From Streptomyces platensis (lineage in GTDB: Bacteria; Actinomycetota; Actinomycetes; Streptomycetales; Streptomycetaceae): a DNA stretch of 64,000 bases. Shown here one piece after another: positions 1 to 64,000 of the stretch. A program made the position numbers and the translations under genes. Below the pieces are notes generated by a model. That model searched no databases, was not told the origin of the DNA, and saw nothing but the letters and a program-made list of their open reading frames with translations. Position 1 is the stretch's first letter, and each line of letters opens with the position of its first letter. The stretch covers positions 1,860,001 through 1,924,000 of the forward strand of contig NZ_CP023691.1 of the NCBI RefSeq assembly GCF_008704855.1. The letters run 5' to 3'.

Positions 1-1029
1 GAAGAAGGAGGTGCTGTGGCCCGTGATGCCGGCCGGGACGATCGAGTACAGCGGCACGGCGGTGCGCTGGTAGACGTCCCGTACGAGGGTCGAGCGGTCC
101 AGGAGGTAGGCGATCGCCTTGCGGACGCCGAGCTTGCCGGTGACCGGGTCCTTGAGGTTGAAGACCAGGTGCATGACCTCGGCGCTGGCGCCCTCGACGA
201 CCTGGGTGCCGTGCTGCTGCTTCAGCGAGGCGTTGTTCAGCTGCGCGATGTCCTTCATGGCCAGACCGCGGTAGGCGACGTCGACATCGCCGCCCTCGAC
301 GGCCTTCTTGAGCGTGCCGGCGGAGTTGAAGAACTTCACGGTCATCCCGGAGTTCTTGACCTTGGCCGGGCCCTCGTAGGAGCCGTTGACGGCGAAGACG
401 GCCTTCTGGGGGCTGTAGGACTTGAGGGTGTAGACGCCGGAGCCGACGGCCTTGCCGTCGGTGCGCAGCCGGTCGGCGGGGTACTCGGCGTGGTCGACGA
501 TGGAGCCGGCGCCCGAGGCTATCTTCATGGGGAAGGTCGCGTCGGGCGACTTCAGCCGGAAGACCACGGTCTTGGCGTCCGGGGCCTCGACCTTGTCGAG
601 CGCGGAGAACATCACGGCGGGGCCGTTCTTGTCCTTGATGCGCCGGGTGCGGTCGAAGGAGTACTTGACGTCCTTGGACGTCAGGTGGTGGCCGTTGCTG
701 AAGGTGAGACCGTCCTTCAGGGTGCAGCGGTAGACCTTGCTCTCCCTGTCGGTGAAACCGCAGCGCTCGGCGGCTTCCGGCTCGGGGGTGGTGCCTCCCT
801 TGGGGAAGCTCAGCAGGGACTGGAAGACGTTGTTGAACAACAGCCACGAGCCGGGCTCGTAACCGGCCGCGGGGTCGGTCGACACGACCTTGTCCGTCAT
901 TCCCATGACCACGGGCTCGCCGTTGCCGGCCGCTCCCGAGTCGTCCGTGCCGCACCCGGCGACCGCGAGCAGAGCTGTCGCCAGCCCCGCTCCGATCGGG
1001 GCGGCCAGCCACTGGTCACGCTTCCTCAC
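1..1029 (-). CDS. Peptide ABC transporter substrate-binding lipoprotein (family 5), 3' end missing
   Basis: Extracellular solute-binding protein of the SBP_bac_5 (DppA/OppA) family, which captures oligopeptides or similar solutes for an ABC importer. The gene reads leftwards from a GTG at 1029, with GAGGA about 8 bases upstream, and runs off the window edge after 343 codons, so the C-terminal third or so is not visible. The N-terminus is a lipoprotein signal: VRKRDQW, then a hydrophobic stretch ending in AVAGC. The family signature region FSNGHHLTSKDVKYSFDR is clear. It is a close paralogue of the next upstream gene, with the same CGF..YRCTL.DGL.FSNGH block. Only 88 bases separate the two genes, so they may be co-transcribed. 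No permease or ATPase is visible here; those would lie beyond the left edge. Confidence 0.9.
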   Translation of the reverse strand, partial: MRKRDQWLAAPIGAGLATALLAVAGCGTDDSGAAGNGEPVVMGMTDKVVSTDPAAGYEPGSWLLFNNVFQSLLSFPKGGTTPEPEAAERCGFTDRESKVYRCTLKDGLTFSNGHHLTSKDVKYSFDRTRRIKDKNGPAVMFSALDKVEAPDAKTVVFRLKSPDATFPMKIASGAGSIVDHAEYPADRLRTDGKAVGSGVYTLKSYSPQKAVFAVNGSYEGPAKVKNSGMTVKFFNSAGTLKKAVEGGDVDVAYRGLAMKDIAQLNNASLKQQHGTQVVEGASAEVMHLVFNLKDPVTGKLGVRKAIAYLLDRSTLVRDVYQRTAVPLYSIVPAGITGHSTSFF

Positions 1030-1117
1030 TAAACGGTCCTCACGTTCTGGGTCGTGCCTGTTGGGCCGCGGCGAGAGGCCACGGCGGTGGTGTGCTGCAT
1101 GGGTGGAATCCGCCGGC

Positions 1118-2725
1118 TCAGTCGGCGACGCCGCGGCTGAGCTCCCAGATCTGGAGCCCCGATGCGGAGTTGAGGGCCCACTCCAGGCCGGTGATGTCAT
1201 CGCGGGCGGCGACGTACTGCTTGCCCTGCCAGAGCGGGAGCAGCGGTACGTCGTCGGCGATGATGTCCTGCGCCTGCTTGAAGTCGGCCCCCGCGGCGTT
1301 GCGGTCGGACTGCTGGCGGCTGGACGGGATCAGCTGCGACTCGATCTTTCCGTTGCGGTAAGGGGAGCCGAGGAAGTTCTGCTTGCCGATGAAGGGCGCG
1401 ATGTAGTTGTCGGCATCCGGGATGTCCGGGAACCAGCCCATGTTGAAGACGGAGTACTTGCCGTCGAGGGAATCGGTGCGGAACTGCTGCCAGCTGTCGA
1501 CACCCTTGATGCTGATGTCGAACAGCTTGGTGCGGTTGAGCTGGCTCTGTAGCGCACGGACCTCCTTGACGGTGCTGGATCCGTAGTGGTTCGTGGTGTA
1601 CGTGAGGGTGAACTTCACCGGAGAGGTGATGTGCGCGTCCCGCAGCGTCTTGCGGGCGGCCCCGACATCGGGGTTCCCGTACTTGTTGAAGAACGAGTTG
1701 ATGTGCCCGGTGAGGCCGGTGGGCACCATCGAGAACAGCGGGTCGCCGGTGTACGAGTAGACGTTCCGCACCAGATCCGAGCGGTTGATGATCTGCGCCA
1801 TCGCCTGCCGTACGGCCTTGTTGGAGACGGCCGGGTCCTTGGTGTTGAAGGCCAGGTAGCGGATCTCCTGACCGGGCATCTCCTGGAGCCTGATGCCCTT
1901 GTCGCGGGCCTTCTCCAGGCCCTTGACCTGGTCGGGCGCCAGACCGCGGTTCATCACGTCGATGCTGCCCTTGCGCAGCGCCTTCTCCGTGGACACGGAG
2001 TCGTCGAAGAAGCGCATCTCGACCTTTTCGTTCTTCGCCTTCACTCCGCCCTTGTAGGTGGGGTTCTTGGTGAAGAAGGCCTTGGTGATGCGGTTGTCGC
2101 TGCGCTCGGTCTTGAGGGTGTACGGACCGGAGCCGACGACGTCGAATCCGCTGTAGAGGCGGCCCTTGGGGTACACCTCGGGGTCGACGATGGCCGCGGC
2201 GGGCGTGGTGAGCTTCTGCGGGAAGGTGGCGTCCGGCTTCTTGAGGTGGAAGACCACCTCGGAGTCGCTGGGCGTCTCGACCTTGTCGATGCCGTCGAGC
2301 AACGACACCGGACCATTGGTGTTGTTGATGGTCTTCATGCGGTCGATGGAGAACTTGACGTCCTGCGCCGTCAGGGCGTGACCGTTCGAAAACTTCAGGC
2401 CGTCCCGCAGAGTGCAGCGGTACTGCTCGTTCTGGGTGTCACGGAACCCGCAGGACCGGGCGGCCTCGGGCACCGGGGCGGTCCCGGACCGGGGCAGCCG
2501 CATCAGCGTCTGGAGCGTGCTGCGCATGACGTTCCACGCGTCGACGTCGTAGGCCTGCGACGGGTCGAGCGGCGCGGGGGCCGCCTTCGTCGCCTCGATG
2601 TGGGTGGCGACACCCACGACGATCGGATCGACGCCCTCACCGGCACCGTCCGAGCTGCCGCAGGCAGCAAGAACAGGGGCGAGGAGACCGGCCAGCGCCG
2701 GCAGCACCAGGGTCTTGCGATTCAT
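1118..2725 (-). CDS. Peptide ABC transporter substrate-binding lipoprotein (family 5)
   Basis: Full-length family-5 solute-binding lipoprotein, 535 residues, predicted to sit on the outer face of the membrane and feed a peptide-type ABC importer. I start it at the ATG at 2725 (MNRKTLVLPALAGLL...LAAC) because this gives a textbook lipobox with Cys about 21 residues in and an AAGGAA upstream. An in-frame ATG 23 codons further up would place a charged extension before the signal peptide. The family signature FSNGHALTAQDVKFSIDR is at about residue 110, and the C-terminal half has the usual lobe II motifs (WFPDIPDADNY near residue 445). It is a tandem duplicate of the downstream gene. The substrate cannot be told from sequence. 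Confidence 0.93.
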   Translation of the reverse strand: MNRKTLVLPALAGLLAPVLAACGSSDGAGEGVDPIVVGVATHIEATKAAPAPLDPSQAYDVDAWNVMRSTLQTLMRLPRSGTAPVPEAARSCGFRDTQNEQYRCTLRDGLKFSNGHALTAQDVKFSIDRMKTINNTNGPVSLLDGIDKVETPSDSEVVFHLKKPDATFPQKLTTPAAAIVDPEVYPKGRLYSGFDVVGSGPYTLKTERSDNRITKAFFTKNPTYKGGVKAKNEKVEMRFFDDSVSTEKALRKGSIDVMNRGLAPDQVKGLEKARDKGIRLQEMPGQEIRYLAFNTKDPAVSNKAVRQAMAQIINRSDLVRNVYSYTGDPLFSMVPTGLTGHINSFFNKYGNPDVGAARKTLRDAHITSPVKFTLTYTTNHYGSSTVKEVRALQSQLNRTKLFDISIKGVDSWQQFRTDSLDGKYSVFNMGWFPDIPDADNYIAPFIGKQNFLGSPYRNGKIESQLIPSSRQQSDRNAAGADFKQAQDIIADDVPLLPLWQGKQYVAARDDITGLEWALNSASGLQIWELSRGVAD

Positions 2726-3087
2726 CGTCGGCAGGTTCCTTATCAGCGCAGAGGTGTTGCTCGCGTCGACATTAGTAGGAACGGCCAGCCGCACTGGGAC
2801 GCAATGGAGTTGTATCGATATGGCACCTGGATAACGATGGCAACCTGCTCGATATCCGGACGGCGGAACGATTCACACGTTGCCCCATCAATCCGGACAG
2901 TTACCCCCGCGGAAAGCACCCCGGAGGCCCCCTGGAACACCTGCGGGGCCCGCTGTCGACGGCCTGGCACGTGAGAAACGTCACGCGTTCAAGGGTCCGT
3001 GGCGAAGCAACAATTCAGTCAGTGCATTCGTCACGGAAAATGAGCGGGCCGCTCCACTCGGTTCCCGTCGCCTTTCCCGGAGCACGC
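2726..3087. other. Intergenic region upstream of the peptide-binding protein gene
   Basis: 362 bases without a convincing gene, between the 3' end of the HAD phosphatase gene and the 5' end of the binding-protein gene, both on the minus strand. Base composition is lower in GC than its surroundings around 2750-2880, as expected for the binding-protein promoter. Short frames here have no ribosome site and look random. I found no strong hairpin or repeat. Confidence 0.5.
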
Positions 3088-3801
3088 TCAGTGCACGGTG
3101 CCGCGGCTTTCCGTGATGAGCGTCCGGAGAAATGGCAGATCAACTTCTTCCAGCGAACGGACGACCGTACGCCCCAGGGCCGGCGGGATCGGCGTCACCG
3201 AAGGCACCGCGACGACCGGGCAGCCCGCCGCCTCCCCCGCCGTCACCCCGGTCAGGGTGTCCTCGATGACCGCACAGCACGCCGGGTCCGCCCCCAGCCG
3301 CGCGGCGGCCGTCAGATACGGGTCGGGGTGCGGCTTGGTGCGCTCCAGGTCATCGCCGGCCAGGGTCAGCCGGAAGTTCTCCGGGCCGAGGGAGTGCAGC
3401 ATCTGGTCGACGATGGCGCGGTGCGAGGCGGAGACCAGGGCGGTGGGGATCCCGTGCGCGGCCAGCTCGGCCAGCAGCCTGCGGGCGCCCGGCATCAGCG
3501 GGACACCGCGCCCGATCCGTGCCAGGAAGGCGGCGTTGAGCAGCACGCTGAGCTCGGTCAGGCTGATGTCGACGCCGGTGACCTGAATCAGATAGCCGGC
3601 GCTGCGGGTCATCGGACCGCCCACCACGACCTCGCGGTGCGCGTCGTCGAGGATGTGCCCGAGCTCGGCGAAGACCTCCGCCTCCGCCTCCCACCAGAAG
3701 CCCTCGGTGTCGACGAGGGTGCCGTCCAGATCGAGGAATACGGCCTGGAGGGTCGCGGCTTCGACCGTGCGGGTGCCGACTGCGGGGATGCTGCTGGTCA
3801 T
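3088..3801 (-). CDS. HAD superfamily phosphatase (beta-phosphoglucomutase / phosphoglycolate phosphatase-like)
   Basis: Cytoplasmic haloacid-dehalogenase-type phosphohydrolase, 237 residues. Motif I is FLDLDGTLVDTE near residue 23, with the nucleophile Asp and the acid/base Asp two residues on. Motif II is the Ser in LVSASH. Motif III is the Lys in RTKPHPDPY and motif IV is VIEDTLTGV. The helical cap between motifs I and II is of the small C1 type. The start at 3801 is supported by GGAGG seven bases upstream. The gene stands alone, and its substrate (a sugar phosphate, phosphoglycolate or a nucleotide) cannot be assigned from sequence. Confidence 0.9.
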   Translation of the reverse strand: MTSSIPAVGTRTVEAATLQAVFLDLDGTLVDTEGFWWEAEAEVFAELGHILDDAHREVVVGGPMTRSAGYLIQVTGVDISLTELSVLLNAAFLARIGRGVPLMPGARRLLAELAAHGIPTALVSASHRAIVDQMLHSLGPENFRLTLAGDDLERTKPHPDPYLTAAARLGADPACCAVIEDTLTGVTAGEAAGCPVVAVPSVTPIPPALGRTVVRSLEEVDLPFLRTLITESRGTVH

Positions 3802-3929
3802 CCATCCACCTCCAACTGCGACGTCCCCCAAGGGACGAAAGGGCCGGTCGTCACCCCCGGCTGGGGATACGACCGGCCGCCACCGGACCGATAAGTGTAC
3901 GACGGTACGTGCCGGAATGCGTGGTGATA

Positions 3930-3975
3930 CAGGTCAGGGCCGTCCTGGGGAGTGCCCCGGGACGGCCCTGACCTG
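3930..3975 (-). terminator. Strong intrinsic-type terminator downstream of metH
   Basis: Perfect 16-bp inverted repeat, CAGGTCAGGGCCGTCC at 3930-3945 with its complement at 3960-3975. It is extended by a GGGG/CCCC pair closing on an AGTG loop. It lies 73 bases beyond the metH stop codon. There is no U-tract, which is usual for Streptomyces terminators. Confidence 0.8.
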
Positions 3976-4048
3976 CTCACGCAGAGTTACCGCATGGTGC
4001 TGCCGTGACGGGAGACCATGCCTGGGCTCCGGTCAGGGCGTCCGCCCG

Positions 4049-7000
4049 TTACCGCGCGTTGAAGTACTTGGCTTCCGGGTGGTGGATGACGATGGCGTCG
4101 GTGGACTGCTCCGGGTGGAGCTGGAACTCCTCGGAGAGCTCGACACCGATCCGCGCCGGCTCCAGCAGGTCGGCGATCTTGGCGCGGTCCTCCAGGTCGG
4201 GGCAGGCACCGTAGCCCAGCGAGAAGCGCGCGCCCCGGTACTTGAGCGCGAACATGTCCTCGACGTCCTGGGGGTCCTCGCCCGCGAAGCCCAGCTCGGC
4301 GCGGACCCGGGCGTGCCAGTACTCGGCCAGCGCCTCGGCCAACTGGACGGACAGACCGTGCAGTTCGAGGTAGTCGCGGTAGGAGTTGGCCTCGAAGAGC
4401 TCGGCGGTGGCGGCGCCGATCCTCGAACCGACGGTGACGACCTGGAGGCCGACGACATCGGTCTCGCCGGACTCCTCCGGGCGGAAGTAGTCGGCCAGGC
4501 AGAGCCGCCGGCCGCGGCGCTGGCGGGGGAAGGTGAAGCGGGTGCGCTCGGTGCCGTCCTCGTGCAGCAGGATCAGGTCCTCGCCCTTGGACACACAGGG
4601 GAAGTAGCCGTGCACGACGGCGGCTTCGAGCAGGTTCTCGGTCTGGAGCTTGTCGAGCCAGCCGCGCAGCCGGGGACGGCCCTCGGTCTCCACCAGCTCC
4701 TCGTACGTCGGCCCCTCGCCGGTGCGGGCCTGCTTGAGGCCCCACTGGCCCTTGAACAGCGCGCCCTCGTCCAGCCAGGAGGCGTAGTCGGCCAGCTGGA
4801 TGCCCTTGACGACCCGGGTGCCCCAGAACGGCGGCGTCGGGACGGGGTTGTCGACGGCCACGTCGGAACGCACCGCGCCCTCGGGCTCCTCGACCTCCAG
4901 TGCGGCGGTGTCCCGCTTGGGCACCCGGCGCTGCTTGAGCTCGGGGAGGCTGGCGCCGGGCACCCCGCGCTTGACCGCGATCAGGGCGTCCATGAGGCGC
5001 AGGCCCTCGAAGGCGTCCCGGGCGTAGCGGACCTCGCCCTCGTAGATCTCGTGCAGGTCCTGCTCGACGTAGGCGCGGGTGAGGGCGGCGCCGCCCAGGA
5101 TGACGGGGAAGTCGGCCGCCATCTTGCGCTGGTTGAGCTCCTCCAGGTTCTCCTTCATGATCACCGTGGACTTGACCAGGAGCCCGGACATCCCGATGAC
5201 ATCGGCCTTGTGCTCCTCGGCGGCTTCCAGGATCGCCGAAACCGGCTGCTTGATGCCGAGGTTGACGACGTTGTAGCCGTTGTTGGACAGGATGATGTCG
5301 ACGAGGTTCTTGCCGATGTCATGGACGTCGCCGCGGACGGTGGCCAGCACGATGGTGCCCTTGCCCTCGTCGTCGGACTTCTCCATGTGCGGCTCCAGGT
5401 AGGCCACCGCGGTCTTCATGACCTCGGCGGACTGGAGCACGAACGGCAGCTGCATCTGGCCGGAGCCGAAGAGCTCGCCGACGACCTTCATGCCCGCCAG
5501 GAGGGTCTCGTTGACGATGTCGAGCGCGGGCCGCTCCCCCAGCGCCTCATCGAGGTCCGCCTCCAGGCCGTTCTTCTCACCGTCGATGATGCGCCGCTGG
5601 AGGCGCTCGTCCAGCGGCAGGGCCAGCAGCTCCTCGGCCTTGCCGGCCTTCAGCGACTTGGCGGTGGCGCCCTCGAACAGCTCCATCAGCTTCTGGAGCG
5701 GGTCATAGCCCTCGCTGCGCCGGTCGTAGATCAGGTCGAGGGCGGTCTTGACCTCTTCCTCCTCCAGACGCGCGATCGGGAGGATCTTGCTCGCGTGCAC
5801 GATCGCCGAGTCCAGACCGGCCTTGACGCACTCGTCGAGGAACACGGAGTTCAGCACGATCCGGGCGGCCGGGTTCAGACCGAAGGAGATGTTCGACAGG
5901 CCCAGGGTCGTCTGGACCTCCGGGTGACGCTTCTTCAGCTCCCGGATCGCCTCGATGGTGGCGATGCCGTCCTTGCGGGACTCCTCCTGGCCGGTGCAGA
6001 TGGTGAAGGTCAGACAGTCGATGAGGATGTCGCACTCATGAATGCCCCAGTTGCCGGTCAGATCGTCGATCAGCCGCTCGGCGATGGCGACCTTGTGCTC
6101 GGCGGTGCGGGCCTGGCCCTCCTCGTCGATGGTCAGCGCGATCAGTGCCGCACCGTGCTCCGCCGCCAGCTCCGTGACCTTCGCGAACCGCGACTCGGGC
6201 CCGTCCCCGTCCTCATAGTTGACGGAGTTGATCACCGCACGGCCGCCGAGCTTCTCCAGGCCCGCCTGGATGACGTTCAGCTCCGTGGAGTCCAGCACCA
6301 CGGGCAGGGTGGAGGCGGTGGCGAAACGGCCGGCCAGCTCCTCCATGTCCGCGACGCCGTCCCGGCCGACGTAGTCGACGCACAGGTCGAGCATGTGGGC
6401 GCCCTCGCGGATCTGGTCGCGCGCCATCTCCACACAGTCGTCCCAGCGCCCGTCCAGCATCGCCTCGCGGAACTTCTTCGACCCGTTGGCGTTGGTCCGC
6501 TCGCCGATCGCGAGGTAGGAGGTGTCCTGGCGGAAGGGCACGGTCTGGTAGAGCGAGGCGGCGCCCGGCTCGGGGCGCGGCTCGCGCGGCGGCGGGGTGA
6601 TCCCGCGGACCCGCTCGACGACCTGGCGCAGATGCTCGGGGGTGGTGCCGCAGCAGCCGCCGACCAGCGAGAGGCCGTACTCGCCGACGAAGGTCTCCTG
6701 GGCGTCGGCCAGCTCGGCGGCGGTCAGCGGGTAGTGCGCGCCGTCCTTGCCCAGTACGGGCAGGCCCGCGTTGGGCATACAGGCGATCGGGACCCGGGAG
6801 TGCCGGGCCAGGTAGCGCAGATGCTCGCTCATCTCGGCCGGGCCGGTGGCGCAGTTCAGGCCGATCATGTCGATGCCCAGCGGCTCCAGCGCCGTCAGCG
6901 CCGCGCCGATCTCGGAGCCCAGCAGCATGGTGCCGGTCGTCTCGACGGTGACCGAGCAGATCACCGGGAGGTCACTGCCGGTGGCCTTCAGGGCGCGGCG

Positions 7001-7558
7001 GGCGCCGAGGATGGCGGCCTTGGTCTGCAGCAGGTCCTGGGTGGTCTCCACCAGCAGCGCGTCCGCACCACCGGCGATCATGCCCTCGGCGTTCTGCTGG
7101 TAGGCGTCACGCAGGGTGACGTACGGGGCGTGGCCCAGCGTCGGGAGCTTGGTGCCGGGGCCCATCGAGCCGAGCACATAGCGCTGCTGCCCGGTCGAGG
7201 CGGTGAACTCGTCGGCGACCTCGCGGGCGATGCGGGCGCCGGACTCCGACAGCTCGAAGACCCGCTCGGGGATGTCGTACTCGGCCAGCGCGGCGAAGTT
7301 CGCGCCGAAGGTGTTGGTCTCCACGCAGTCGACACCGACCGCGAAGTACTCCTCGTGCACGGAGCGCACGATGTCGGGACGGGTCACATTGAGGATCTCG
7401 TTGCAGCCCTCCAGCTGCTGGAAGTCCTCCATGGACGGGTCCTGCGCCTGAAGCATGGTGCCCATCGCGCCGTCGGCGACCACCACCCGCGAGGCCAGGG
7501 CCTCCCGCAGGGTTGTGGCGCGGGACGTGTTGACGGACGTTGGCGTGTTCGAGGCCAT
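4049..7558 (-). CDS. metH: Cobalamin-dependent methionine synthase
   Basis: 5-methyltetrahydrofolate-homocysteine methyltransferase, 1169 residues, cytoplasmic. It transfers a methyl group from methyl-THF to homocysteine through methylcobalamin. Domains in order: homocysteine/zinc domain (about 10-310, zinc cysteines in GLNCATGP and GGCCGTTPEH), pterin-binding domain (about 340-600, IGERTNANGSKKF), cobalamin cap and binding domain (B12 ligand in DVHDIGKN near residue 743), and the C-terminal AdoMet reactivation domain ending in HHPEAKYFNAR. The start is the ATG at 7558 (MASNTPTSVN) behind GGGAG; upstream frame extension is not protein-like. A small hairpin (7595-7615) lies in the leader. I looked for a B12 or SAM riboswitch and saw none. 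It is divergent from gylR, as I recall for S. coelicolor. Confidence 0.97.
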   Translation of the reverse strand: MASNTPTSVNTSRATTLREALASRVVVADGAMGTMLQAQDPSMEDFQQLEGCNEILNVTRPDIVRSVHEEYFAVGVDCVETNTFGANFAALAEYDIPERVFELSESGARIAREVADEFTASTGQQRYVLGSMGPGTKLPTLGHAPYVTLRDAYQQNAEGMIAGGADALLVETTQDLLQTKAAILGARRALKATGSDLPVICSVTVETTGTMLLGSEIGAALTALEPLGIDMIGLNCATGPAEMSEHLRYLARHSRVPIACMPNAGLPVLGKDGAHYPLTAAELADAQETFVGEYGLSLVGGCCGTTPEHLRQVVERVRGITPPPREPRPEPGAASLYQTVPFRQDTSYLAIGERTNANGSKKFREAMLDGRWDDCVEMARDQIREGAHMLDLCVDYVGRDGVADMEELAGRFATASTLPVVLDSTELNVIQAGLEKLGGRAVINSVNYEDGDGPESRFAKVTELAAEHGAALIALTIDEEGQARTAEHKVAIAERLIDDLTGNWGIHECDILIDCLTFTICTGQEESRKDGIATIEAIRELKKRHPEVQTTLGLSNISFGLNPAARIVLNSVFLDECVKAGLDSAIVHASKILPIARLEEEEVKTALDLIYDRRSEGYDPLQKLMELFEGATAKSLKAGKAEELLALPLDERLQRRIIDGEKNGLEADLDEALGERPALDIVNETLLAGMKVVGELFGSGQMQLPFVLQSAEVMKTAVAYLEPHMEKSDDEGKGTIVLATVRGDVHDIGKNLVDIILSNNGYNVVNLGIKQPVSAILEAAEEHKADVIGMSGLLVKSTVIMKENLEELNQRKMAADFPVILGGAALTRAYVEQDLHEIYEGEVRYARDAFEGLRLMDALIAVKRGVPGASLPELKQRRVPKRDTAALEVEEPEGAVRSDVAVDNPVPTPPFWGTRVVKGIQLADYASWLDEGALFKGQWGLKQARTGEGPTYEELVETEGRPRLRGWLDKLQTENLLEAAVVHGYFPCVSKGEDLILLHEDGTERTRFTFPRQRRGRRLCLADYFRPEESGETDVVGLQVVTVGSRIGAATAELFEANSYRDYLELHGLSVQLAEALAEYWHARVRAELGFAGEDPQDVEDMFALKYRGARFSLGYGACPDLEDRAKIADLLEPARIGVELSEEFQLHPEQSTDAIVIHHPEAKYFNAR

Positions 7559-7784
7559 GGAGATGCTCCCGTGGTTGCGACGGCTGTCGGCTTTGCACCC
7601 TCCTTCAGAGGGCGCACCCGGCCAGCGTAGCTGCCGGTCCGGTACACGTGTTCCCCGTTTCACGCCCTGGACAGCACCACTCCACCCCGCTGCCTGCACC
7701 ATCCGTGATCGTTGGCAGACTCCGGTGCGTTTATCAAGTATCTGCAGATCGCTGACTTGAGTCGGCATGGACCGATATCGTTCA

Positions 7785-7796
7785 GCATTGTCGAAC
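7785..7796 (+). promoter_or_regulatory. Probable GylR operator upstream of gylR
   Basis: GCATTGTCGAAC, 12 bases, identical to the motif at 8675-8686 in front of glpF. It lies 23 bases before the gylR start. A GTCGGCAT element at 7761-7768 also resembles the bases flanking the second copy. GylR is known to repress its own gene and the gyl operon, so a shared motif in exactly these two leaders is the expected operator. Binding itself is inferred. Confidence 0.6.
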
Positions 7797-7819
7797 CGCA
7801 TACTTCCGGAGGTTGCCCG

Positions 7820-8584
7820 ATGGCACGCACCATCCAGTCGCTGGAGCGCGCCGCAGCGATGCTGCGGCTGCTCGCGGGAGGGGAACGGCGGCTGGGGCTC
7901 TCCGACATCTCCTCCTCCCTGGGACTGGCGAAGGGCACCGCGCACGGCATCCTGCGCACGCTCCAGCAGGAGGGCTTCGTCGAGCAGGACGCCGCCTCCG
8001 GCCGCTATCAGCTGGGCGCGGAGCTGCTCCGGCTGGGCAACAGCTATCTGGACGTGCACGAGCTGCGCGCCCGCGCCCTCGTGTGGACCGACGACCTGGC
8101 CCGCTCCAGCGGTGAGGCGGTCTACCTGGGCGTGCTGCACCAGCAGGGCGTGCTGATCGTCCACCACGTCTTCCGTCCGGACGACAGCCGGCAGGTGCTG
8201 GAGGTGGGCGCGATGCACCCGCTGCACAGCACCTCGCTGGGCAAGGTGCTGTGCGCCTACGACCCGGTCGCGCACAGCGAGGTCGTCGAGGCGGAGCGGG
8301 AGGCGATCACCCCGCGCACGGTGACCGGGCTGGGTGACATCGAGGGGCTGCTGGACCTGACCCGGGCCCGCGGCTGGGCCGCGGACGTGGAGGAGACCTG
8401 GGAGGGCGTGGCCTCGGTGGCCGCGCCGATCCACGACCGGCGGCGGATGCCGGTGGGCGCGGTGGGCATCACGGGGGCGGTGGAGCGGGTCTGCAACGAC
8501 GGCGAACTGCGGCCGGAAATCATCGCTGCTGTGAGGGATTGCGCACGCGCCGTATCCCGTGATCTTGGCGCAGGGCGATTCTGA
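7820..8584 (+). CDS. gylR: IclR-family glycerol operon regulator GylR
   Basis: IclR-type transcription factor, 254 residues, the length I recall for S. coelicolor GylR. It represses the glycerol operon in the absence of the inducer, thought to be glycerol-3-phosphate. The N-terminal winged helix-turn-helix (about 1-65, GLSDISSSLGLAKGTAHGIL) is followed by the IclR effector domain (about 80-250, HSTSLGKVLCAY). The start at 7820 follows CCGGAGG by seven bases; an upstream in-frame ATG at 7712 has no ribosome site. It stands immediately upstream of, and co-directional with, glpF-glpK-glpD. Confidence 0.95.
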   Translation: MARTIQSLERAAAMLRLLAGGERRLGLSDISSSLGLAKGTAHGILRTLQQEGFVEQDAASGRYQLGAELLRLGNSYLDVHELRARALVWTDDLARSSGEAVYLGVLHQQGVLIVHHVFRPDDSRQVLEVGAMHPLHSTSLGKVLCAYDPVAHSEVVEAEREAITPRTVTGLGDIEGLLDLTRARGWAADVEETWEGVASVAAPIHDRRRMPVGAVGITGAVERVCNDGELRPEIIAAVRDCARAVSRDLGAGRF

Positions 8585-8674
8585 CCTGATTCACCCCATA
8601 AGTTCACCTAAGTTTTTCGCCACGGAACCCTTGACGGGGTTCTACCGGTGAACAAAACTGCCGTTCGTCGGTCG

Positions 8675-8686
8675 GCATTGTCGAAC
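8675..8686 (+). promoter_or_regulatory. Probable GylR operator / gyl operon promoter region
   Basis: Second exact copy of GCATTGTCGAAC, 127 bases before glpF. It sits in a local AT-richer stretch (8600-8710) that probably holds the operon promoter. Bases further 3' (AATATTCGCTATGG) could supply a -10 element, but I cannot fix the transcription start. Confidence 0.55.
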
Positions 8687-8813
8687 ACCTAACGGCAATA
8701 TTCGCTATGGTGGGGCATTGCCGCGGGCCGACCACCGCCCTCTAGGAGGGCGCGGACCACCGGACGGGACCCGGGGTTCGCCTTCCCCTGGACGAAGGAC
8801 AAAGGAGTCGCGG

Positions 8814-9602
8814 GTGTCCAGCTCCGACATCTTCATCAGCGAGACCATCGGTACCGCTGTTCTGATCTTGCTCGGCGGTGGCGTCTGCGCCGCCGTCACA
8901 TTCAAGCGCTCCAAGGCGCACAACGCCGGATGGGTCGCCATCGCCTTCGGGTGGGGCTTCGCCGTCCTCACGGGTGCCTACATCGCCGCGAAGTCCGGCG
9001 CCAACCTCAACCCTGCGGTCACCATCGGCCTCGCCATCAAGGGCGGCATCGAGTGGAGCCAGGTGCCGGTCTACTTCGCCGGCGAGATGCTCGGCGCCAT
9101 GATCGGCGCGGTGCTGGTGTGGGTCACCTACCTCGGGCAGTTCCAGGCCCATCTGAGTGACCCCGAGGTCCTGGCCGACCACACCACCGAGGAGGGCCTG
9201 GTCGACCCGACCGCCGCTCCCAAGGCCGGACCGGTGCTCGGCATCTTCTCCACCGGGCCGGAGATCCGGAACGCGGCGCAGAACCTGCTCACCGAGATCA
9301 TCGCCACCACCGTGCTCGTGCTGTCGATCCTCACGCTCGGTCTGAGCGACAACGGCAAGGGCGTCGGCGTCATCGGCACGCTCCTGGTCGCGCTGGTCGT
9401 CACCGGTATCGGTCTGTCGCTGGGCGGTCCGACCGGGTACGCCATCAACCCGGTCCGTGACCTCGGCCCGCGCATCGTGCACGCACTTCTGCCGCTGCGG
9501 AACAAGGGCGGTTCAGACTGGGGCTACGCCTGGATCCCGGTCGTCGGCCCGCTGATCGGCGGAGCCATCGCCGGTGGTATCTACCAGGTGGCATTCGCCT
9601 GA
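8814..9602 (+). CDS. glpF: Glycerol facilitator (MIP/aquaporin family)
   Basis: Inner-membrane glycerol channel, 262 residues with six predicted membrane helices. It is the first gene of the glycerol uptake operon (gylC of the older gyl nomenclature). The first aquaporin signature is NLNPAVTIG. The second reads [11 protein letters not shown], with Val in place of the usual Ala of NPA, while the Arg typical of glycerol channels is kept. The GTG start at 8814 is chosen because AAAGGAG lies just upstream and the protein then begins directly before helix 1. An ATG 32 codons earlier would add a Pro/Arg-rich tail without a ribosome site. Confidence 0.93.
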
Positions 9603-9651
9603 GCCGCCTGACCGCCCCGACTCCGCCCGCACAGACTTCTTGGAGCACACC

Positions 9652-11193
9652 ATGAGCGACACCCCCAGCACCGCCTCCCACGGGCACGGCCCGTTCATCG
9701 CGGCCATCGACCAGGGCACCACGTCCAGCCGCTGCATCGTCTTCGACAAGGACGGCCGGATCGTCTCGGTCGACCAGAAGGAGCACGAGCAGATCTTCCC
9801 GAAGCCGGGCTGGGTGGAGCACGACGCCACCGAGATCTGGACCAACGTCCAGCAGGTCGTCGACAGCGCCGTCCACAAGGCCGGGCTGACCGCCGCCGAC
9901 GTCAAGGCGATCGGTATCACCAACCAGCGCGAGACCACCGTGATGTGGGACCGCACCACCGGTGAGCCGGTCCACAACGCGATCGTCTGGCAGGACACCC
10001 GCACCGACGCGCTCTGCAAGGAGCTCGGCCGCAATGTCGGCCAGGACCGCTTCCGCCGGGAGACCGGTCTGCCGCTGGCCTCGTACTTCGCGGGCCCGAA
10101 GATCCGCTGGCTGCTCGACAACGTCGAGGGCCTGCGCGAGCGCGCCGAGCGCGGCGACATCCTCTTCGGCACCATGGACTCCTGGGTCATCTGGAACCTG
10201 ACCGGCGGCGTCGACGGCGGCGTGCACGTCACCGACGTCACCAACGCCTCGCGCACCATGCTGATGAACCTCCACCGCCTGGAGTGGGACCCGAAGATCC
10301 TCGCGTCGATGGAGATCCCGGCGGCCGTGCTGCCGGAGATCAAGTCGTCCGCCGAGGTCTACGGCCGCACCACCGGCGGTGTGCTGGCCGGTGTGCCGGT
10401 CGCCTCGGCGCTCGGTGACCAGCAGGCCGCGCTGTTCGGCCAGACCTGCTTCGAGCAGGGCGAGGCCAAGTCCACGTACGGCACCGGCACCTTCATGCTG
10501 ATGAACACCGGCCACGAGCCGGTCAATTCGTACAACGGACTGCTGACCACGGTCGGTTACCGCATCGGCGACCAGCAGCCGGTCTACGCCCTGGAAGGCT
10601 CCATCGCCGTCACCGGCTCGCTCGTCCAGTGGATGCGCGACCAGATGGGGCTCATCAACAGCGCGGCCGAGATCGAGACCCTGGCCAGCACGGTCGAGGA
10701 CAACGGCGGCGCGTACTTCGTACCGGCCTTCTCCGGCCTGTTCGCCCCCTACTGGCGCTCGGACGCGCGCGGCGTCATCGCGGGCCTGACCCGCTATGTC
10801 ACCAAGGCGCACATCGCACGCGCCGTACTCGAGGCCACCGCCTGGCAGACCCGCGAGATCACCGACGCCATGACCAAGGACTCCGGCGTCGAGCTGACCG
10901 CGCTCAAGGTCGACGGCGGGATGACCTCCAACAACCTGCTGATGCAGACCATCTCGGACTTCCTGGACGCCCCTGTGGTGCGCCCGATGGTCGCCGAGAC
11001 CACCTGCCTCGGCGCTGCCTACGCGGCCGGACTGGCCGTCGGCTTCTGGTCCAGCACCGACGAACTGCGCGCCAACTGGCGCCGGGCCGCCGAGTGGACC
11101 CCCCGGATGGATGCGGCCACCCGTGACCGCGAGTACAAGAGCTGGCTCAAGGCCGTCGAGCGGACCATGGGCTGGATCGAGGACGAGGAGTAA
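9652..11193 (+). CDS. glpK: Glycerol kinase
   Basis: FGGY-family kinase, 513 residues, which phosphorylates glycerol to sn-glycerol-3-phosphate and so traps it and makes the inducer of the operon. The N-terminal ATPase fold has [16 protein letters not shown]. The substrate region has WQDTRT, and the C-terminal domain has [11 protein letters not shown] and [11 protein letters not shown]. The start ATG at 9652 follows TTGGAG. It lies 49 bases after glpF and 2 bases before glpD, so the three genes are one operon under GylR. Confidence 0.97.
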
Positions 11194-11195
11194 AC

Positions 11196-12800
11196 ATGAG
11201 CACCCTGCAGAGCGTCCCGGCACTCGGGACGCACCCGGCCAGTGGTTCGCACGCGAGCCGTGCCGAGACCCGGGAGCAGCTTTCCCGGGCGACGTACGAC
11301 CTCCTGGTGATCGGCGGCGGCATCCTGGGCATCTCCACCGCCTGGCACGCCGCACAGGCCGGACTGCGGGTGGCCCTGGTGGACGCCGGTGACTTCGCCG
11401 GCGCCACCTCCTCCGCCTCCTCCAAGCTGCTGCACGGCGGTCTGCGTTACCTGCAGACCGGCGCGGTCAAGCTGGTGGCGGAGAACCACTTCGAGCGGCG
11501 TGCGGTGTCCCGCCAGGTGGCACCGCACCTCGCCAACCCCCTGACCTTCTACCTGCCCGTCTACAAGGGCGGCCCGCACGGCGCCGCCAAGCTGGGCGCG
11601 GGCGTCTTCGCCTACTCCGCGCTGTCCGCGTTCGGCGACGGCGTCGGCCATGTCATATCCCCGGCCAAGGCGGCGCGCGACGTGCCGGAGCTGCGGACGG
11701 ACAACCTCAAGGCCGTGGCCGTGTACGGCGACGACCAGATGAACGACTCCCGGATGGCCCTGATGACCGTCCGCGCGGCCGCCGCGGCCGGCGCCACGGT
11801 CCTCAACCACGCCGAGGTCACCGGACTGCGCTTCACCCAGGGCCGGGTCACCGGTGCGGAGCTCAAGGACCGTACGGACGGCCAGGAGTTCGGCGTCAAC
11901 GCCCGCCTGGTGCTGAACGCCACCGGCCCGTGGGTGGACCACCTGCGCAAGATGGAGGACCCCAACTCGGCCCCCTCCATCCGGCTGTCGAAGGGCGCGC
12001 ACCTGGTCCTCAAGCGCACCGCCCCCTGGAAGGCGGCGCTGGCCACCCCGATCGACAAGTACCGCATCACCTTCGCCCTCCCCTGGGAGGACATGCTGCT
12101 GCTGGGCACCACGGATGAGGAGTTCGAGGGCGACCCGGCGGACGTCTCGGTCACCGAGAAGGACACCGCCCAGATCCTGGACGAGGCGGCCTTCTCCGTC
12201 CGTGACCAGCAGCTGTCGCGCGATCTGATCACGTACTCCTTCGCGGGTCTGCGGGTGCTGCCCGGTGGCCCCGGCGACACCTCCAAGGCCAAGCGCGAGA
12301 CGGTCGTCACCGAGGGCAGCGGCGGCATGCTGTCGGTGGCCGGCGGCAAGTGGACGACCTTCCGGCACATCGGCCGTACGGTCATGAACAAGCTCGCCGC
12401 GCTGCCCGGCCACCCGCTGGCCGAGGACATGGAGCCGATCGCGCATCTGCCGAAGAAGCTCCCGCTGCCCGGTATCGCCAACCCGAACGCGGTCGCGCAC
12501 CGGCTGCTGGTCGACGGCGGCACCCCCGGACCGCGGATGGCCCCGGAGACGGCGCGGCACCTCGCCACCCACTACGGCTCGCTGTCCTTCGACATCGCCC
12601 GGCTGGCGAACGACAACCCGGCGCTGGCCGAGCGCATCCACCCCGACGCCCCGGAGATCTGGGCGCAGGTCGCCTACGCCCGCGACCACGAGTGGGCCGA
12701 GACGGTCGACGATGTGCTGCGCCGCCGTACGACCCTGATGATCCGCGGCCTCGACACGGAGGACGTCCGGGCCAAGGTGAAGGACATGCTGGCGGGCTGA
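11196..12800 (+). CDS. glpD: FAD-dependent glycerol-3-phosphate dehydrogenase
   Basis: Membrane-associated respiratory dehydrogenase, 534 residues. It oxidises glycerol-3-phosphate to dihydroxyacetone phosphate and passes electrons to quinone. The FAD-binding Rossmann motif DLLVIGGGILGIS is near residue 32. The conserved block SSASSKLLHGGLRYL follows, and later the C-terminal domain GGKWTTFRHI. The start is the ATG at 11196, with GAGGAG spanning the glpK stop, so translation is probably coupled. It is the last gene of the operon; a terminator hairpin follows at 12857-12893. Confidence 0.96.
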   Translation: MSTLQSVPALGTHPASGSHASRAETREQLSRATYDLLVIGGGILGISTAWHAAQAGLRVALVDAGDFAGATSSASSKLLHGGLRYLQTGAVKLVAENHFERRAVSRQVAPHLANPLTFYLPVYKGGPHGAAKLGAGVFAYSALSAFGDGVGHVISPAKAARDVPELRTDNLKAVAVYGDDQMNDSRMALMTVRAAAAAGATVLNHAEVTGLRFTQGRVTGAELKDRTDGQEFGVNARLVLNATGPWVDHLRKMEDPNSAPSIRLSKGAHLVLKRTAPWKAALATPIDKYRITFALPWEDMLLLGTTDEEFEGDPADVSVTEKDTAQILDEAAFSVRDQQLSRDLITYSFAGLRVLPGGPGDTSKAKRETVVTEGSGGMLSVAGGKWTTFRHIGRTVMNKLAALPGHPLAEDMEPIAHLPKKLPLPGIANPNAVAHRLLVDGGTPGPRMAPETARHLATHYGSLSFDIARLANDNPALAERIHPDAPEIWAQVAYARDHEWAETVDDVLRRRTTLMIRGLDTEDVRAKVKDMLAG

Positions 12801-12856
12801 CGCCGGTACAGCACGGCTGAGAGCGGCTGACGGCACGCCATGGCGTGTGCAGCGCG

Positions 12857-12893
12857 TGACGATGGGGCGGGCCACGGGGCCGCCCCATCGTCA
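12857..12893 (+). terminator. Terminator of the glycerol operon
   Basis: Perfect 14-bp inverted repeat, TGACGATGGGGCGG and its complement, around a 9-base loop, 56 bases after the glpD stop. There is no U-tract. Confidence 0.75.
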
Positions 12894-13002
12894 TGTCCGC
12901 CTGCGGAGCGGGGGCGGGACGGCCGTCGGCGGTGACTGTCAGTGGCGGCTGCGATGATGTGCGCAGGAATCAACGCAGGTTCCGGAACGGGGGAAGTCCG
13001 GT

Positions 13003-14061
13003 ATGCAGCGGCGGGGGACGCAGGCCCGGCCACGGTGGCGGCGGGCGGTGACGTGGGCGGCCTGGACGGTCGCGCTGCTGATCGTGCTGCCGCTGACGCT
13101 GGCGGGGACCGCGCTGCGCGCCCAGTACGCGGGCGAGGCCGCTCCGGAGGCCAGGACCCGTGGGCGCGACGCGCTCTGGCTCGGTCATGCCTGGGTGGAC
13201 GGCCGGCGGGACGCCTCCGACGTGGCGGCGCTGCGCCGCCGTATCCAGGACACCGGCATCCGTGATCTGTACGTCCACGCCGGGCCGTTGGAGCACGACG
13301 GCACCCTGCCGCCCGCCCGTAAGGCCTATCCGCGGGCCGGCCGGCTGATCTCCGCGCTGCACCGCGCGCTGCCGTCCGTGCGGGTGCACGCCTGGCTGGG
13401 CGACCGGCTGGTCTACGAGCCGGGCGAGCGCGGCGGGCTCCGGCTGTCGGACGCCACGGCCCGTGCGGCGATCGTGGCGAGCGCCCGTCAGGTGCTGGCG
13501 GCCGGGTTCGCCGGGGTCCATCTCGACCTGGAGCCGCTGCACTCCGGCAATGCCGACTATCTGCGGCTGCTGGACCGGCTCGGGCCCGTGGTCCGGGGCC
13601 GGGGAGCGGTGCTCTCCGTCGCCGTCCACCAGATCGATCCGCTGCCCGGACTGCACACCGTCAGCGGGGCGCTGACGGGCCACCGCAAGTGGATATCCCA
13701 GCGGTTCTTCGGTCAGGTGGCGCGCCGGGTCGACCAGATCGCCCTGATGTCGTACGACACCGGGCTGCTGGCCGAGAGCCTCTACGGCGGTTATGTGGCG
13801 CAGCAGACCCGGCTGGCGCTGGCGGCGACGGGGCCGCACACCGATCTGCTGATGGGGCTGCCGTTCTTCCACACCGAGAGCGTCGGCCATCACGCCTCCG
13901 CGGAGACGGTACGGGCCGCGGTGCGGGGCATACGGCTGGGGCTGACCCGCGAGGAGCCTGTCCGCCGGCGGTTCGGTATGGCGCTGTATGTCGACTTCGC
14001 CGCCACGGACGAGGACTGGGCCGCGTACGGGAAGGGCTGGGGCCGGCGGCACCGGTCATAA
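13003..14061 (+). CDS. Secreted or membrane-anchored protein with a TIM-barrel glycosidase-like fold, function unknown
   Basis: 352 residues. The N-terminus has an Arg-rich stretch followed by a single hydrophobic helix (about 16-36), so it is an uncleaved anchor or a signal peptide and the body lies outside the cell. The body has features of the GH18/chitinase-like barrel: a strand-end acidic motif GVHLDLEPL near residue 175, then YLRLLDRLG and, later, QIALMSYDTG, which is where that family keeps its substrate-binding Tyr. The canonical DxxDxE is not complete, so catalysis is uncertain. The start at 13003 follows GGGGGAA. It ends 60 bases before the FadR-type regulator, but a palindrome in between suggests separate control. 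Confidence 0.75.
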   Translation: MQRRGTQARPRWRRAVTWAAWTVALLIVLPLTLAGTALRAQYAGEAAPEARTRGRDALWLGHAWVDGRRDASDVAALRRRIQDTGIRDLYVHAGPLEHDGTLPPARKAYPRAGRLISALHRALPSVRVHAWLGDRLVYEPGERGGLRLSDATARAAIVASARQVLAAGFAGVHLDLEPLHSGNADYLRLLDRLGPVVRGRGAVLSVAVHQIDPLPGLHTVSGALTGHRKWISQRFFGQVARRVDQIALMSYDTGLLAESLYGGYVAQQTRLALAATGPHTDLLMGLPFFHTESVGHHASAETVRAAVRGIRLGLTREEPVRRRFGMALYVDFAATDEDWAAYGKGWGRRHRS

Positions 14062-14066
14062 TGGGC

Positions 14067-14089
14067 GCCCAGACATCGGATGTCTGGGC
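14067..14089 (+). promoter_or_regulatory. 23-bp palindromic operator upstream of the FadR-type regulator
   Basis: Two 11-base arms around one central G. The core is ACATCGGATGT at 14073-14083. It lies 32 bases before the regulator's ATG and is a natural autoregulatory site for a FadR/GntR dimer. The same 11-base core recurs in front of the L-fuconate dehydratase gene at 23617-23627, which ties this regulator to that operon. Confidence 0.7.
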
Positions 14090-14121
14090 GGTATCCGGGC
14101 GGGTCCAGCGGGGAGGTCGGC

Positions 14122-14793
14122 ATGGCGGTCACCGACGAGGCCATCGAGAAGATCAAGGGCATGATCGTCTCCGGGGCGCTGCGGCCGGGCGACCGGCTGC
14201 CGAAGGAGAGCGAGCTGGCGGCCGAGCTCGGACTGTCCCGCAACTCCCTGCGCGAGGCGGTGCGCGCGCTCTCCCTCATCCGCATCCTGGACGTGCGCCA
14301 GGGCGACGGCACCTACGTCACCAGCCTCGATCCGCAACTCCTGCTGGAGGCCATGAGTTTCGTGGTGGACTTCCACCGCGACGACACGGTGCTGGAGTTC
14401 CTCGCCGTCCGCCGCATCCTGGAGCCGGCCGCCACGGCGATGGCGGCCGGCCGGATCGGGACGGCGGAACTGGACGCCCTGGAGGCCCAGTTGGACGCGC
14501 TGGGGCCGAGCCCCTCGGTCGAGGATCTGGTCGCCTGCGATCTGGAGTTCCACCGGGGGATCGTCGCGGCGTCCGGCAACTCCGTGCTCTGCTCCCTGCT
14601 GGAGGGACTGTCCGGGCCGACCACCCGGGCCCGGGTCTGGCGGGGGCTGACGCAGAAGGACGCGGTGGCCCGCACCCTGACCGAGCACCGGGCGATCCTC
14701 GGCGCACTGCGCGACCGGGACGCGGAGGCCGCGCGGGCCTGGGCGACCGTGCACATCGCGAGCGTGGAGCAGTGGCTGCGCGCCTCGCTGTGA
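14122..14793 (+). CDS. FadR-subfamily GntR transcriptional regulator, probable regulator of the L-fucose operon
   Basis: Cytoplasmic DNA-binding protein, 223 residues. The N-terminal winged helix of the GntR family (about 5-70) contains LPKESELAAELGLSRNSLRE. The C-terminal all-helical FCD ligand domain (about 90-215) has the metal/ligand residues in DLEFHRGIVAASGN and TEHRAIL. The start at 14122 has GGGAGG five bases upstream. FadR-type regulators often respond to sugar acids, which would suit control of L-fuconate metabolism. The shared palindrome is the direct evidence for that link; the effector is inferred. Confidence 0.88.
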   Translation: MAVTDEAIEKIKGMIVSGALRPGDRLPKESELAAELGLSRNSLREAVRALSLIRILDVRQGDGTYVTSLDPQLLLEAMSFVVDFHRDDTVLEFLAVRRILEPAATAMAAGRIGTAELDALEAQLDALGPSPSVEDLVACDLEFHRGIVAASGNSVLCSLLEGLSGPTTRARVWRGLTQKDAVARTLTEHRAILGALRDRDAEAARAWATVHIASVEQWLRASL

Positions 14794-14858
14794 GACCGGC
14801 CGGTATACGGGGCCGGGCCCGCGTCCGGCCGCGCCCCGGGTCAGGCCGCGCCCCGGGG

Positions 14859-15644
14859 TCAGGCCGCGAAGCCGCCGTCCACCGCGATCGAGGCGCCCGT
14901 GATGTACCGTCCTCCGTCGCCCGCCAGATGGGCCACGGTCGCCGCGACATCCGAGCCCCGGCCGTAGACCCCCAGCGCGGTGAGCCCGGCCTGCATCGCC
15001 GCGCTCTCGCCGTCGGCGGGGTTCATATCGGTGTCGATCGGGCCCGGGTGCACGAGGTTGGCGGTGATGCCGCGCGGCCCCAGCTCCTTGGCCAGGGTCT
15101 TGGTCAGGCCGGTGAGCGCGGCCTTGCTGGTGGCGTAGAGGGTGCCGCCGGGGAAGGCGACCCGCTCGGCCATACAGCTGCCGATGGAGATGATCCGCCC
15201 GCCCTCGGTCAGATGCGCCGCCGCGGCCTGCGCCGCCAGGAACGGCGCCCGGACATTGGTCCACAGCACCCGGTCGACATCGTCGAGGGAGATGCCCTCG
15301 AACGGTCCGAGCACGCCGATGCCCGCGTTGTTCACCAGGATGTCCAGCCGCCCGAACCGGTCGACGGCACCGGCCACCGAGGCCCGGATCTCCTCCGCGT
15401 CAGCGCTGTCGGCCCGCACCGCCCAGCCCTGCCCGCCGGCCCGCTCGATCTCCTTGACCACCTGGTCGGCCTGGTCCTGGCCGCTCCGGAAGGTCAGAGC
15501 CACCGCGGCTCCGTCGGCGGCCAGCCGCAGCGCGATCGCCCGGCCGATCCCCCGGCTGCCGCCGGTCACCAGGGCCGCCTTGCCGACGAGCGGCCGGGGG
15601 CCGTGCGCCGCCGCCGTCGTCTCCGTCAGCACCGTCGCCGTCAT
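14859..15644 (-). CDS. Short-chain dehydrogenase/reductase
   Basis: Classical SDR oxidoreductase, 261 residues, NAD(P)-dependent. It has the cofactor motif TGGSRGIGRAIAL near residue 23, NNAG at about 99, the catalytic Ser (ISIGSC) and YATSK with Tyr/Lys, and a C-terminal GASIAVDGGFAA. I prefer the ATG at 15644 because AAGG is then eight bases upstream; an ATG two codons earlier at 15650 sits too close to it. It is the last minus-strand gene behind the fucose operon, but a 157-base gap with its own inverted repeat separates it from the lactonase gene, so it may be expressed on its own. The substrate is unknown. Confidence 0.85.
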   Translation of the reverse strand: MTATVLTETTAAAHGPRPLVGKAALVTGGSRGIGRAIALRLAADGAAVALTFRSGQDQADQVVKEIERAGGQGWAVRADSADAEEIRASVAGAVDRFGRLDILVNNAGIGVLGPFEGISLDDVDRVLWTNVRAPFLAAQAAAAHLTEGGRIISIGSCMAERVAFPGGTLYATSKAALTGLTKTLAKELGPRGITANLVHPGPIDTDMNPADGESAAMQAGLTALGVYGRGSDVAATVAHLAGDGGRYITGASIAVDGGFAA

Positions 15645-15801
15645 CGTCATCACCTTCGTATCGAGTCGTCGTGGCCGGGCGCGGCCGTGCGGAATGCCGT
15701 GGCTTCCGTACGGGGCGCACCGGGTCGCGGGGGTTTCTCCGCGGTACGACTCGATCTTCCGGCGCGGCGGGAGCCGGAGCTGGCGGAATCCGGACGCCAC
15801 G

Positions 15802-16677
15802 TCAGCGGCCGGGCGGCTCCGGCTCCGGCTCCGGCTCAGGTTCCGACGGCACCCTCACCCCGTAGACCCGCCCGGCCGTCCCCCCGAAGACGTCCGACCG
15901 TTCCGCCGCCGAGAGCTGCCCGGTGGCCGCCTCGGCGAGCGCCACCACGTCCTCGTAGCCGGCGGCCAGGGTGCACACCGGCCAGTCGGAGCCGAACATC
16001 ATCCGGCCGGGGCCGAAGGCGTCCAGGACGTGCCGGGCGTAGGGCAGGATCTGCTGCGGCCGCCAGGCGTCCCAGTCGGCCTCGGTGACCAGCCCGGACA
16101 GTTTGCAGCTGACGTTGGGCAGCGCCGCGAGGGCGGTGACGGCGTCCGCCCACGGCTGCCACTCCCCCGTGACGACCGGCGGTTTGGCGGCATGGTCCAG
16201 TACGAAGGCCAGCTGGGGCAGGGCACGTACCGCGGTGTGTGCGGCGGGCAGTTCGCGCGGGGTGACCAGCAGGTCGTAGACCAGCCCGGCGTCGGCCAGG
16301 ACGGCCAGGCCGCGCAGCACGTCCGGGCGGGTGAGCCAGTCGGGGTCCGGCTCGTCCTGCACCTGGTGCCGGATGCCGACCAGACCGGCGGGCAGCGCCG
16401 CGAGGACCTCGGCGAGCGCCGGGGCGCGCAGGTCGGCCCAGCCGACGACGCCAGTGACCGGGCCCTCCCCCGCAGCCAGGGTGAGCAGTTCGGCGGTCTC
16501 CTCGTACGAGGACGACGACTGGACGAGGAGGGTGCCGTCGACGCCGTGCCCGGTCAGATGCGGGACGAGGTCGGACAGGCCGTAGCTGCGGCGGATCGGG
16601 TCGGCCCAGGGTCCGTCCATCCAGGGCTGTTCGCGCCGGCTGAGGTCCCACAGGTGGTGATGGGCGTCGATACGCAT
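15802..16677 (-). CDS. Amidohydrolase-2 family lactonase, probable L-fucono-1,5-lactonase
   Basis: 291-residue metal-dependent TIM-barrel hydrolase of the COG3618 group, which opens L-fuconolactone or L-rhamnonolactone to the sugar acid. The HxH metal motif is in RIDAHHHLWDL at the N-terminus, a further His is in VLDHAAKPP and the conserved Asp is in MMFGSDWPVC. The protein ends in a low-complexity EPEPEPEPE tail made by a GGCTCC hexanucleotide repeat. It starts 22 bases after the aldo/keto reductase stop, within the sugar operon. Assignment to fuconolactone rather than a related lactone rests on the neighbouring fuconate dehydratase. Confidence 0.85.
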   Translation of the reverse strand: MRIDAHHHLWDLSRREQPWMDGPWADPIRRSYGLSDLVPHLTGHGVDGTLLVQSSSSYEETAELLTLAAGEGPVTGVVGWADLRAPALAEVLAALPAGLVGIRHQVQDEPDPDWLTRPDVLRGLAVLADAGLVYDLLVTPRELPAAHTAVRALPQLAFVLDHAAKPPVVTGEWQPWADAVTALAALPNVSCKLSGLVTEADWDAWRPQQILPYARHVLDAFGPGRMMFGSDWPVCTLAAGYEDVVALAEAATGQLSAAERSDVFGGTAGRVYGVRVPSEPEPEPEPEPPGR

Positions 16678-16699
16678 CAGGGGCGCGCTCCGGGCTCGC

Positions 16700-17701
16700 T
16701 CAGTCGTTCAGGGGCAGCGGCAGATCGGGGTCGAGCAGGCCGCGGGCGACGAGCGTATGCCACAGCGCGTCGGGGAGATGATGGGTGAACAGCCGTGCGT
16801 TCTCGGCCATTTCGTCCGGTGTGGCGGCTCCGACCACGGCCGCGGCGACGGCACGGTGCCCGAACGGGAAGCGGAGCGCCGCCGCTTTGAGCGGAACATC
16901 GAACTCCGCGCACACGGACGCAAGTTGACGCGCCCGGTCGAGCACCGGGCCGGGCGCCGGTGCGTAGTTGTAGGGCGCGCCGGGTGACGGGTCCGCCAGC
17001 AGACCGGAGTTGTAGACGCCGCCGACGACCACCGAGGTGCCGCGGCGTGCGCAGACCGGCAGCAGGTCATCGAGGGCGGTGCGCTCCAGCAGGGTCCAGC
17101 GGCCGGCGCACAGCACCACATCGACATCGAGGTCGGCGACCAGGCGGGCCAGCACCTCGCTGTGGTTCATGCCGAACCCGATGGCCCGGACCATCCCTTG
17201 TGCGCGCAGCTCGGCAAGGGCGGGGAAGCCCGTCTCGTACACCTCGCGCAGCCGGTCCTCGACATCGTGCAGATAGACGATGTCGACGGTGTCCACCCCG
17301 AGCCGGGTCAGGGACGCGTCGAGCGTGGCCCGGATGCCGTCGCGGGAGAGGTCCCATACACGGGCCCGCGCGGGGGTGTCCACGAAGCCCTCGCCCGCGG
17401 CCCGCTCCCCCGGGGCGAGCGGGCGCAGTCGGCGGCCGACCTTGGTGGAGAGGGTGTAGGTGGTGCGGTCCTGGTCGCGCAGTGCCCGGCCGAGGCGCTC
17501 CTCGGACAGGCCCACGCCGTAGTGGGGGGCGGTGTCGAAGTAGCCGGCGCCGGTGGCGAGGGCGGCGCGGACGACCTCGCCGGCCTGTGCCTCCGGGACG
17601 GCGCGGTAGAGGTTGCCGAGCGGCGCACAGCCCAGCCCCAGCGGCGGCACGGTGACGCCGGTGTGCCCCAACTCCCTTGGCCCGTACGGCGGACAGCGCA
17701 T
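16700..17701 (-). CDS. Aldo/keto reductase, probable L-fucose (D-threo-aldose) 1-dehydrogenase
   Basis: 333-residue NAD(P)-dependent AKR. It is expected to oxidise the anomeric carbon of L-fucose to the lactone, the first step of the non-phosphorylating pathway. The AKR tetrad is visible: Asp and Tyr in YFDTAPHYGVG, Lys in LSTKVGRR and His in IVYLHDVED. The N-terminal GLGCAPLGNLYR and the overall length fit the D-threo-aldose dehydrogenase branch. Its start lies 12 bases after the permease stop with only a weak ribosome site, suggesting translational coupling. It could instead act on a related aldose. Confidence 0.83.
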   Translation of the reverse strand: MRCPPYGPRELGHTGVTVPPLGLGCAPLGNLYRAVPEAQAGEVVRAALATGAGYFDTAPHYGVGLSEERLGRALRDQDRTTYTLSTKVGRRLRPLAPGERAAGEGFVDTPARARVWDLSRDGIRATLDASLTRLGVDTVDIVYLHDVEDRLREVYETGFPALAELRAQGMVRAIGFGMNHSEVLARLVADLDVDVVLCAGRWTLLERTALDDLLPVCARRGTSVVVGGVYNSGLLADPSPGAPYNYAPAPGPVLDRARQLASVCAEFDVPLKAAALRFPFGHRAVAAAVVGAATPDEMAENARLFTHHLPDALWHTLVARGLLDPDLPLPLND

Positions 17702-17713
17702 GGCGGTGGCCGC

Positions 17714-18748
17714 TCAGTCCTGCTTCTCGCCGCTGGTGAAGCGGGAGATGACCAGCGCGACGATGATGATCGTGCCGTTGAGGAACTGGGTCCACAGCGG
17801 CGGCACCCCGCCCAGCGTCATCACATTGATCACCAGCTGGAGCGTCAGGACGCCGGTGAGCGCGCCGAAGAGGGTGCCCCGGCCGCCCTTGAGGCCGATC
17901 CCGCCGATCACCGCGGCGGCGAAGACCTGGAAGATCCAGCCGTTGCCCTGGCTCGCGGAGACCGCGCCGTAGTGGCCGGTGTAGAGAATCCCGGCGAAGG
18001 CGGCGAGCACCCCGCCGAGGGCCAGCACGATCCAGGTGAGGCGGTCCACCCGTATGCCGGCCGCGCGGGCCGCCTCCGGATTGCCGCCGATGGCGTACAG
18101 CGCCCGCCCGTGCCGGAGGTAGCCCAGGGCCGCGCCGCCCAGCGCGAAGAGGGCGAGGCAGATCCAGACGGCGGCCGGGACGCCCAGCCAGTCGGCCTTG
18201 CCCAGATAGGCGAAGGACTCCGGAACGTCGCCGATGGACCGGCCCTCGGAGATCCCCACGTGCAGACCGCGGAGCATGGTGAGCATCCCGAGGGTGGCGA
18301 TGAAGCCGTTGACCCGCAGGGTGAGCATGAGGAAGCCGTTGGCGGCGCCGACCGCCGCACCCACGGCAAGACAGAGCGGGATCGCCGTCCAGGCGGGGAA
18401 GAGCTCCAGCCCGGCGAAGCGGGTGCCGTGGGCGGGCATCACCAGCCACAGGCCGAGCACCGGCGCCAGGCCGATGGTCGACTCCAGCGAGAGATCCATC
18501 CGCCCGGTGATGAGGATCAGCGCCTCGCCGAGCACCAGCAGGCCCAGTTCCGTGGACTGCTGGATGACGCCGATGAGGTTGTCCTGGGTGAGGAACGCGG
18601 GCGACACGATGAAGCCGATGACGCCCAGCACGAAGATCACCGGCACCAGGGAGAAGTCCCGCCAGCGGGCCGGCTCGGTCCAGGGCCGGCGGCGCGGCGG
18701 CGGCCGGTCCACCACGTCGGCGGCCGGCGGCGTTGCGGTCTCGGTCAT
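17714..18748 (-). CDS. Sugar ABC transporter permease (RbsC type)
   Basis: Integral membrane subunit of a ribose/galactose-class ABC importer, 344 residues with about ten hydrophobic segments beginning near residue 33. Characteristic BPD_transp_2 features are the early [12 protein letters not shown] loop and the coupling-helix region [15 protein letters not shown]. The late [15 protein letters not shown] block is also present. Its ATG overlaps the stop of the ATPase gene (ATGA), a tight operon junction. With the ATPase and the lipoprotein it forms one importer, inferred to carry L-fucose or a similar deoxysugar. Confidence 0.92.
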
Positions 18749-20340
18749 GGCGCGGTCCCTTCCGTTCCTTCCGTGTGCGGTGGGCCCGTTGGGGCGTCCC
18801 GGCCGCCGCCCGCCCCGGGCGGATCACCCGGACCGGGGCCGCCGGCGGCCACCCCCTCCATCGCGGCGACCAGTTCGTGGTCGCGCCAGCCGGCCGGGAA
18901 TTCGGCGGTCACCCGGCCGTGGAAGACGGCCAGTACCCGGTCGCAGACTCGTAGATCGTCCAGCTCGTCGGAGACGATCACGGCGCCGCTGCCGCCGTCC
19001 GCGACCTCCCGTACGACCCCCAGCAGCGCGTCCTTGGACTTGACGTCGACGCCGTTGGTGGGCCGGATGGCGACCAGCACCGCGGGCTCACGGGCCAGGG
19101 CGCGGGCGATCACCACCTTCTGCTGGTTGCCGCCGGAGAGCCCGGACACCGGCTGGCCGGGCCCGGTCGTCCTGATGTCGAGTGCCGCGATCATCCGCCG
19201 GGCGAACGCCCGGGTCCGGGAGGGCAGTACGGTGCCCATCGGCCCCAGCCGGCCGGTGACGGTGAGGGTGGCGTTCTCGGCGACGCTGCGGCCCGGGATC
19301 AGCCCCTCGCGGTGCCGGTCCTCGGGGACATAGCCGATGCCCGCGTCGAGGGCGTGCGGGACGCTGCCCGTCCGGACCGGGCGGCCGCGCACCGCGATCC
19401 GCCCCGCGTCCGGCGTCCGCAGCCCCACCAGGGTCTCGCCGATCGCGGTGCCCCCGCCGGCCGTGGCGCCCGCGAGCCCCACCACTTCCCCGGCCCGTAC
19501 GGTCAGGTCGAGCGGCGCGAAATGCCCGTCGACGGCCAGGGCTTCGGTCCGCAGCACCGGCTCGCCCGTCGGACGCGCGCCCGTCCGGGGCTTCCGTACG
19601 GCGGCCGTCTCCTCCCCCGTCATGGCCGCCACCAGTGCCTCCTTGGCCAGCCCGGGGACGGGCGCGGTCAGCACCTGCCGGGCGTCGCGGAAGACGGTGA
19701 CGGTGTCACAGAGCTCGTGGACCTCCTGGAGGTGGTGCGAGATGAACAGAAGGGCCACGCCCTGGGCGCGCAGCCCGCGCAGTTTGGCGAAGAGCCGGTC
19801 GATGCCGGCCGCGTCGAGCCGGGCGGTGGGCTCGTCGAGGATGATCAGCCGGGCGCCGCCGGACAGCGCGCGGGCGATCTCCACGAACTGCCGCTGCTCG
19901 ACGCCGAGGTCCCGGATCCGGGCGGCGGTGTCGACCTCGACGCCGTATTCGGCGAGCAGCTCACGGGCGCGGGTGTGCAGCGCCCGCCAGCGGATGGTCC
20001 GCGTGCCCTGGTAGCGGCCCAGGTAGAGGTTCTCCGCGACGGTGAGCTCCGGCACCGTCATCGACTTCTGGTGGACACAGGCGACCTTGCGCTGCCAGGC
20101 GGCGGTGTCGCCCCAGCCGGGCGCCGGTGCGCCGCCGAAGGTGACCCGGCCGGCGTCCGGGCGTGCCATGCCGGTCAGCACGGACACCAGGGTGGATTTC
20201 CCGGCGCCGTTGCGGCCGACGAGGGCGTGCGCCTCGCCGGGCCGTACGGTCAAGCGGGCGCCGTCCAGGGCGACGGTGGGCCCGTAGCGTTTGACGATCC
20301 CCTCGGCGTGCACCGCCGCCGCCCGGTCGTGGGTCTCCAC
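18745..20340 (-). CDS. Sugar ABC transporter ATP-binding protein (RbsA type, two NBDs)
   Basis: 531 residues, with two fused nucleotide-binding domains as in RbsA/MglA. The first domain has Walker A GRNGAGKST near residue 41 and Walker B LIILDEP. The second has a degenerate Walker A (GATAGGGTAIGE) but a good signature, LSGGNQQKVVIARAL, as is usual for this family. Start is a GTG at 20340, four bases after the stop of the binding-protein gene and following GAAGAAG. A longer frame upstream overlaps the lipoprotein gene and is not protein-like. It energises import by the neighbouring permease. Confidence 0.92.
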   Translation of the reverse strand: METHDRAAAVHAEGIVKRYGPTVALDGARLTVRPGEAHALVGRNGAGKSTLVSVLTGMARPDAGRVTFGGAPAPGWGDTAAWQRKVACVHQKSMTVPELTVAENLYLGRYQGTRTIRWRALHTRARELLAEYGVEVDTAARIRDLGVEQRQFVEIARALSGGARLIILDEPTARLDAAGIDRLFAKLRGLRAQGVALLFISHHLQEVHELCDTVTVFRDARQVLTAPVPGLAKEALVAAMTGEETAAVRKPRTGARPTGEPVLRTEALAVDGHFAPLDLTVRAGEVVGLAGATAGGGTAIGETLVGLRTPDAGRIAVRGRPVRTGSVPHALDAGIGYVPEDRHREGLIPGRSVAENATLTVTGRLGPMGTVLPSRTRAFARRMIAALDIRTTGPGQPVSGLSGGNQQKVVIARALAREPAVLVAIRPTNGVDVKSKDALLGVVREVADGGSGAVIVSDELDDLRVCDRVLAVFHGRVTAEFPAGWRDHELVAAMEGVAAGGPGPGDPPGAGGGRDAPTGPPHTEGTEGTAP

Positions 20341-20344
20341 GGCG

Positions 20345-21376
20345 CTACTTCTTCTTCTCCGGCTGATTGGCCCACAGCTTCTTGTCATCGACGGTGTCCT
20401 TGGTGACCAGGGGCGCCGGCAGCTGGTCCTCCAGACCGTTCCTGATCTTCACGATGGTGGAGCCGTGATCGGTCGGCCCCGGCCGGAAGGTCTTGCCGGC
20501 CAGTCCGGCCCTGGCGTAGTAGAGCGCGTACTTGGCGTAGAGGTCGGCGGGCTGGGAGAGGGTGGCGTCGATCGTGCCGGCCCGGATCGCGTCCAGTTCG
20601 TCCGGGATGCCGTCGTTGGAGATGATGGTGATGTGCCCGTCGGAGCCGGCCGGTTCGAGCCGCTTCTTCTGCTCCAGGAGGGCGAGCGTGGGCCGGAGGA
20701 AGGCGCCGCCGGCCTGCATATAGATGCCGTCGAGGTCCGGGTGCTGGGCGAGCAGGCTCTGGAGCTTGCCGGAGGCGACCTCGCCCTTCCAGTCCGTGGC
20801 CAGCTCATGCACGGTGATCTTCGGGAACTTCTTCTTCATACAGGCGGCGAACGCCTCGGAACGGTCCCGCCCGTTGATCGAGCTGAGGTCGCCCTGGAGT
20901 TCGGCGACCCGGCCCTTGCCGCCGAGCTGCCTGCCGAGGTAGTCGCAGGACTTCTCGCCGTAGGCGCGGTTGTCGGCGCGTACGACCATGTAGACCTTGC
21001 CCTCGTCGGGGCGGGTGTCCACGCTCACCACCGGGATCTTCTTCTCCGCCAGCCGTTGCAGCTCGGCGGTGATGGCGCCGGTGTCCTGCGGTGCCATCAC
21101 GATCGCTTTGGCGCCCTGGTCGGTCAGTGCCTGCACATTGGAGACGACCTTGGCGATGTCGTTCTGCGAGTTGGACAGCGGCAGCGCGGCCGGGCCGCCG
21201 TGGTCCAGGTCCTTTTCCAGGTACTGCTGGTAGGAGTTCCAGAAGTCGGTGTCCGTACGGGGCAGATCGATGCCGATCCTGCCGCCCGCGGTGTCGCTGC
21301 CGCGGTTGCAGCCGGCGAGTGCGGCGATGGCGAGCACCGCGGCACAGGCCGCCGCGCCGGTCGTACGCAATCTCAT
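20345..21376 (-). CDS. Sugar ABC transporter substrate-binding lipoprotein (RbsB type)
   Basis: 343 residues, Peripla_BP_4 fold. The lipoprotein signal MRLRTTGAAACAAVLAIA ends in the lipobox LAGC, and maturation would leave the Cys at residue 23. The two-lobed sugar-binding body contains KAIVMAPQDTGAIT in the first lobe and DGIYMQAGGAF in the second, as in ribose-binding proteins. The ribosome site GAGGG lies before the ATG. It is the first of the three transporter genes and the likely determinant of substrate choice; L-fucose is inferred from the operon only. Confidence 0.92.
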   Translation of the reverse strand: MRLRTTGAAACAAVLAIAALAGCNRGSDTAGGRIGIDLPRTDTDFWNSYQQYLEKDLDHGGPAALPLSNSQNDIAKVVSNVQALTDQGAKAIVMAPQDTGAITAELQRLAEKKIPVVSVDTRPDEGKVYMVVRADNRAYGEKSCDYLGRQLGGKGRVAELQGDLSSINGRDRSEAFAACMKKKFPKITVHELATDWKGEVASGKLQSLLAQHPDLDGIYMQAGGAFLRPTLALLEQKKRLEPAGSDGHITIISNDGIPDELDAIRAGTIDATLSQPADLYAKYALYYARAGLAGKTFRPGPTDHGSTIVKIRNGLEDQLPAPLVTKDTVDDKKLWANQPEKKK

Positions 21377-21431
21377 GGTTGATCCCTCGGTCGTGGTGTG
21401 CGGCTCCTACGGCTCTCCCCGACAGCCCCGT

Positions 21432-22229
21432 TCACGTACCACCCCGCAATCGCACCCCCTGCATCCCCCCGTCCACCGCCAGTGCCGTTCCCGTGATGCC
21501 GGAGGCGGACGGGGACGCCAACGAGGCGATGGCGGCGGCCACTTCCGCTGCGGTGACCATCCGGCCCATCGGCTGGCGGGCGTTGAGGGCGACGCGTTCG
21601 GCGGCCGGGTCGTCGGCGTGGTCCAGCAGGCGGCCGACCCACGGGGTGTCGGCGGTGCCCGGGTTGACGCAGTTGACGCGGATGCCCTCGCGGAGGTGGT
21701 CGGCGGCCATCGCGAGGGTCAGGGAGAGCACCGCGCCCTTGCTCGCGGCGTACAGCGCGCGCTGCGGCAGGCCCGCGGTGGCGGCGATGGAGCAGGTGTG
21801 GGTGATGGAGACCCGGCCCGGGGCGCCGGCCGCGGTGCGGCGCAGGGCCGGCAGCGCGGCGCGGGCGGTGCGGACCAGGCCCAGCACATTGACGTCCAGG
21901 ACCCGGCCCCACTCCGCGTCGTCGTTGTCCACGACGGTGCCGATGGCGCCGGTCCCGGCGTTGCCGACGAGGGTGTGCAGGGCGCCCAGCTCCCCCACCG
22001 CCTCGGCGACGGCGGCCCGTACGGCGGCGTCGGAGGTCACATCGGCCGTGACCGGGATCGCCCCGGCGGGCGCACCGGCCGGGTCCCGGTCCAGGACGGC
22101 GACCCGCGCGCCGCGCGCCAGTAGCAGCGCGGCGGTGGCCGCCCCGATGCCGGAGCCGCCGCCGGTGACGAGGGCGGCCATCCCCTCGAAGTCGGCCGGG
22201 TGGTGGCCGGTCCGCGGTCGGTCGCTCAT
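21432..22229 (-). CDS. SDR dehydrogenase, probable 2-keto-3-deoxy-L-fuconate dehydrogenase
   Basis: 265-residue classical SDR. It has the cofactor motif [12 protein letters not shown] near residue 22, NAG at the active-site strand and the catalytic YAASK. The C-terminal end [16 protein letters not shown] is typical. In the non-phosphorylating L-fucose route an SDR oxidises 2-keto-3-deoxy-L-fuconate to the 2,4-diketo acid, and this gene sits directly behind the fuconate dehydratase with a 4-base ATGA overlap. AGGAGG precedes the ATG at 22229. The substrate is inferred from position and could also be L-fucose itself. Confidence 0.85.
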
Positions 22230-23569
22230 ACGGGGACCTCCTGTTCGCCGTGGGGGTGCCGCGGCCGCTGACGGGCGCGCCAGACGGGCCCGTCGGGGAA
22301 ACGGTGGGCGGCGAGGGACCCGGGTTTCATCCGGGCCGAGAAGCCGGGCGCGGTCGGGGCGCGGTAGCGGCCGCGGTCGATGACGACGGGGTCGCTGAAG
22401 TGGTCGTGCAGATGGTCGACGTACTCGATCACCCGGTCCTCCCAACTCCCGGACACCGCCACGTAGTCGAACATCGCCAGATGCTGCACCAGCTCGCACA
22501 GCCCCACCCCGCCCGCGTGCGGGCACACCGGCACCCCGTACTTCGCGGCCATCAGCAGGATCGCGAGGTTCTCGTTGACCCCGGCGACCCGGGCCGCGTC
22601 GATCTGTACGAAGTCCACGGCGCCGGCCTGGAGCAGCTGTTTGAAGACCACCCGGTTGGCGACGTGCTCACCGGTGGCGACCTTCACGGGCTGCCCGGAG
22701 CGCACCGCGGCATGCCCGAGGACGTCGTCGGGGCTGGTCGGCTCCTCGATCCAGTGCGGGGTCCAGGGCGCGAGCGCGGTCATCCAGCGGACCGCCTCGG
22801 CCACGTCCCAGCGCTGGTTGGCGTCGACGGCGATCCGTACGCCGGGGCCGACCGCGTCCCTGGCCAGCCGCAGCCGCCGCTTGTCGTCGTCGAGGTCGGC
22901 GCCCACTTTCAGCTTGATCTGGCCGAAACCGTCGGCCACCGCTTTTCTGGCCAGCCGTACCAGCTTGCCGTCGTCGTAGCCGAGCCAGCCGGGCGAGGTG
23001 GTGTACGCGGGGTAGCCCTCGGCCTTGAGGCGGGCGGTGCGGGCGGCGCGGCCGGGTTCGGCGGCGCGCAGGAGGGCCAGCGCCTCGTCGGGGGTCAGCG
23101 CGTCGGAGAGGTAGCGGAAGTCGACGAGCGAGACCAGTTCCTCGGGAGTCAGCGCGGCGAGGAACTCCCACACCGGCAGCCCGGCCCGGCGCGCGGCCAG
23201 GTCCCAGGCGGCGTTGACCAGCGCCCCGGCCGCCATCTGCATCACGCCCTTCTCGGGCCCGAGCCAGCGCAGCTGGGAGTCGTGGGTGAGGTCGTGGTGC
23301 AGGGCGGCGAGATCGGCGGCGCCGGCGGGGGCGGGGCGGCCGACGACGTAGGGCGCGAGGGACCGGATCGCGGCGGCCATGACCTCGTTGCCGCGTCCGA
23401 TGGTGAAGCAGAGGCCGTGGCCCGGCGGTCCGCCGTCGGTGTGCAGGACGACGTAGGCGGCGGAGTAGTCGGGGTCCGGATTCATGGCGTCCGAGCCGTC
23501 GAGCTGCTCCGAGGTGGGGAAGCGGACGTCGTGGACCTCCAGCTCGGTGACGGTGCCGGTCCCTGCCAT
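22226..23569 (-). CDS. fucD: L-fuconate dehydratase (enolase superfamily)
   Basis: 447 residues. It dehydrates L-fuconate to 2-keto-3-deoxy-L-fuconate, with Mg2+ in a mandelate-racemase-type barrel. It matches characterised fuconate dehydratases through much of its length: [20 protein letters not shown] at the N-terminus, [13 protein letters not shown], and [11 protein letters not shown]. The catalytic blocks are IKLKVGA (Lys), VDANQRWD and IEEPTSPDD (metal ligands), and [11 protein letters not shown] (His). I use the ATG at 23569, for which AGGGGG is seven bases upstream; an ATG two codons earlier is too close to it. It is the first gene of the sugar operon and carries the operator shared with the FadR-type regulator. 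Confidence 0.95.
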
Positions 23570-23599
23570 GCGCATGCCCCCTGGGATGTTGCGGAAGAA

Positions 23600-23654
23600 C
23601 ATCGGACCTTTGCCGGACATCCGATGTATAGACCCGCGCGTGAGGCCTCGTCCA
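23600..23654 (-). promoter_or_regulatory. Putative promoter and FadR-type operator of the L-fucose operon
   Basis: Read on the minus strand, TGGACG (23649-23654) and TATACA (23625-23630) are 18 bases apart and resemble a housekeeping-sigma promoter. The palindrome ACATCGGATGT (23617-23627) overlaps the -10 element. It is the same 11-mer found before the regulator gene at 14073-14083. A second half-like copy, GGTCCGATGTT, lies just downstream at 23600-23610. This placement would block polymerase, fitting repression relieved by a sugar-acid ligand. Confidence 0.65.
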
Positions 23655-23830
23655 GACCCCGTACGGAAGTTGAGCCAACAGCCCTCGGGACAGGTCGGAT
23701 GAATCGCCAGCCCTTCCCGCAAAGGGGCTACGGACCGGCGCCGCGGACGCCGTAGTCTTGGGACCGCACGTAATGGAACTGCTGCCGGCGGCCGCCCCAG
23801 GCGGCCGGACCGGTCGGAAGGAGGCGCTGG

Positions 23831-24949
23831 GTGATCGAGCTCGAGGGGGTACCCGAGCTGATCGACCCGGTCATGGTGGCCGCGTTCGAAGGCTGGAACG
23901 ACGCCGGCGACGCCGCCTCCGCCGCGGTCGCCCATCTCGACCGGGAATGGAAGGGCGAGGTCTTCGCCGCGCTGGACGCGGAGGACTACTACGACTTCCA
24001 GGTGAACCGCCCCACCGTCTTCCTGGACGGCGGGGTACGCAAGATCACCTGGCCGACGACCCGGCTCTCCGTGGTGCGTGTCGGTGACACGAACGGCAAG
24101 GGGCGCACGCGCGACCTCGTCCTGGTCCGCGGCATCGAGCCCAGCATGCGCTGGCGCTCGTTCTGCAACGAAATCCTCGGCTTCGCCCATGAGTTGGGTG
24201 TGGAGATGCTGGTGGTGCTGGGCTCACTGCTCGGCGACACCCCGCACACCCGCCCGGTGCCGGTCAGCGGGGTCACCTCCGACGCGGACCTGGCTGCCCG
24301 GCTCGATCTGGAGGAGTCCCGCTACGAGGGCCCCACGGGCATCGTCGGCATCCTCCAGGAGGCGTGCACCCATGCCGGTGTCCCCGCGGTGAGCCTGTGG
24401 GCCGCGGTGCCGCACTATGTCTCCCAGCCGCCCAACCCGAAGGCCAGCCTCGCCCTGCTCAACCGCCTGGAGGACCTCCTCGACGTCCGTATCCCGCTGG
24501 GCGAGCTGACCGAGGACGCCCGCGCCTGGCAGCTGGGTGTGGACCAACTGGCCGCCGAGGACAGCGAGGTCGCCGAGTACGTGCAGTCGCTGGAGGAGGC
24601 GCGGGACACCGCGGATCTGCCGGAGGCGTCCGGCGAGGCCATCGCCCGCGAGTTCGAGCGCTATCTGCGCCGCCGCGACCCGCAGTCCGGTCCGGGCGTC
24701 GCGACCGAGGGCGGCCTGGCCGACGGCCGCGACAGCTCCTTCCTCCGCGACACCACCAGCGGCCGCACCCGTCCGCCCCGCCCGGTCTCCAAGGAGCCCC
24801 GCGAGCCGAAGACCGGCGACGAGACGGCGACGGGACCGAAGGACACGGCCAAGGGCAACGGCACGTCGGAGAGCCCGGATGCCTCGGGCGGCACGGACCC
24901 GGCCGACTCCCCGGGGCCGGAGGACGGTTCGGAGAGCAGCGGAAGCTGA
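23831..24949 (+). CDS. PAC2-family protein, possible ParJ orthologue
   Basis: 372 residues. The PAC2 (proteasome assembly chaperone-like) domain spans about 1-260, with [15 protein letters not shown] near the start and GLL/GVP-type blocks such as [19 protein letters not shown]. The tail after about residue 285 is charged, Pro/Thr/Gly-rich and disordered. The GTG at 23831 follows GGAAGGAGG. Actinobacterial PAC2 proteins occur near mshC. In S. coelicolor the gene between glpD and mshC (SCO1662, as I recall) encodes ParJ, which modulates ParA during sporulation, so orthology is plausible by position. The biochemical role is unsettled. Confidence 0.88.
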
Positions 24950-24973
24950 GCGCCGGGGACCCGCTCCCCGGTA

Positions 24974-25020
24974 TGCCAGGGGCGCCGGACGGCCTGCGGG
25001 CCGGTACGGCGCCCCTGGCA
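24974..25020 (+). terminator. Terminator downstream of the PAC2 gene
   Basis: Perfect 13-bp arms, TGCCAGGGGCGCC (24974-24986) and its complement (25008-25020), with a nested GGCC hairpin inside. It lies 25 bases after the PAC2 stop and is followed by a short T-rich run (TTTCCCC). Confidence 0.75.
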
Positions 25021-25071
25021 TTTCCCCTCCCGGACCTCCCGAGCCGCAAGTCCCCGGCCCCGCAAGGAGAA

Positions 25072-25105
25072 AGGGGCGCTTCCACCGGCCGGCGGAAGCG
25101 CCCCT
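25072..25105 (-). terminator. Terminator downstream of mshC
   Basis: Perfect 12-bp arms, AGGGGCGCTTCC and its complement, around a 10-base loop, 21 bases beyond the mshC stop on the minus strand. With the preceding hairpin it insulates this convergent gene pair. Confidence 0.75.
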
Positions 25106-25126
25106 GAGGGTCGGATTGACGGGTCG

Positions 25127-26356
25127 TTACAGGGCCACGCCGAGCAGTGCGTCGACCGCGCGGGAGACGAGACCGGGGGCGCCCTCGTCGGTGCCGCCCC
25201 CGTCCTGCTGCGCGGCGGCCCAGCGGTCCACGGCCGCGAGGGCGGCCGGGGAGTCCAGGTCGTCGGCGAGCGCCGTACGGATCTCCGCCAGGAGGGCGTC
25301 GGCGGACGGGCCGTCAGGACGGGAGACGGCGGCCCGCCAGCGCACCAGCCGCTCCTCGGCCTCCGCCAGCACCGCGTCGGTCCACTCCCAGTCGGCCCGG
25401 TAGTGGTGCGCGAGCAGCGCCAGCCGGATCGCCGCCGGGTCGGTGCCGGCGCGCCGCACCGTGGAGACGAAGACGAGATTGCCCTTGGACTTGGACATCT
25501 TCTGGCCGTTCAGGGCCACCATCCCGGCGTGCACATACGCCTTGGCGAACGGGTGCTCACCGGTGAGCGCCTGGGCGTGCGAGGCGCCCATCTCGTGGTG
25601 CGGGAAGGCGAGGTCGGAGCCGCCGCCCTGGACGTCGAAGCCCATGCCGAGGTGGTCCAGGGCGATGGCGACACACTCGATGTGCCAGCCGGGCCGGCCG
25701 CGGCCCAGCGAGCCGCCGTCCCAGCTCGGCTCGCCGTCGCGGGCCGCCATCCACAGCATCGGGTCGAGCGGGCTCTTCTTGCCCTCGCGCTCCGGGTCGC
25801 CGCCGCGCTCGGCGGACAGCAGCCGCATCGCCTCGGCGTCCAGCCCGGAGACCTCGCCGAAGTGCGGGTCGGAGGCGACCGAGAAGTAGATGTCACCGTC
25901 CAGCTCGTAGGCGGCGCCGGCGTCGCGCAGCCGCTCCACCAGCGGGACGATGCCGGGTATCGACTCGACGGCGCCTATGTAGTGGCGGGGCGGCAGCATC
26001 CGCAGGGCCGTCATGTCCTCGCGGAAGAGGGCGGTCTCGCGCTCGGCGAGCGCCGTCCAGTCGTCGCCGGTGGCCACGGCCCGCTCCAGCAGCGGATCGT
26101 CGACATCGGTGACGTTCTGTACGTAGTGCACCTGACGCTTCGTGTCGAGCCACACGCGCTGAACCAGGTCGAACGCGTTGTAGGTCGCCGCGTGCCCCAT
26201 GTGGGTGGCGTCGTAGGGCGTGATGCCGCAGACGTAGATACGGGCGACGGGACCGGGGTCGAGGGTTACCCGTCCGCCGGTCGCGGTGTCGTGGATCCTC
26301 AGGTCGCGGCCCTGGCCAGGCAGGGCGGGGACCTCAGAAGCGGGCCATGCATGCAT
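25127..26356 (-). CDS. mshC: L-cysteine:1D-myo-inositol 2-amino-2-deoxy-alpha-D-glucopyranoside ligase
   Basis: 409 residues. It joins cysteine to GlcN-Ins with ATP, the third committed step of mycothiol synthesis, in the cytoplasm. It is a paralogue of cysteinyl-tRNA synthetase: the HIGH-type motif is [16 protein letters not shown] near residue 45, with the zinc Cys, and the KMSKS loop is [12 protein letters not shown] near residue 286. It lacks the C-terminal anticodon-binding part of CysS. The ATG at 26356 ([14 protein letters not shown]) fits the family start. The ribosome site is weak (AAGGC). Confidence 0.95.
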
Positions 26357-26528
26357 GCCTTGAGCGTAACCGGACGGATGTTCCGCATACGAACCGGACC
26401 GGAGGTCTGGCCGGAAAGGCGGTCTTGTGTTCGACGGTCGTACGTGCAATCACCCCGCGGTCGCACGTAGAAGCGCGCCGTCGCCACGGCACGGATTCCC
26501 GGTGGATCAGACGCGCATCAGACGGCCA

Positions 26529-27455
26529 TCAGACGGGCGGCCAGGGGATCGCGGGCCATTCGCCGCTCGGCTCCGGGTGCCGGCCGCTGTGCAGCAGCCC
26601 CGCCACCCGCGCCCGCAGCGCCTCGGTCTCGGCGTCCGTGATCAGTTCGGCCAGTCGGGCGGCGAGCGGCCGGCCGTCCGCCAGCTCCCGCTCCAGACCC
26701 CGCAGCACCTCCAGCGCCTCGTCGGTCAGCGGCTCCCCCGCCCACCCCCACAGCAGGGTGCGCAGCTTGTCCTCGGCGTTGAACGTCACGCCGTGATCGA
26801 TGGCGAAGAACTGCCCATCGGCGCCGGGCAGCAGATGGCCGCCCTTGCGGTCCCCGTTGTTGATCACCGCGTCGAGCACCGCGAGCTGCCGCAGCCGCGG
26901 ATGGTCGGCGTGCACCAGCAGCGCGGTGCGGCCCGCACCGATCTGAGCGAGCCCGACGGCCTTCCAGCCGGGCCCCGGCTCCTCGTCCTCCACCAGTGCC
27001 AGCAGCTCGGGCACCTCGTCGCTGCTCTCCGGCGGATCGATCCACTCCTGGACCATGCCGGTGCCGTACGGGCCGTCCCGCAGCACCGTCGGGGGGATCA
27101 GGTCCCAGCCGCAGGCCCGGGAGATCTCGTACGCGGCGACCTCGCGCTGGGCGAGTGTGCCGTCGGGGAAGTCCCACAGCGGGCGCTCACCGGCGACCGG
27201 CTTGTAGACACAGGCGGTGCTGTGGCCGTCGTACGCGACCGTGCAGTAGAGCACCGCGTTGGAGGCTTCCTCGATGCGGCCGCGGACGGTCAGCTCCCCT
27301 TCGGCGAGCAGCGCGTCCGACGGGGTTCCGGCGGGCTCCGGCGCGGCCGCCGGCGGGTCCTGCGGCCGGGCGGGACCGGGCAGCGGCGCGGCGGGCTCTG
27401 CGGCGGACTCCATGGCGCTCAGGCGTCCCGCCGGTATCCGTTCTGGCGCGGGCAT
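26529..27455 (-). CDS. PI3/4-kinase-like SCO1664-family protein
   Basis: 308 residues, an actinobacteria-specific family (SCO1664 type) related to phosphatidylinositol 3/4-kinases. After a Pro/Ala-rich leader (about 1-45) come an ATP-site strand (ACVYKPVAGERPLWDF), the catalytic-loop equivalent VINNGDRKGGHLL near residue 225 and the metal-loop equivalent FFAIDHGVTFN. His replaces the usual Asn of the DRxxxN loop. Whether it phosphorylates a lipid, a protein or anything at all is unknown. The start at 27455 is supported by GGAGGG six bases upstream. It overlaps the DUF3090 gene by 37 bases, so the two are co-expressed. Confidence 0.85.
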   Translation of the reverse strand: MPAPERIPAGRLSAMESAAEPAAPLPGPARPQDPPAAAPEPAGTPSDALLAEGELTVRGRIEEASNAVLYCTVAYDGHSTACVYKPVAGERPLWDFPDGTLAQREVAAYEISRACGWDLIPPTVLRDGPYGTGMVQEWIDPPESSDEVPELLALVEDEEPGPGWKAVGLAQIGAGRTALLVHADHPRLRQLAVLDAVINNGDRKGGHLLPGADGQFFAIDHGVTFNAEDKLRTLLWGWAGEPLTDEALEVLRGLERELADGRPLAARLAELITDAETEALRARVAGLLHSGRHPEPSGEWPAIPWPPV

Positions 27456-28009
27456 ACGTGTCCCTCCGGGTCGAGCGGCAGGCTGCACAGCGGGCACGGC
27501 GGGCGGCCGGCGTTGACGACCTCCAGCGCCCGCTTGGCGAACGCCCTGGCCATGGTTCCGGTGAGGCGCACCCGCAGCATCGGGGGGCCGTTCTCGTCGT
27601 CCTGGAGCAACCGCTCCTCGGCGTCGGCGAGGTCCTCGTCGCTGTCCGCGTCCAGCTCGACCAGGGCCTGGGCCTCGACGATCATCCGCTCGTCCTCGCC
27701 GTCCCACGCGAGCGCCATCGTGCCGACCCGGAACTCCTCCTCGACCGGCGATTCCAACGGCGCGGTGTCGGACAGCTCGGTGGGCGAGACGGCGGGCACC
27801 GGGGCGTTGCCGCCGCTGCGCCGGACGACCTCGTCCAGCAGTTCGTCGATCCGCTCGGCGAGGGCGGCGACCTGGGTCTTCTCCAGGGCGACGCTGGTGG
27901 TGCGGCCGGCCGCGGTGGCCTGGAGGTAGAAGCTACGGCGGCCAGGCAGCCCGACCGTACCGGCCACGAAGCGGTCCGGCGCGTCGTAGAAGAACACCTG
28001 ACGGGACAA
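27419..28009 (-). CDS. DUF3090 family protein
   Basis: 196 residues of the actinobacterial DUF3090 family, function unknown. It begins SRQVFFYDAPDRFVAGTVG, typical of the family, read from a TTG at 28009 with GCAGGA upstream; an ATG 20 codons earlier would add a basic, unconserved extension. It has no membrane segment. Near the C-terminus lies a small possible zinc site, CPLCSLPLDPEGHVC (CxxC...HxC), followed by PRQNGYRRDA. It lies between the histidine phosphatase and the kinase-like gene in a co-directional, partly overlapping set that is conserved near mshC across actinobacteria. Confidence 0.9.
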   Translation of the reverse strand: MSRQVFFYDAPDRFVAGTVGLPGRRSFYLQATAAGRTTSVALEKTQVAALAERIDELLDEVVRRSGGNAPVPAVSPTELSDTAPLESPVEEEFRVGTMALAWDGEDERMIVEAQALVELDADSDEDLADAEERLLQDDENGPPMLRVRLTGTMARAFAKRALEVVNAGRPPCPLCSLPLDPEGHVCPRQNGYRRDA

Positions 28010-28129
28010 CGTCCTGCTCCGATTGCTCGACTGCGGGGTCACTGCGGTCGCTGCACGTCCTGCGGTCACTGCGCGGATCGCAGGGGCGTGGCGGGCAGCG
28101 CCGTCGCACCACCCTACTGCGCCGACTGA

Positions 28130-28828
28130 TCACGCTGCTCCCGCACCACCGCCGACTGCCGCGTCCCGCTCGGCCGCCGCGGCGCCGCCTTCGTCCCGGG
28201 GCGCGAGCGAGCCGAAGTCACCGGTGTCCCCGAGCCGGACGAGGTAGGGGCGCAGCCGGGTGTAGCGGATCGCGGTGACCGAACAGGGCTCGACGGAAAT
28301 CCGCTGAAAGAGGTCGAGGTGCATGCCCAGGGCGTCGGCGACCAGGGACTTGATGATGTCGCCGTGCGAGCACATGGCGTAGGTCGCCTCGGGGCCGTGC
28401 GCCTCCTCGATCCGGGCGTTCCAGTCCCGTACCGCGTCCACCGCGCGGGCCTGCATCGCGCGCATCGACTCTCCGCCGGGGAAGGCGGCCGCGGACGGAT
28501 GCTGCTGGACGATCTCCATCAGCGGCTCGTCGCTCAGTTCGGCGAGTTTCCGGCCGGACCACTCGCCGTAGTCGCATTCGCTGATCCGGTCGTCGACGTG
28601 CAGCGTGAGCCAGGGCCGGGCTTCCAGCAGCGGCGCCAGGGTCTCCCGGCAGCGCTGGAGCGGGCTGGAGACGACGGCGGTCAGCGGCACCTGCGCCAGC
28701 CGTGCGGGCAGCTCGGCGGACTGGGCCGCGCCGCGCTCGTCGAGTGCGACTCCGGGCGCCCGCCCGGCGAGCACCCCGGCGGTATTGGCGGTGGAGCGGC
28801 CGTGCCGCACCAGGATCAGCGTGGGCAT
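28130..28828 (-). CDS. Histidine phosphatase family protein (MSMEG_4193 type)
   Basis: 232-residue phosphoglycerate-mutase-like phosphatase, cytoplasmic. The catalytic motif LVRHGRSTAN at residues 6-15 supplies the phospho-accepting His. The second His is in AMCSHGDIIKSL, and YGEWSGRKLAEL lies between them. It is often annotated as a putative phosphomutase, but the family is mostly phosphatases and the substrate is unknown. The ATG at 28828 is preceded by AGGGTGG. It is upstream of DUF3090 on the same strand with a 120-base gap. A low-complexity Ala/Gly tail ends the protein. Confidence 0.9.
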   Translation of the reverse strand: MPTLILVRHGRSTANTAGVLAGRAPGVALDERGAAQSAELPARLAQVPLTAVVSSPLQRCRETLAPLLEARPWLTLHVDDRISECDYGEWSGRKLAELSDEPLMEIVQQHPSAAAFPGGESMRAMQARAVDAVRDWNARIEEAHGPEATYAMCSHGDIIKSLVADALGMHLDLFQRISVEPCSVTAIRYTRLRPYLVRLGDTGDFGSLAPRDEGGAAAAERDAAVGGGAGAA

Positions 28829-28918
28829 GACCGCCACCCTACGTTCCCGGTACGCCTTCCCGGCAGGTGGCCGGGCGCCTTCCTGGCAGGCGGCCGGGCA
28901 ACGCGCGAGAATGCCGGT

Positions 28919-29905
28919 GTGATCGTCGACAGCGCCATCTACCGGGAGGGCCGTCGCACCGAGTGCACGACCGACTTCTCGCACGCCCTGGAAGAGGCGC
29001 GGGCCGAGGGGCACTCCTTCCTGTGGCTGGGGATGTACGAGCCGACCGAGGAGGAGTTCGCGCGCGTCCGGTCGGAATTCGCGCTGCACCCCCTGGCCGT
29101 CGAGGACGCGCTCAAGGCGCATCAGCGGCCCAAGCTGGAGGTCTACGACGACTCGCTGTTCATGGTGCTGAAACCGGTCACCTACGACGACCGGGCGGAC
29201 ACGGTGACCGCGTCCGAGCTGATGGTGTTCGTGGGCGACGCGTTCGTCGTCACCGTCCGGCACGGCGAGGCCAGTCCGCTGGCGGCGGTGCGGCACCGGC
29301 TGGAGGAGCACCCGGAGATCCTGCGGCACGGCCCGGGGGCGGTGCTGTACGCGATCAGTGACGCGGTGGTGGACCACTACATCGAAGTGGCCGCCGAACT
29401 CCAGCTGGACCTGGAGGAGTTGGAGGCGGAGGTTTTCGCTCCGGTACGCGGCCGGGACACCCGGAACACCGCCGCCGAGATCTATGCGTTCAAGCGCGAA
29501 GTGCTCGAATTCCGCCGGGCGACCGGCCCGTTGGCGGAGCCGATGGCCCGGCTCCAGAACCCCGGCGTGCCGTTCGTGCACGCGCACGCCCGGCCGTTCT
29601 TCCGCGACGTCGACGACCACCTCACCCGCGCCAACGAGTCGGTGGAGGGCCTGGACCGGCTGTTGTCGGACATTCTCTCCGCCCACCTCGCGCAGATGGG
29701 CGTGCGGCAGAACGACGACATGCGCAAGATCTCGGCCTGGGCGGCGCTGGCGGCCGTCCCCACTCTGATCGCCGGCGTCTACGGCATGAACTTCGAGCAC
29801 ATGCCGGAGCTGAAGTGGGACCTGGGGTACCCGGTGATCCTGGCAGTGATGGTCATCATCGAGGTGTCGCTGTACCGGCTGTTCAAACGCCGCGGCTGGC
29901 TCTGA
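28919..29905 (+). CDS. corA: CorA-family magnesium/cobalt transporter
   Basis: 328-residue inner-membrane Mg2+/Co2+ channel. A long cytoplasmic alpha/beta and coiled-coil region (about 1-265) is followed by two transmembrane helices. The signature YGMNFEHMPE is at the end of the first helix, supplying the GMN selectivity loop. The C-terminus is basic (FKRRGWL), as expected for the cytosolic end. Start is a GTG at 28919; the nearest ATG is out of frame. It is divergent from the histidine phosphatase gene with about 90 bases between. Confidence 0.93.
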   Translation: MIVDSAIYREGRRTECTTDFSHALEEARAEGHSFLWLGMYEPTEEEFARVRSEFALHPLAVEDALKAHQRPKLEVYDDSLFMVLKPVTYDDRADTVTASELMVFVGDAFVVTVRHGEASPLAAVRHRLEEHPEILRHGPGAVLYAISDAVVDHYIEVAAELQLDLEELEAEVFAPVRGRDTRNTAAEIYAFKREVLEFRRATGPLAEPMARLQNPGVPFVHAHARPFFRDVDDHLTRANESVEGLDRLLSDILSAHLAQMGVRQNDDMRKISAWAALAAVPTLIAGVYGMNFEHMPELKWDLGYPVILAVMVIIEVSLYRLFKRRGWL

Positions 29906-29936
29906 CGCCGTGCCGCGGACCGTGGGGCCGGTCCGC

Positions 29937-30725
29937 TCAGGCGAATTCCGGTGCGGTGGTGGCCGGTCCGCCCAGCGCGTTCCGCCGCTCGGGCATCCGG
30001 AGGCTGACCATCCGCCGCCAGCCGGCCAGCCGCTCATAGCCGTACACCGCCCGGATCCCGGCGGCGAGCGCGGCGGACTTGGCCGCCGGCCACTCCAGGA
30101 TGCGGCCCATGTGGGCCATCACCGCCAGGCTGACCTCCCGGTAGACGACGATCTCGGCATGGGCGCACTCCCGCAGGGTCCGCTGGATGACGCGGCCGTG
30201 CCCGGCGCGGGCCAGCCGCAGCAGCTCCTCGTGGCAGTACGCGAGGTGGTTGTCCTCGTCATGCGAGATCATCCGGACCGCTTTGCCCAGCTCGGGGTGG
30301 TCGCCGAAGTGCTTGGTGAGCATCAGCATCTGGTCGGAGGCCCGCTGTTCGGTGACCCGGCTGTGGGAGAGGTAGACGACGATGTCGCGCTCGGTGAGCG
30401 GCTGGTCGCGGCGCAGCTTGTCGTGGGTCAGGCCGATGCCCCGCCGCTCCAGCAGCGCGGTGTAGTCGGTCGCCACCGGGACGTCGGTCGGCGTCAGTCC
30501 GCGCTTGCGCATCAGCGCCTGGAAGATCCGGCCGTGCTTGTCCTCGTCGGCGCCGTGCCGGGCGACCTTGGGCGCCAGCTCCCGCATGGACGCGGGGAGC
30601 AGCGCGGCGATCCGGCCGTTCTCCCAGCCGCCCTGCGCCTCTCCGCTGGCCGCGATGGAACAGAACAGCCGGAAGGAGTCGTCGTTGTCGACGATCTCCT
30701 GGAACAGGCTTCGGGCCGAGAGCAT
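29937..30725 (-). CDS. Ferritin-like diiron-type protein
   Basis: 262 residues, largely helical. Acidic/His motifs typical of a ferritin-like four-helix bundle are visible: ADEDKHGRIFQAL near residue 60, VTEQRASDQM near 125 and SHDEDNHLAYCHEE near 155. They could supply a two-metal site. The ATG at 30725 is used because GGAGG lies eight bases upstream; a GTG three codons earlier would overlap that site. The family is common in Streptomyces and uncharacterised as far as I know. It faces corA tail to tail with 31 bases between. Confidence 0.8.
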   Translation of the reverse strand: MLSARSLFQEIVDNDDSFRLFCSIAASGEAQGGWENGRIAALLPASMRELAPKVARHGADEDKHGRIFQALMRKRGLTPTDVPVATDYTALLERRGIGLTHDKLRRDQPLTERDIVVYLSHSRVTEQRASDQMLMLTKHFGDHPELGKAVRMISHDEDNHLAYCHEELLRLARAGHGRVIQRTLRECAHAEIVVYREVSLAVMAHMGRILEWPAAKSAALAAGIRAVYGYERLAGWRRMVSLRMPERRNALGGPATTAPEFA

Positions 30726-30881
30726 CTTTGCCACCTCCGAACGGACACACCCGTAAAGGAAGAGTCAATTGGGGTGGTGCATGGGCGGCAACCGGAGCGG
30801 CGGCCCGTTCGGCCGTTCGGGCGAGGGATGCCCCCGTACGCGGGCGTAACCAGCGTGCCCGTGGCCGCGTTGTGCTGCTGA

Positions 30882-30922
30882 CGGCCGTGGTGGGGAAGAC
30901 CCCCGAGCCCCCACCACGGCCG
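30882..30922 (-). terminator. Terminator downstream of the luciferase-like oxidoreductase gene
   Basis: Perfect 14-bp arms, CGGCCGTGGTGGGG and its complement, around a 13-base loop. A second hairpin, CGGCCCGGC with its complement (30934-30960), lies between it and the gene's stop at 30996, forming a tandem terminator. Confidence 0.7.
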
Positions 30923-30995
30923 CGGGGCCTCGCCGGCCCGGCACTTCGGGCGCCGGGCCGGGTGCGGGGCCGAGGGACCCGGCACCCCGGTGGGG

Positions 30996-32051
30996 TTACG
31001 CCAGCCCGGCGCGCTCCAGGGCCTCGGTACCGGCCCGCAGCGACGCCAGCCGGTCCTCCAGGGAGAAGCCCGCCGGGGCGAGCGTCAGCGTGGTCACGCC
31101 GGCTGCCGCGTAGGCCTGCATCCGGTCGGCGATCCGCTCGACGGAGCCGAGCAGCGTGGTCTGGTCGATCAGCCGCTCCGGGATCGCTGCCGCGGCGCCT
31201 TCCTTGTCGCCGGACAGGTACTTCTCCTGGATCTCGGCGGCTTCCTTGCCGTACCCCATGCGCTGCGCGAGCTGGTTGTAGAAGTTCTGCTTGGGGCTGC
31301 CCATGCCGCCGACGTAGAGCGCGGTGTACGGGCGGAACATGTCGGCCAGCGCGCTGACGTCCTTGTCCGCGCCGACGGCCAGCGGCAGCGTCGGACAGAC
31401 GTCGAAGCCGTCCAGCGTCTTGCCCACCTTCTCGCGGCCGGCCCGGAGGTGCGCGATCGCGGTCTCCTCCAGGTGGTCGGCCGAGGGGAAGATCAGCAGC
31501 GCGCCGTCGGCGATCTCACCGGTCTGCTGGAGGTTCTTGGGGCCGATCGCGGCGATGTAGAGCGGGATGTACTCGCGCTCCGGGTGCACCGTGAGCTTCA
31601 GCGGCTTGCCCGGACCGCCCGGCAGCGGCAGCGTCCAGTGCTCGCCCTCGTAGGACAGCCGCTCGCGCGACATCGCCTTACGGACGATGTCCACATACTC
31701 GCGGGTGCGGGCCAGCGGCTTGTCGAACTTGACGCCGTACCAGCCCTCGGAGACCTGCGGCCCCGAGACGCCGAGGCCCAGGCGGAACCGGCCCCCGGAG
31801 AGAGAGTCCAGAGTCGCGGCCGTCATCGCGGTCATCGCGGGCGTACGCGCCGGGATCTGGAAGATCGCCGAACCGATGTCGATCCGCTCGGTCTGGGCCG
31901 CGACCCAGGAGAGCACGGTGGCGGCGTCGGAGCCATAGGCCTCCGCCGCCCAGCAGACGGAGTAGCCGAGGCGATCGGCCTCCTGTGCCACCGCGAGATT
32001 GTCGGAGTCCATCCCGGCGCCCCAGTAGCCGAGGTTGATGCCAAGCCTCAT
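30996..32051 (-). CDS. LLM-class (luciferase-like) F420-dependent oxidoreductase
   Basis: 351-residue TIM-barrel flavin/F420 oxidoreductase of the bacterial luciferase superfamily. The N-terminus is MRLGINLGYWGAGM. The family blocks DSLSGGRFRLGLGVSGPQVS near residue 90 and IPLYIAAIGPKNLQ near 155 are clear, the latter being the cofactor-phosphate region. Start at 32051 follows GGGGAG; an ATG six codons earlier lacks a site. Actinobacterial members of this branch mostly use F420, but the substrate is unknown. It is divergent from the aldo/keto reductase, with a 127-base shared promoter region. Confidence 0.9.
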   Translation of the reverse strand: MRLGINLGYWGAGMDSDNLAVAQEADRLGYSVCWAAEAYGSDAATVLSWVAAQTERIDIGSAIFQIPARTPAMTAMTAATLDSLSGGRFRLGLGVSGPQVSEGWYGVKFDKPLARTREYVDIVRKAMSRERLSYEGEHWTLPLPGGPGKPLKLTVHPEREYIPLYIAAIGPKNLQQTGEIADGALLIFPSADHLEETAIAHLRAGREKVGKTLDGFDVCPTLPLAVGADKDVSALADMFRPYTALYVGGMGSPKQNFYNQLAQRMGYGKEAAEIQEKYLSGDKEGAAAAIPERLIDQTTLLGSVERIADRMQAYAAAGVTTLTLAPAGFSLEDRLASLRAGTEALERAGLA

Positions 32052-32178
32052 GCCGCTCCCCTTACCCATCAGTAACGTCGCTGTTCCGGGGACTGTATCC
32101 GCCGGTCGCGCCGGCTGTCATCGGCCGGTTGTCCACAGGTCCCCTGATGCCGGCTGCCGCCCAGTAATCTCAAGGCCC

Positions 32179-33162
32179 ATGGAGCAAAGGCACCTCGGCC
32201 GAACGGGCCTGCGCGTGACCCGCCTCGGGCTCGGCACCCTGAACTGGGCGCGTGACACGGACGAGCAGGAAGCCGCCGACCAGCTCAAGGCGTTCTGGGA
32301 GGCCGGCGGCAGCCTCGTGGACACCGCCGACATCTACGCCGACGGCGGCGCCGAATACCTCCTCGGCCGGCTGACGGATGAACTCGTTCCACGCGAGGAT
32401 CTGGTGATCTCCACCAAAGCGGGCAGCGTCCTGGAGGCGGACCGCCGGGTCGACGGCTCCCGGCGCCATCTCCTCGCCGCCCTGGACTCCTCCCTGGAGC
32501 GGCTGGGCACCGACTACGTCGACCTGTGGCAGCTGCACGCCTTCGATCCGCACACCCCGCTGGAGGAAACCCTTCAGGCCCTCGACCTCGCCGTCACCAG
32601 CGGCCGGGCGCGCTATGTGGGGCTGGCGCACTTCTCCGGCTGGCAGCTCGCCCGGGCCGGCACCTGGCAGCTCGCGGCGCCCGGTGTCCGCAATCGTCTC
32701 GCGAGCGCACAGATGGAGTACTCCCTCCTTCAGCGCGGCATCGAGCGGGAGGTGCTGCCCGCGGCGCTCGATCTCGGGATCGGCCTGCTGCCGTCGTCGC
32801 CGCTCGGCCGGGGGGTGCTGACGGGCAAGTACCGCCATGGGACACCGGCCGACTCCCGTGGTGCCTCGGAGCATCTGGCGGCGTTCGTCGCGCCCTATCT
32901 CGACGAGACCGCGAGCCGGGTCGTCGAAGCCGTCACCACCGCTGCCGACGGACTGGCCGTCACGCCGCTCCAGGTCGCGCTCTCCTGGGTCCGCGACCGC
33001 CCCGGCGTGACCGCGCCGATCCTGGGCGCTCGCACAGCGCAGCAGCTCAGAGCCGCATTGTCAGTGGAGACCCTTAGTCTTCCTGACGAGATCCGCCAGG
33101 CGCTGGACGATGTTTCGGCGCCGGTGCACCACTACCCCGATCACGACTGGAGCACGCTGTGA
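32179..33162 (+). CDS. Aldo/keto reductase
   Basis: 327-residue NADPH-dependent AKR. The tetrad is present: Asp and Tyr in DTADIYADGG, Lys in ISTKAGSV and His in WQLHAFDPH. C-terminal NADP-binding features are ILGARTAQQLRAAL. The ATG at 32179 (MEQRHLGRTGLRV) follows AAGGCCC. Its stop overlaps the GTG of the next gene (GTGA), so the two are translated together, although no functional relation between an AKR and a helicase-like protein is obvious. Its substrate is unknown. Confidence 0.9.
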   Translation: MEQRHLGRTGLRVTRLGLGTLNWARDTDEQEAADQLKAFWEAGGSLVDTADIYADGGAEYLLGRLTDELVPREDLVISTKAGSVLEADRRVDGSRRHLLAALDSSLERLGTDYVDLWQLHAFDPHTPLEETLQALDLAVTSGRARYVGLAHFSGWQLARAGTWQLAAPGVRNRLASAQMEYSLLQRGIEREVLPAALDLGIGLLPSSPLGRGVLTGKYRHGTPADSRGASEHLAAFVAPYLDETASRVVEAVTTAADGLAVTPLQVALSWVRDRPGVTAPILGARTAQQLRAALSVETLSLPDEIRQALDDVSAPVHHYPDHDWSTL

Positions 33163-36002
33163 GCACCGACCGCCTCGCCGGCGAAACCCCGCCCGGGCAG
33201 GAGGCCGCACCCGCCACCGCGGAGGCCCGGACGCCGGATGACGCGGCGGGGCCGGGAGGCGCGGAGGCGCCGTACAGTGCGGCAGGGCCGGAGAGCGCGG
33301 CGGCGCCGGAAGGTGCGGCAGCGCCCGGCGAGGGTGCGACGGGGCCCGAGGAGGGCGCCGGGACGGCCGGAGCGGAGGCCGAGACGGCGGGAGCGGAGGC
33401 TGCGGCTTCGGCTTCCGGGGCCGAGGCCGACGCTGTGGGATCCGGGGAGGAGACCGGTACGCCGTCTTCTGGGGCGGAGTCCGCCACTCCCGCCTCCGGA
33501 GCCGACGCCGCGAACGCCGGTGCGGCAAACGGGAGCCCGGCGTCCGGCCCGGAAACCGGCACGCCGTCTCCTGGCGCGGAGACCGCCGCCCCGGCGTCCG
33601 GGGCCGCGGCTGCGAACCCCGGTGCGGCAAAGGCGAACCCGCCGTCCGGCTCGGCCAAGGCGACCGCCGATGCGCTGGCCGCGGCCGTGCGAGCCGTGGA
33701 GAGCGGCGAGCGCTCGGCCGCTTCGTTCTTCAATGACGCACCCCGTCCCGCCAGGCCGGCCGCACCCGCCGCCCAGCCTGCCAAGGGCGCGCCGCAGGGC
33801 GGGCCGCAGGCCGGACCCACGGGCCCGGGCCCGGAGGTGGCCCGGCAGCGCACCGTGCAGGACACCGGCGGACCGGCTCGTCCGGGCGGCCCAGAGGGCG
33901 GTGCCACGGGCCCGGCCGCCACCGCACCGGCCGCCACCGGCCCCGCCCCCGCTCCCCGACCCGCGGTGCGGGCCCTCCCCGGGGTCGAGGGCGTACGGCA
34001 GGTGCTCGCGGCGGGCGGTGCCCCCGAGACGCTGGCCGAGCAGACCGCGGAGATCCTGGGCGAGCGGGCCGCCGAGGCGCTGGGCGAGGACCCCTGGCTG
34101 CTGCTCGGGGTGCCCGGGGTCCGTCCCGAGCAGGCCGATGGTTTCGCGCGGGCGCTGCTCGGGCCCGCCTGTGGGCCGGGCGACGAGCGGCGCGCACTGG
34201 CGATGGTCGGCTGGCTGCTGGAACAGGCCGCGCTCGCGGGCCACTCCGCCCTGGAGGCCGCCGCCCTGCGTGCGGCCCTCGCCCAGCGCTCGGTGCCCGA
34301 CCCTGATGACGCCCTTCAGGCGGCCATCGCCGACGGCGCGGTGCTGGTCTTCCAGGACGCCATCGACGAGCCGGGCGGCCGGGCACGTCCGGCCACAGGT
34401 GACGACGAGGAGGAACAGCCCGTCCGGGTCCTGCTCGGCCTGGACCGGTTCGCGATGGCGGAGGAGAGCGTCGCCGACGGGCTGGCACGGCTGCTCAACA
34501 CCTTCGAAGCCGTGGCGGAATCGACCCAGGACACGGCACCGGCGGAGGACGGCGAGGCCGAGGCCGACGGGCCCGCGTCCGGCGAGAGCACGGCCGGCGG
34601 GGAGGCGGCCGACGAGTCCACCGCCGCCGGAGACGCGCGGGTCGCCGACGGGGACACCTCCGGGGAGAGCCCCGCCACCACGGCCCCCGCCGCCGACACC
34701 CCCACCACCGGCATCCCCACCGACCACGACACGGCCCCGCACCCCGCCCGGCCCTCCGCCACCGCATGGGAGGCCGTGGCCGCCGCCGCGCCCTCGCCGT
34801 CGGCCGCCGAGCTCATCCGGGCCGCCGCGCACAGCGGCCTGGTGGCCCACACGGGCGCGGAGGCGGCCCGTGCCGAGCCGGCCGCGCTGATCGCCGCGGC
34901 CCGCTCGCTCGGGCTGCGGGCCTTCGGCGCCACCCACACCGAGAACGGCCGCCGCCGCCTGGCCGCTCACCTCACCGACAGCGCGGCCGACGACGCCACG
35001 GCCACCGGCTCCGCGGACCCCGCCACGGCAGCGGTGACCGTCTCCGGTCTGCTGTCCGGACGGGAGGGGCCGGGACGGGACGCGGACGGCGCCCTCGCGC
35101 TCGATCTGCTGGTCGTGCTGGACGCCCCGCAGCTGGATCTGGAGACCGCCGCACTGCTCGTCGAGTCGCTGACCGACGGGACCCGGCTGGTGCTCAGCGG
35201 TGATCCGGGCGTGCTGTGGTCCGCCGGTCCCGGCCGGCTGTTCGCCGATCTGCTCGCGGCCCGTTTCTGTCCGCAGGTCGCCTCCCGTACCCCGGACTTC
35301 GGCCCGATCGGCGAGCTGGTGTCGGGCATCGGTATCGGGGAGCTGAGCCAGGTCGAGGCGCCCGGCAAGGAGGTGGTGATCGTGCCGGTGCGGGATGCCG
35401 GCGAGGCGGTGCACCGCACGGTCCAGCTGGTCGCCGACTCCGTGCCCCGGGCGTTCGGTGTCCCCGCGGACCACACCCAGGTCATCACGGTCGGCCACGG
35501 CGGCGCGGCCGGCACCCGCGCGCTCAACGCCGCCCTCAAGGAGCGGCTCAACCCCGGCCCCGGCCGGTTCGGCGGCTTCGACCCCGGCGACCGCGTGGCC
35601 TACACCCCGGCCCCCGGCCGCACGGTGCCCGGCACGGTCACCGGCGCGGACGCGGCCGGGCTGCATCTCGACTGCGACGGTTCCGCGCTCGTGGTGCCGC
35701 GCGAGCAGGTCGGCACGGGAGCCGTACGGCACGGCTGGGCACTCACCGCCCACCAGGCGGCCGGCACGCGCTGGCCCGCCGCGGTGGTCGTACTCCCCGG
35801 CGACGCCACCGGCGGACTGACCCGCGCCTGGGTCTACACCGCCTTCAGCCGCGGTGAGCGGCATCTGTCGGTCGTCCAGGGCGCCGACCAGGCGCTGGCC
35901 CGCGCGGTCGCCGAGGTGCCCGTGAAGGAGCGCACGACCCGGCTGCGCAGCCTGCTCCAGCAGAGCGTGCAGAGCGGCGGGGAGCCGACGGCAGCCGACT
36001 GA
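33159..36002 (+). CDS. RecD2-like helix-hairpin-helix protein with degenerate helicase motifs
   Basis: 947 residues. Residues 1 to about 190 are Ala/Gly/Pro/Glu-rich with repeats of the type SGAEt/aGTPSP and should be disordered. A helix-hairpin-helix region follows (about 270-380: ALPGVEGVRQVL, WLLLGVPGVRPEQADGFA), then an SF1/RecD-like ATPase region. The ATPase motifs are altered. The P-loop position reads LVAHTGAEAARAEP with no GKT near residue 560. The Walker B position is VVLDAPQLD near 650 rather than DEA. The GDPxQL motif is GDPGVL. Motif V is TAHQAAGTRW near 860. Motif VI, YTAFSRGERHL, is partly kept. I infer a DNA-binding protein that does not hydrolyse ATP. Confidence 0.8.
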   Translation: MSTDRLAGETPPGQEAAPATAEARTPDDAAGPGGAEAPYSAAGPESAAAPEGAAAPGEGATGPEEGAGTAGAEAETAGAEAAASASGAEADAVGSGEETGTPSSGAESATPASGADAANAGAANGSPASGPETGTPSPGAETAAPASGAAAANPGAAKANPPSGSAKATADALAAAVRAVESGERSAASFFNDAPRPARPAAPAAQPAKGAPQGGPQAGPTGPGPEVARQRTVQDTGGPARPGGPEGGATGPAATAPAATGPAPAPRPAVRALPGVEGVRQVLAAGGAPETLAEQTAEILGERAAEALGEDPWLLLGVPGVRPEQADGFARALLGPACGPGDERRALAMVGWLLEQAALAGHSALEAAALRAALAQRSVPDPDDALQAAIADGAVLVFQDAIDEPGGRARPATGDDEEEQPVRVLLGLDRFAMAEESVADGLARLLNTFEAVAESTQDTAPAEDGEAEADGPASGESTAGGEAADESTAAGDARVADGDTSGESPATTAPAADTPTTGIPTDHDTAPHPARPSATAWEAVAAAAPSPSAAELIRAAAHSGLVAHTGAEAARAEPAALIAAARSLGLRAFGATHTENGRRRLAAHLTDSAADDATATGSADPATAAVTVSGLLSGREGPGRDADGALALDLLVVLDAPQLDLETAALLVESLTDGTRLVLSGDPGVLWSAGPGRLFADLLAARFCPQVASRTPDFGPIGELVSGIGIGELSQVEAPGKEVVIVPVRDAGEAVHRTVQLVADSVPRAFGVPADHTQVITVGHGGAAGTRALNAALKERLNPGPGRFGGFDPGDRVAYTPAPGRTVPGTVTGADAAGLHLDCDGSALVVPREQVGTGAVRHGWALTAHQAAGTRWPAAVVVLPGDATGGLTRAWVYTAFSRGERHLSVVQGADQALARAVAEVPVKERTTRLRSLLQQSVQSGGEPTAAD

Positions 36003-36037
36003 GCCCGGGGGCTTCGGCGCCCTTCACCCCTGGACAC

Positions 36038-36083
36038 CGCTGCCCCGTCCCGTCGCAGAACTGGCGAACGGGCCGGGGCAGCG
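36038..36083. terminator. Bidirectional terminator between convergent genes
   Basis: CGCTGCCCCG at 36038-36047 pairs with CGGGGCAGCG at 36074-36083, with an inner CCCGT/ACGGG pair. It lies between the helicase-like gene and the convergent gene ending at 36140. Confidence 0.65.
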
Positions 36084-36139
36084 GCGTCTACGGATCAGCA
36101 GGCGGCGCCGGTGCGGCGCACGGCCGCCCGGCGCCTCCC

Positions 36140-36814
36140 TCACCGTTCGTTGTCGAGCGGCTCCATCAGGTCGTCTTCGCCCAGTTCCTCGTCGAAGACG
36201 GCGCTGACGTCGAAGCGGCACACCACCCGCTGGGGGTCCGCCTGGTCGAACGGGGCGGACAGCCACTCCCCCGGTTCGGCCGGGTCGTCGGCGGCCGCCA
36301 CCCACAGCGTGGAGTCGCCCTCCTCCAGGCCGAACTCCTTGTGCCGGGTGGCGATCTCGTCCGGTTCGAACTCCCCGAAGAGGACACCGAGCGCCGCATG
36401 CACGCTGGTGCCGACGACCGCGGCGGCATCGGCGGCGCTGCCGGCCGCGTCGTCGGCGGCGTCCGGATCAAGATCGGCGATGCGCTGTGCCTGATGCAGC
36501 AGTCGCTGCGGTGCGGCGACGGTGTAGTCCCGGCGGATCAGCACGCTCAGCGCGCTCGGCTCTTCCGGGCCCGCGTATGCGGGCAGCGCCTCGTTTCCGG
36601 GGATCTCGAAGGGGGTGACCTCGTCGTAGGTGTCGTAGAGCAGCTCGTCATAGACCTCAGCCGCCGCGGCGAGCTCGTCGAACGCGGCGTACACGGCCGG
36701 ATCGTCCTGCCCCGAGCGGCGTTCGACCGCGTCGAGGTGACGGTCCAGTGCGGCTTTGACCGCCTCGGCGGCGGCACGTACCTCGGCGGCGGAAGGCTGC
36801 GCAGCATCAGACAT
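36140..36814 (-). CDS. Conserved Streptomyces hypothetical protein, acidic and helical
   Basis: 224 residues, strongly acidic, with no signal or membrane segment. The N-terminal half looks helical (ADVRAAAEAVKAALD-type pattern); the C-terminal half has a Trp-containing strand region (STLWVAAADDPAEPGEWL, then VVCRFDVSAVFDEEL). I do not recognise a characterised domain. The start is the ATG at 36814 (MSDAAQPSAAEV) with no Shine-Dalgarno sequence; a TAGCGT about ten bases upstream suggests a leaderless transcript. It is divergent from the DUF5703 gene, with only 47 bases between the two start codons. Confidence 0.75.
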   Translation of the reverse strand: MSDAAQPSAAEVRAAAEAVKAALDRHLDAVERRSGQDDPAVYAAFDELAAAAEVYDELLYDTYDEVTPFEIPGNEALPAYAGPEEPSALSVLIRRDYTVAAPQRLLHQAQRIADLDPDAADDAAGSAADAAAVVGTSVHAALGVLFGEFEPDEIATRHKEFGLEEGDSTLWVAAADDPAEPGEWLSAPFDQADPQRVVCRFDVSAVFDEELGEDDLMEPLDNER

Positions 36815-36861
36815 AGTGCAGACGCTATCCGTACCGGGGCCGGTCCCGCACAATAGATGCG

Positions 36862-37050
36862 ATGCCGGAATACGAATTCTGCGATGTGTATGTGCCCCGG
36901 GGAGTCTCCCGGAACGCCGCCACACGCCTGCTGACGGACCATGCCGAGTACGGACACTGGGAGTTGGACCGACTGCGTCTGAACCCCGACGGGAGCCGTA
37001 AGGTACGGCTGCGTCGCCGGATCATCCGCCAGCTCCGCGCGACGTGGTGA
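36862..37050 (+). CDS. DUF5703 family small protein
   Basis: 62 residues, basic, of the small actinobacterial DUF5703 family (PEYEFCDVYVPRGVSR ... RRRIIRQLRATW). It is short and highly conserved in Streptomyces; function unknown. Tyr/Arg-rich composition with an alternating pattern suggests a small beta/alpha nucleic-acid- or protein-binding unit, which is speculation. No ribosome site precedes the ATG, so the transcript may be leaderless. It shares its promoter region with the divergent gene. Confidence 0.85.
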   Translation: MPEYEFCDVYVPRGVSRNAATRLLTDHAEYGHWELDRLRLNPDGSRKVRLRRRIIRQLRATW

Positions 37051-37075
37051 GCGCCACCGGGGGCTGAACACAGCG

Positions 37076-37105
37076 GAGCGGGCCCCGTCGAGACGGGGCC
37101 CGCTC
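37076..37105. terminator. Bidirectional terminator between DUF5703 gene and chpC
   Basis: GAGCGGGCCCCGTC at 37076-37089 and its complement at 37092-37105, closing on a very short loop. It serves both convergent genes. Confidence 0.75.
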
Positions 37106-37136
37106 GCTGAGCTGCCGGTGAGCTATCTGCTGCTGA

Positions 37137-37952
37137 TCACCGGCGGGCGGCGCGCGCCTTGCGGTAGAGCAGGGCGCCACCGAGCAGCATCCCGGCACTG
37201 GCCGGAACCGCGTAGCCGATCGAGCCCGCACCGGTGTGCGCGAGGTTCCCGACGGGCTTGGCCGGCGTCACCTGCTGGCTGGGCGCCTGCGGCTTGGCCG
37301 GCTTGTGCGGGGTCTGCTGGCTCGGGTTACCCGGCTGGTGAGGCTTGCCGGGGTGGTGCGGCGTGCTCGGGTGGTGCGGCTTACCCGGCTCGTGCGGCTT
37401 ACCCGGCTCATGCGGCTTGCCCGGCTCATGCGGCTTGCCCGGGTGATGGGGCTTGCCGGGGTGGTGCGGGTTGCTCGGGTGGTGCGGCCTGCCCGGGGTC
37501 GCCGAGGACCCGTTGGCGCAGTGGTTGCCGAAGGTGGGGTTCAGGAGCCCGCCTCCCGAGACATTGTTGCCGCAGGCGTTGACCGGTACGTCGACCGGAG
37601 CCTGGACATTGTTGCCCGACACGACACCCGGCGAGTTCGCGGTGGTACCGGCGGCGCCGGCCCCCGTGTGCCCGCCCTGATGGTGATTCCCACCGTGGTG
37701 CCTGCCACCGACGTCGTTGGCGCAGCGGTTGCCGAACGCGGGGTTCAGCAGCCCGACCACATTGACGGTGTTACCGCAGGCGTTCACCGGCACATGCACC
37801 GGTACCTGAACGTTGTTGCCGGATCCCACGCCCGGCGAATTCGCCGCCCCTCCGGCGGCTCCCGCGTCGGCCTGTGCGTAGCCGGCGGCCATGGCGAGTA
37901 CGCCACTGGCGGCGGCCGCGGTGATCAGGCCCTTTCGTGCGACCTGTCTCAT
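37137..37952 (-). CDS. chpC: Long chaplin, sortase-anchored
   Basis: 271-residue cell-wall-anchored chaplin that helps coat aerial hyphae with the hydrophobic amyloid layer. It has a signal peptide (1 to about 28, ending AQA), then two chaplin domains (about 33-78 and 103-147). Each carries the NSPGVxSGNNVQ start and a Cys pair (ACGN ... F GN xC). A His/Pro/Gly/Lys stalk of tandem HxPGKP units runs from about 152 to 205. The sortase signal LAHTG is at 237-241, followed by a membrane helix and a basic tail. The LAxTG form is that used by class E sortases of Streptomyces. Pairing with a short chaplin just upstream matches chpC-chpH. Confidence 0.93.
   Translation of the reverse strand: MRQVARKGLITAAAASGVLAMAAGYAQADAGAAGGAANSPGVGSGNNVQVPVHVPVNACGNTVNVVGLLNPAFGNRCANDVGGRHHGGNHHQGGHTGAGAAGTTANSPGVVSGNNVQAPVDVPVNACGNNVSGGGLLNPTFGNHCANGSSATPGRPHHPSNPHHPGKPHHPGKPHEPGKPHEPGKPHEPGKPHHPSTPHHPGKPHQPGNPSQQTPHKPAKPQAPSQQVTPAKPVGNLAHTGAGSIGYAVPASAGMLLGGALLYRKARAARR
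37330..37498 (-). repeat. Tandem 18-bp repeats encoding the chaplin stalk
   Basis: About eight or nine in-frame units of the form GGCAAGCCGCATGAGCCG, encoding GKPHEP/GKPHHP. Units with E-P are nearly identical in DNA and lie side by side, so copy number could change by slippage. Confidence 0.8.
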
Positions 37953-38036
37953 AGGTTGTTCCCCTGCCTAGTGCCTTCAGGAATACGGACGAGTGGCGGT
38001 CTTCGGGAAGATCCACCCGCCCGCCGAAATACCCAG

Positions 38037-38070
38037 CGGCTCCGGATTGCGTGGCACGCCCCCGGAGCCG
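38037..38070 (-). terminator. Terminator downstream of chpH
   Basis: CGGCTCCGG at 38037-38045 and CCGGAGCCG at 38062-38070, perfect 9-bp arms, 57 bases past the chpH stop. It suggests that chpH and chpC are separately transcribed. Confidence 0.6.
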
Positions 38071-38126
38071 AGCCGGGTCAGACCCTTTTTACGGGTGTAA
38101 ATACAACGCCAAAGGACGTCAGAAGG

Positions 38127-38360
38127 TCACTTGTTGACGCAGCCGGCGCCGAAGGTGGGGTTCAGCAGCCCGATCACGGAGATCGTGTTACCGCAGACGT
38201 TCACCGGGACCTGGACCGGCACCTGAATGGTGTTGCCGGACACCGCACCCGGAGAGTTCAGGGCCGCACCCTGGGCACCCGAGTCGGCAACGGCCAGGCC
38301 GGCACCGGCGAGTACGACACCACCAGCGACTGCCGCAGCTGCGACGACCTTCTTGATCAT
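38127..38360 (-). CDS. chpH: Short chaplin
   Basis: 77 residues: a signal peptide (MIKKVVAAAAVAGGVVLAG ... AVA, about 1-25) and one chaplin domain. The domain reads NSPGAVSGNTIQVPVQVPVN ending in CGNTISVIGLLNPTFGAGC, with the two conserved cysteines. After secretion it should assemble with other chaplins into amyloid-like fibres on aerial structures and spores. An ideal ribosome site (AGGAGG, five bases before ATG) predicts high expression. Its place next to the long chaplin gene is the chpC-chpH arrangement of S. coelicolor. The chpH/chpE distinction rests on position and on close resemblance to ChpH. Confidence 0.93.
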   Translation of the reverse strand: MIKKVVAAAAVAGGVVLAGAGLAVADSGAQGAALNSPGAVSGNTIQVPVQVPVNVCGNTISVIGLLNPTFGAGCVNK

Positions 38361-38502
38361 TAGTCCTCCTTGTAGGCAATACGATCCCAGCCGCGGACCG
38401 CACTGACTGCAACGAGGAAAATGCCGTTCAAGCTACGAACACATCGGCGCGTTCACTCTTTTCAGCGAAGCCGGCGCGAAAGGCAGGAAAATCGCGCCGA
38501 AT

Positions 38503-39828
38503 TCAGCTCTGTTCGATGAACCGGTCGAGCACCCGCACCCCGAACTTCAGCCCGTCCACCGGCACTCGCTCATCCACACCGTGGAACATCCCCGCGAAGT
38601 CCAGCTCCGGCGGCAGCTTCAGCGGAGCGAAGCCGAATCCGCGGATCCCGAGATCGTCGAAGGACTTGGCGTCCGTTCCCGCGGAGAGCATGTACGGCAC
38701 CGCCCGCGCGATCGGGTCCTCGGCCTGGAGCGCCGACTGCATCGCCTGCACCAGCGCACCGTCGAAGGTGGTCTCCAGCGCCTTGTCCGCGTGCACGTCC
38801 TCACGCCGGACGCGCGGGCCCAGGAGGCGGTCCACGTCGGCCAGGAACTCCTCCTCGTAGCCCGGCAGGAACCGGCCGTCGACATGCGCGGTGGCCTGCC
38901 CCGGGATGACGTTGACCTTGTAACCGGCGCCCAGCTGTGTGGGGTTGGCGGTGTTCTTGAGGGAGGCGCCGATCAGCTTGGCGATGCCGCCGAGCTTGGC
39001 CAGCGTGGCGTCCATGTCCTCCGGGTCGAGCTCGGTGCCCAGCGCGTCGCCGAGCTGGTCGAGGAAGGACCGCAGGGTCTTCGTCACCCGCACCGGGAAC
39101 TCGTGCCGGCCCAACCGCCCGACGGCCTCGGACAGTTCGGTGATGGCGTTGTCCTTGTGGATCATCGAACCGTGTCCGGCGCTGCCGTCCACGGTCAGCT
39201 TCATCCAGTGCATGCCCTTCTGGGCCGTCTCGATGAGGTACAGCCGCACCTGCTCGTTGACGGTGAAGGAGAAGCCGCCGACCTCGCTGATCGCCTCCGT
39301 GACACCCTCGAAAAGGTGCGGGTGGTGGTCGACGAGGTAGCGCGCGCCGTAGGTGCCGCCCGCCTCCTCGTCCGCGAGGAACGCCAGCACGATGTCGCGC
39401 GGCGGCTTGCGGCCGGTGCGCAGCCGGTCGCGGACGACGGCCAGCGTCATCGCGTCCATGTCCTTCATGTCGACCGCGCCGCGGCCCCAGACGCACCCGT
39501 CGGCGATCTCGCCGGAGAAGGGGTGATGGGTCCAGTCGTCGGCATTGGCCGGGACGACGTCGGTGTGGCCGTGGATCAGCAGTCCGGGCCGCGAGCGGTC
39601 CTCGCCCTCGATGCGGGCGACGGTCGAGGCGCGGCCCTTGTGGGACTCGAAGATCTGCGGCTCCAGGCCGACCTCGGCGAGCTTCTCCGCGACGTACTCG
39701 GCGGCGGCCCGCTCACCCGGGCCCGAGTGATCGCCGTAGTTGCTGGTGTCCATCCTGATCAGATCCCGGCACAGGTCGACGACCTCGTCCTCACCGGTGA
39801 CCCCACGGGCCGGCTGCGACGCGCTCAT
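38503..39828 (-). CDS. M20/M25/M40 family metallopeptidase
   Basis: 441-residue zinc-dependent exopeptidase or deacylase of the M20 family, cytoplasmic. The metal motif HGHTDVVPAN near residue 85 is followed by WGRGAVDMKDMDA with the bridging Asp and by LADEEAGGTYGA with the catalytic Glu. A dimerisation lid domain follows (about 190-320). A further ligand His lies near the C-terminus (MFHGVDERVP). The ATG at 39828 follows GCGAGG. The family includes carboxypeptidases, succinyl-diaminopimelate desuccinylases and acetylornithine deacetylases; the substrate cannot be chosen here. Confidence 0.92.
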   Translation of the reverse strand: MSASQPARGVTGEDEVVDLCRDLIRMDTSNYGDHSGPGERAAAEYVAEKLAEVGLEPQIFESHKGRASTVARIEGEDRSRPGLLIHGHTDVVPANADDWTHHPFSGEIADGCVWGRGAVDMKDMDAMTLAVVRDRLRTGRKPPRDIVLAFLADEEAGGTYGARYLVDHHPHLFEGVTEAISEVGGFSFTVNEQVRLYLIETAQKGMHWMKLTVDGSAGHGSMIHKDNAITELSEAVGRLGRHEFPVRVTKTLRSFLDQLGDALGTELDPEDMDATLAKLGGIAKLIGASLKNTANPTQLGAGYKVNVIPGQATAHVDGRFLPGYEEEFLADVDRLLGPRVRREDVHADKALETTFDGALVQAMQSALQAEDPIARAVPYMLSAGTDAKSFDDLGIRGFGFAPLKLPPELDFAGMFHGVDERVPVDGLKFGVRVLDRFIEQS

Positions 39829-40144
39829 GCCGAAACCTCGCTTCGCCCGGGCCCGCATTCGCGCGGCGCGCACCTCTCCACGGTGTGCTCGCGCAGCTCG
39901 CTGAGCTCCCTCACAGTGCCTCCTCTGGGTTCACGGCCGCATCGCGCGCCCGGAGGAGCGCGGCCCGCGGCGGGTCCACTGCCATCCTCCACCCGTCGCC
40001 CGCTGGGCCCAAGGCCGCAATACTCCCGACATGCCCTGGTCACAGGCCCACATCCGGCCACCTGTGCGGGTGATCGACCACCCTCGAAGGTTTGCTATTG
40101 TTTTCCACGTCGGAACGGCCCAGGGCCGAAACGGCAGACACCTT
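39829..40144. other. Intergenic region between the M20 gene and tRNA-Leu
   Basis: 316 bases without a supported gene. The right end holds the tRNA promoter: a short AT-rich patch with a plausible -10, TATTGT at 40096-40101. Remaining sequence should include the M20 promoter on the minus strand. No repeat or strong hairpin was seen. Confidence 0.5.
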
Positions 40145-40229
40145 GTCCGGGTGGCGGAATGGCAGACGCGCTAGCTTGAGGTGCTAGTGCCCTTTATCGG
40201 GCGTGGGGGTTCAAGTCCCCCCTCGGACA
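40145..40229 (+). tRNA. tRNA-Leu (anticodon GAG)
   Basis: 85 nucleotides. The acceptor stem pairs GTCCGGG with CTCGGAC, followed by discriminator A; CCA is not encoded. The anticodon stem CTAGC/GCTAG encloses TTGAGGT, giving GAG, which reads CUC and CUU. The long variable arm (TGCCC...GGGCG) is typical of leucine tRNA, and the T arm is GGGGG-TTCAAGT-CCCCC. It is followed by a strong hairpin. Confidence 0.97.
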
Positions 40230-40239
40230 CTCGCAGTAT

Positions 40240-40277
40240 CAACGCCCGCACCGGCCGCTCGGCCGGGGCGGGCGTTG
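40240..40277 (+). terminator. Terminator after tRNA-Leu
   Basis: CAACGCCCGC and GCGGGCGTTG arms with an inner CCGGCC/GGCCGG stem, beginning 10 bases after the tRNA and followed by GTCGTTT. Confidence 0.8.
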
Positions 40278-40387
40278 GTCGTTTCCGCCTGGGCGCGCGG
40301 GCGCCGGGTGCCGCTCACACCAGGTCCGTGGCCGATCGCCGCCCGTACCGACTTGAGACCCCGGCCGACCTGGGGTTCTCTTGCCGG

Positions 40388-41329
40388 GTGAGACGCAGAT
40401 CGCCGGTTCCGCCGGCCCCTCTCCCGCAGCGTGACGGGATCGACGCCGTGCGGGTGCGGCTGCCCGCCGATCCGGGCGGGGTGTGGGGCACCGTCCGGGA
40501 TCATCTGGTCGACCGGTTCCAGGGGGCGATCGGGGCCGGGCGGGTGGACGCCATGCTGGGGGCGGGGCGGTTCGTCGGGGTGGACGGGGTGCTGAGCGGG
40601 GGCGAGGCGTATGCGGCCGGACGGTATGTGTGGTTCCACCGGGACTTCGCGCCGGAGGTGCCGGTGCCGTTCGAGGTGGGGATCATCCACCGGGACGAGC
40701 GGATCGTGATCGCCGACAAACCGCACTTTCTGGCCACGACTCCGCGCGGGCGGCACATCACCGAGACCGCGCTGGCGCGGCTGCGGCGGGACCTCGGGCT
40801 GCCCGCGCTGCAGCCCGCGCACCGGCTGGACCGGCTGACGGCGGGGCTGGCGCTGTTCGTCGTACGGCCCGAGGACCGGGGCGCGTACCAGAATCTGTTC
40901 GGCGAGCGGCGGGTGCGCAAGGAGTACGAGGCGGTGGCTCCTTACGACGGGGCGGTGGCGCTGCCGGTGACCGTGCGCAGCCGGATCGTGAAGGAGCGCG
41001 GGGTGATGGCCGCGCGCGAGGAGGCCGGGGCGCCGAACGCGGAGAGCCGGATCGAGCTGGTGGAGCGGCGGGGCGGGCTCGGGCGGTACCGGCTGCTGCC
41101 CGCGACCGGCCGTACCCATCAGCTGCGGGTCCATATGAACGGCCTCGGGCTGCCGATCCGCCATGACCCGGTCTATCCGGTCGTCACCGACCCGGCCCCG
41201 GACGACTTCCGTGCGCCGCTCCAACTGCTCGCCAGGATCCTGGAGTTCACCGATCCGGTGGACGGCCGGGTACGGCGGTTCGAGAGCCGGCTGCGGCTGG
41301 CCGACTGGGCGGACGGCCCGATCGGCTGA
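40388..41329 (+). CDS. RluA-family RNA pseudouridine synthase
   Basis: 313 residues. It converts a uridine in rRNA or tRNA to pseudouridine. The catalytic motif PAHRLDRLTAGLALF near residue 140 carries the essential Asp, and VRKEYEAVAPY and GRTHQLRVHM are the later family motifs. There is no clear S4 domain; the N-terminal 85 residues include DHLVDRFQGAIGAGRV. Start is a GTG at 40388 because no ATG fits and the frame upstream runs into the tRNA. The ribosome site is weak. The target position in RNA is unknown. Confidence 0.9.
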   Translation: MRRRSPVPPAPLPQRDGIDAVRVRLPADPGGVWGTVRDHLVDRFQGAIGAGRVDAMLGAGRFVGVDGVLSGGEAYAAGRYVWFHRDFAPEVPVPFEVGIIHRDERIVIADKPHFLATTPRGRHITETALARLRRDLGLPALQPAHRLDRLTAGLALFVVRPEDRGAYQNLFGERRVRKEYEAVAPYDGAVALPVTVRSRIVKERGVMAAREEAGAPNAESRIELVERRGGLGRYRLLPATGRTHQLRVHMNGLGLPIRHDPVYPVVTDPAPDDFRAPLQLLARILEFTDPVDGRVRRFESRLRLADWADGPIG

Positions 41330-41501
41330 TCCTGAGACCTGGGTGCGGGACGCCGCTTATGCTGACCGCTCTGACGGGGTTCACGGACGGCGGCGGGGGC
41401 GGCGGTGCGCGTACGGATCAAGGGCGGGCGGGGCTCGGAGGCCGGGGGCTGCGGGGGGCGCGCGGCACCGGTGGACCGGCCCGGGCGGCGGGAGTAGTGC
41501 G

Positions 41502-43001
41502 GTGGCGTCGGCGCTGTCCGATCCGTCCCGCTCGTGCGCCGTCCTGATCGGCACCCATGCGTACACGGAGCTGGATGACCTTCCGCCGGTGGCGCGCAAC
41601 GTCAGCCGGCTGCGGGAGCTGTGCTGTGATCCGGCGGTCTGGGGGCTGGCCGACGAGCGGTGCCGGGTGCTGCGGCAGGCGTCGCGGGAGGTGATCCTGA
41701 AGGCGGTGGAGGACGCCACCGTTGAGGCGACCGACACCGTGGTCGTGTATTACGCCGGGCACGGTCTGGTCGATCCGCGTTCGGGCGAACTCCATCTCGC
41801 GCTGCCCTGTTCGCAGGCGGGTCCGTCGTACACGGCGCTGCGTTACGAGGAGCTGCGGTCGGTCCTGCTCCACCCGTCGGGCGGGCGGCCCACCGCCCCG
41901 CGGACCGTGGTGATTCTGGACTGCTGCTGGAGCGGGCTGGCGCTGGACGGCCTGATGCAGGCCCCGGATGTCGCGCCCGCGGTGGCCGTCGAGGGGGCGT
42001 GTGTGCTGACCGCCACGGCCGGGACACGGCAGGCGCTGGCCCCGCCGGGCGAGACGTACACCGCGTTCACCGGGGAGCTGATCCGGATCGTGGAAGACGG
42101 GGTACCGGGGCGGCCCGCTCTGCTGAGCATGGCGGCGCTGTTCGCGGAGCTGACGGCGGCGCTCACCGCGAAGTCCCGGCCGCTGCCCCAGCTGAGCACC
42201 CGCCAGACCGCCGGGGAGATCTGCCTGTTCCGTAACCGAGCCGGGGCGACGGACGCGCGTCCCGTGGTCGAGGCGGCGCCGTCGCGGGTTTTGGTGGGCC
42301 CGACGGCCGGGGGGACCGTCCCGTCGGACGGCGGGATGGCGTCCCCGGCGCGGGTGCGGGTGCCGTTCGGCGAGCCGGAGCCCGGTCTGCCGCAGCTGGT
42401 ACCGGTGGCGGTCACGGAGACGCGGACTGTCGGGCTGGGCCGGTACCCGGTGACCCATGCGCAGTTCGGTGCCTTCCTCCGGGATCCGGCGAACGCGCGC
42501 TGGCACCCGGCGGCCGCGCGGGCGGCGGGCACGGACGTGGACGACAACTACCTGGCGGGCTGGAGCGGTGCGGACTTCCCGGCGGGGCGTGCGGAGCACC
42601 CGGTGGTCGCGGTGAGCTTTCCCGCGGCCCGCGCGTATCTGGCCTGGGCGGGCCGCCGGCTGGGCGTTCCGCTGCGGCTGCCGACCGCGGCGGAGTGGGA
42701 GCTGGCGGCGCGGGCCGGGCGGAGCGGTGAGTGGTGGCGTGCGGAGATCGCGGCGGGCCGGGTGAACTTCCTCGGCAGTCATGCCGCGTTGACCCCGGTC
42801 GGGGAATTCCCACCGAACCCGTACAACATCGGCGATTTGCTCGGTAACGTCTGGGACATCTGCGTGGACGACAGGGGGGCGCCGGTGTTGCGCGGCGGGG
42901 CCTATGACACCCCCGCGGCTCGGCTGCGGGAGGAACTGTCGCCACGGTCACCGGTCGAGTGCCGCGGGAACGTCGGGTTCCGGTGCGCCGGCGACCTGTG
43001 A
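41502..43001 (+). CDS. Caspase-like protease fused to a SUMF1/FGE-like domain
   Basis: 499 residues. The N-terminal peptidase C14 domain (about 10-240) has the caspase dyad, His87 in YYAGHGLVD and Cys142 in ILDCCWSG, preceded by the strand SCAVLIGTHAY. A flexible Pro/Gly linker (about 245-295) leads to a formylglycine-generating-enzyme-fold domain (about 297-499) with YPVTHAQFGAFL, LPTAAEWELAARAG, LGNVWDICVDD and GNVGFRCAGDL. The usual cysteine pair of true FGEs is absent, so this domain probably binds rather than oxidises. Start GTG at 41502 has GGGAG upstream; a possible -10 (TATGCT) is at 41358-41363. It heads a tight three-gene operon. Caspase-FGE fusions are known in bacterial conflict and self-killing systems; activation and target are unknown. 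Confidence 0.85.
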   Translation: MASALSDPSRSCAVLIGTHAYTELDDLPPVARNVSRLRELCCDPAVWGLADERCRVLRQASREVILKAVEDATVEATDTVVVYYAGHGLVDPRSGELHLALPCSQAGPSYTALRYEELRSVLLHPSGGRPTAPRTVVILDCCWSGLALDGLMQAPDVAPAVAVEGACVLTATAGTRQALAPPGETYTAFTGELIRIVEDGVPGRPALLSMAALFAELTAALTAKSRPLPQLSTRQTAGEICLFRNRAGATDARPVVEAAPSRVLVGPTAGGTVPSDGGMASPARVRVPFGEPEPGLPQLVPVAVTETRTVGLGRYPVTHAQFGAFLRDPANARWHPAAARAAGTDVDDNYLAGWSGADFPAGRAEHPVVAVSFPAARAYLAWAGRRLGVPLRLPTAAEWELAARAGRSGEWWRAEIAAGRVNFLGSHAALTPVGEFPPNPYNIGDLLGNVWDICVDDRGAPVLRGGAYDTPAARLREELSPRSPVECRGNVGFRCAGDL

Positions 43002-43017
43002 CGACGAGAGGAGATCC

Positions 43018-45552
43018 ATGCGGGGGGATGCCGTCGACGAGGTGCTGAGCCGGTTGCCGCACACCTGGACAGCCGACGAGGCCGAGCGGATCGCGCAGCG
43101 CTTCCGGGACAGCCGGCCGGCCGTGCCGAAGCGCCTGGTGAGCCGGTTGTGGCAGTACTGGCTCCAGCAGTGCCCGGACGCGCCGCTGTTCGGTGACACC
43201 GAGGACGATCTCGCGCTGGTGCTGCATGCCAGGGCGCTGGGGCTGCGGGTGCCCGCCGGTGATCCCGGGACCGACGACGGGCCGGTCGCCCGGTGGGCCC
43301 GGCGGGCCCGGGAGGCCGCGGAGTGCGGGCCGCTGTTTCCCGCACCGCTCGCGTGGGGGCCGAAGGCCGCGCTCGCGCCGCAGGTGCGGGCCGCGCTCCC
43401 GTCGTCGCTGGTGCGGGCGTGGGTGGCGGGGGACGAACAGGGCCCGGTGGAAGTGCTGGTGGCCGGCGAGGGTCTACCCGAGATCCGCCAGCAGGTGGTG
43501 CAGGCGGCGCTGACCACCTGTCTGCGGGTCAACGGCCTGGGCGACCCGGAGGGCGGCGACTTCGTCGGCGACCACATCGGCGTCGGGCTGATCCGTGTCA
43601 CCGCCGGGCTGTCCGGGGCCCAGGCTTCCCTCGACATCCCGTCGGTGTTCCGCGCCCGGTCGGTGACGGTGGCGGATGCGGTGTCGTCGACGGCCCGGGG
43701 TGCGCTGCGTGACTTCGTCGGCCTGCTGCGGTCGCTGGCCCACGAGACCGGCCTGGTGGAGGTCGCGGACCTCGCGTACGCGGACCTGGTGACGTACACC
43801 CAGGGGTTGCGGGCGCTCGCGGACCGGGCGGCGGGTGAGACGGACCGGGCGTTCCTGCGTGCCCCCCGCGCCGCGGAGGGCGACGGCCTGGTGTCCCTTC
43901 AGCCGTATCTCCGGACGGTCAGGGGGCAGGGGGCGTCCGTGGGGCTGGAGTTCAGCCCGGATCTGTTCACCACGGACGCCTATATGAGCGTCGAGCAGGC
44001 GCATCAGCGGGTGCTGTCGCAGCGGCTGACGATGGACGCCCGGCTGCGCCTGGACCAGCTGGAGACGGAGATCGACCAGCTGACGGCCGATATGCGGGCC
44101 TATGGGCAGGCGAGCGAGGAGGAGCGGCGGACGCTGTGGCCGGCGACGGTGCTGCTGACCGTGCGGTTCGACGAGGCGACCGGGCGGACCATCCGGCTCA
44201 CCGAGCCGGAGGAGGTGCCCACCGAGAAGTACTACGAGGTCAATGTTCCGCATCTGATCGAGATGCGGCAGGGCTGGGCCCGGCGTATGCGGGAGCTGGT
44301 CGAGCAGCTGGAGACGGCGGTGCACCGGCCGCACGCCCCGGCACAGCAGGTGGCCGCGGGGCGGTTCCTCGATGCCGCGTTACGGGGCGTCGTCCCGGAC
44401 GAGAGTCCCGCCACCGAACGGGCCTTTCGCGCCTGGTGCACCGAGGCCGCGCCGATGCTCTGGTTCGAGTGGCGGTGTTCGCTGCGCCGGTACGGCATCG
44501 CACCGGAGGATGTGTTCACCCCGCACACGGTGCTGATCAGCCGCTATCTGCCGCCGACCGCCGAGGACCCGGCGGTGCTCTTCAGCCACCCGTACACGCT
44601 GGTGGACACCACCCGGTCCGCCGTCCTCGCCGATGCCGGGCGCGCCGTGCTGGTGGTGCGGGACGCCACGGACCACGCCGAGCCGGCCCCGGCCGACGCC
44701 ACCGGCCCGTCCGCGCAGCAGCTCTGGGACGACCTCGCCGCGCTGGCCGAACAGCCACAGGTCGAGGAGGAGTTCAGCCGCCGGTTCCTCGAAGCGCTGC
44801 GGGCGCGGCCGGACGGGATCGCCCGGCGGATGATCGAGGCGCTCCAGCCGGCCGGGCCCACCGCCGCCGAGGAGGACCGGATCGAGGCGGCGCTGCGGAC
44901 CGCGGAACGGCACATCTCGCTCGGTGAGGGGATGGACCGGGCGCTGATGGCGATGCGCAACGAGGCGTTCCTCACCGCACGGGAGTGCCTGGACGACATC
45001 CGTACCGAGACGCAGTGGCAGGCCCGGGTCTGGCTGCTGCGGGCGATCGTGGAGTGCCGGGCCGCCCGGCTGGAGTCCCGTGAGATCCCCGGGCTGCTCG
45101 GGCATCAGATGCCCGGACTCCCCGATGTCGCGCTGCGGGCGCTGGACGAAGCGGGCAGCGCGGACGAGGAGTTCACCCGGGACTGGCTGGAGGGCCTGCC
45201 GGAGGCCGGGCTGGACAAGGGCATCCGGCGGCTGTTCCAGGGGCTGCCGCGGGCGCGGGCGAGCTGCAAGGGCGATCCGCTGAACAAGGTGAGCCCCGAG
45301 CGAGAGTACGCGGTGTGGCTCTTCAGGAACGCGGTGGAGTACGCCCGGCTGGCCCGGCAGCTGGACGAGGCCGGTGAGGAGCTCGCCGAGCATCAGGAGG
45401 CCGTCGACGCGGCACTGGCGAAGCTCGGCCGGGCCCTGGAGGAGATTCTGCTGGGGCCGTATGCCGGGGGGTCGCGTGGTGCGGCAGAGGAGCTCTTCGA
45501 GGTCCTCACCGGGCAGGAACCCCCGCGCTACGGCCGGGTGGCGGGGAGGTAG
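43018..45552 (+). CDS. Large uncharacterised protein of the caspase operon
   Basis: 844 residues. I recognise no catalytic domain. Visible features are an alpha/beta N-terminal half and a coiled-coil segment around 340-375 (LRLDQLETEIDQLTADMRAY). A charged mid-region contains YYEVNVPHLIEMRQGWARRM. The helical C-terminal part (about 600-830) has TPR-like or solenoid spacing (AFLTARECLDDIRTETQWQA). There is no Walker motif, signal peptide or membrane helix, so it is cytoplasmic, perhaps a sensor or scaffold for the caspase. The ATG at 43018 follows GAGAGGAG, 16 bases after the caspase gene. Codon 455 (44380-44382) is TTA, the rare bldA-dependent leucine codon, which suggests developmental control. 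Confidence 0.75.
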   Translation: MRGDAVDEVLSRLPHTWTADEAERIAQRFRDSRPAVPKRLVSRLWQYWLQQCPDAPLFGDTEDDLALVLHARALGLRVPAGDPGTDDGPVARWARRAREAAECGPLFPAPLAWGPKAALAPQVRAALPSSLVRAWVAGDEQGPVEVLVAGEGLPEIRQQVVQAALTTCLRVNGLGDPEGGDFVGDHIGVGLIRVTAGLSGAQASLDIPSVFRARSVTVADAVSSTARGALRDFVGLLRSLAHETGLVEVADLAYADLVTYTQGLRALADRAAGETDRAFLRAPRAAEGDGLVSLQPYLRTVRGQGASVGLEFSPDLFTTDAYMSVEQAHQRVLSQRLTMDARLRLDQLETEIDQLTADMRAYGQASEEERRTLWPATVLLTVRFDEATGRTIRLTEPEEVPTEKYYEVNVPHLIEMRQGWARRMRELVEQLETAVHRPHAPAQQVAAGRFLDAALRGVVPDESPATERAFRAWCTEAAPMLWFEWRCSLRRYGIAPEDVFTPHTVLISRYLPPTAEDPAVLFSHPYTLVDTTRSAVLADAGRAVLVVRDATDHAEPAPADATGPSAQQLWDDLAALAEQPQVEEEFSRRFLEALRARPDGIARRMIEALQPAGPTAAEEDRIEAALRTAERHISLGEGMDRALMAMRNEAFLTARECLDDIRTETQWQARVWLLRAIVECRAARLESREIPGLLGHQMPGLPDVALRALDEAGSADEEFTRDWLEGLPEAGLDKGIRRLFQGLPRARASCKGDPLNKVSPEREYAVWLFRNAVEYARLARQLDEAGEELAEHQEAVDAALAKLGRALEEILLGPYAGGSRGAAEELFEVLTGQEPPRYGRVAGR

Positions 45553-45555
45553 GCC

Positions 45556-46926
45556 ATGGACAACGAGCTGTATGTCGTATGGATGGTGCGGAGTTCGGAC
45601 CGTGCCAGGGCGGCGGCCGAGGAGGCGCTGGGCAACTTCGCCGCGCACGATCTGCTGCACCGGATCGGCCGGTTCAGCGAGGCCGAGAGCAAGCTGGCGG
45701 AGCTGGCGGCCCGGGTCCGGGCCGCCTTCACCCCGCCCGAGCTGCCGGCCGTGTTCACCGGGCGGCATCTGCATCTGCTGGTCGGCCCGACCGCGCAGCC
45801 GCTGCTGGCGGGGCTCCTGGGGTGCCCGGAGTCCGAGGTGTTCGCCACCCTCTTCGACGGGCATCAGCTGGCCCAGGCGCTGCGGGAGACGGGGCACCAC
45901 CAGGACGGCATCGATGACGCCGAATTGCTGCTGCTGGCGCTGCTGGCCCGGTTGCCGCGGCTCGCCGCCCGGCACGGTCTGGAGTCCCGTGACTGGGGCG
46001 GCTTCGTCGAGGGCCGGGGCTGGCTGACCCCGTACGCACAGGACCGGCTCACCGAGCTGGCCCGGCGGCGCGGGTGGCCCGCCGAGGCGGCCCCGACCCA
46101 GATCCTGGCGGGGGTGCTCGAAGGCGTCGGCGGGCAGCGGACCGGTGACGAGTCGGCGCAGTTCGACGCGCTGGCGCTGATCGAGCTGCGCCGCCGGATC
46201 GGTCTGCTCACCGAGCAGATGCGCGACGACGCGCTGGAGCACGCCGAGACCGCGCGGCTGCTGGCACCCGATCTCAGCAGCGTCAGCCGGCTGCCCGCCT
46301 GGCTGGAGCTGTACGAGCGCAATGCGGTGGCCGTGGGGCTGCGGCGGCTGTTCACCGGCTCGGTGACGGTAGGCGAACAGCTCCACGGGCTGTACAGCCA
46401 GCCGCCCCCGGAGACCGGCCGGCCGGCGCCCGACGCGAATCTTCAGGTGATCAACGAGGTCCGTTACGGCTTCCTGAAGCGGCGGATGTCGTTCGACATC
46501 GCCTGTGAGGTGGAGGCCGAGGGAAAGGCGCACACCGTGGTCGTGCTGCGCTGCCGCGGGGTGCTGCCGGAGCAGTACCCGGCCATCCGCGACACCGTCC
46601 ATCAGCTGCACGGCGCCGAGCTCGCCGGGCAGGGCGAGAGCGTGGGCGAGCGGCTGCTCAACACCGCGGTGCCGCAACGCCTGGGGCTGCCGGGCCGGTT
46701 GCGGACCGCGCTGCGTGACCACAGCGCCGAGGCGGTCCAGTGCGTGGTGCTGACCGGTGTCCGGCAGCCGATCGCGGTGCCCGCGCCCTGGCGCGATCAT
46801 CTGGGTACGGCGCTGCCGTATGCCGCCCCGTCCGGCGCGGACACCGTGTTTCCCGCGGTGGCGGAGGTGACGCGGGCGTTGCGGGCGAGCGTGCCGGGGC
46901 CGCGGCAGGTCGTCGAGGTGGACTGA
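45556..46926 (+). CDS. Uncharacterised third protein of the caspase operon
   Basis: 456 residues, mostly helical, no recognised domain, no signal or membrane segment. The first 40 residues (MDNELYVVWMVRSSDRARAA) look like a small alpha/beta unit. The centre is helical with several Leu-rich stretches, and the last 130 residues hold beta-rich sequence (AHTVVVLRCRGVLPEQYP, then VQCVVLTGVRQP). ATG at 45556 lies three bases after the previous stop with GGGAGG upstream, so translation is coupled. Constant company with the caspase gene suggests a partner, adaptor or regulator. It might belong to a caspase/TPR-associated (CATRA-like) group, but I cannot confirm that. Confidence 0.75.
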   Translation: MDNELYVVWMVRSSDRARAAAEEALGNFAAHDLLHRIGRFSEAESKLAELAARVRAAFTPPELPAVFTGRHLHLLVGPTAQPLLAGLLGCPESEVFATLFDGHQLAQALRETGHHQDGIDDAELLLLALLARLPRLAARHGLESRDWGGFVEGRGWLTPYAQDRLTELARRRGWPAEAAPTQILAGVLEGVGGQRTGDESAQFDALALIELRRRIGLLTEQMRDDALEHAETARLLAPDLSSVSRLPAWLELYERNAVAVGLRRLFTGSVTVGEQLHGLYSQPPPETGRPAPDANLQVINEVRYGFLKRRMSFDIACEVEAEGKAHTVVVLRCRGVLPEQYPAIRDTVHQLHGAELAGQGESVGERLLNTAVPQRLGLPGRLRTALRDHSAEAVQCVVLTGVRQPIAVPAPWRDHLGTALPYAAPSGADTVFPAVAEVTRALRASVPGPRQVVEVD

Positions 46927-47000
46927 GGCATTCCCCGTTTCGCCAACTATGCTGTGACAACACGGAGTTGTTCACTTCGCTCGATCCTCCGGGAGGGCCG

Positions 47001-47762
47001 GTGCCCACGACGAGCAACCCTGCGATCCGTAATCTGCTGACGCTGGACGGTGCGGTGTCACCGGCCGGTCCGGTCAGGCCGGGCGAGGCGTCCCCGGCGG
47101 CCGTCGCGGACCGTCCGATCACGCTCGACGACATCGTCGTCAAAACCCTGGTGGTGTTCGCCGTCCTGGTGGCGAGCGCCTTCCTCACCGTCTTCCTGGA
47201 CGTCGGGTACCTCGCCCTGCCCGCCCTGTTCGCCGCGCTGGGCCTCGGGATCTTCCTCGCCCTCCGGCCCCGGCCCGGTGCCGCACTTGCCCTGCTGTAC
47301 GCGGCGGTCGAGGGGATCGTGCTCGGTGAGGCGACACAGCTCTTCGACGCGCTGCATCCGGGGATCGGGACCCAGGCCGTCCTCGGCACCGGGTGCGTCT
47401 TCGCCGGCATGCTGGCGGCGTATCGCACACGGAAGGTGCGGATCAGTGCGAAGGTGACGCGCTGGGCGGTCGGGGCGGCGCTCGGGCTGCTGGTGCTGCT
47501 CGTGGCGGAGCTGGTCGCATGGTGGGGGTTCGGCGCGGACCTGGGGCTGCGGGACGGCGGTGTCCTGGCCTTCGGGGTGAGTGTGCTGATGGTCGCCGCC
47601 GCGTCCTTCTTCCTTCTGCTGGACTTCGAGGCCGCCAACCGCCTGCTGCGGTCCGGCGCCTCCCACCGGTGGGCCTGGTATGTCGCGTTCGGGCTGACGA
47701 TGACCCTGGTCTGGCTCTACTTGGAGCTGCTGCGGCTGCTGTCGTACCTCCGGTGGTGGTGA
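47001..47762 (+). CDS. Bax inhibitor-1/YccA family membrane protein
   Basis: 253 residues. A 45-residue cytoplasmic N-terminus (TSNPAIRNLLTLDGAVSP) is followed by seven predicted membrane helices, the BI-1/YccA topology. It also has the conserved late segment FLLLDFEAANRLLRSGASH with the paired acidic and basic residues near the last helices. Bacterial homologues are Ca2+/H+-leak or protease-modulating proteins; in eukaryotes the family restrains cell death. The GTG at 47001 follows GGGAGGG. It begins 74 bases after the caspase operon, with its own possible -10 (TATGCT, 46948-46953). Core Streptomyces genomes carry such genes, so the association may be accidental. Confidence 0.88.
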   Translation: MPTTSNPAIRNLLTLDGAVSPAGPVRPGEASPAAVADRPITLDDIVVKTLVVFAVLVASAFLTVFLDVGYLALPALFAALGLGIFLALRPRPGAALALLYAAVEGIVLGEATQLFDALHPGIGTQAVLGTGCVFAGMLAAYRTRKVRISAKVTRWAVGAALGLLVLLVAELVAWWGFGADLGLRDGGVLAFGVSVLMVAAASFFLLLDFEAANRLLRSGASHRWAWYVAFGLTMTLVWLYLELLRLLSYLRWW

Positions 47763-47784
47763 GACCCCGGGCCGGGACCTCCCT

Positions 47785-47806
47785 CCGCACCGAATATCCG
47801 GTGCGG
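47785..47806 (+). terminator. Terminator after the Bax inhibitor-1 gene
   Basis: CCGCACCG and CGGTGCGG arms around a short AATAT-containing loop, 22 bases after the stop codon. Confidence 0.6.
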
Positions 47807-47868
47807 CCGGCCGCCCGGCCTGCGTAGGGTGCGCAGGCCGGTGAAGTGGGAGAAGGGCTGACGGACGA

Positions 47869-48543
47869 ATGCTGATCTTCGATGCGGATGACACGTTGTG
47901 GGAGAACAACGTGATCTTCGAGCGGGTGATCGACGAGTTCCTGGAGTGGATGACCCACCCCGAGCTCGACCGGGCAGGGGTGCGGGCCGTGCTCGACGGG
48001 ATCGAGGCGGCGAACGCGCTGACGCTCGGATACGGCAGCAAGGTCTTTCTGCACAGCCTCGGGGAGTGTGTGGCGCGGCTGCGCGGACGGGCCGCGACGG
48101 CCGAGGAGTCGGCGCGGATCGCCGGGTGGGCCGCGGCCTTCGCCGGGGACCGGGTGGAGCTGATCCCCGGGGTGGCCGAGACCCTGGCCGAGCTGGCGCG
48201 GCGGCACGAGTTGCTGCTGCTGACCAAGGGCGACACCGAGGAGCAGCAGCGGAAGGTGACGGCCTCCGGGCTGACCCGGCACTTCCGGGAGGTGCACATC
48301 GTGGCGGAGAAGAATGCCGCCACCTATGAGGAGCTGGTGCGCGCCTACGACCTGGTGCCCGGCTCGACCTGGATGATCGGGAACTCCCCGAAGTCGGACA
48401 TCCTGCCGGCCCGTTCGGCGGGCCTGAACGCGGTGTTCATCCCCCATGACCACACCTGGGTCCTGGAGCACGATGAGCTCGACCCGGCCGACGAGAAGGT
48501 GCTGCGGCTGCCGGCGTTCGGCGAGCTGCTGCACCACTTCTGA
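47869..48543 (+). CDS. HAD-family hydrolase
   Basis: 224 residues, cytoplasmic. Motif I is LIFDADDTLWENN at the very N-terminus, motif II the Thr in LLLLTKGDTEE, motif III the Lys in IVAEKNAATY and motif IV MIGNSPKSD. The cap is helical (about 20-90). The last 30 residues include HDHTWVLEHDEL. The ATG at 47869 is used; GAAGGG is 11 bases upstream. It resembles phosphatases of the YjjG/haloacid-dehalogenase group. The substrate is unknown. A NUDIX gene follows 27 bases later and the two may be co-transcribed. Confidence 0.9.
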   Translation: MLIFDADDTLWENNVIFERVIDEFLEWMTHPELDRAGVRAVLDGIEAANALTLGYGSKVFLHSLGECVARLRGRAATAEESARIAGWAAAFAGDRVELIPGVAETLAELARRHELLLLTKGDTEEQQRKVTASGLTRHFREVHIVAEKNAATYEELVRAYDLVPGSTWMIGNSPKSDILPARSAGLNAVFIPHDHTWVLEHDELDPADEKVLRLPAFGELLHHF

Positions 48544-48570
48544 GCGGACCGAGGGGAGTTGGAAGGGGAG

Positions 48571-49008
48571 ATGACAGCGGTGGAACCCAAGGTGTCCTGT
48601 GTCTTCGTGTGCCATGACGGCGCCGGGCGGGTGCTGCTGGCGCGGCGCGGCGCCGGGGCCCGGGACGAGCCGGGGACCTGGGACTGCGGCGCCGGGGCGC
48701 TGGAGTTCGGGGAGTCCTTCGAGACGGCCGTGGCCCGGGAGGTGCAGGAGGAGTACGGGGTGCGGCCGCTCGGCATCGAGCAGATCGGGGTGCGCAATGT
48801 GCTGCGCGGCGATCCGGTCGACTCGCACTGGGTCGCGGTGGTCTTCGCCGTACGGGTGGCCCCGGACGGGGTGACGATCGGTGAGCCGCACAAGTTCGAC
48901 GCGCTCGACTGGTTCGCCCCGGACGCGCTGCCGGAGCCGCTGCATTCGCAGTGCGGGGAGACGCTGGGGCTGTTCACGGCGGGCGCCCGGGGGCACGGGG
49001 GGCGGTGA
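48571..49008 (+). CDS. NUDIX hydrolase
   Basis: 145 residues. It cleaves nucleoside diphosphates linked to another moiety, with Mg2+. The Nudix box is complete: GALEFGESFETAVAREVQEE followed by YG. The N-terminal strand VSCVFVCHDGAGRVLL is typical. The start is uncertain among a TTG (48559), the ATG chosen here and a GTG at 48580, because the purine-rich GGAAGGGGAG abuts the ATG; the GTG would have better spacing. The protein is short and has no extra domain. It may act with the HAD phosphatase upstream in nucleotide clean-up. Confidence 0.87.
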   Translation: MTAVEPKVSCVFVCHDGAGRVLLARRGAGARDEPGTWDCGAGALEFGESFETAVAREVQEEYGVRPLGIEQIGVRNVLRGDPVDSHWVAVVFAVRVAPDGVTIGEPHKFDALDWFAPDALPEPLHSQCGETLGLFTAGARGHGGR

Positions 49009-49028
49009 GCCCGTCGTGGTGACGAGGG

Positions 49029-49064
49029 GCTGTCCGGCGGATCGTGGCCGGTCCGCCGGACAGC
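49029..49064. terminator. Bidirectional terminator between NUDIX and HEAT-repeat genes
   Basis: GCTGTCCGGCGGA at 49029-49041 and its complement at 49052-49064, perfect 13-bp arms around a 10-base loop. Confidence 0.75.
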
Positions 49065-49068
49065 ACAC

Positions 49069-50931
49069 CTAGGGGGCGACGGCGCTCACCGTCCGCCGGG
49101 CGGCTTCGAGGAGTTGTTCGTCGGCGTTCATATCGGCGTCCTCGGAGCCCGCGTGGAGCGGAAGCCGGGTGCGTCGGCCGATGAGGGCGCGCAGGTGCGG
49201 CAGGGCCGGGCGGGCGTGCTCCCCCATGGCCTCCAGGGTGGCCATGGCGGCGGGGCCGAAGAGATCGTCGTCGAGGTACTGCGGGAGGACGGCGAGCAGG
49301 TCGGCGGCGGCCGCCGGGCCCTCGTGGCGCCACAGGGCCCGCGATCCGAAGACCTGCATACCGCCGGGCCGGCTGAGGACGAGGTCGCGCAGCTGACGGG
49401 ACTGGTCCGGGGTCAGGCCGCCGTGGTCGAGCAGCCACTCGAAGAGCCCGGAGCGGTCGGAGACATACCGCCGCAGCCGGGACGGGGCGCACAGTGCGGC
49501 CTCGGCATAGCGGCGCTCGCCGGTGATCCGGGCGAGGGCGAGCTCCCGGTAGCCCGCCCGCTGCCGGGAGGCGCGGCTGAGCCCTTCGAGCAGCGGCACC
49601 GCGGAAGCGGCGGCGGGTCCGATCCGGCCGAGCGCGGTGACCAGGCGCAGTTCGCGCCGGCCGGCCCACTCGGCGCCCTGGGCATCGCGCAGGGCGCACT
49701 CGGCGCGGAGCGCCTCGATGAGGTCGGGGACACCGGCCGCCGCCGCGGGGCCGAGATCGTCGCTCAGCGCGATCGCGGTCGACACCACGTGCGGATCGTC
49801 GGAGCGGAGCAACCTCCTTATGACGGGGACGAGATGCTCCGGGTCGGCGGTCCCGGAGCGCAGCAGACCGCGGACGGCGGCGACCGCACCGGCGGGCGGT
49901 GTCCCCGATGCCAGACGGGTGTGGACGTACGGGGCGGCGCGCGGGTCGTCGACCGTGGCGAGGGCGTAGGTGAGCGTCCAGGCCGTGGCGGAGCGGGTGT
50001 TGCGGGTGGCGGGCAGCAGGGCCGCAAGGTCGTCGGCGGCCAGGCGGGTGGCGGTGCGGGAGGCGCAGAGCGCGTCCACGGCGAGGTCGCGCAGGGCGGC
50101 CGGTGCGGTGCGGACCAGGGCGGTGAGGTGCGGGGTCAGGACGGCGGGGGCCGCCCGCCACGACTGGAGGGCCCGCCGGGCGAGGTGCACCCCGACCCGC
50201 TGGCCGTAGGGGCCCGCGTCGCCGGTCAGCAGCCGGGCGGCGGCGGTGTAGCAGTGCTGCTCCCGGTCCTGCCGGAACAGGGCGTCGCCCCAGCGGTGGC
50301 CGAGGGGCCAACCGCGGTCCGCGTCATGCCCGGACAGTGCGCCGACCTCCGCCACCGTCTGCGCGTCCAGGGCGGGCCACTCCTCCGCCGGCGCCGTTCG
50401 CAGCTCCTCGATACAGGCGAGCAGGCGGATTTCGGGGAGCGGGTCGGTGCGCAGCGGCCCGGGCGGGCACGGGGAGTGGCGTGCGTACAGCAGCAGTGCG
50501 TCGGCCAGGGCGATACGGGTGGCGGGGTCGGGGTGGCTGTCGAGGGCCGTGCGGGCGCGGTCGGTGCCGCCGGCGCGCACGAGGAGGCGGGCGGCGGTCC
50601 GGCGGGCGTCCGGGTCGGGGTCGTGGAGCCGGGCCGCTGCCGCCTCGATCGGGCCCGGCCAGGGCTGGGGACCGCTGTAGGTCAGCTCGGTGAGCAGGGT
50701 GAGCGCGGTGCGGCGCACGGCGGGGCGCCGGTGGTGGGTGAGTCCGGTCAGCTCGTGGGTGACCGGGCCGTCCGGGTCGGCGCGTACCGCGTCGAATACG
50801 GCGGTACGGACGGTGGCGCCGGGGGCGAGGGCGGATCCGTCGAGGACTGCCGCGGTCACGTCGGCCGGGCGGTCGGGGTCGGTGGCTGACGGGGCGGGGA
50901 CCGGGTCGTGGCCCGGGGTCCGCGCGGTCAT
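49069..50931 (-). CDS. HEAT-repeat scaffold protein
   Basis: 620 residues of alpha-solenoid, with HEAT/armadillo-type helices through most of the length. Examples are HHRRPAVRRTALTLLTEL, DPDPDARRTAARLLVRAGG and SDDPHVVSTAIALSDDLGPA. No enzymatic motif, signal peptide or membrane helix was seen. It probably acts as a protein-binding scaffold. The start is uncertain: I use the ATG at 50931, but a GTG 18 codons further up is also open and lies nearer a purine-rich stretch. Proteins of this kind are frequent in Streptomyces accessory regions. No direct link to the caspase operon 2 kb away is shown. Confidence 0.8.
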   Translation of the reverse strand: MTARTPGHDPVPAPSATDPDRPADVTAAVLDGSALAPGATVRTAVFDAVRADPDGPVTHELTGLTHHRRPAVRRTALTLLTELTYSGPQPWPGPIEAAAARLHDPDPDARRTAARLLVRAGGTDRARTALDSHPDPATRIALADALLLYARHSPCPPGPLRTDPLPEIRLLACIEELRTAPAEEWPALDAQTVAEVGALSGHDADRGWPLGHRWGDALFRQDREQHCYTAAARLLTGDAGPYGQRVGVHLARRALQSWRAAPAVLTPHLTALVRTAPAALRDLAVDALCASRTATRLAADDLAALLPATRNTRSATAWTLTYALATVDDPRAAPYVHTRLASGTPPAGAVAAVRGLLRSGTADPEHLVPVIRRLLRSDDPHVVSTAIALSDDLGPAAAAGVPDLIEALRAECALRDAQGAEWAGRRELRLVTALGRIGPAAASAVPLLEGLSRASRQRAGYRELALARITGERRYAEAALCAPSRLRRYVSDRSGLFEWLLDHGGLTPDQSRQLRDLVLSRPGGMQVFGSRALWRHEGPAAAADLLAVLPQYLDDDLFGPAAMATLEAMGEHARPALPHLRALIGRRTRLPLHAGSEDADMNADEQLLEAARRTVSAVAP

Positions 50932-51014
50932 CGGGTGGGGCGGTGGCCGCCCTTCCTGTAGGTCATGGGGAGGATCGTGGCCCACGGGAAGGGGTGCGGC
51001 AACCGGTTTTTTTG

Positions 51015-51042
51015 GGGGCGGGCCGAGCAGTGGGCCCGCCCC
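51015..51042 (-). terminator. Terminator downstream of the ABC-F gene
   Basis: GGGGCGGGCC at 51015-51024 and GGCCCGCCCC at 51033-51042, ending seven bases from the stop codon. A T7 tract lies on the plus-strand 5' side, so it reads as A7 after the hairpin in the ABC-F transcript. Confidence 0.6.
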
Positions 51043-51048
51043 TTCCCT

Positions 51049-52671
51049 CTACAGCGGTGCGATGTCGGTGAGTTCACCGTCTTCCGTCGACAGCCAGCGG
51101 GTGATGCCGAGGTCCCGGAGGAACGTCAGATCGTGGCTGACGACGAGGAGCGCGCCCTCGTAGGACTCCAGGGCGGTGACCAGCCGGCGGACCGAGGCGA
51201 GGTCGAGGTTGTTCGTCGGCTCGTCGAGCAGCAGCAGCTGCGGGGCCGGCTCGGCCAGCATCAGCGCGGCGAGCGAGGCGCGGAAGCGTTCCCCGCCGGA
51301 GAGCGTGCCCGCTAGCTGGTCGGCGCGGGCGCCCTTGAACAGGAAGCGGGCGAGCCGGGCCCGGATACGGTTGTTGGTGGCGTCCGGAGCGAAGCGGGCG
51401 ACGTTCTCGGCGACGGTCAGCGCGGGGTCGAGCACCTCCAGCCGCTGGGGCAGGAAGCGGTAGGGGACATGGGTCTCGGCCGTACCGGACTCCGGCGGGA
51501 TCGCACCGGCGACGGTCCGCAGCAGGGTGGTCTTGCCGGAGCCGTTGTGGCCGGTCAGTGCGATCCGTTCGGGGCCGCGCACCTCCAGGTCGGCATGGAC
51601 GCCGTAACGGGCTTGCAGGTCGTGCAGGGTGAGCACGGTCCGGCCCGGCGGCACGGCGGTGTGCGGCAGATCGATGCGGATCTCGTCGTCGTCCCGGACC
51701 GCCTCGGTGGCCTCGTCGAGCCGGTCCCTGGCCTCCTTGAGGCGTTCGGTGTGCATGATGCGGTGCTTGCCCGCGGATACCTGGGCCTCCCGCTTGCGTT
51801 CGTTCATGACGATCTTCGGCTCGCGCTTCTGGGCGTTCATCTTGTTGCCGTAGCGGACCCGGCGCGCCAACTTGACCTGGGCGTCGGCCAGTTCGCGCTT
51901 CTGGCGCTGGACGTCGGCCTCGGCGACCCGCAGCATCCGCTCGGCCGCCTCCTGTTCGACGGCCAGGGCCCGTTCGTACGCGCTGAAGTTGCCGCCGTAC
52001 CAGTGGACCTCGCCGTCGCGGAGGTCGGCGATCCGGTCGACGCGTTCGAGGAGTTCGCGGTCGTGACTGACCACGACGAGCACACCGGACCAGCCGGACA
52101 CCGCGGTGTACAGCCGCTCCCGGGCCGCCACGTCGAGGTTGTTGGTGGGCTCGTCGAGCAGCAGGACGTCCGGCCGGCGCAGCAGCAGGGCCGCCAGCCG
52201 CAGCAGGACGGACTCGCCGCCGGAGACCTCGCCGATGGTGCGGTCGAGGTCGATACCGGGCAGTCCGAGCTGGTCGAGGGTGGCGCGGGCGCGCTCCTCG
52301 ACGTCCCAGTCGTCACCGATCGCGGTGAAGTGCTCCTCGCTCGCGTCGCCGCCTTCGATGGCGTGCAGCGCGGCGCGCGCGGTGGCGATTCCGAGCGCCT
52401 GATCGACCCGCAGGGCGGTGTCGAGCGGGGCGTGCTGCGGGAGGTAGCCGACCTCGCCGGCGACCTTGATGCTGCCGGCTGTGGGGGTGAGTTCGCCCGC
52501 GATCAGCTTCAACAGGGTGGACTTTCCGGCCCCGTTGAGGCCGATCAGGCCGGTGCGGCCGGGGCCGACGGCCAGCGGGAAGTCCTCCAGGACGGGACTG
52601 CCGTCGGGCCAGGTGAAGCCGAGGCCGGTACAGACGATGGAGGCGGCGGACGAGGCGGAGGACATGGACAT
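51049..52671 (-). CDS. ABC-F family ATPase, possible ribosome-protection or translation factor
   Basis: 540 residues, two ABC domains and no membrane part. Domain 1 has Walker A GLNGAGKSTLLK near residue 36 and signature SGGESVLLRLAA, then LLLDEPTNNLD. An 80-residue charged linker (about 255-330: ERMLRVAEADVQRQKREL, KMNAQKREPKI) should reach into the ribosome. Domain 2 has GHNGSGKTTLLR, LSGGERFRASLAAL and again LLLDEPTNNLD. ABC-F proteins bind the E site; some protect against macrolides, lincosamides or pleuromutilins, others are translation factors, and sequence alone does not decide. The ATG at 52671 follows CAGGAG; an upstream in-frame ATG (MHFPRAQETR) is an alternative start. Located beside a P450. 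Confidence 0.9.
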   Translation of the reverse strand: MSMSSASSAASIVCTGLGFTWPDGSPVLEDFPLAVGPGRTGLIGLNGAGKSTLLKLIAGELTPTAGSIKVAGEVGYLPQHAPLDTALRVDQALGIATARAALHAIEGGDASEEHFTAIGDDWDVEERARATLDQLGLPGIDLDRTIGEVSGGESVLLRLAALLLRRPDVLLLDEPTNNLDVAARERLYTAVSGWSGVLVVVSHDRELLERVDRIADLRDGEVHWYGGNFSAYERALAVEQEAAERMLRVAEADVQRQKRELADAQVKLARRVRYGNKMNAQKREPKIVMNERKREAQVSAGKHRIMHTERLKEARDRLDEATEAVRDDDEIRIDLPHTAVPPGRTVLTLHDLQARYGVHADLEVRGPERIALTGHNGSGKTTLLRTVAGAIPPESGTAETHVPYRFLPQRLEVLDPALTVAENVARFAPDATNNRIRARLARFLFKGARADQLAGTLSGGERFRASLAALMLAEPAPQLLLLDEPTNNLDLASVRRLVTALESYEGALLVVSHDLTFLRDLGITRWLSTEDGELTDIAPL

Positions 52672-52990
52672 ACGGGTCTCCTGGGCGCGGGGGAAGTGCA
52701 TGCGGACTGCGCTGGGAGACACCGCGTCGGAACGCCGTGTTGCGCCGGGGTACACCGTGCGGGTACGCCGAGGTCGCGGACGGGCCGCGTGAGGCATGAT
52801 CCGCCGCTCCGGATACCGGAAGCGCAGGGCGGATCACCGCTCACGGGCGCGGTGTCTCATGACCTCAGACGAGCAACGGCCTTCTCCGATCGGCGGCAAC
52901 AGGAACGATGTTGACGGTACGGGGGACGCCACCGAAAAGCAAACGCATTTTTCGTTGCGTTTATTTCTCCAGGGCGGCGTCCCCTGGCCG
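52672..52990 (-). other. Structured leader upstream of the ABC-F gene
   Basis: 319 bases without a gene between the P450 stop and the ABC-F start. At 52797-52836 TGATCCGCC pairs with GGCGGATCA around an inner CTCCGG/CCGG hairpin, about 125 bases before the start codon. ABC-F resistance genes often have such leaders for attenuation. A P450 terminator lies further upstream at 52941-52962. No convincing leader peptide was identified. Confidence 0.5.
52941..52962 (-). terminator. AT-rich terminator after the P450 gene
   Basis: AAACGCA at 52941-52947 pairs with TGCGTTT at 52956-52962. On the minus strand the stem is followed by GCTTTTC. This is one of the few hairpins here with a U-rich tail, in a locally AT-rich patch. 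Confidence 0.6.
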
Positions 52991-54415
52991 CTACTCCCCC
53001 GCCCCGGCGCGCGGCCGCAGACGCACCCGCGCCGGACCGGTCGCCTGGAGGGTGATTCCGGCCGAGACCGGCACCTCCTCGTCCACGGCGTCGAGTTCGT
53101 ACCCGCGCAGCAGCACGGCCAGCGCCAGCACGGACTCCAGCATCGAGAAGTGCTGTCCGATGCAGGCGCGCGGCCCGCCGCCGAACGGGAACCAGGCGTA
53201 GCGGTGCCGCGCCGCCTCCGGCTCCGGGTCGAAGCGCCGCGGGTCAAAGCGCTCCGGGTCCGGCCACAGCTCCGGGTCGCGGTGGGTGACCCAGGGCGCG
53301 ACGACCACATCGGCACCGGCCGGGATGCGGCATCCGCCGATCTCGGCGGCCGCCACGGCCCGGCGGCTGATCACCGGCGCCGCCGGATACAGCCGCATCG
53401 ATTCCTTGAGCGCCTGTGTCAGATACGGCAGTCGGTCCAGGTCGGCGGCCGTGGGGGTGCGGTCGCCCAGGACGCGGTCGAGCTCGTCGCGGACCCGGGT
53501 CTGTTCCTCCGGGTGCCGGGCGAGGAGGTGGAGGGTGAAGGCGAGGGAGGTCGCGGTGGTCTCGTGCCCGGCCAGCAGGAAGATCAGGACCTGTTCGCGG
53601 ACCTCGGTCGTGTCCAGCGAGCCGTCCTCGTCATTGCCCGCAGCGGCGAGCAGGGACAGCAGATCCTCGCCCGCGCCGTCCGCGCCCCCGGTGGTGGCGC
53701 GCGAGGCCCGCCGGTCCGCCACGATGCGGTCGCACAGCGCGTTCAGCTCATCGGTGGCGGCCCGCGCCCGCTGGTTCCCGGGGGTGGGCCACTCGCGGGG
53801 GATCTTCACGGGGACGTAGGCGCGCCGGACGACATACGCGTTGATGACCGGGGCGCAGCGGTGGATGGCGTCCACCGCCGCCTCCGCGTCCAGACCGAAC
53901 AGGATCCGGGAGACGGTGCGCAGCGCCAGCCGGTTCATCTCGGGGACCAGATCAACGGTGCCGCTGCCCGCGGTCCGCCAGCGGTCGGCCAGCGTGGCGG
54001 CCTCGGTGGTCACCGCCGAGGCGTAGCCGTCGACCCGGCGCTTGGTGAACAGCGGCTGCACCAGCCGGCGCTGTCTGAGGTAGTCGGCGTCCTGGCTGGT
54101 CAGCAGGCCGTTGCCGAAGGCCTGCCGGACCTCCTCGTAAAGCGGGTGATCCTTGCGGAAGTTGGCGGCCCGGGAGGCGAGGATCTGCTGGACGCCCTCG
54201 GGCGCGAAGACCGCGTGGAAGACGCTGCGCAGGCCCGGCGGCCCGGCCTCCAGGCGGACCACATCGCCGTGCTCCCGCTGGGCCCGTAAGAACGTGCTGA
54301 GCGAGTCGCGCCGGAGGTCGAGCATCGAGCCGAGCACGGGAAGGCCGGCCGGGCCCGGAATCGCGCGCTCCGGGGCGGAACCGGGCTGAGGGGGAAGGGA
54401 TTCGGTCAGGGACAT
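52991..54415 (-). CDS. Cytochrome P450
   Basis: 474-residue soluble haem monooxygenase. I-helix oxygen motif LLAGHETTATS, K-helix ExxR in ALKESMRLYPAAP, and the haem-ligand loop FPFGGGPRACIGQHF with its Cys near residue 417 are all present. At 474 residues with ESMRLYP and a long N-terminus it resembles the CYP4/CYP102-like bacterial group rather than the usual 400-residue Streptomyces CYP105/107 type. The start at 54415 has only a weak ribosome site. Codon 43 (54287-54289) is TTA, so expression should depend on bldA. No ferredoxin reductase is adjacent; a [2Fe-2S] protein gene is divergent 159 bases away. The substrate is unknown. Confidence 0.92.
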   Translation of the reverse strand: MSLTESLPPQPGSAPERAIPGPAGLPVLGSMLDLRRDSLSTFLRAQREHGDVVRLEAGPPGLRSVFHAVFAPEGVQQILASRAANFRKDHPLYEEVRQAFGNGLLTSQDADYLRQRRLVQPLFTKRRVDGYASAVTTEAATLADRWRTAGSGTVDLVPEMNRLALRTVSRILFGLDAEAAVDAIHRCAPVINAYVVRRAYVPVKIPREWPTPGNQRARAATDELNALCDRIVADRRASRATTGGADGAGEDLLSLLAAAGNDEDGSLDTTEVREQVLIFLLAGHETTATSLAFTLHLLARHPEEQTRVRDELDRVLGDRTPTAADLDRLPYLTQALKESMRLYPAAPVISRRAVAAAEIGGCRIPAGADVVVAPWVTHRDPELWPDPERFDPRRFDPEPEAARHRYAWFPFGGGPRACIGQHFSMLESVLALAVLLRGYELDAVDEEVPVSAGITLQATGPARVRLRPRAGAGE

Positions 54416-54448
54416 GCCGGATGTCTATCCCGGCGAGCCCGCTGTCTA

Positions 54449-54537
54449 TCCCGGCGGGCCGGGTTTCTCGCCTGGTGGGCAGGGTTTCCTTCTCGGCGGG
54501 CCGGGTTTCTCTCCGGCAGGCCGGGTTTCTCTCCCGG
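54449..54537. repeat. Four tandem ~20-bp repeats between P450 and the [2Fe-2S] protein gene
   Basis: Imperfect copies of CCGGCGGGCCGGGTTTCTCT, 20-21 bases each, fill the P450 5' region. A related CTATCCCGGCG element occurs twice just before (54425-54455). They could be a multi-site operator or a slippage-prone minisatellite. Confidence 0.75.
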
Positions 54538-54574
54538 CGTCGGGCGCCGTCAACGGCCCGCGTAGCATGACTCG

Positions 54575-54976
54575 GTGATCAACAAGCCTGCCGGACGGAC
54601 CGCCACCGCAGCCCCGTGCCGGGTCACCGTATGCCGCGGCTGCTGCTGCGGCGACGCGGCCAAGATCCCGGGCGTCGACCACACCGGGCAGATACCCCGC
54701 CTGCGCGCGGCGCTCGACGGCGCGGCTCCGGTGCGCGCCTCGGAGTGCCTGGACGTCTGCGACCAGGCCAATGTGGTCGTGGTCCAGCCGTCGGCCGCGG
54801 GCCGGGCGGCCGGCGGCCGGCCCGTCTGGCTGGGACTGGTCAACGACGACGAGGCGCTGGCCGACATCGCCGCCTGGATCCGCGCCGGCGGCCCCGGTCT
54901 CGCCGAACCGCCGGGTGTGCTCGACCTGTACGCGATCACGGTGTCGCGGCGGGTGCGGGAGGGCCTGGAGGGCTGA
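54575..54976 (+). CDS. Thioredoxin-like (2Fe-2S) ferredoxin domain protein
   Basis: 133 residues. The fold is that of thioredoxin-like [2Fe-2S] ferredoxins, with cysteines at 15, 20, 23, 24 and 25 (CRVTVCRGCCCG) and at 58 and 62 (ECLDVC). Four of these should hold the cluster, most likely C15 or C20 with one of C23-C25 plus C58 and C62. A soluble electron carrier or cluster sensor is likely. The GTG at 54575 has no ribosome site, and TAGCAT at 54563-54568 would be a -10 element six bases before it, so the transcript is probably leaderless. It is divergent from the P450 gene and might serve it, but bacterial P450s usually use other ferredoxins. Confidence 0.82.
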   Translation: MINKPAGRTATAAPCRVTVCRGCCCGDAAKIPGVDHTGQIPRLRAALDGAAPVRASECLDVCDQANVVVVQPSAAGRAAGGRPVWLGLVNDDEALADIAAWIRAGGPGLAEPPGVLDLYAITVSRRVREGLEG

Positions 54977-55130
54977 GGCACCGGGCCGCCGCCGCGCCCC
55001 CGCACTCACCCGCCCCCGGCACCGCCCTCGGTTACCGGAGTCTTACGAAGCCGGACCGGGCCACCCGCGTCCGCCCCCGGTGGTGTTGGCTGGGGCCATG
55101 ACGCACCTCCCGGGAAGGGCACGCTGACCT

Positions 55131-55931
55131 GTGCACCCCGCCACCCCGCCGCCCACACCCCCGCCCGTCCCCGCCGCCGGGCCGCCGCGCCGTGTCCTGG
55201 TGGTCGAGGACGATCCGACCGTCGCCGAGGTCGTCACCGGCTATCTCTCCCGCGCCGGCTACACCACGGCCCATGCCGCCGACGGTTTCGCCGCCCTCGA
55301 CCGGGCCGCGGACTTCCGTCCGCATCTCGTCGTGCTCGATCTGATGCTGCCGGGCATCGACGGCCTGGAGGTGTGCCGCCGGCTGCGGCGCGGCGACGGC
55401 CCCGCGGTGCCGGTGGTGATGCTGACCGCGCGCGGCGAGGAGGCGGACCGCATCCTCGGTCTGGAGCTGGGCGCGGACGACTATGTGACCAAACCGTTCA
55501 GCCCGCGGGAGCTAGTGCTGCGGATCGGCTCGGTGCTGCGCCGTGCGGAGGCCGCGCCGCCGGCCACGGCGCCCGCCGCCGTCCTGCGGGCCGGGGATCT
55601 GTCCGCCGACCCCGGCGGCCGGCGGGCCGACCGGGCCGGGCGGGCGCTCTCGCTCACCACCCGCGAGTTCGATCTGCTGGTCTTCCTGATGCGCCACCCC
55701 GGGCGGGTCTTCTCCCGGGAGGAGCTGCTGCACCGGGTCTGGGGCTGGGAGTTCGGCGATCTGTCGACGGTGACCGTCCACGTACGGCGGCTGCGCGAGA
55801 AGATCGAGGCCGATCCGGCGGCGCCGCGGCTGGTGACGACGGTCTGGGGCGCCGGCTACCGCTTCGACCCCGTGGAGGACGAGCCGCCGCCGGAGGACGG
55901 CCCGCTGCCGGGAGGGGAACTGCACCCATGA
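55131..55931 (+). CDS. OmpR/PhoB-type response regulator
   Basis: 266 residues. The receiver domain (about 20-135) has the acidic pair in VLVVEDDPTV, phospho-acceptor Asp in VVLDLMLPGIDG and Lys in YVTKPFSPREL. The C-terminal winged helix (about 160-250) contains LTTREFDLLVFL and VTVHVRRLREKI. Start is GTG 55131, three bases after a nine-codon open frame (MTHLPGRAR, 55098-55127) whose GGGAAGGG may serve as its ribosome site. It overlaps the kinase gene by four bases (ATGA), so the pair is a two-component system. The stimulus and targets are unknown. Confidence 0.93.
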   Translation: MHPATPPPTPPPVPAAGPPRRVLVVEDDPTVAEVVTGYLSRAGYTTAHAADGFAALDRAADFRPHLVVLDLMLPGIDGLEVCRRLRRGDGPAVPVVMLTARGEEADRILGLELGADDYVTKPFSPRELVLRIGSVLRRAEAAPPATAPAAVLRAGDLSADPGGRRADRAGRALSLTTREFDLLVFLMRHPGRVFSREELLHRVWGWEFGDLSTVTVHVRRLREKIEADPAAPRLVTTVWGAGYRFDPVEDEPPPEDGPLPGGELHP

Positions 55932-57073
55932 CGGACTTCCTGGTCATCGTGGCGCTGGCGGCGCTCGGCGCGGCACTGGCCGGGCTGCTCGCCGCGCCCG
56001 CGGTACGGGTGTTGCGGCGGCGCTCGGTCGCGCTGTCGCTGTTCGCGGTGGCGGCGCTGGCGGTGGCCGCGATGGCGGCGGGCACGGTGGCGGTCGCCCA
56101 GGCGATGTTCCTGTCGGGGCACGACCTGGGCGTGGTGATGGCCGTGGTGGCCGTCTCCGGGGTGGTGTCGCTGGCGGCGGCGCTGCTCTTCGGGCGGCGG
56201 ATCGCGGCGGGCAGCCGGGAGCTGGCGCGCTCAGCCCGTACGGTCGGCAGCGAGGGCGGCTTCGTGGCGCCCGCCGAACCGCCGACGGCCGAACTGGCCG
56301 CGCTGTCACGGGCGTTGGAGGAGACCAGCGGGCAGCTGGCCGAGGCGCGGGAGCGGGAACGGGCGCTGGATGCCTCCCGGCGCGAGCTGATCGCCGGGAT
56401 CTCGCACGATCTGCGCACTCCGCTCGCCGGGCTGCGGGCGATGGCCGAGGCGCTGGAGGACGGGGTCGCCGAGGACACCGCGCGCTATCACGCACGGATG
56501 CGGATCGAGGTGGACCGGCTGGCCGCGATGGTCGATGACCTCTTCGAACTGTCCCGTATCCAGGCCGGGGCGCTGGCCCTGACGCTGTCGCGGGTGTCGG
56601 TCTACGACCTGGTCGGCGAGGCGCTGGCCGGGGCCGGGCCGCTGGCGCGGGCGAGCGGGGTGCGGCTGGTGGACGGCGGGGTGGTCCCGCTGCCGGTGCG
56701 GGTGGACGCCCAGCAGATCACCCGGGTCCTGGGCAATCTGCTGGTCAACGCGATCCGCGCGACGCCCGCCGACGGCACCGTCGCGGTCAGCGCCCGGCAC
56801 GAGGAGGGCCGGGTGGTGCTCGCGGTCGAGGACGGCTGCGGCGGCATCCCGCCGGAGGATCTGCCGCGGGTCTTCGACACCGGCTGGCGCGGCGGTGCGG
56901 CCCGCACCCCGCGGGCGGACGGTATGGGCGGCGCCGGGCTGGGCCTGGCGATCGTCCGCGGGATCGTGGCGGCCCATGAGGGCCGGGCGACGGTACGGAA
57001 CACCGGGGCGGGCTGCCGCTTCGAGGTCGAACTGCCGGCGGCGGAGGCACCGGCGGCGCCGCCCGCGGCATGA
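55928..57073 (+). CDS. Sensor histidine kinase
   Basis: 381 residues. Three hydrophobic segments lie in the first 100 residues, with very little extracellular sequence, so it probably senses a membrane or intracellular signal. Next come a HAMP-like linker (about 100-155), the H-box AGISHDLRTPLAGLRAM with the phospho-His near 160, the N-box NLLVNAIRATP, the G1 region VEDGCGGIPPEDLP and the G2 region GGAGLGLAIVRGI. It is the partner of the response regulator just upstream. The last residues are Ala/Pro-rich. It converges on the MFS gene with 24 bases between. Confidence 0.93.
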   Translation: MTDFLVIVALAALGAALAGLLAAPAVRVLRRRSVALSLFAVAALAVAAMAAGTVAVAQAMFLSGHDLGVVMAVVAVSGVVSLAAALLFGRRIAAGSRELARSARTVGSEGGFVAPAEPPTAELAALSRALEETSGQLAEARERERALDASRRELIAGISHDLRTPLAGLRAMAEALEDGVAEDTARYHARMRIEVDRLAAMVDDLFELSRIQAGALALTLSRVSVYDLVGEALAGAGPLARASGVRLVDGGVVPLPVRVDAQQITRVLGNLLVNAIRATPADGTVAVSARHEEGRVVLAVEDGCGGIPPEDLPRVFDTGWRGGAARTPRADGMGGAGLGLAIVRGIVAAHEGRATVRNTGAGCRFEVELPAAEAPAAPPAA

Positions 57074-57097
57074 GCGTACGGGCGGCCCGGCGCCGCC

Positions 57098-58399
57098 TCA
57101 GCGGTGCGCCGGCGCCCCGTTCCGCTCCGCCGCCCCGGGGCCGGGCCCGCCGGACTCCTGCTCGGCCGGGCGCACCGGCAGGTCGCGGACCGTCCGGACC
57201 GGCGAGAAGAAGAGGATCAGGGCGGCCAGCGGCACCCCGGCCGTCATGATCCACATCGCGGTGCGGACGCCGAGGGCGGAGCCGAGCGCGCCGCCGAGCA
57301 GCGCGCCCAGCGGCAGGGTGCCGTAGTTGAGGAACGCGCTGCTGGCGACCAGCCGGCCGAGCAGCGGCGGCGGGCAGTAGCTCTGCTGGAAGCTCACCTT
57401 GAGGATGGTTCCGGCCACCACTCCCGCGCTGACGCCGAAACTGCCCGCCACGTAGAGCAGCGCCCCGGCGCCCGGGGCGGTGAGCGGGATGAGCAGCGCC
57501 GCGCTGGGGACACCGAGTTCAAACAGCAGTATGGCGCGGGCGGTGCCGAGCCGGCCGGCGGTGCGGCGCACCACGAAGGCGCCCGCGATACCGCCCGTGC
57601 TCGCCATCGCCAGCAGCCCGCCGACCGCGCCGGGCGGCAGCCCGACCTCGCGGACCAGGAAGACCGCTGTGAGGGACTGGTATCCCATCAGCGCGAGGTT
57701 GGAGGCGGCGCCGAAGAGCGTGAGCGTACGGAACCACGGGTCACCGGCGACCAGCCGCAGCCCCTCGGCGACCTCCCCGGTCAGCGACCTCGGTGCGCCC
57801 TCCCGGCCCGCCGGGCGGGGTTCGCGGTACCGGATGCCGAGCAGGCACAGCAGCGCGACGAGGAAGGTGGCGGCATGGGCGAACAACCCGTTGACGGCGC
57901 CCGCGAGTTGGGCGATGAGGCCGCCCGCCCCCTGCCCGGCGATCTGGGCCGCGGAGGCGCTGCCGTGCAGCTTGGCGTTGCCCTCGGCCTGGTCCGCCCG
58001 GGCGAGCAGGGTGGGGAGGTAGGCGCTGTACGCGGTCTGGAACAGCACCGCCGAGCCACCGGTCAGCAGGGCCACGGCGATCAGCAGACCGAGCGTGAGC
58101 CCGCCGGCCCGGGCCAGGACCGGTACGGCGGCGAAGAGCACCATCGAGGTCCCCGCGGCGGCCAGCATCAGCGGGCGGCGGCACAGACGGTCCACCCAGA
58201 CCCCGACCGGGAGGCCGATCAGCAGCCAGGGCAGCCAGCCGCAGGCGCTGATCAGGGCGACCTCGAAGGTGGTGGCGTGCAGGGTGGAGACGGCCACCAG
58301 CGGCATCGCCACCGTGCTGACCGCCGCTCCGAATTTGCCCGCCGTCTCCCCGCACCACAGCAGCCGGAAGTCACGGTGGCGGCGCAGCAGTTGGCTCAT
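57098..58399 (-). CDS. MFS transporter (exporter-like)
   Basis: 433 residues with about twelve hydrophobic segments, major facilitator superfamily, of the type seen in drug or metabolite exporters of actinobacteria (DHA3-like). The loop between helices 2 and 3 has the MFS signature GVWVDRLCRRPLMLAA. The C-terminus is a Pro/Gly-rich cytosolic tail. Its ATG overlaps the stop of the ArsR-type gene by four bases, so the regulator and exporter form one operon and the regulator probably responds to the exported compound. The substrate is unknown. Confidence 0.92.
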   Translation of the reverse strand: MSQLLRRHRDFRLLWCGETAGKFGAAVSTVAMPLVAVSTLHATTFEVALISACGWLPWLLIGLPVGVWVDRLCRRPLMLAAAGTSMVLFAAVPVLARAGGLTLGLLIAVALLTGGSAVLFQTAYSAYLPTLLARADQAEGNAKLHGSASAAQIAGQGAGGLIAQLAGAVNGLFAHAATFLVALLCLLGIRYREPRPAGREGAPRSLTGEVAEGLRLVAGDPWFRTLTLFGAASNLALMGYQSLTAVFLVREVGLPPGAVGGLLAMASTGGIAGAFVVRRTAGRLGTARAILLFELGVPSAALLIPLTAPGAGALLYVAGSFGVSAGVVAGTILKVSFQQSYCPPPLLGRLVASSAFLNYGTLPLGALLGGALGSALGVRTAMWIMTAGVPLAALILFFSPVRTVRDLPVRPAEQESGGPGPGAAERNGAPAHR

Positions 58400-59052
58400 C
58401 GCTCGTCCCGTTCCTTGCGGGGGAAGGACTGGAGCTGGACGATCACGGGCCGGGCCTCCTCGGCACCCGGCGCCGCCCCGTCCCCCGCCGCCGCCTCGCG
58501 CGCCGCCGCCTCCCGGTGCCGGACGACCACGGCCTCCAACTCCGCGTTCAGTGCGGCCAGTTGGTCCGGAGTCAGGCGCAGGTCCTGCCAGCGCGAGAGC
58601 GTCCCGGCGTCACGCCACTCCGCGGCCCACTCCTCGGCGAGGTAGGTGGTCACCTGGCCGAAGTCCCGGTGGACGGTTTCGTGCAGATAGACCGCCAGCG
58701 CGCCCCGGCTGTCGGGGTCGTCGCGGAAGTCGTTGGTGTCGAGGCGGCGGGCCACCCGCACCGCCCGCCACCAGCGCTCGCGGCGGGTGCCTCGGCCGGT
58801 CTCCTCCTCGATGAAGCCGTGGTCGGCGAGGTGGCGCAGATGCCAGCTGACCGTGCCGGTGTTCTCATCGAGGCGGCGGCCGAGTCCGGTGGCGGTGTCC
58901 GGGCCGTCGAGGGCCAGCAGGTCCAGGATGCGCATCCGCAGGGGATGCGCCAGGCCGCGCAGACTGCGGGCGTCCATCCGGCGCACGGGAGGGGCGGCGG
59001 GAGGGGCTGCGGACGGCGGTTGAGGCCGCTCCGGCTCAGGGGCATCGCTCAT
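58396..59052 (-). CDS. ArsR-type winged-helix transcriptional regulator
   Basis: 218 residues. After a Pro-rich leader (1 to about 25) comes an HTH_20/ArsR-like winged helix (about 30-110): RGLAHPLRMRILDLL, then TGLGRRLDENTGTVSWHLRH and HGFIEEETGRGTRRERWW. The C-terminal half is helical and charged and may bind ligand or dimerise. There is no metal-binding CxC motif in the recognition helix, so it is unlikely to be a metal sensor. Start ATG 59052 lacks a clear ribosome site. The 76-base region upstream is filled by a periodic CTCTGCA repeat that is probably its own operator. Confidence 0.88.
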   Translation of the reverse strand: MSDAPEPERPQPPSAAPPAAPPVRRMDARSLRGLAHPLRMRILDLLALDGPDTATGLGRRLDENTGTVSWHLRHLADHGFIEEETGRGTRRERWWRAVRVARRLDTNDFRDDPDSRGALAVYLHETVHRDFGQVTTYLAEEWAAEWRDAGTLSRWQDLRLTPDQLAALNAELEAVVVRHREAAAREAAAGDGAAPGAEEARPVIVQLQSFPRKERDER

Positions 59053-59070
59053 GAGACGACAGCCTAGAGT

Positions 59071-59116
59071 TGCAGAGACTCCTCTGCACAGGGTTCTCTG
59101 CAAAGAGTTCTCTGCA
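59071..59116 (-). promoter_or_regulatory. Periodic operator upstream of the ArsR-type regulator
   Basis: CTCTGCA occurs at 59082-59088, 59096-59102 and 59110-59116, exactly 14 bases apart, and its complement TGCAGAG at 59071-59077. The last two copies share the longer TTCTCTGCAA. The array fills almost the whole gap between the regulator start and the cytochrome b stop. Confidence 0.7.
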
Positions 59117-59128
59117 ACTTGCCGCCCG

Positions 59129-59770
59129 CTACCGCGTGTTGTCCTCGTGCTCCCACAACGGGTGCTCGCGGCGGGCCCATTGGGCATCGACCGACCCGGT
59201 GCGCAGCCCGCGGCGGGACTCGGGGTCGCCGAAGGCCTTCCAGACATGGCCAGCGATCACCAGGACCACGGCGAGCGCGAGCCAGTCGTGGACGAAGGTG
59301 GCGCCGGTCCGCCAGACCAGGGGCGCGAGATCCGTGAACCACATCAACAGGCCGGTGCCCAGCATCACGAGAACCGCGCCGGCGATCCAGGCGGCGTAGA
59401 GCTTCTGGCCGGCGTTGAATTTCCCGGCCGGCCGGCCGCCCCGGCGGCGGAGTGCGGCGCGCAGCCACTGGCGGTCGTGCGGGCCGTAGCGGTTGAGGCG
59501 GGTGAGGTCGGTGCGCAGCGCGCGGGAGCCGAGGCCCAGCAGCAGGGGGACGGGCAGCAGGATGCCGGACCACTCGTGGACGGTGACCATCAGGGCGCGG
59601 CGGCCGACGAGTTCGGCGAGGAAGGGGAGGTAGAGACAGCCCGCCGTGAGGACGCAGACGGCCATCAGGGTGGCGGTGGCGCGGTGCACCCGGTGTTCCG
59701 CGCGGGTGAAGCGGGGGACGCGGGGGCGCTCGGCGACGGGTGCCGAGGGGGCGTCAGGTCGTGGGGGCAT
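59129..59770 (-). CDS. Cytochrome b561/formate dehydrogenase gamma-type membrane subunit
   Basis: 213 residues, four predicted membrane helices (about 35-55, 66-84, 122-145, 163-182). His residues suited to haem b ligation are visible, including HRVHRATATLMAV, MVTVHEWSG, FVHDWLALA and IAGHVWKAFGD. These match the di-haem cytochrome b subunits of formate dehydrogenases and Ni-hydrogenases. The ATG at 59770 overlaps the end of the molybdopterin oxidoreductase gene by 17 bases. It probably takes electrons between that enzyme and the quinone pool. Confidence 0.85.
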   Translation of the reverse strand: MPPRPDAPSAPVAERPRVPRFTRAEHRVHRATATLMAVCVLTAGCLYLPFLAELVGRRALMVTVHEWSGILLPVPLLLGLGSRALRTDLTRLNRYGPHDRQWLRAALRRRGGRPAGKFNAGQKLYAAWIAGAVLVMLGTGLLMWFTDLAPLVWRTGATFVHDWLALAVVLVIAGHVWKAFGDPESRRGLRTGSVDAQWARREHPLWEHEDNTR

Positions 59771-60506
59771 CGTCGCGTCCGTTCGACCGGCCGACCCAGG
59801 CGTCGACGTCATATCCACGGTCCTCCCAGTATCCGGGCTCGACCTGTTCGGTGACGGTGATCCCGGAGAGCCACTTCGCCGACTTGTAGAAGTACATGGG
59901 CGCGACATAGAGCCGCACCGGGCCGCCGTGCGCATGCGCGAGCGGTCTGTCCTGCATCCGCAGGGCGACCAGGACGTCGTCGCGGCGGGCCTGTTCGAGG
60001 GTGAGCGACTCGCTGTAGGCGCCGTCGAAGCAGGTGAAGCGGACGGCCCGGGCCTCGGGGCGGACCCCCGCGGCATCGAGCAGGGCCGAGAGGCGGACCC
60101 CCTCGAAGGGGGTGCCGGGCACCCGCCAGCCGGTGACGCACTGGACATCGCGCACGAGCCGGGTCTGCGGCATCCGGCGCAGGTCGGCGAGGCTGTAGCC
60201 GGCGCGGTGACGCACCAGGCCGTCGACCGTCAGCCGGTAGTGGTGGGCGTCCTTCTCCGGTACGGATCCGGTCACCGAGTAGTAGCGGAAGCCGCCGCCG
60301 CCCGGGAGCAGCCCTGACAGGCCGGTGGGGTCCTTCTGCGCGGCGGCGCCGAGGGCACTGTCGTAGGCACGCTGGAGGAGAGGTGCCGTGGCCACTCCGG
60401 CGGCACCGGCCGCGAGCATGCCGAGCACCACCCGACGGCCCACGGGGGTGCCCTGCCCGTCCCTGCCGCCGCCCGCCGCGCGGTCCGGCCTGTCGTCCCT
60501 GGTCAT
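59754..60506 (-). CDS. Molybdopterin-dependent oxidoreductase, sulfite-oxidase/MsrP family, Tat-exported
   Basis: 250 residues. An N-terminal twin-arginine signal (VGRRVVLGMLAAGAAGVA near residues 22-39) directs the folded enzyme out of the cytoplasm. The Oxidored_molyb domain (about 75-235) includes the molybdenum-ligand Cys in RDVQCVTGW near residue 121 and the family blocks VRFTCFDGAYSESL and YVAPMYFYKSAKW. The partner cytochrome b gene overlaps downstream, giving a two-gene unit analogous to MsrP-MsrQ but with a different membrane subunit. The substrate (sulfoxide, sulfite or another) is unknown. Confidence 0.9.
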   Translation of the reverse strand: MTRDDRPDRAAGGGRDGQGTPVGRRVVLGMLAAGAAGVATAPLLQRAYDSALGAAAQKDPTGLSGLLPGGGGFRYYSVTGSVPEKDAHHYRLTVDGLVRHRAGYSLADLRRMPQTRLVRDVQCVTGWRVPGTPFEGVRLSALLDAAGVRPEARAVRFTCFDGAYSESLTLEQARRDDVLVALRMQDRPLAHAHGGPVRLYVAPMYFYKSAKWLSGITVTEQVEPGYWEDRGYDVDAWVGRSNGRDDAPTT

Positions 60507-60569
60507 GCCTCGATTCGAACACCGGACGGGCGCCGGGGCCAGTGTCCGGGCCCCGGCGTCAGACTTTCG

Positions 60570-61574
60570 TCATCGTCGTCCCCGGGGGCACGGTGCGGTG
60601 ATGTCCCCGGCGCGGCGCAGGGCGGTGTCCCGGGCGGCCCGGAACGCGCCGTCGGCGTCGCGGCCCGCGTACGACCACGGGGTCCGGGTGGGGTGCGGGC
60701 CGATGCGCTGGAAGAGCGCGGCGGCCTCGGCCATCCACCCCTCATGGAAGGTGGCGTGGGCGAGGAAGTTGAGATCGACCTTGGCGCGGGGGTGGTCCTC
60801 ACCGCCCCATTCCAGCCACCAGTCGAAGGCGTCCCGCAGGATCTGGTGGGCGCGCCGGGTGGACCAGTGGCCCCGGTCCGGACGGGGTGCCGGGCCCGCG
60901 GTGGCCAGGACGCGGTAGCGCTCCGTGTGGGCCACGAGGGGCAGGAGGGCGAGCGGCGAGTCGGCGGGGGCGCGGGCCGCGGCGCGGGCGGCGAAGGCAT
61001 GGGCCGGGTGCCGGGGGTCCTCGCGGGCGCCGGGATGCTCCTCGGCCAGGGCGGCCGTCATCAGGTGATGTGCGTGATGGTGGTCGCGGTGCCGGGCACG
61101 GATCTGCTGGAAGGCGTGCGCCCGGGCCTCCGGGGTGCCGGTGCGGCGGGCGAGGATCAGCGCGCCGAGCCAGGGCGTCGGGTCCTCGGGCAGCAGCCGG
61201 GCGGCGGTGGCACAGGCGTCGGCGGCGGCCTCGGCGCTGCTCTCGCCGTGCAGCGCGAGCCGGACGGTGGCGAGCGCCAGGAGGGTGGCGGCGTCACCGC
61301 TGTCCGGTTCGGCGAGCCGCCAGTCGCCGGCCCAGGCCGCGCTGCCGGGCGAGGTGGCCAGGACCGTTAATCGGTGGCCGCGCAGATCCCAGTCCTGGCC
61401 GGTCTCGGCGAGCAGGCCGCGCACCCGGGCCCACTGGCCGAGCGCCAAGGCGTCGGCGGCGAGGGACAGTTGAGCGTCGTCCAGGGCCGGGGCGAGGACC
61501 GGGGCGAGGGCCGGGCCGGCCGGGCAGCGGGCGGGTGCGAGCTGCGGCGGTGGGGATGGGGAAATCGAAATCAC
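60570..61574 (-). CDS. Uncharacterised TPR-like helical protein with a TTA codon
   Basis: 334 residues, helical throughout, Ala/Leu-rich with TPR-like spacing (LSLAADALALGQWARVRGLL, then DPTPWLGALILARRTGT). Several His/Trp-rich blocks are present, such as RHRDHHHAHHLM near residue 160 and FDWWLEWGGEDHPRAK. I do not recognise a known family. There is no signal or membrane helix. Codon 69 (61368-61370) is TTA, so translation should require the bldA tRNA, pointing to expression in development or secondary metabolism. The start at 61574 begins with a Pro-rich leader and is not certain. Confidence 0.72.
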   Translation of the reverse strand: MISISPSPPPQLAPARCPAGPALAPVLAPALDDAQLSLAADALALGQWARVRGLLAETGQDWDLRGHRLTVLATSPGSAAWAGDWRLAEPDSGDAATLLALATVRLALHGESSAEAAADACATAARLLPEDPTPWLGALILARRTGTPEARAHAFQQIRARHRDHHHAHHLMTAALAEEHPGAREDPRHPAHAFAARAAARAPADSPLALLPLVAHTERYRVLATAGPAPRPDRGHWSTRRAHQILRDAFDWWLEWGGEDHPRAKVDLNFLAHATFHEGWMAEAAALFQRIGPHPTRTPWSYAGRDADGAFRAARDTALRRAGDITAPCPRGRR

Positions 61575-61918
61575 GGGTCAGGGGCTCCATGACGCGCCGC
61601 ACCGGCCCCGAACAACCCCCTGAGTCGCCCTCAGTGGGGAGGGACCGGATCCGTACGCGCCTCTACAGAGGGTGATGGCTTGGTCCGCACCAGTCATCAC
61701 GCACAGCAAAGCGGTACGCAGAGCTCCGCGTCAAGGCGGGAAGGGGAATGGCTGGATCCGCCCCAACCCCCCTTCCGTATCACGGTATTGAACGGACGGC
61801 CAACGGAAGGGGGAGACGGATGGCGGCCGGAACGCGCACCGCCCGCGTCCCCGCCGCCCGTCTCCCCTCCCCCGCCCCGGTCCCCCGTCCCCGCTGCCCG
61901 TCCCCGCCTCCGTCCCCG
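61575..61918. other. Intergenic region with a C-rich tract
   Basis: 344 bases between the TPR-like gene start and the 3' end of the FAD dehydrogenase gene. The left part should hold the promoter of the TPR-like gene. The right end (about 61850-61920) is an almost pure CCCGTCCCCG-type tract on the plus strand. No gene, strong hairpin or promoter motif could be supported. Confidence 0.5.
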
Positions 61919-63574
61919 TCAGGACACCGCCCGCGCCGCCGCCCGCCCCGCCGTACGCCCGGAGAAGAGGCAGCCGCCGAGGAAGGTGCCCTCCAGCGAG
62001 CGGTAGCCGTGCACCCCGCCGCCGCCGAACCCGGCCGCCTCGCCCGCCGCGTACACACCGGGCAGAGGCGCGCCGCCGTCGGCCAGCACCCGCGAGGAGA
62101 GGTCGGTCTCCAGGCCGCCGAGCGTCTTGCGGGTGAGGATGTTCAGCCGTACGGCGATCAGCGGGCCCGCCTTGGGGTCGAGCAGCCGGTGCGGGGCGGC
62201 GGTGCGGATCAGCCGGTCGCCGAGGTACTTCCGGGCCCCGCGTATCGCCGTCACCTGGAGGTCCTTGGTGAAGGAGTGGGCGATCTCGCGGTCGCGCGCG
62301 ACGATCTCGCCGCGCAGCGCGTCCTCCGCGATCAGCGGCTTTCCGGTCAGCTCGTTCATCCGCCGCACCAGGTCCGTCAGCGACCGCTCGACGATGAAGT
62401 CCGCGCCGTGGTCCATGAAGGCCCGCACCGGGCCCGGCGCACCGGCCCTGGCCCGGCCCAGCACGTCCCGGATGCTCTTTCCGGTCAGATCCGGGTTCTG
62501 CTCGGAGCCGGAGAGGGTGAACTCCTTCTCGATGATCTTCTGGGTGAGCACGAACCAGGTGTGATCATGGCCGGTCCGCATGATGTGCTCCAGCGTCCCG
62601 AGGGTGTCGAAGCCCGGGAACAGCGGCACCGGCAGCCGTTTGCCGCGGGCGTCCAGCCACAGCGGGGACGGGCCGGACAGGATCCGGATGCCGTGCAGCG
62701 GCCAGATGGGGTTCCAGTTGTCGATGCCTTCGGTGTAGTGCCACATCCGGTCACGGTTGATGAGCCGGCCGCCGGCCGCCTCGGCGATGCCCAGCATCTT
62801 GCCGTCCACATGCGCCGGGACCCCGGACAGCATCCGCTTCGGGGGCCTGCCGAGCCGCTTCGGCCAGTTGGCGCGCACCAGCTCGTGATTGCCGCCGATA
62901 CCGCCCGAGGTGACGATCACGGCCTGCGCCCGCAGCTCGAAGGCGCCGGCCACCTCGCGGCTGCTGGGCCGGCCGCGTTCCACGTCCGACGGCTCCAGGA
63001 TCTCGCCGCTGACGGTGTCCACGGTCCCCGCGCTGCGCGACAGCCCGGTCACCCGGTGGCGGAAGCGCAGCTCCACCAGGCCACGGGCCGCTCCGGCCCG
63101 TACCCGGCGCTCGAACGGGGCGACCAGACCGGGCCCGGTGCCCCAGGTGATGTGGAAGCGGGGGACGGAGTTGCCGTGCCCGGTCGCGTCATAGCCGCCG
63201 CGTTCGGCCCAGCCGACGACGGGGAACAGCCGTACGCCCTGCCGGTGCAGCCAGGCGCGTTTCTCGCCGGCCGCGAAGTCGACATAGGCCTCGGCCCATT
63301 TGCGCGGCCAGTGATCCTCCGGCCGGTCAAAACCGGCCGTGCCCAGCCAGTCCTGCCAGGCCAGCGCGTGGCTGTCGCGGACCCGGAGCCGGCGCTGCTC
63401 GGGCGAGTCGACCAGGAAGAGACCGCCGAAGGACCAGTGGGCCTGTCCGCCGAGGGACTGTTCGGGCTCCTGGTCGAGGAGGATCACCTTGCGTCCCGCG
63501 TCCACCAGCTCGGCGGTGGCCGCCAGGCCCGCGAGCCCCGCTCCGATCACGATCACATCAGCGTCGTACGCCAT
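61919..63574 (-). CDS. FAD-binding dehydrogenase (3-ketosteroid dehydrogenase/fumarate reductase-like flavoprotein)
   Basis: 551 residues. The FAD-binding N-terminal motif is DVIVIGAGLAGLAATAEL, followed by LLDQEPEQSLGGQAHWSFGG. The C-terminal FAD-closing block is GVYAAGEAAGFGGGGVHGYR with LEGTFLGGCLFSGRTAGR. This is the FAD_binding_2 family, often annotated as a putative steroid or fumarate dehydrogenase-like enzyme; the substrate here is unknown. No Tat signal or haem domain is present, so it is cytoplasmic. The ATG at 63574 is preferred because GAGGAG lies upstream; an earlier ATG adds MRRAE. Confidence 0.9.
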   Translation of the reverse strand: MAYDADVIVIGAGLAGLAATAELVDAGRKVILLDQEPEQSLGGQAHWSFGGLFLVDSPEQRRLRVRDSHALAWQDWLGTAGFDRPEDHWPRKWAEAYVDFAAGEKRAWLHRQGVRLFPVVGWAERGGYDATGHGNSVPRFHITWGTGPGLVAPFERRVRAGAARGLVELRFRHRVTGLSRSAGTVDTVSGEILEPSDVERGRPSSREVAGAFELRAQAVIVTSGGIGGNHELVRANWPKRLGRPPKRMLSGVPAHVDGKMLGIAEAAGGRLINRDRMWHYTEGIDNWNPIWPLHGIRILSGPSPLWLDARGKRLPVPLFPGFDTLGTLEHIMRTGHDHTWFVLTQKIIEKEFTLSGSEQNPDLTGKSIRDVLGRARAGAPGPVRAFMDHGADFIVERSLTDLVRRMNELTGKPLIAEDALRGEIVARDREIAHSFTKDLQVTAIRGARKYLGDRLIRTAAPHRLLDPKAGPLIAVRLNILTRKTLGGLETDLSSRVLADGGAPLPGVYAAGEAAGFGGGGVHGYRSLEGTFLGGCLFSGRTAGRAAARAVS

Positions 63575-63783
63575 CTCTGCTCTCCTCAACGGGGCACGCC
63601 GGGCGCCCCGGCCGCAACGGTGGAACGATCCTCAGCGCACCCGTCTGCCGCGTCAACCATGGAGTTACCGGGTGGTACACCGGGGCGCGCGGGAGAATGG
63701 GGGTGACGAGGGCCACCCCACGCCCGACGCCGGATGACTATCCTCAGGCGCATCCCCCCACCCCGCGCGATACGAGGTGCGAC

Positions 63784-64000
63784 GTGACGGTGATATTGCT
63801 CGCCCTTGGCGCGGCCTGCTGCCTGGGACTCGGTTTCGTGTTTCAGCAGGCCGCGGCGCAACACGCCCCGATGAAGGACTTCCTCTCCTTCCGTCTGCTG
63901 CTCGACTTGGTGCGGATGCCCCTGTGGGTGGCCGGTATCGGTCTGATGGTGGTCGGGATGGCGCTCGGCGCGGTGGCGCTGGGGATGGGCGACATCACCC
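63784..64000 (+). CDS. DMT-type (EamA-like) membrane protein, 3' end missing
   Basis: The first 72 codons of an integral membrane protein, cut by the window edge. VTVILLALGAACCLGLGFVFQ and a second hydrophobic helix after RMPLWVAGIG fit the drug/metabolite transporter superfamily, which has ten helices of this kind. Start GTG 63784 has GAGG upstream. Substrate and full length cannot be judged. Confidence 0.75.
   Translation, partial: MTVILLALGAACCLGLGFVFQQAAAQHAPMKDFLSFRLLLDLVRMPLWVAGIGLMVVGMALGAVALGMGDIT

Follow-up and report, generated by a model that had tools for sequence, protein, structure and literature searches.

A caspase-FGE locus of Streptomyces platensis as a very probable member of the EACC1-caspase conflict systems, with two orphan partner genes and a deleted EACC1 gene

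Caspases encoded beside an EACC1 gene were described as a two-gene conflict system, System 4, by Kaur et al. 2020 (PMC7159879). EACC1 is the constant, defining partner of this system and was proposed to sense at the membrane and to switch the caspase on; the activation by EACC1 and the release of an effector are both predictions, and the effector modules of EACC1-caspase systems vary as they do in conflict systems (PMC7159879). The literature searched on EACC1-caspase systems held computational prediction papers only, and no functional data were found in it. Fusions of metacaspases to FGE domains were represented by 33 sequences in a 2012 survey (Asplund-Samuelsson et al., PMC3501461), and FGS domains have been proposed as binding modules in conflict systems (PMC8195603, PMC10907252).

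The window analysed here, a 64,000-nucleotide stretch of S. platensis DNA, is part of an 8.5-Mb single-contig genome, and Streptomyces inhibens was the nearest named relative at the caspase locus. Three genes follow one another on the forward strand: a caspase-FGE fusion gene (41502–43001; GTG start, 499 aa), the gene of an orphan protein designated P2 (43018–45552; 844 aa), and that of a second orphan protein, P3 (45556–46926; 456 aa). The codon-position GC of all three ORFs was of the Streptomyces type, typical for high-GC coding DNA. The gaps between caspase-FGE and P2 and between P2 and P3 measure 16 and 3 nt in the window and in two orthologous loci (L040 and L009); in L095, the third such locus, they are 13 and 3 nt. 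The preservation of this spacing across four species is beyond chance. Residues 11–223 of the fusion protein matched NF047832, 'caspase, EACC1-associated type' (E 7.3e-63, 211.9 bits against a cut-off of 140 bits), with a further match to PF00656 (E 6.3e-8), and the caspase motifs YYAGHG (His87) and DCCWSG (Cys142) were conserved in 22 same-type caspases of related genomes. Residues 302–496 matched PF03781, FGE-sulfatase (E 2.9e-26), corresponding to the FGE/FGS C-type-lectin fold. A sequence-only reading of this DNA had proposed three ORFs in a single operon headed by a caspase-FGE fusion. The ORFs proved to be real and correctly placed, the operon is borne out by the 3-nt P2/P3 gap and the linkage kept in four genomes, and the fusion by its NF047832 and PF03781 matches and the presence of His87 and Cys142.

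In all three orthologous loci, an intact EACC1 gene (136, 138, and 191 aa) was located 3–4 nt before the caspase gene. Its product matched PF19953 with E-values of 6.5e-24 (L040) and 1.5e-24 (L009), and the gene ahead of the caspase in L095 was homologous to EACC1. Alignment of the window to the intact EACC1 of L040 and L009 revealed a forward-strand remnant of 30 in-frame codons at 41405–41497, VRVRIKGGRGSEAGGCGGRAAPVDRPGRRE followed by a stop, in which no PF19953 match was found. The remnant keeps the EACC1 start (41405) and the same end, its stop lying 4 nt ahead of the caspase start, and a net 106 codons were lost in frame relative to L040, among them the hydrophobic segment, which is weak here as a TM helix (KD maximum 1.59). 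Upstream of the EACC1 start, a candidate -10 element of the TATGCT type, at approximately 41355–41360 on the forward strand, was kept in all four operon genomes in an alignment of the upstream regions and marks a putative promoter.

Based on NF047832 in the caspase and EACC1 in the orthologous loci, the affiliation with conflict systems suggested earlier could be confirmed and narrowed to the EACC1-caspase type; we classify the locus as System 4 with a probability of about 0.9. The earlier view of a three-gene system of unknown kind did not hold, the locus being an EACC1-caspase system with EACC1 deleted in the window; EACC1 had been invisible to the sequence-only reading because of this deletion, and that reading had overlooked both the remnant and a Bax-inhibitor-like gene, also syntenic, that lies 74 nt beyond P3. 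With only the 30-codon remnant left of EACC1, the window copy of this member system is derived and incomplete.

Alignment of the FGE half to the S. coelicolor FGE revealed that the cysteine-bearing stretch RGGSYLCHDSYCNRY of the latter reads RGGAYDTPAARLRE in the window, with LCHDSYC paired with DTPAARL. The two cysteines of this stretch, which we take to be the FGE active-site pair, were also absent from the FGE domains of the orthologues. Formylglycine-generating enzyme activity was therefore rejected; judged from these substitutions, formylglycine production by the window domain is unlikely, and the domain is best viewed as probably a binding rather than a catalytic module. A link of the FGS domain to a diversity-generating element found no support either: a DNA search of the strain's own genome showed no template repeat for 42600–43001, only short matches of 79–82%. 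The matches listed for 200 family genomes included no caspase-FGE fusion of the EACC1-associated type besides this one. The nearest FGE-fold genes of other Streptomyces were, among the matches listed, unfused to a caspase, and one of them sits in an unrelated ATP-grasp/PALP cluster. Separately, a conserved cluster of other family members (L084:4158–14897) combines genes for WD40, GTP cyclohydrolase II, FGE-fold, PLP-dependent, methyltransferase, ATP-grasp, and 2OG-oxygenase proteins and has the appearance of a biosynthetic locus that includes an FGE-fold member; its gene order was similar in L089 and L090 and partly so in L088 and L091.

The absence of a recognised domain in either partner, reported earlier from the translations, was upheld by searches of Pfam, NCBIfam, PADLOC, PHROGs, and PDB, which gave no significant match to P2 or P3, and the set of partners, then described as unfamiliar, was found in no library. 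Neither protein has a Walker A motif or, by hydropathy, a TM segment. P2 shares 79–85% and P3 78–85% identity with their orthologues in three other Streptomyces. AlphaFold models built from two-sequence alignments reached pLDDT values of 34 (P2) and 39 (P3), too low for a fold to be assigned. Several candidate relationships were rejected, including homology between P2 and P3 (hhalign probability 4%), DUF2064 in P2 as a chance match (E 0.02–0.09, below cut-off and missing from two orthologues), a phrog_4283 match (0.69) and short P2 matches across the phylum, both as chance, and a chance P3 match (0.005) in genome G502, in which no P3-like gene was called.

P2 was present in one of 200 family genomes, its own, and rose above noise in its own genome only among 346 phylum genomes; a close-relative scan of an 84,980-species collection added one further species, S. 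inhibens. P3 was recovered in 1/200 and in 2/392 genomes and, after one noise match was dropped, in 3/393 congeners, the samples of 200, 392, and 393 being overlapping. Both partners are very rare. No match to the P2/P3 operon was found on plasmids. The full set occurs in four genomes, namely the window strain, G314, S. inhibens, and G946, where its members invariably co-occur at one locus and in one order: EACC1 or its remnant, caspase-FGE, P2, P3, a Bax-inhibitor-like gene, HAD, and NUDIX, with a pseudouridine synthase gene on the 5' side in all four. The neighbourhood comparison thus revealed P2 and P3 solely alongside caspase-FGE and never alone in the genomes where they were found. Around the matching synthase of 12 other Streptomyces loci, other genes occupied the 3' side, so the whole block is clade-specific. 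Two neighbouring features were also observed in the window. A HEAT-repeat ORF (49069–50985) lies between the NUDIX and ABC-transporter genes and is a variable insert, as it is missing at the same place in L040 and L095 and partially matched in L009. On the reverse strand, 37137–37952 encodes a protein with two chaplin (ChpA-C) domains, which shows 35–77% between relatives and is far less conserved than its neighbours.

The gene 74 nt downstream of P3 encodes a Bax-inhibitor-1-like membrane protein (47001–47762, forward strand; PF12811) and is syntenic in 4/4 operon genomes, a synteny matched by the HAD and NUDIX genes. It is a second copy, the core copy being at G000:C1:3605443, and other Streptomyces carried only a 33–43% similar Bax-inhibitor-1-like copy placed elsewhere. 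A TATGCT-like element before it was conserved in three of the four genomes and could serve as its own candidate promoter element. The Bax-inhibitor family suppresses cell death in eukaryotes (PMC7876416), which makes the neighbour suggestive as a candidate component of the caspase system, its unexceptional synteny and own candidate promoter element notwithstanding.

Taken as a whole, the mechanism that we favour is a regulated-death EACC1-caspase circuit with an FGS module and the lineage-restricted P2 and P3, a tentative proposal to which we give somewhat less than an even chance. In intact copies, EACC1 would sit in the membrane and touch the caspase domain, the FGS domain may bind a ligand or a partner, and P2 and P3 could form a soluble complex that restrains the caspase or supplies it with its substrate. 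A membrane change or an invader signal would alter EACC1 and render the caspase active; the active caspase may then cleave itself and/or P2 or P3, and the released product would halt the infected cell. The earlier suggestion that one of the partners acts as the sensor was not retained, as the published model puts sensing on EACC1 (PMC7159879) and not on P2 or P3. In the window strain, EACC1 was deleted in frame with the catalytic dyad kept, and the caspase domain would be drifting; the function of this copy is probably impaired, or has come under another EACC1 or other input. Whether the window copy is impaired or otherwise driven separates the main rival readings.

Omega (dN/dS) was evaluated with NG86 distances, a counting method, in seven comparisons with bootstrap 95% intervals. 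In this three-taxon test, a small sample picked after the EACC1 deletion had been seen, the caspase domain gave 0.73 on the window branch versus 0.18 on the two EACC1-bearing branches, a ratio of 4.0 (95% 2.0–10.7). The ratios of P2 (1.75; 1.1–2.7) and P3 (2.06; 1.2–3.8) were raised less than that of the caspase domain, that of the FGE domain was 1.05, and those of the pseudouridine synthase (1.63), BaxI (1.04), and HAD (0.48) could not be distinguished from 1. The dS of the caspase domain was not raised on the window branch, which speaks against the domain having been exchanged for a divergent copy. Relative to its orthologues, the window copy showed no surplus of disrupted sites among the caspase positions conserved in the family (22 members). 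Read most simply, these rates suggest that the caspase domain came under looser constraint once EACC1 had been lost and, by extension, that it is the domain on which EACC1 acts. The natural deletion, coupled with drift mainly in the caspase domain, points to the site of action of EACC1.

The EACC1 deletion, the caspase-domain omega, and the raised P2 and P3 ratios would also be expected if the window copy were a decaying, non-functional remnant that lost EACC1 first and whose remaining genes are en route to pseudogenes. This is a serious rival, again short of even odds; however, the three ORFs are open with intact catalytic residues, the FGE domain, P2, and P3 are still under purifying selection (omega 0.30–0.45), and the deletion is in frame with the spacing to the caspase start kept. 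It is less likely, although conceivable, that the window copy functions despite having lost EACC1, through another EACC1 of the genome or through sensing by the FGS domain together with P2 and P3. Elsewhere in the genome, three further caspase loci carry an EACC1 gene, one of these genes adjoining a caspase 54% identical to that of the window, and the catalytic dyad and partner genes are kept; the caspase domain, however, evolves as if under weaker constraint. As an observation on the same genome, it contains four further caspase genes (L041–L044), three of which adjoin an EACC1 gene and whose C-terminal parts vary. The least probable view, that the operon serves as a protease module in development or stress and not as an anti-invader system, would fit the fixed chromosomal locus in four species and the lack of a plasmid match, but such sparseness in the genus (3/393) is unlike a developmental gene and the variation of effector modules among EACC1-caspase systems resembles that of conflict systems (PMC7159879).

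Within the favoured circuit, P2 and P3 are concrete candidate substrates or regulators of a bacterial caspase. In a bolder and improbable extension, P2 and P3 would found two new protein families and convert the two-gene EACC1-caspase switch into a complex of several components, for example an assembly resembling the apoptosome or a pair of substrates. The Bax-inhibitor-like protein would then be an antagonist, and the window strain a natural EACC1-null revealing the EACC1-dependent part.

Comparison with other described caspase systems could further define the position of the locus. CATRA, a caspase-dependent ternary system named in PMC8195603, shares with it partner proteins encoded beside the caspase, but membership was rejected, as no Pfam match was found and P2 and P3 reached an hhalign probability of 0.1% against four CATRA-C proteins. 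The VMAP/iSTAND ternary systems were also rejected: the neighbouring ORFs lacked MoxR AAA+ and vWA domains in the Pfam scan, and P2 and P3 gave no VMAP match. The metacaspase-FGE fusions (PMC3501461) and the caspase/STAND-FGS conflict proteins (PMC8195603) share the caspase and the FGE/FGS fold, whereas P2 and P3 are undescribed in those reports and no diversity-generating element was found here. With System 4, the locus shares the N-terminal EACC1-associated caspase in the 3' gene, a variable C-terminal module, here the FGE fold, and, in the orthologous loci, the 5' EACC1 gene; it differs in the two added, conserved orphan genes and, in the window copy, in the deletion of the 5' EACC1. With caspase-FGE fusions known since 2012 and EACC1-caspase systems described in 2020, the apparent novelty lies in an EACC1-type caspase-FGS protein with two conserved orphan partners, together with a natural loss of EACC1.
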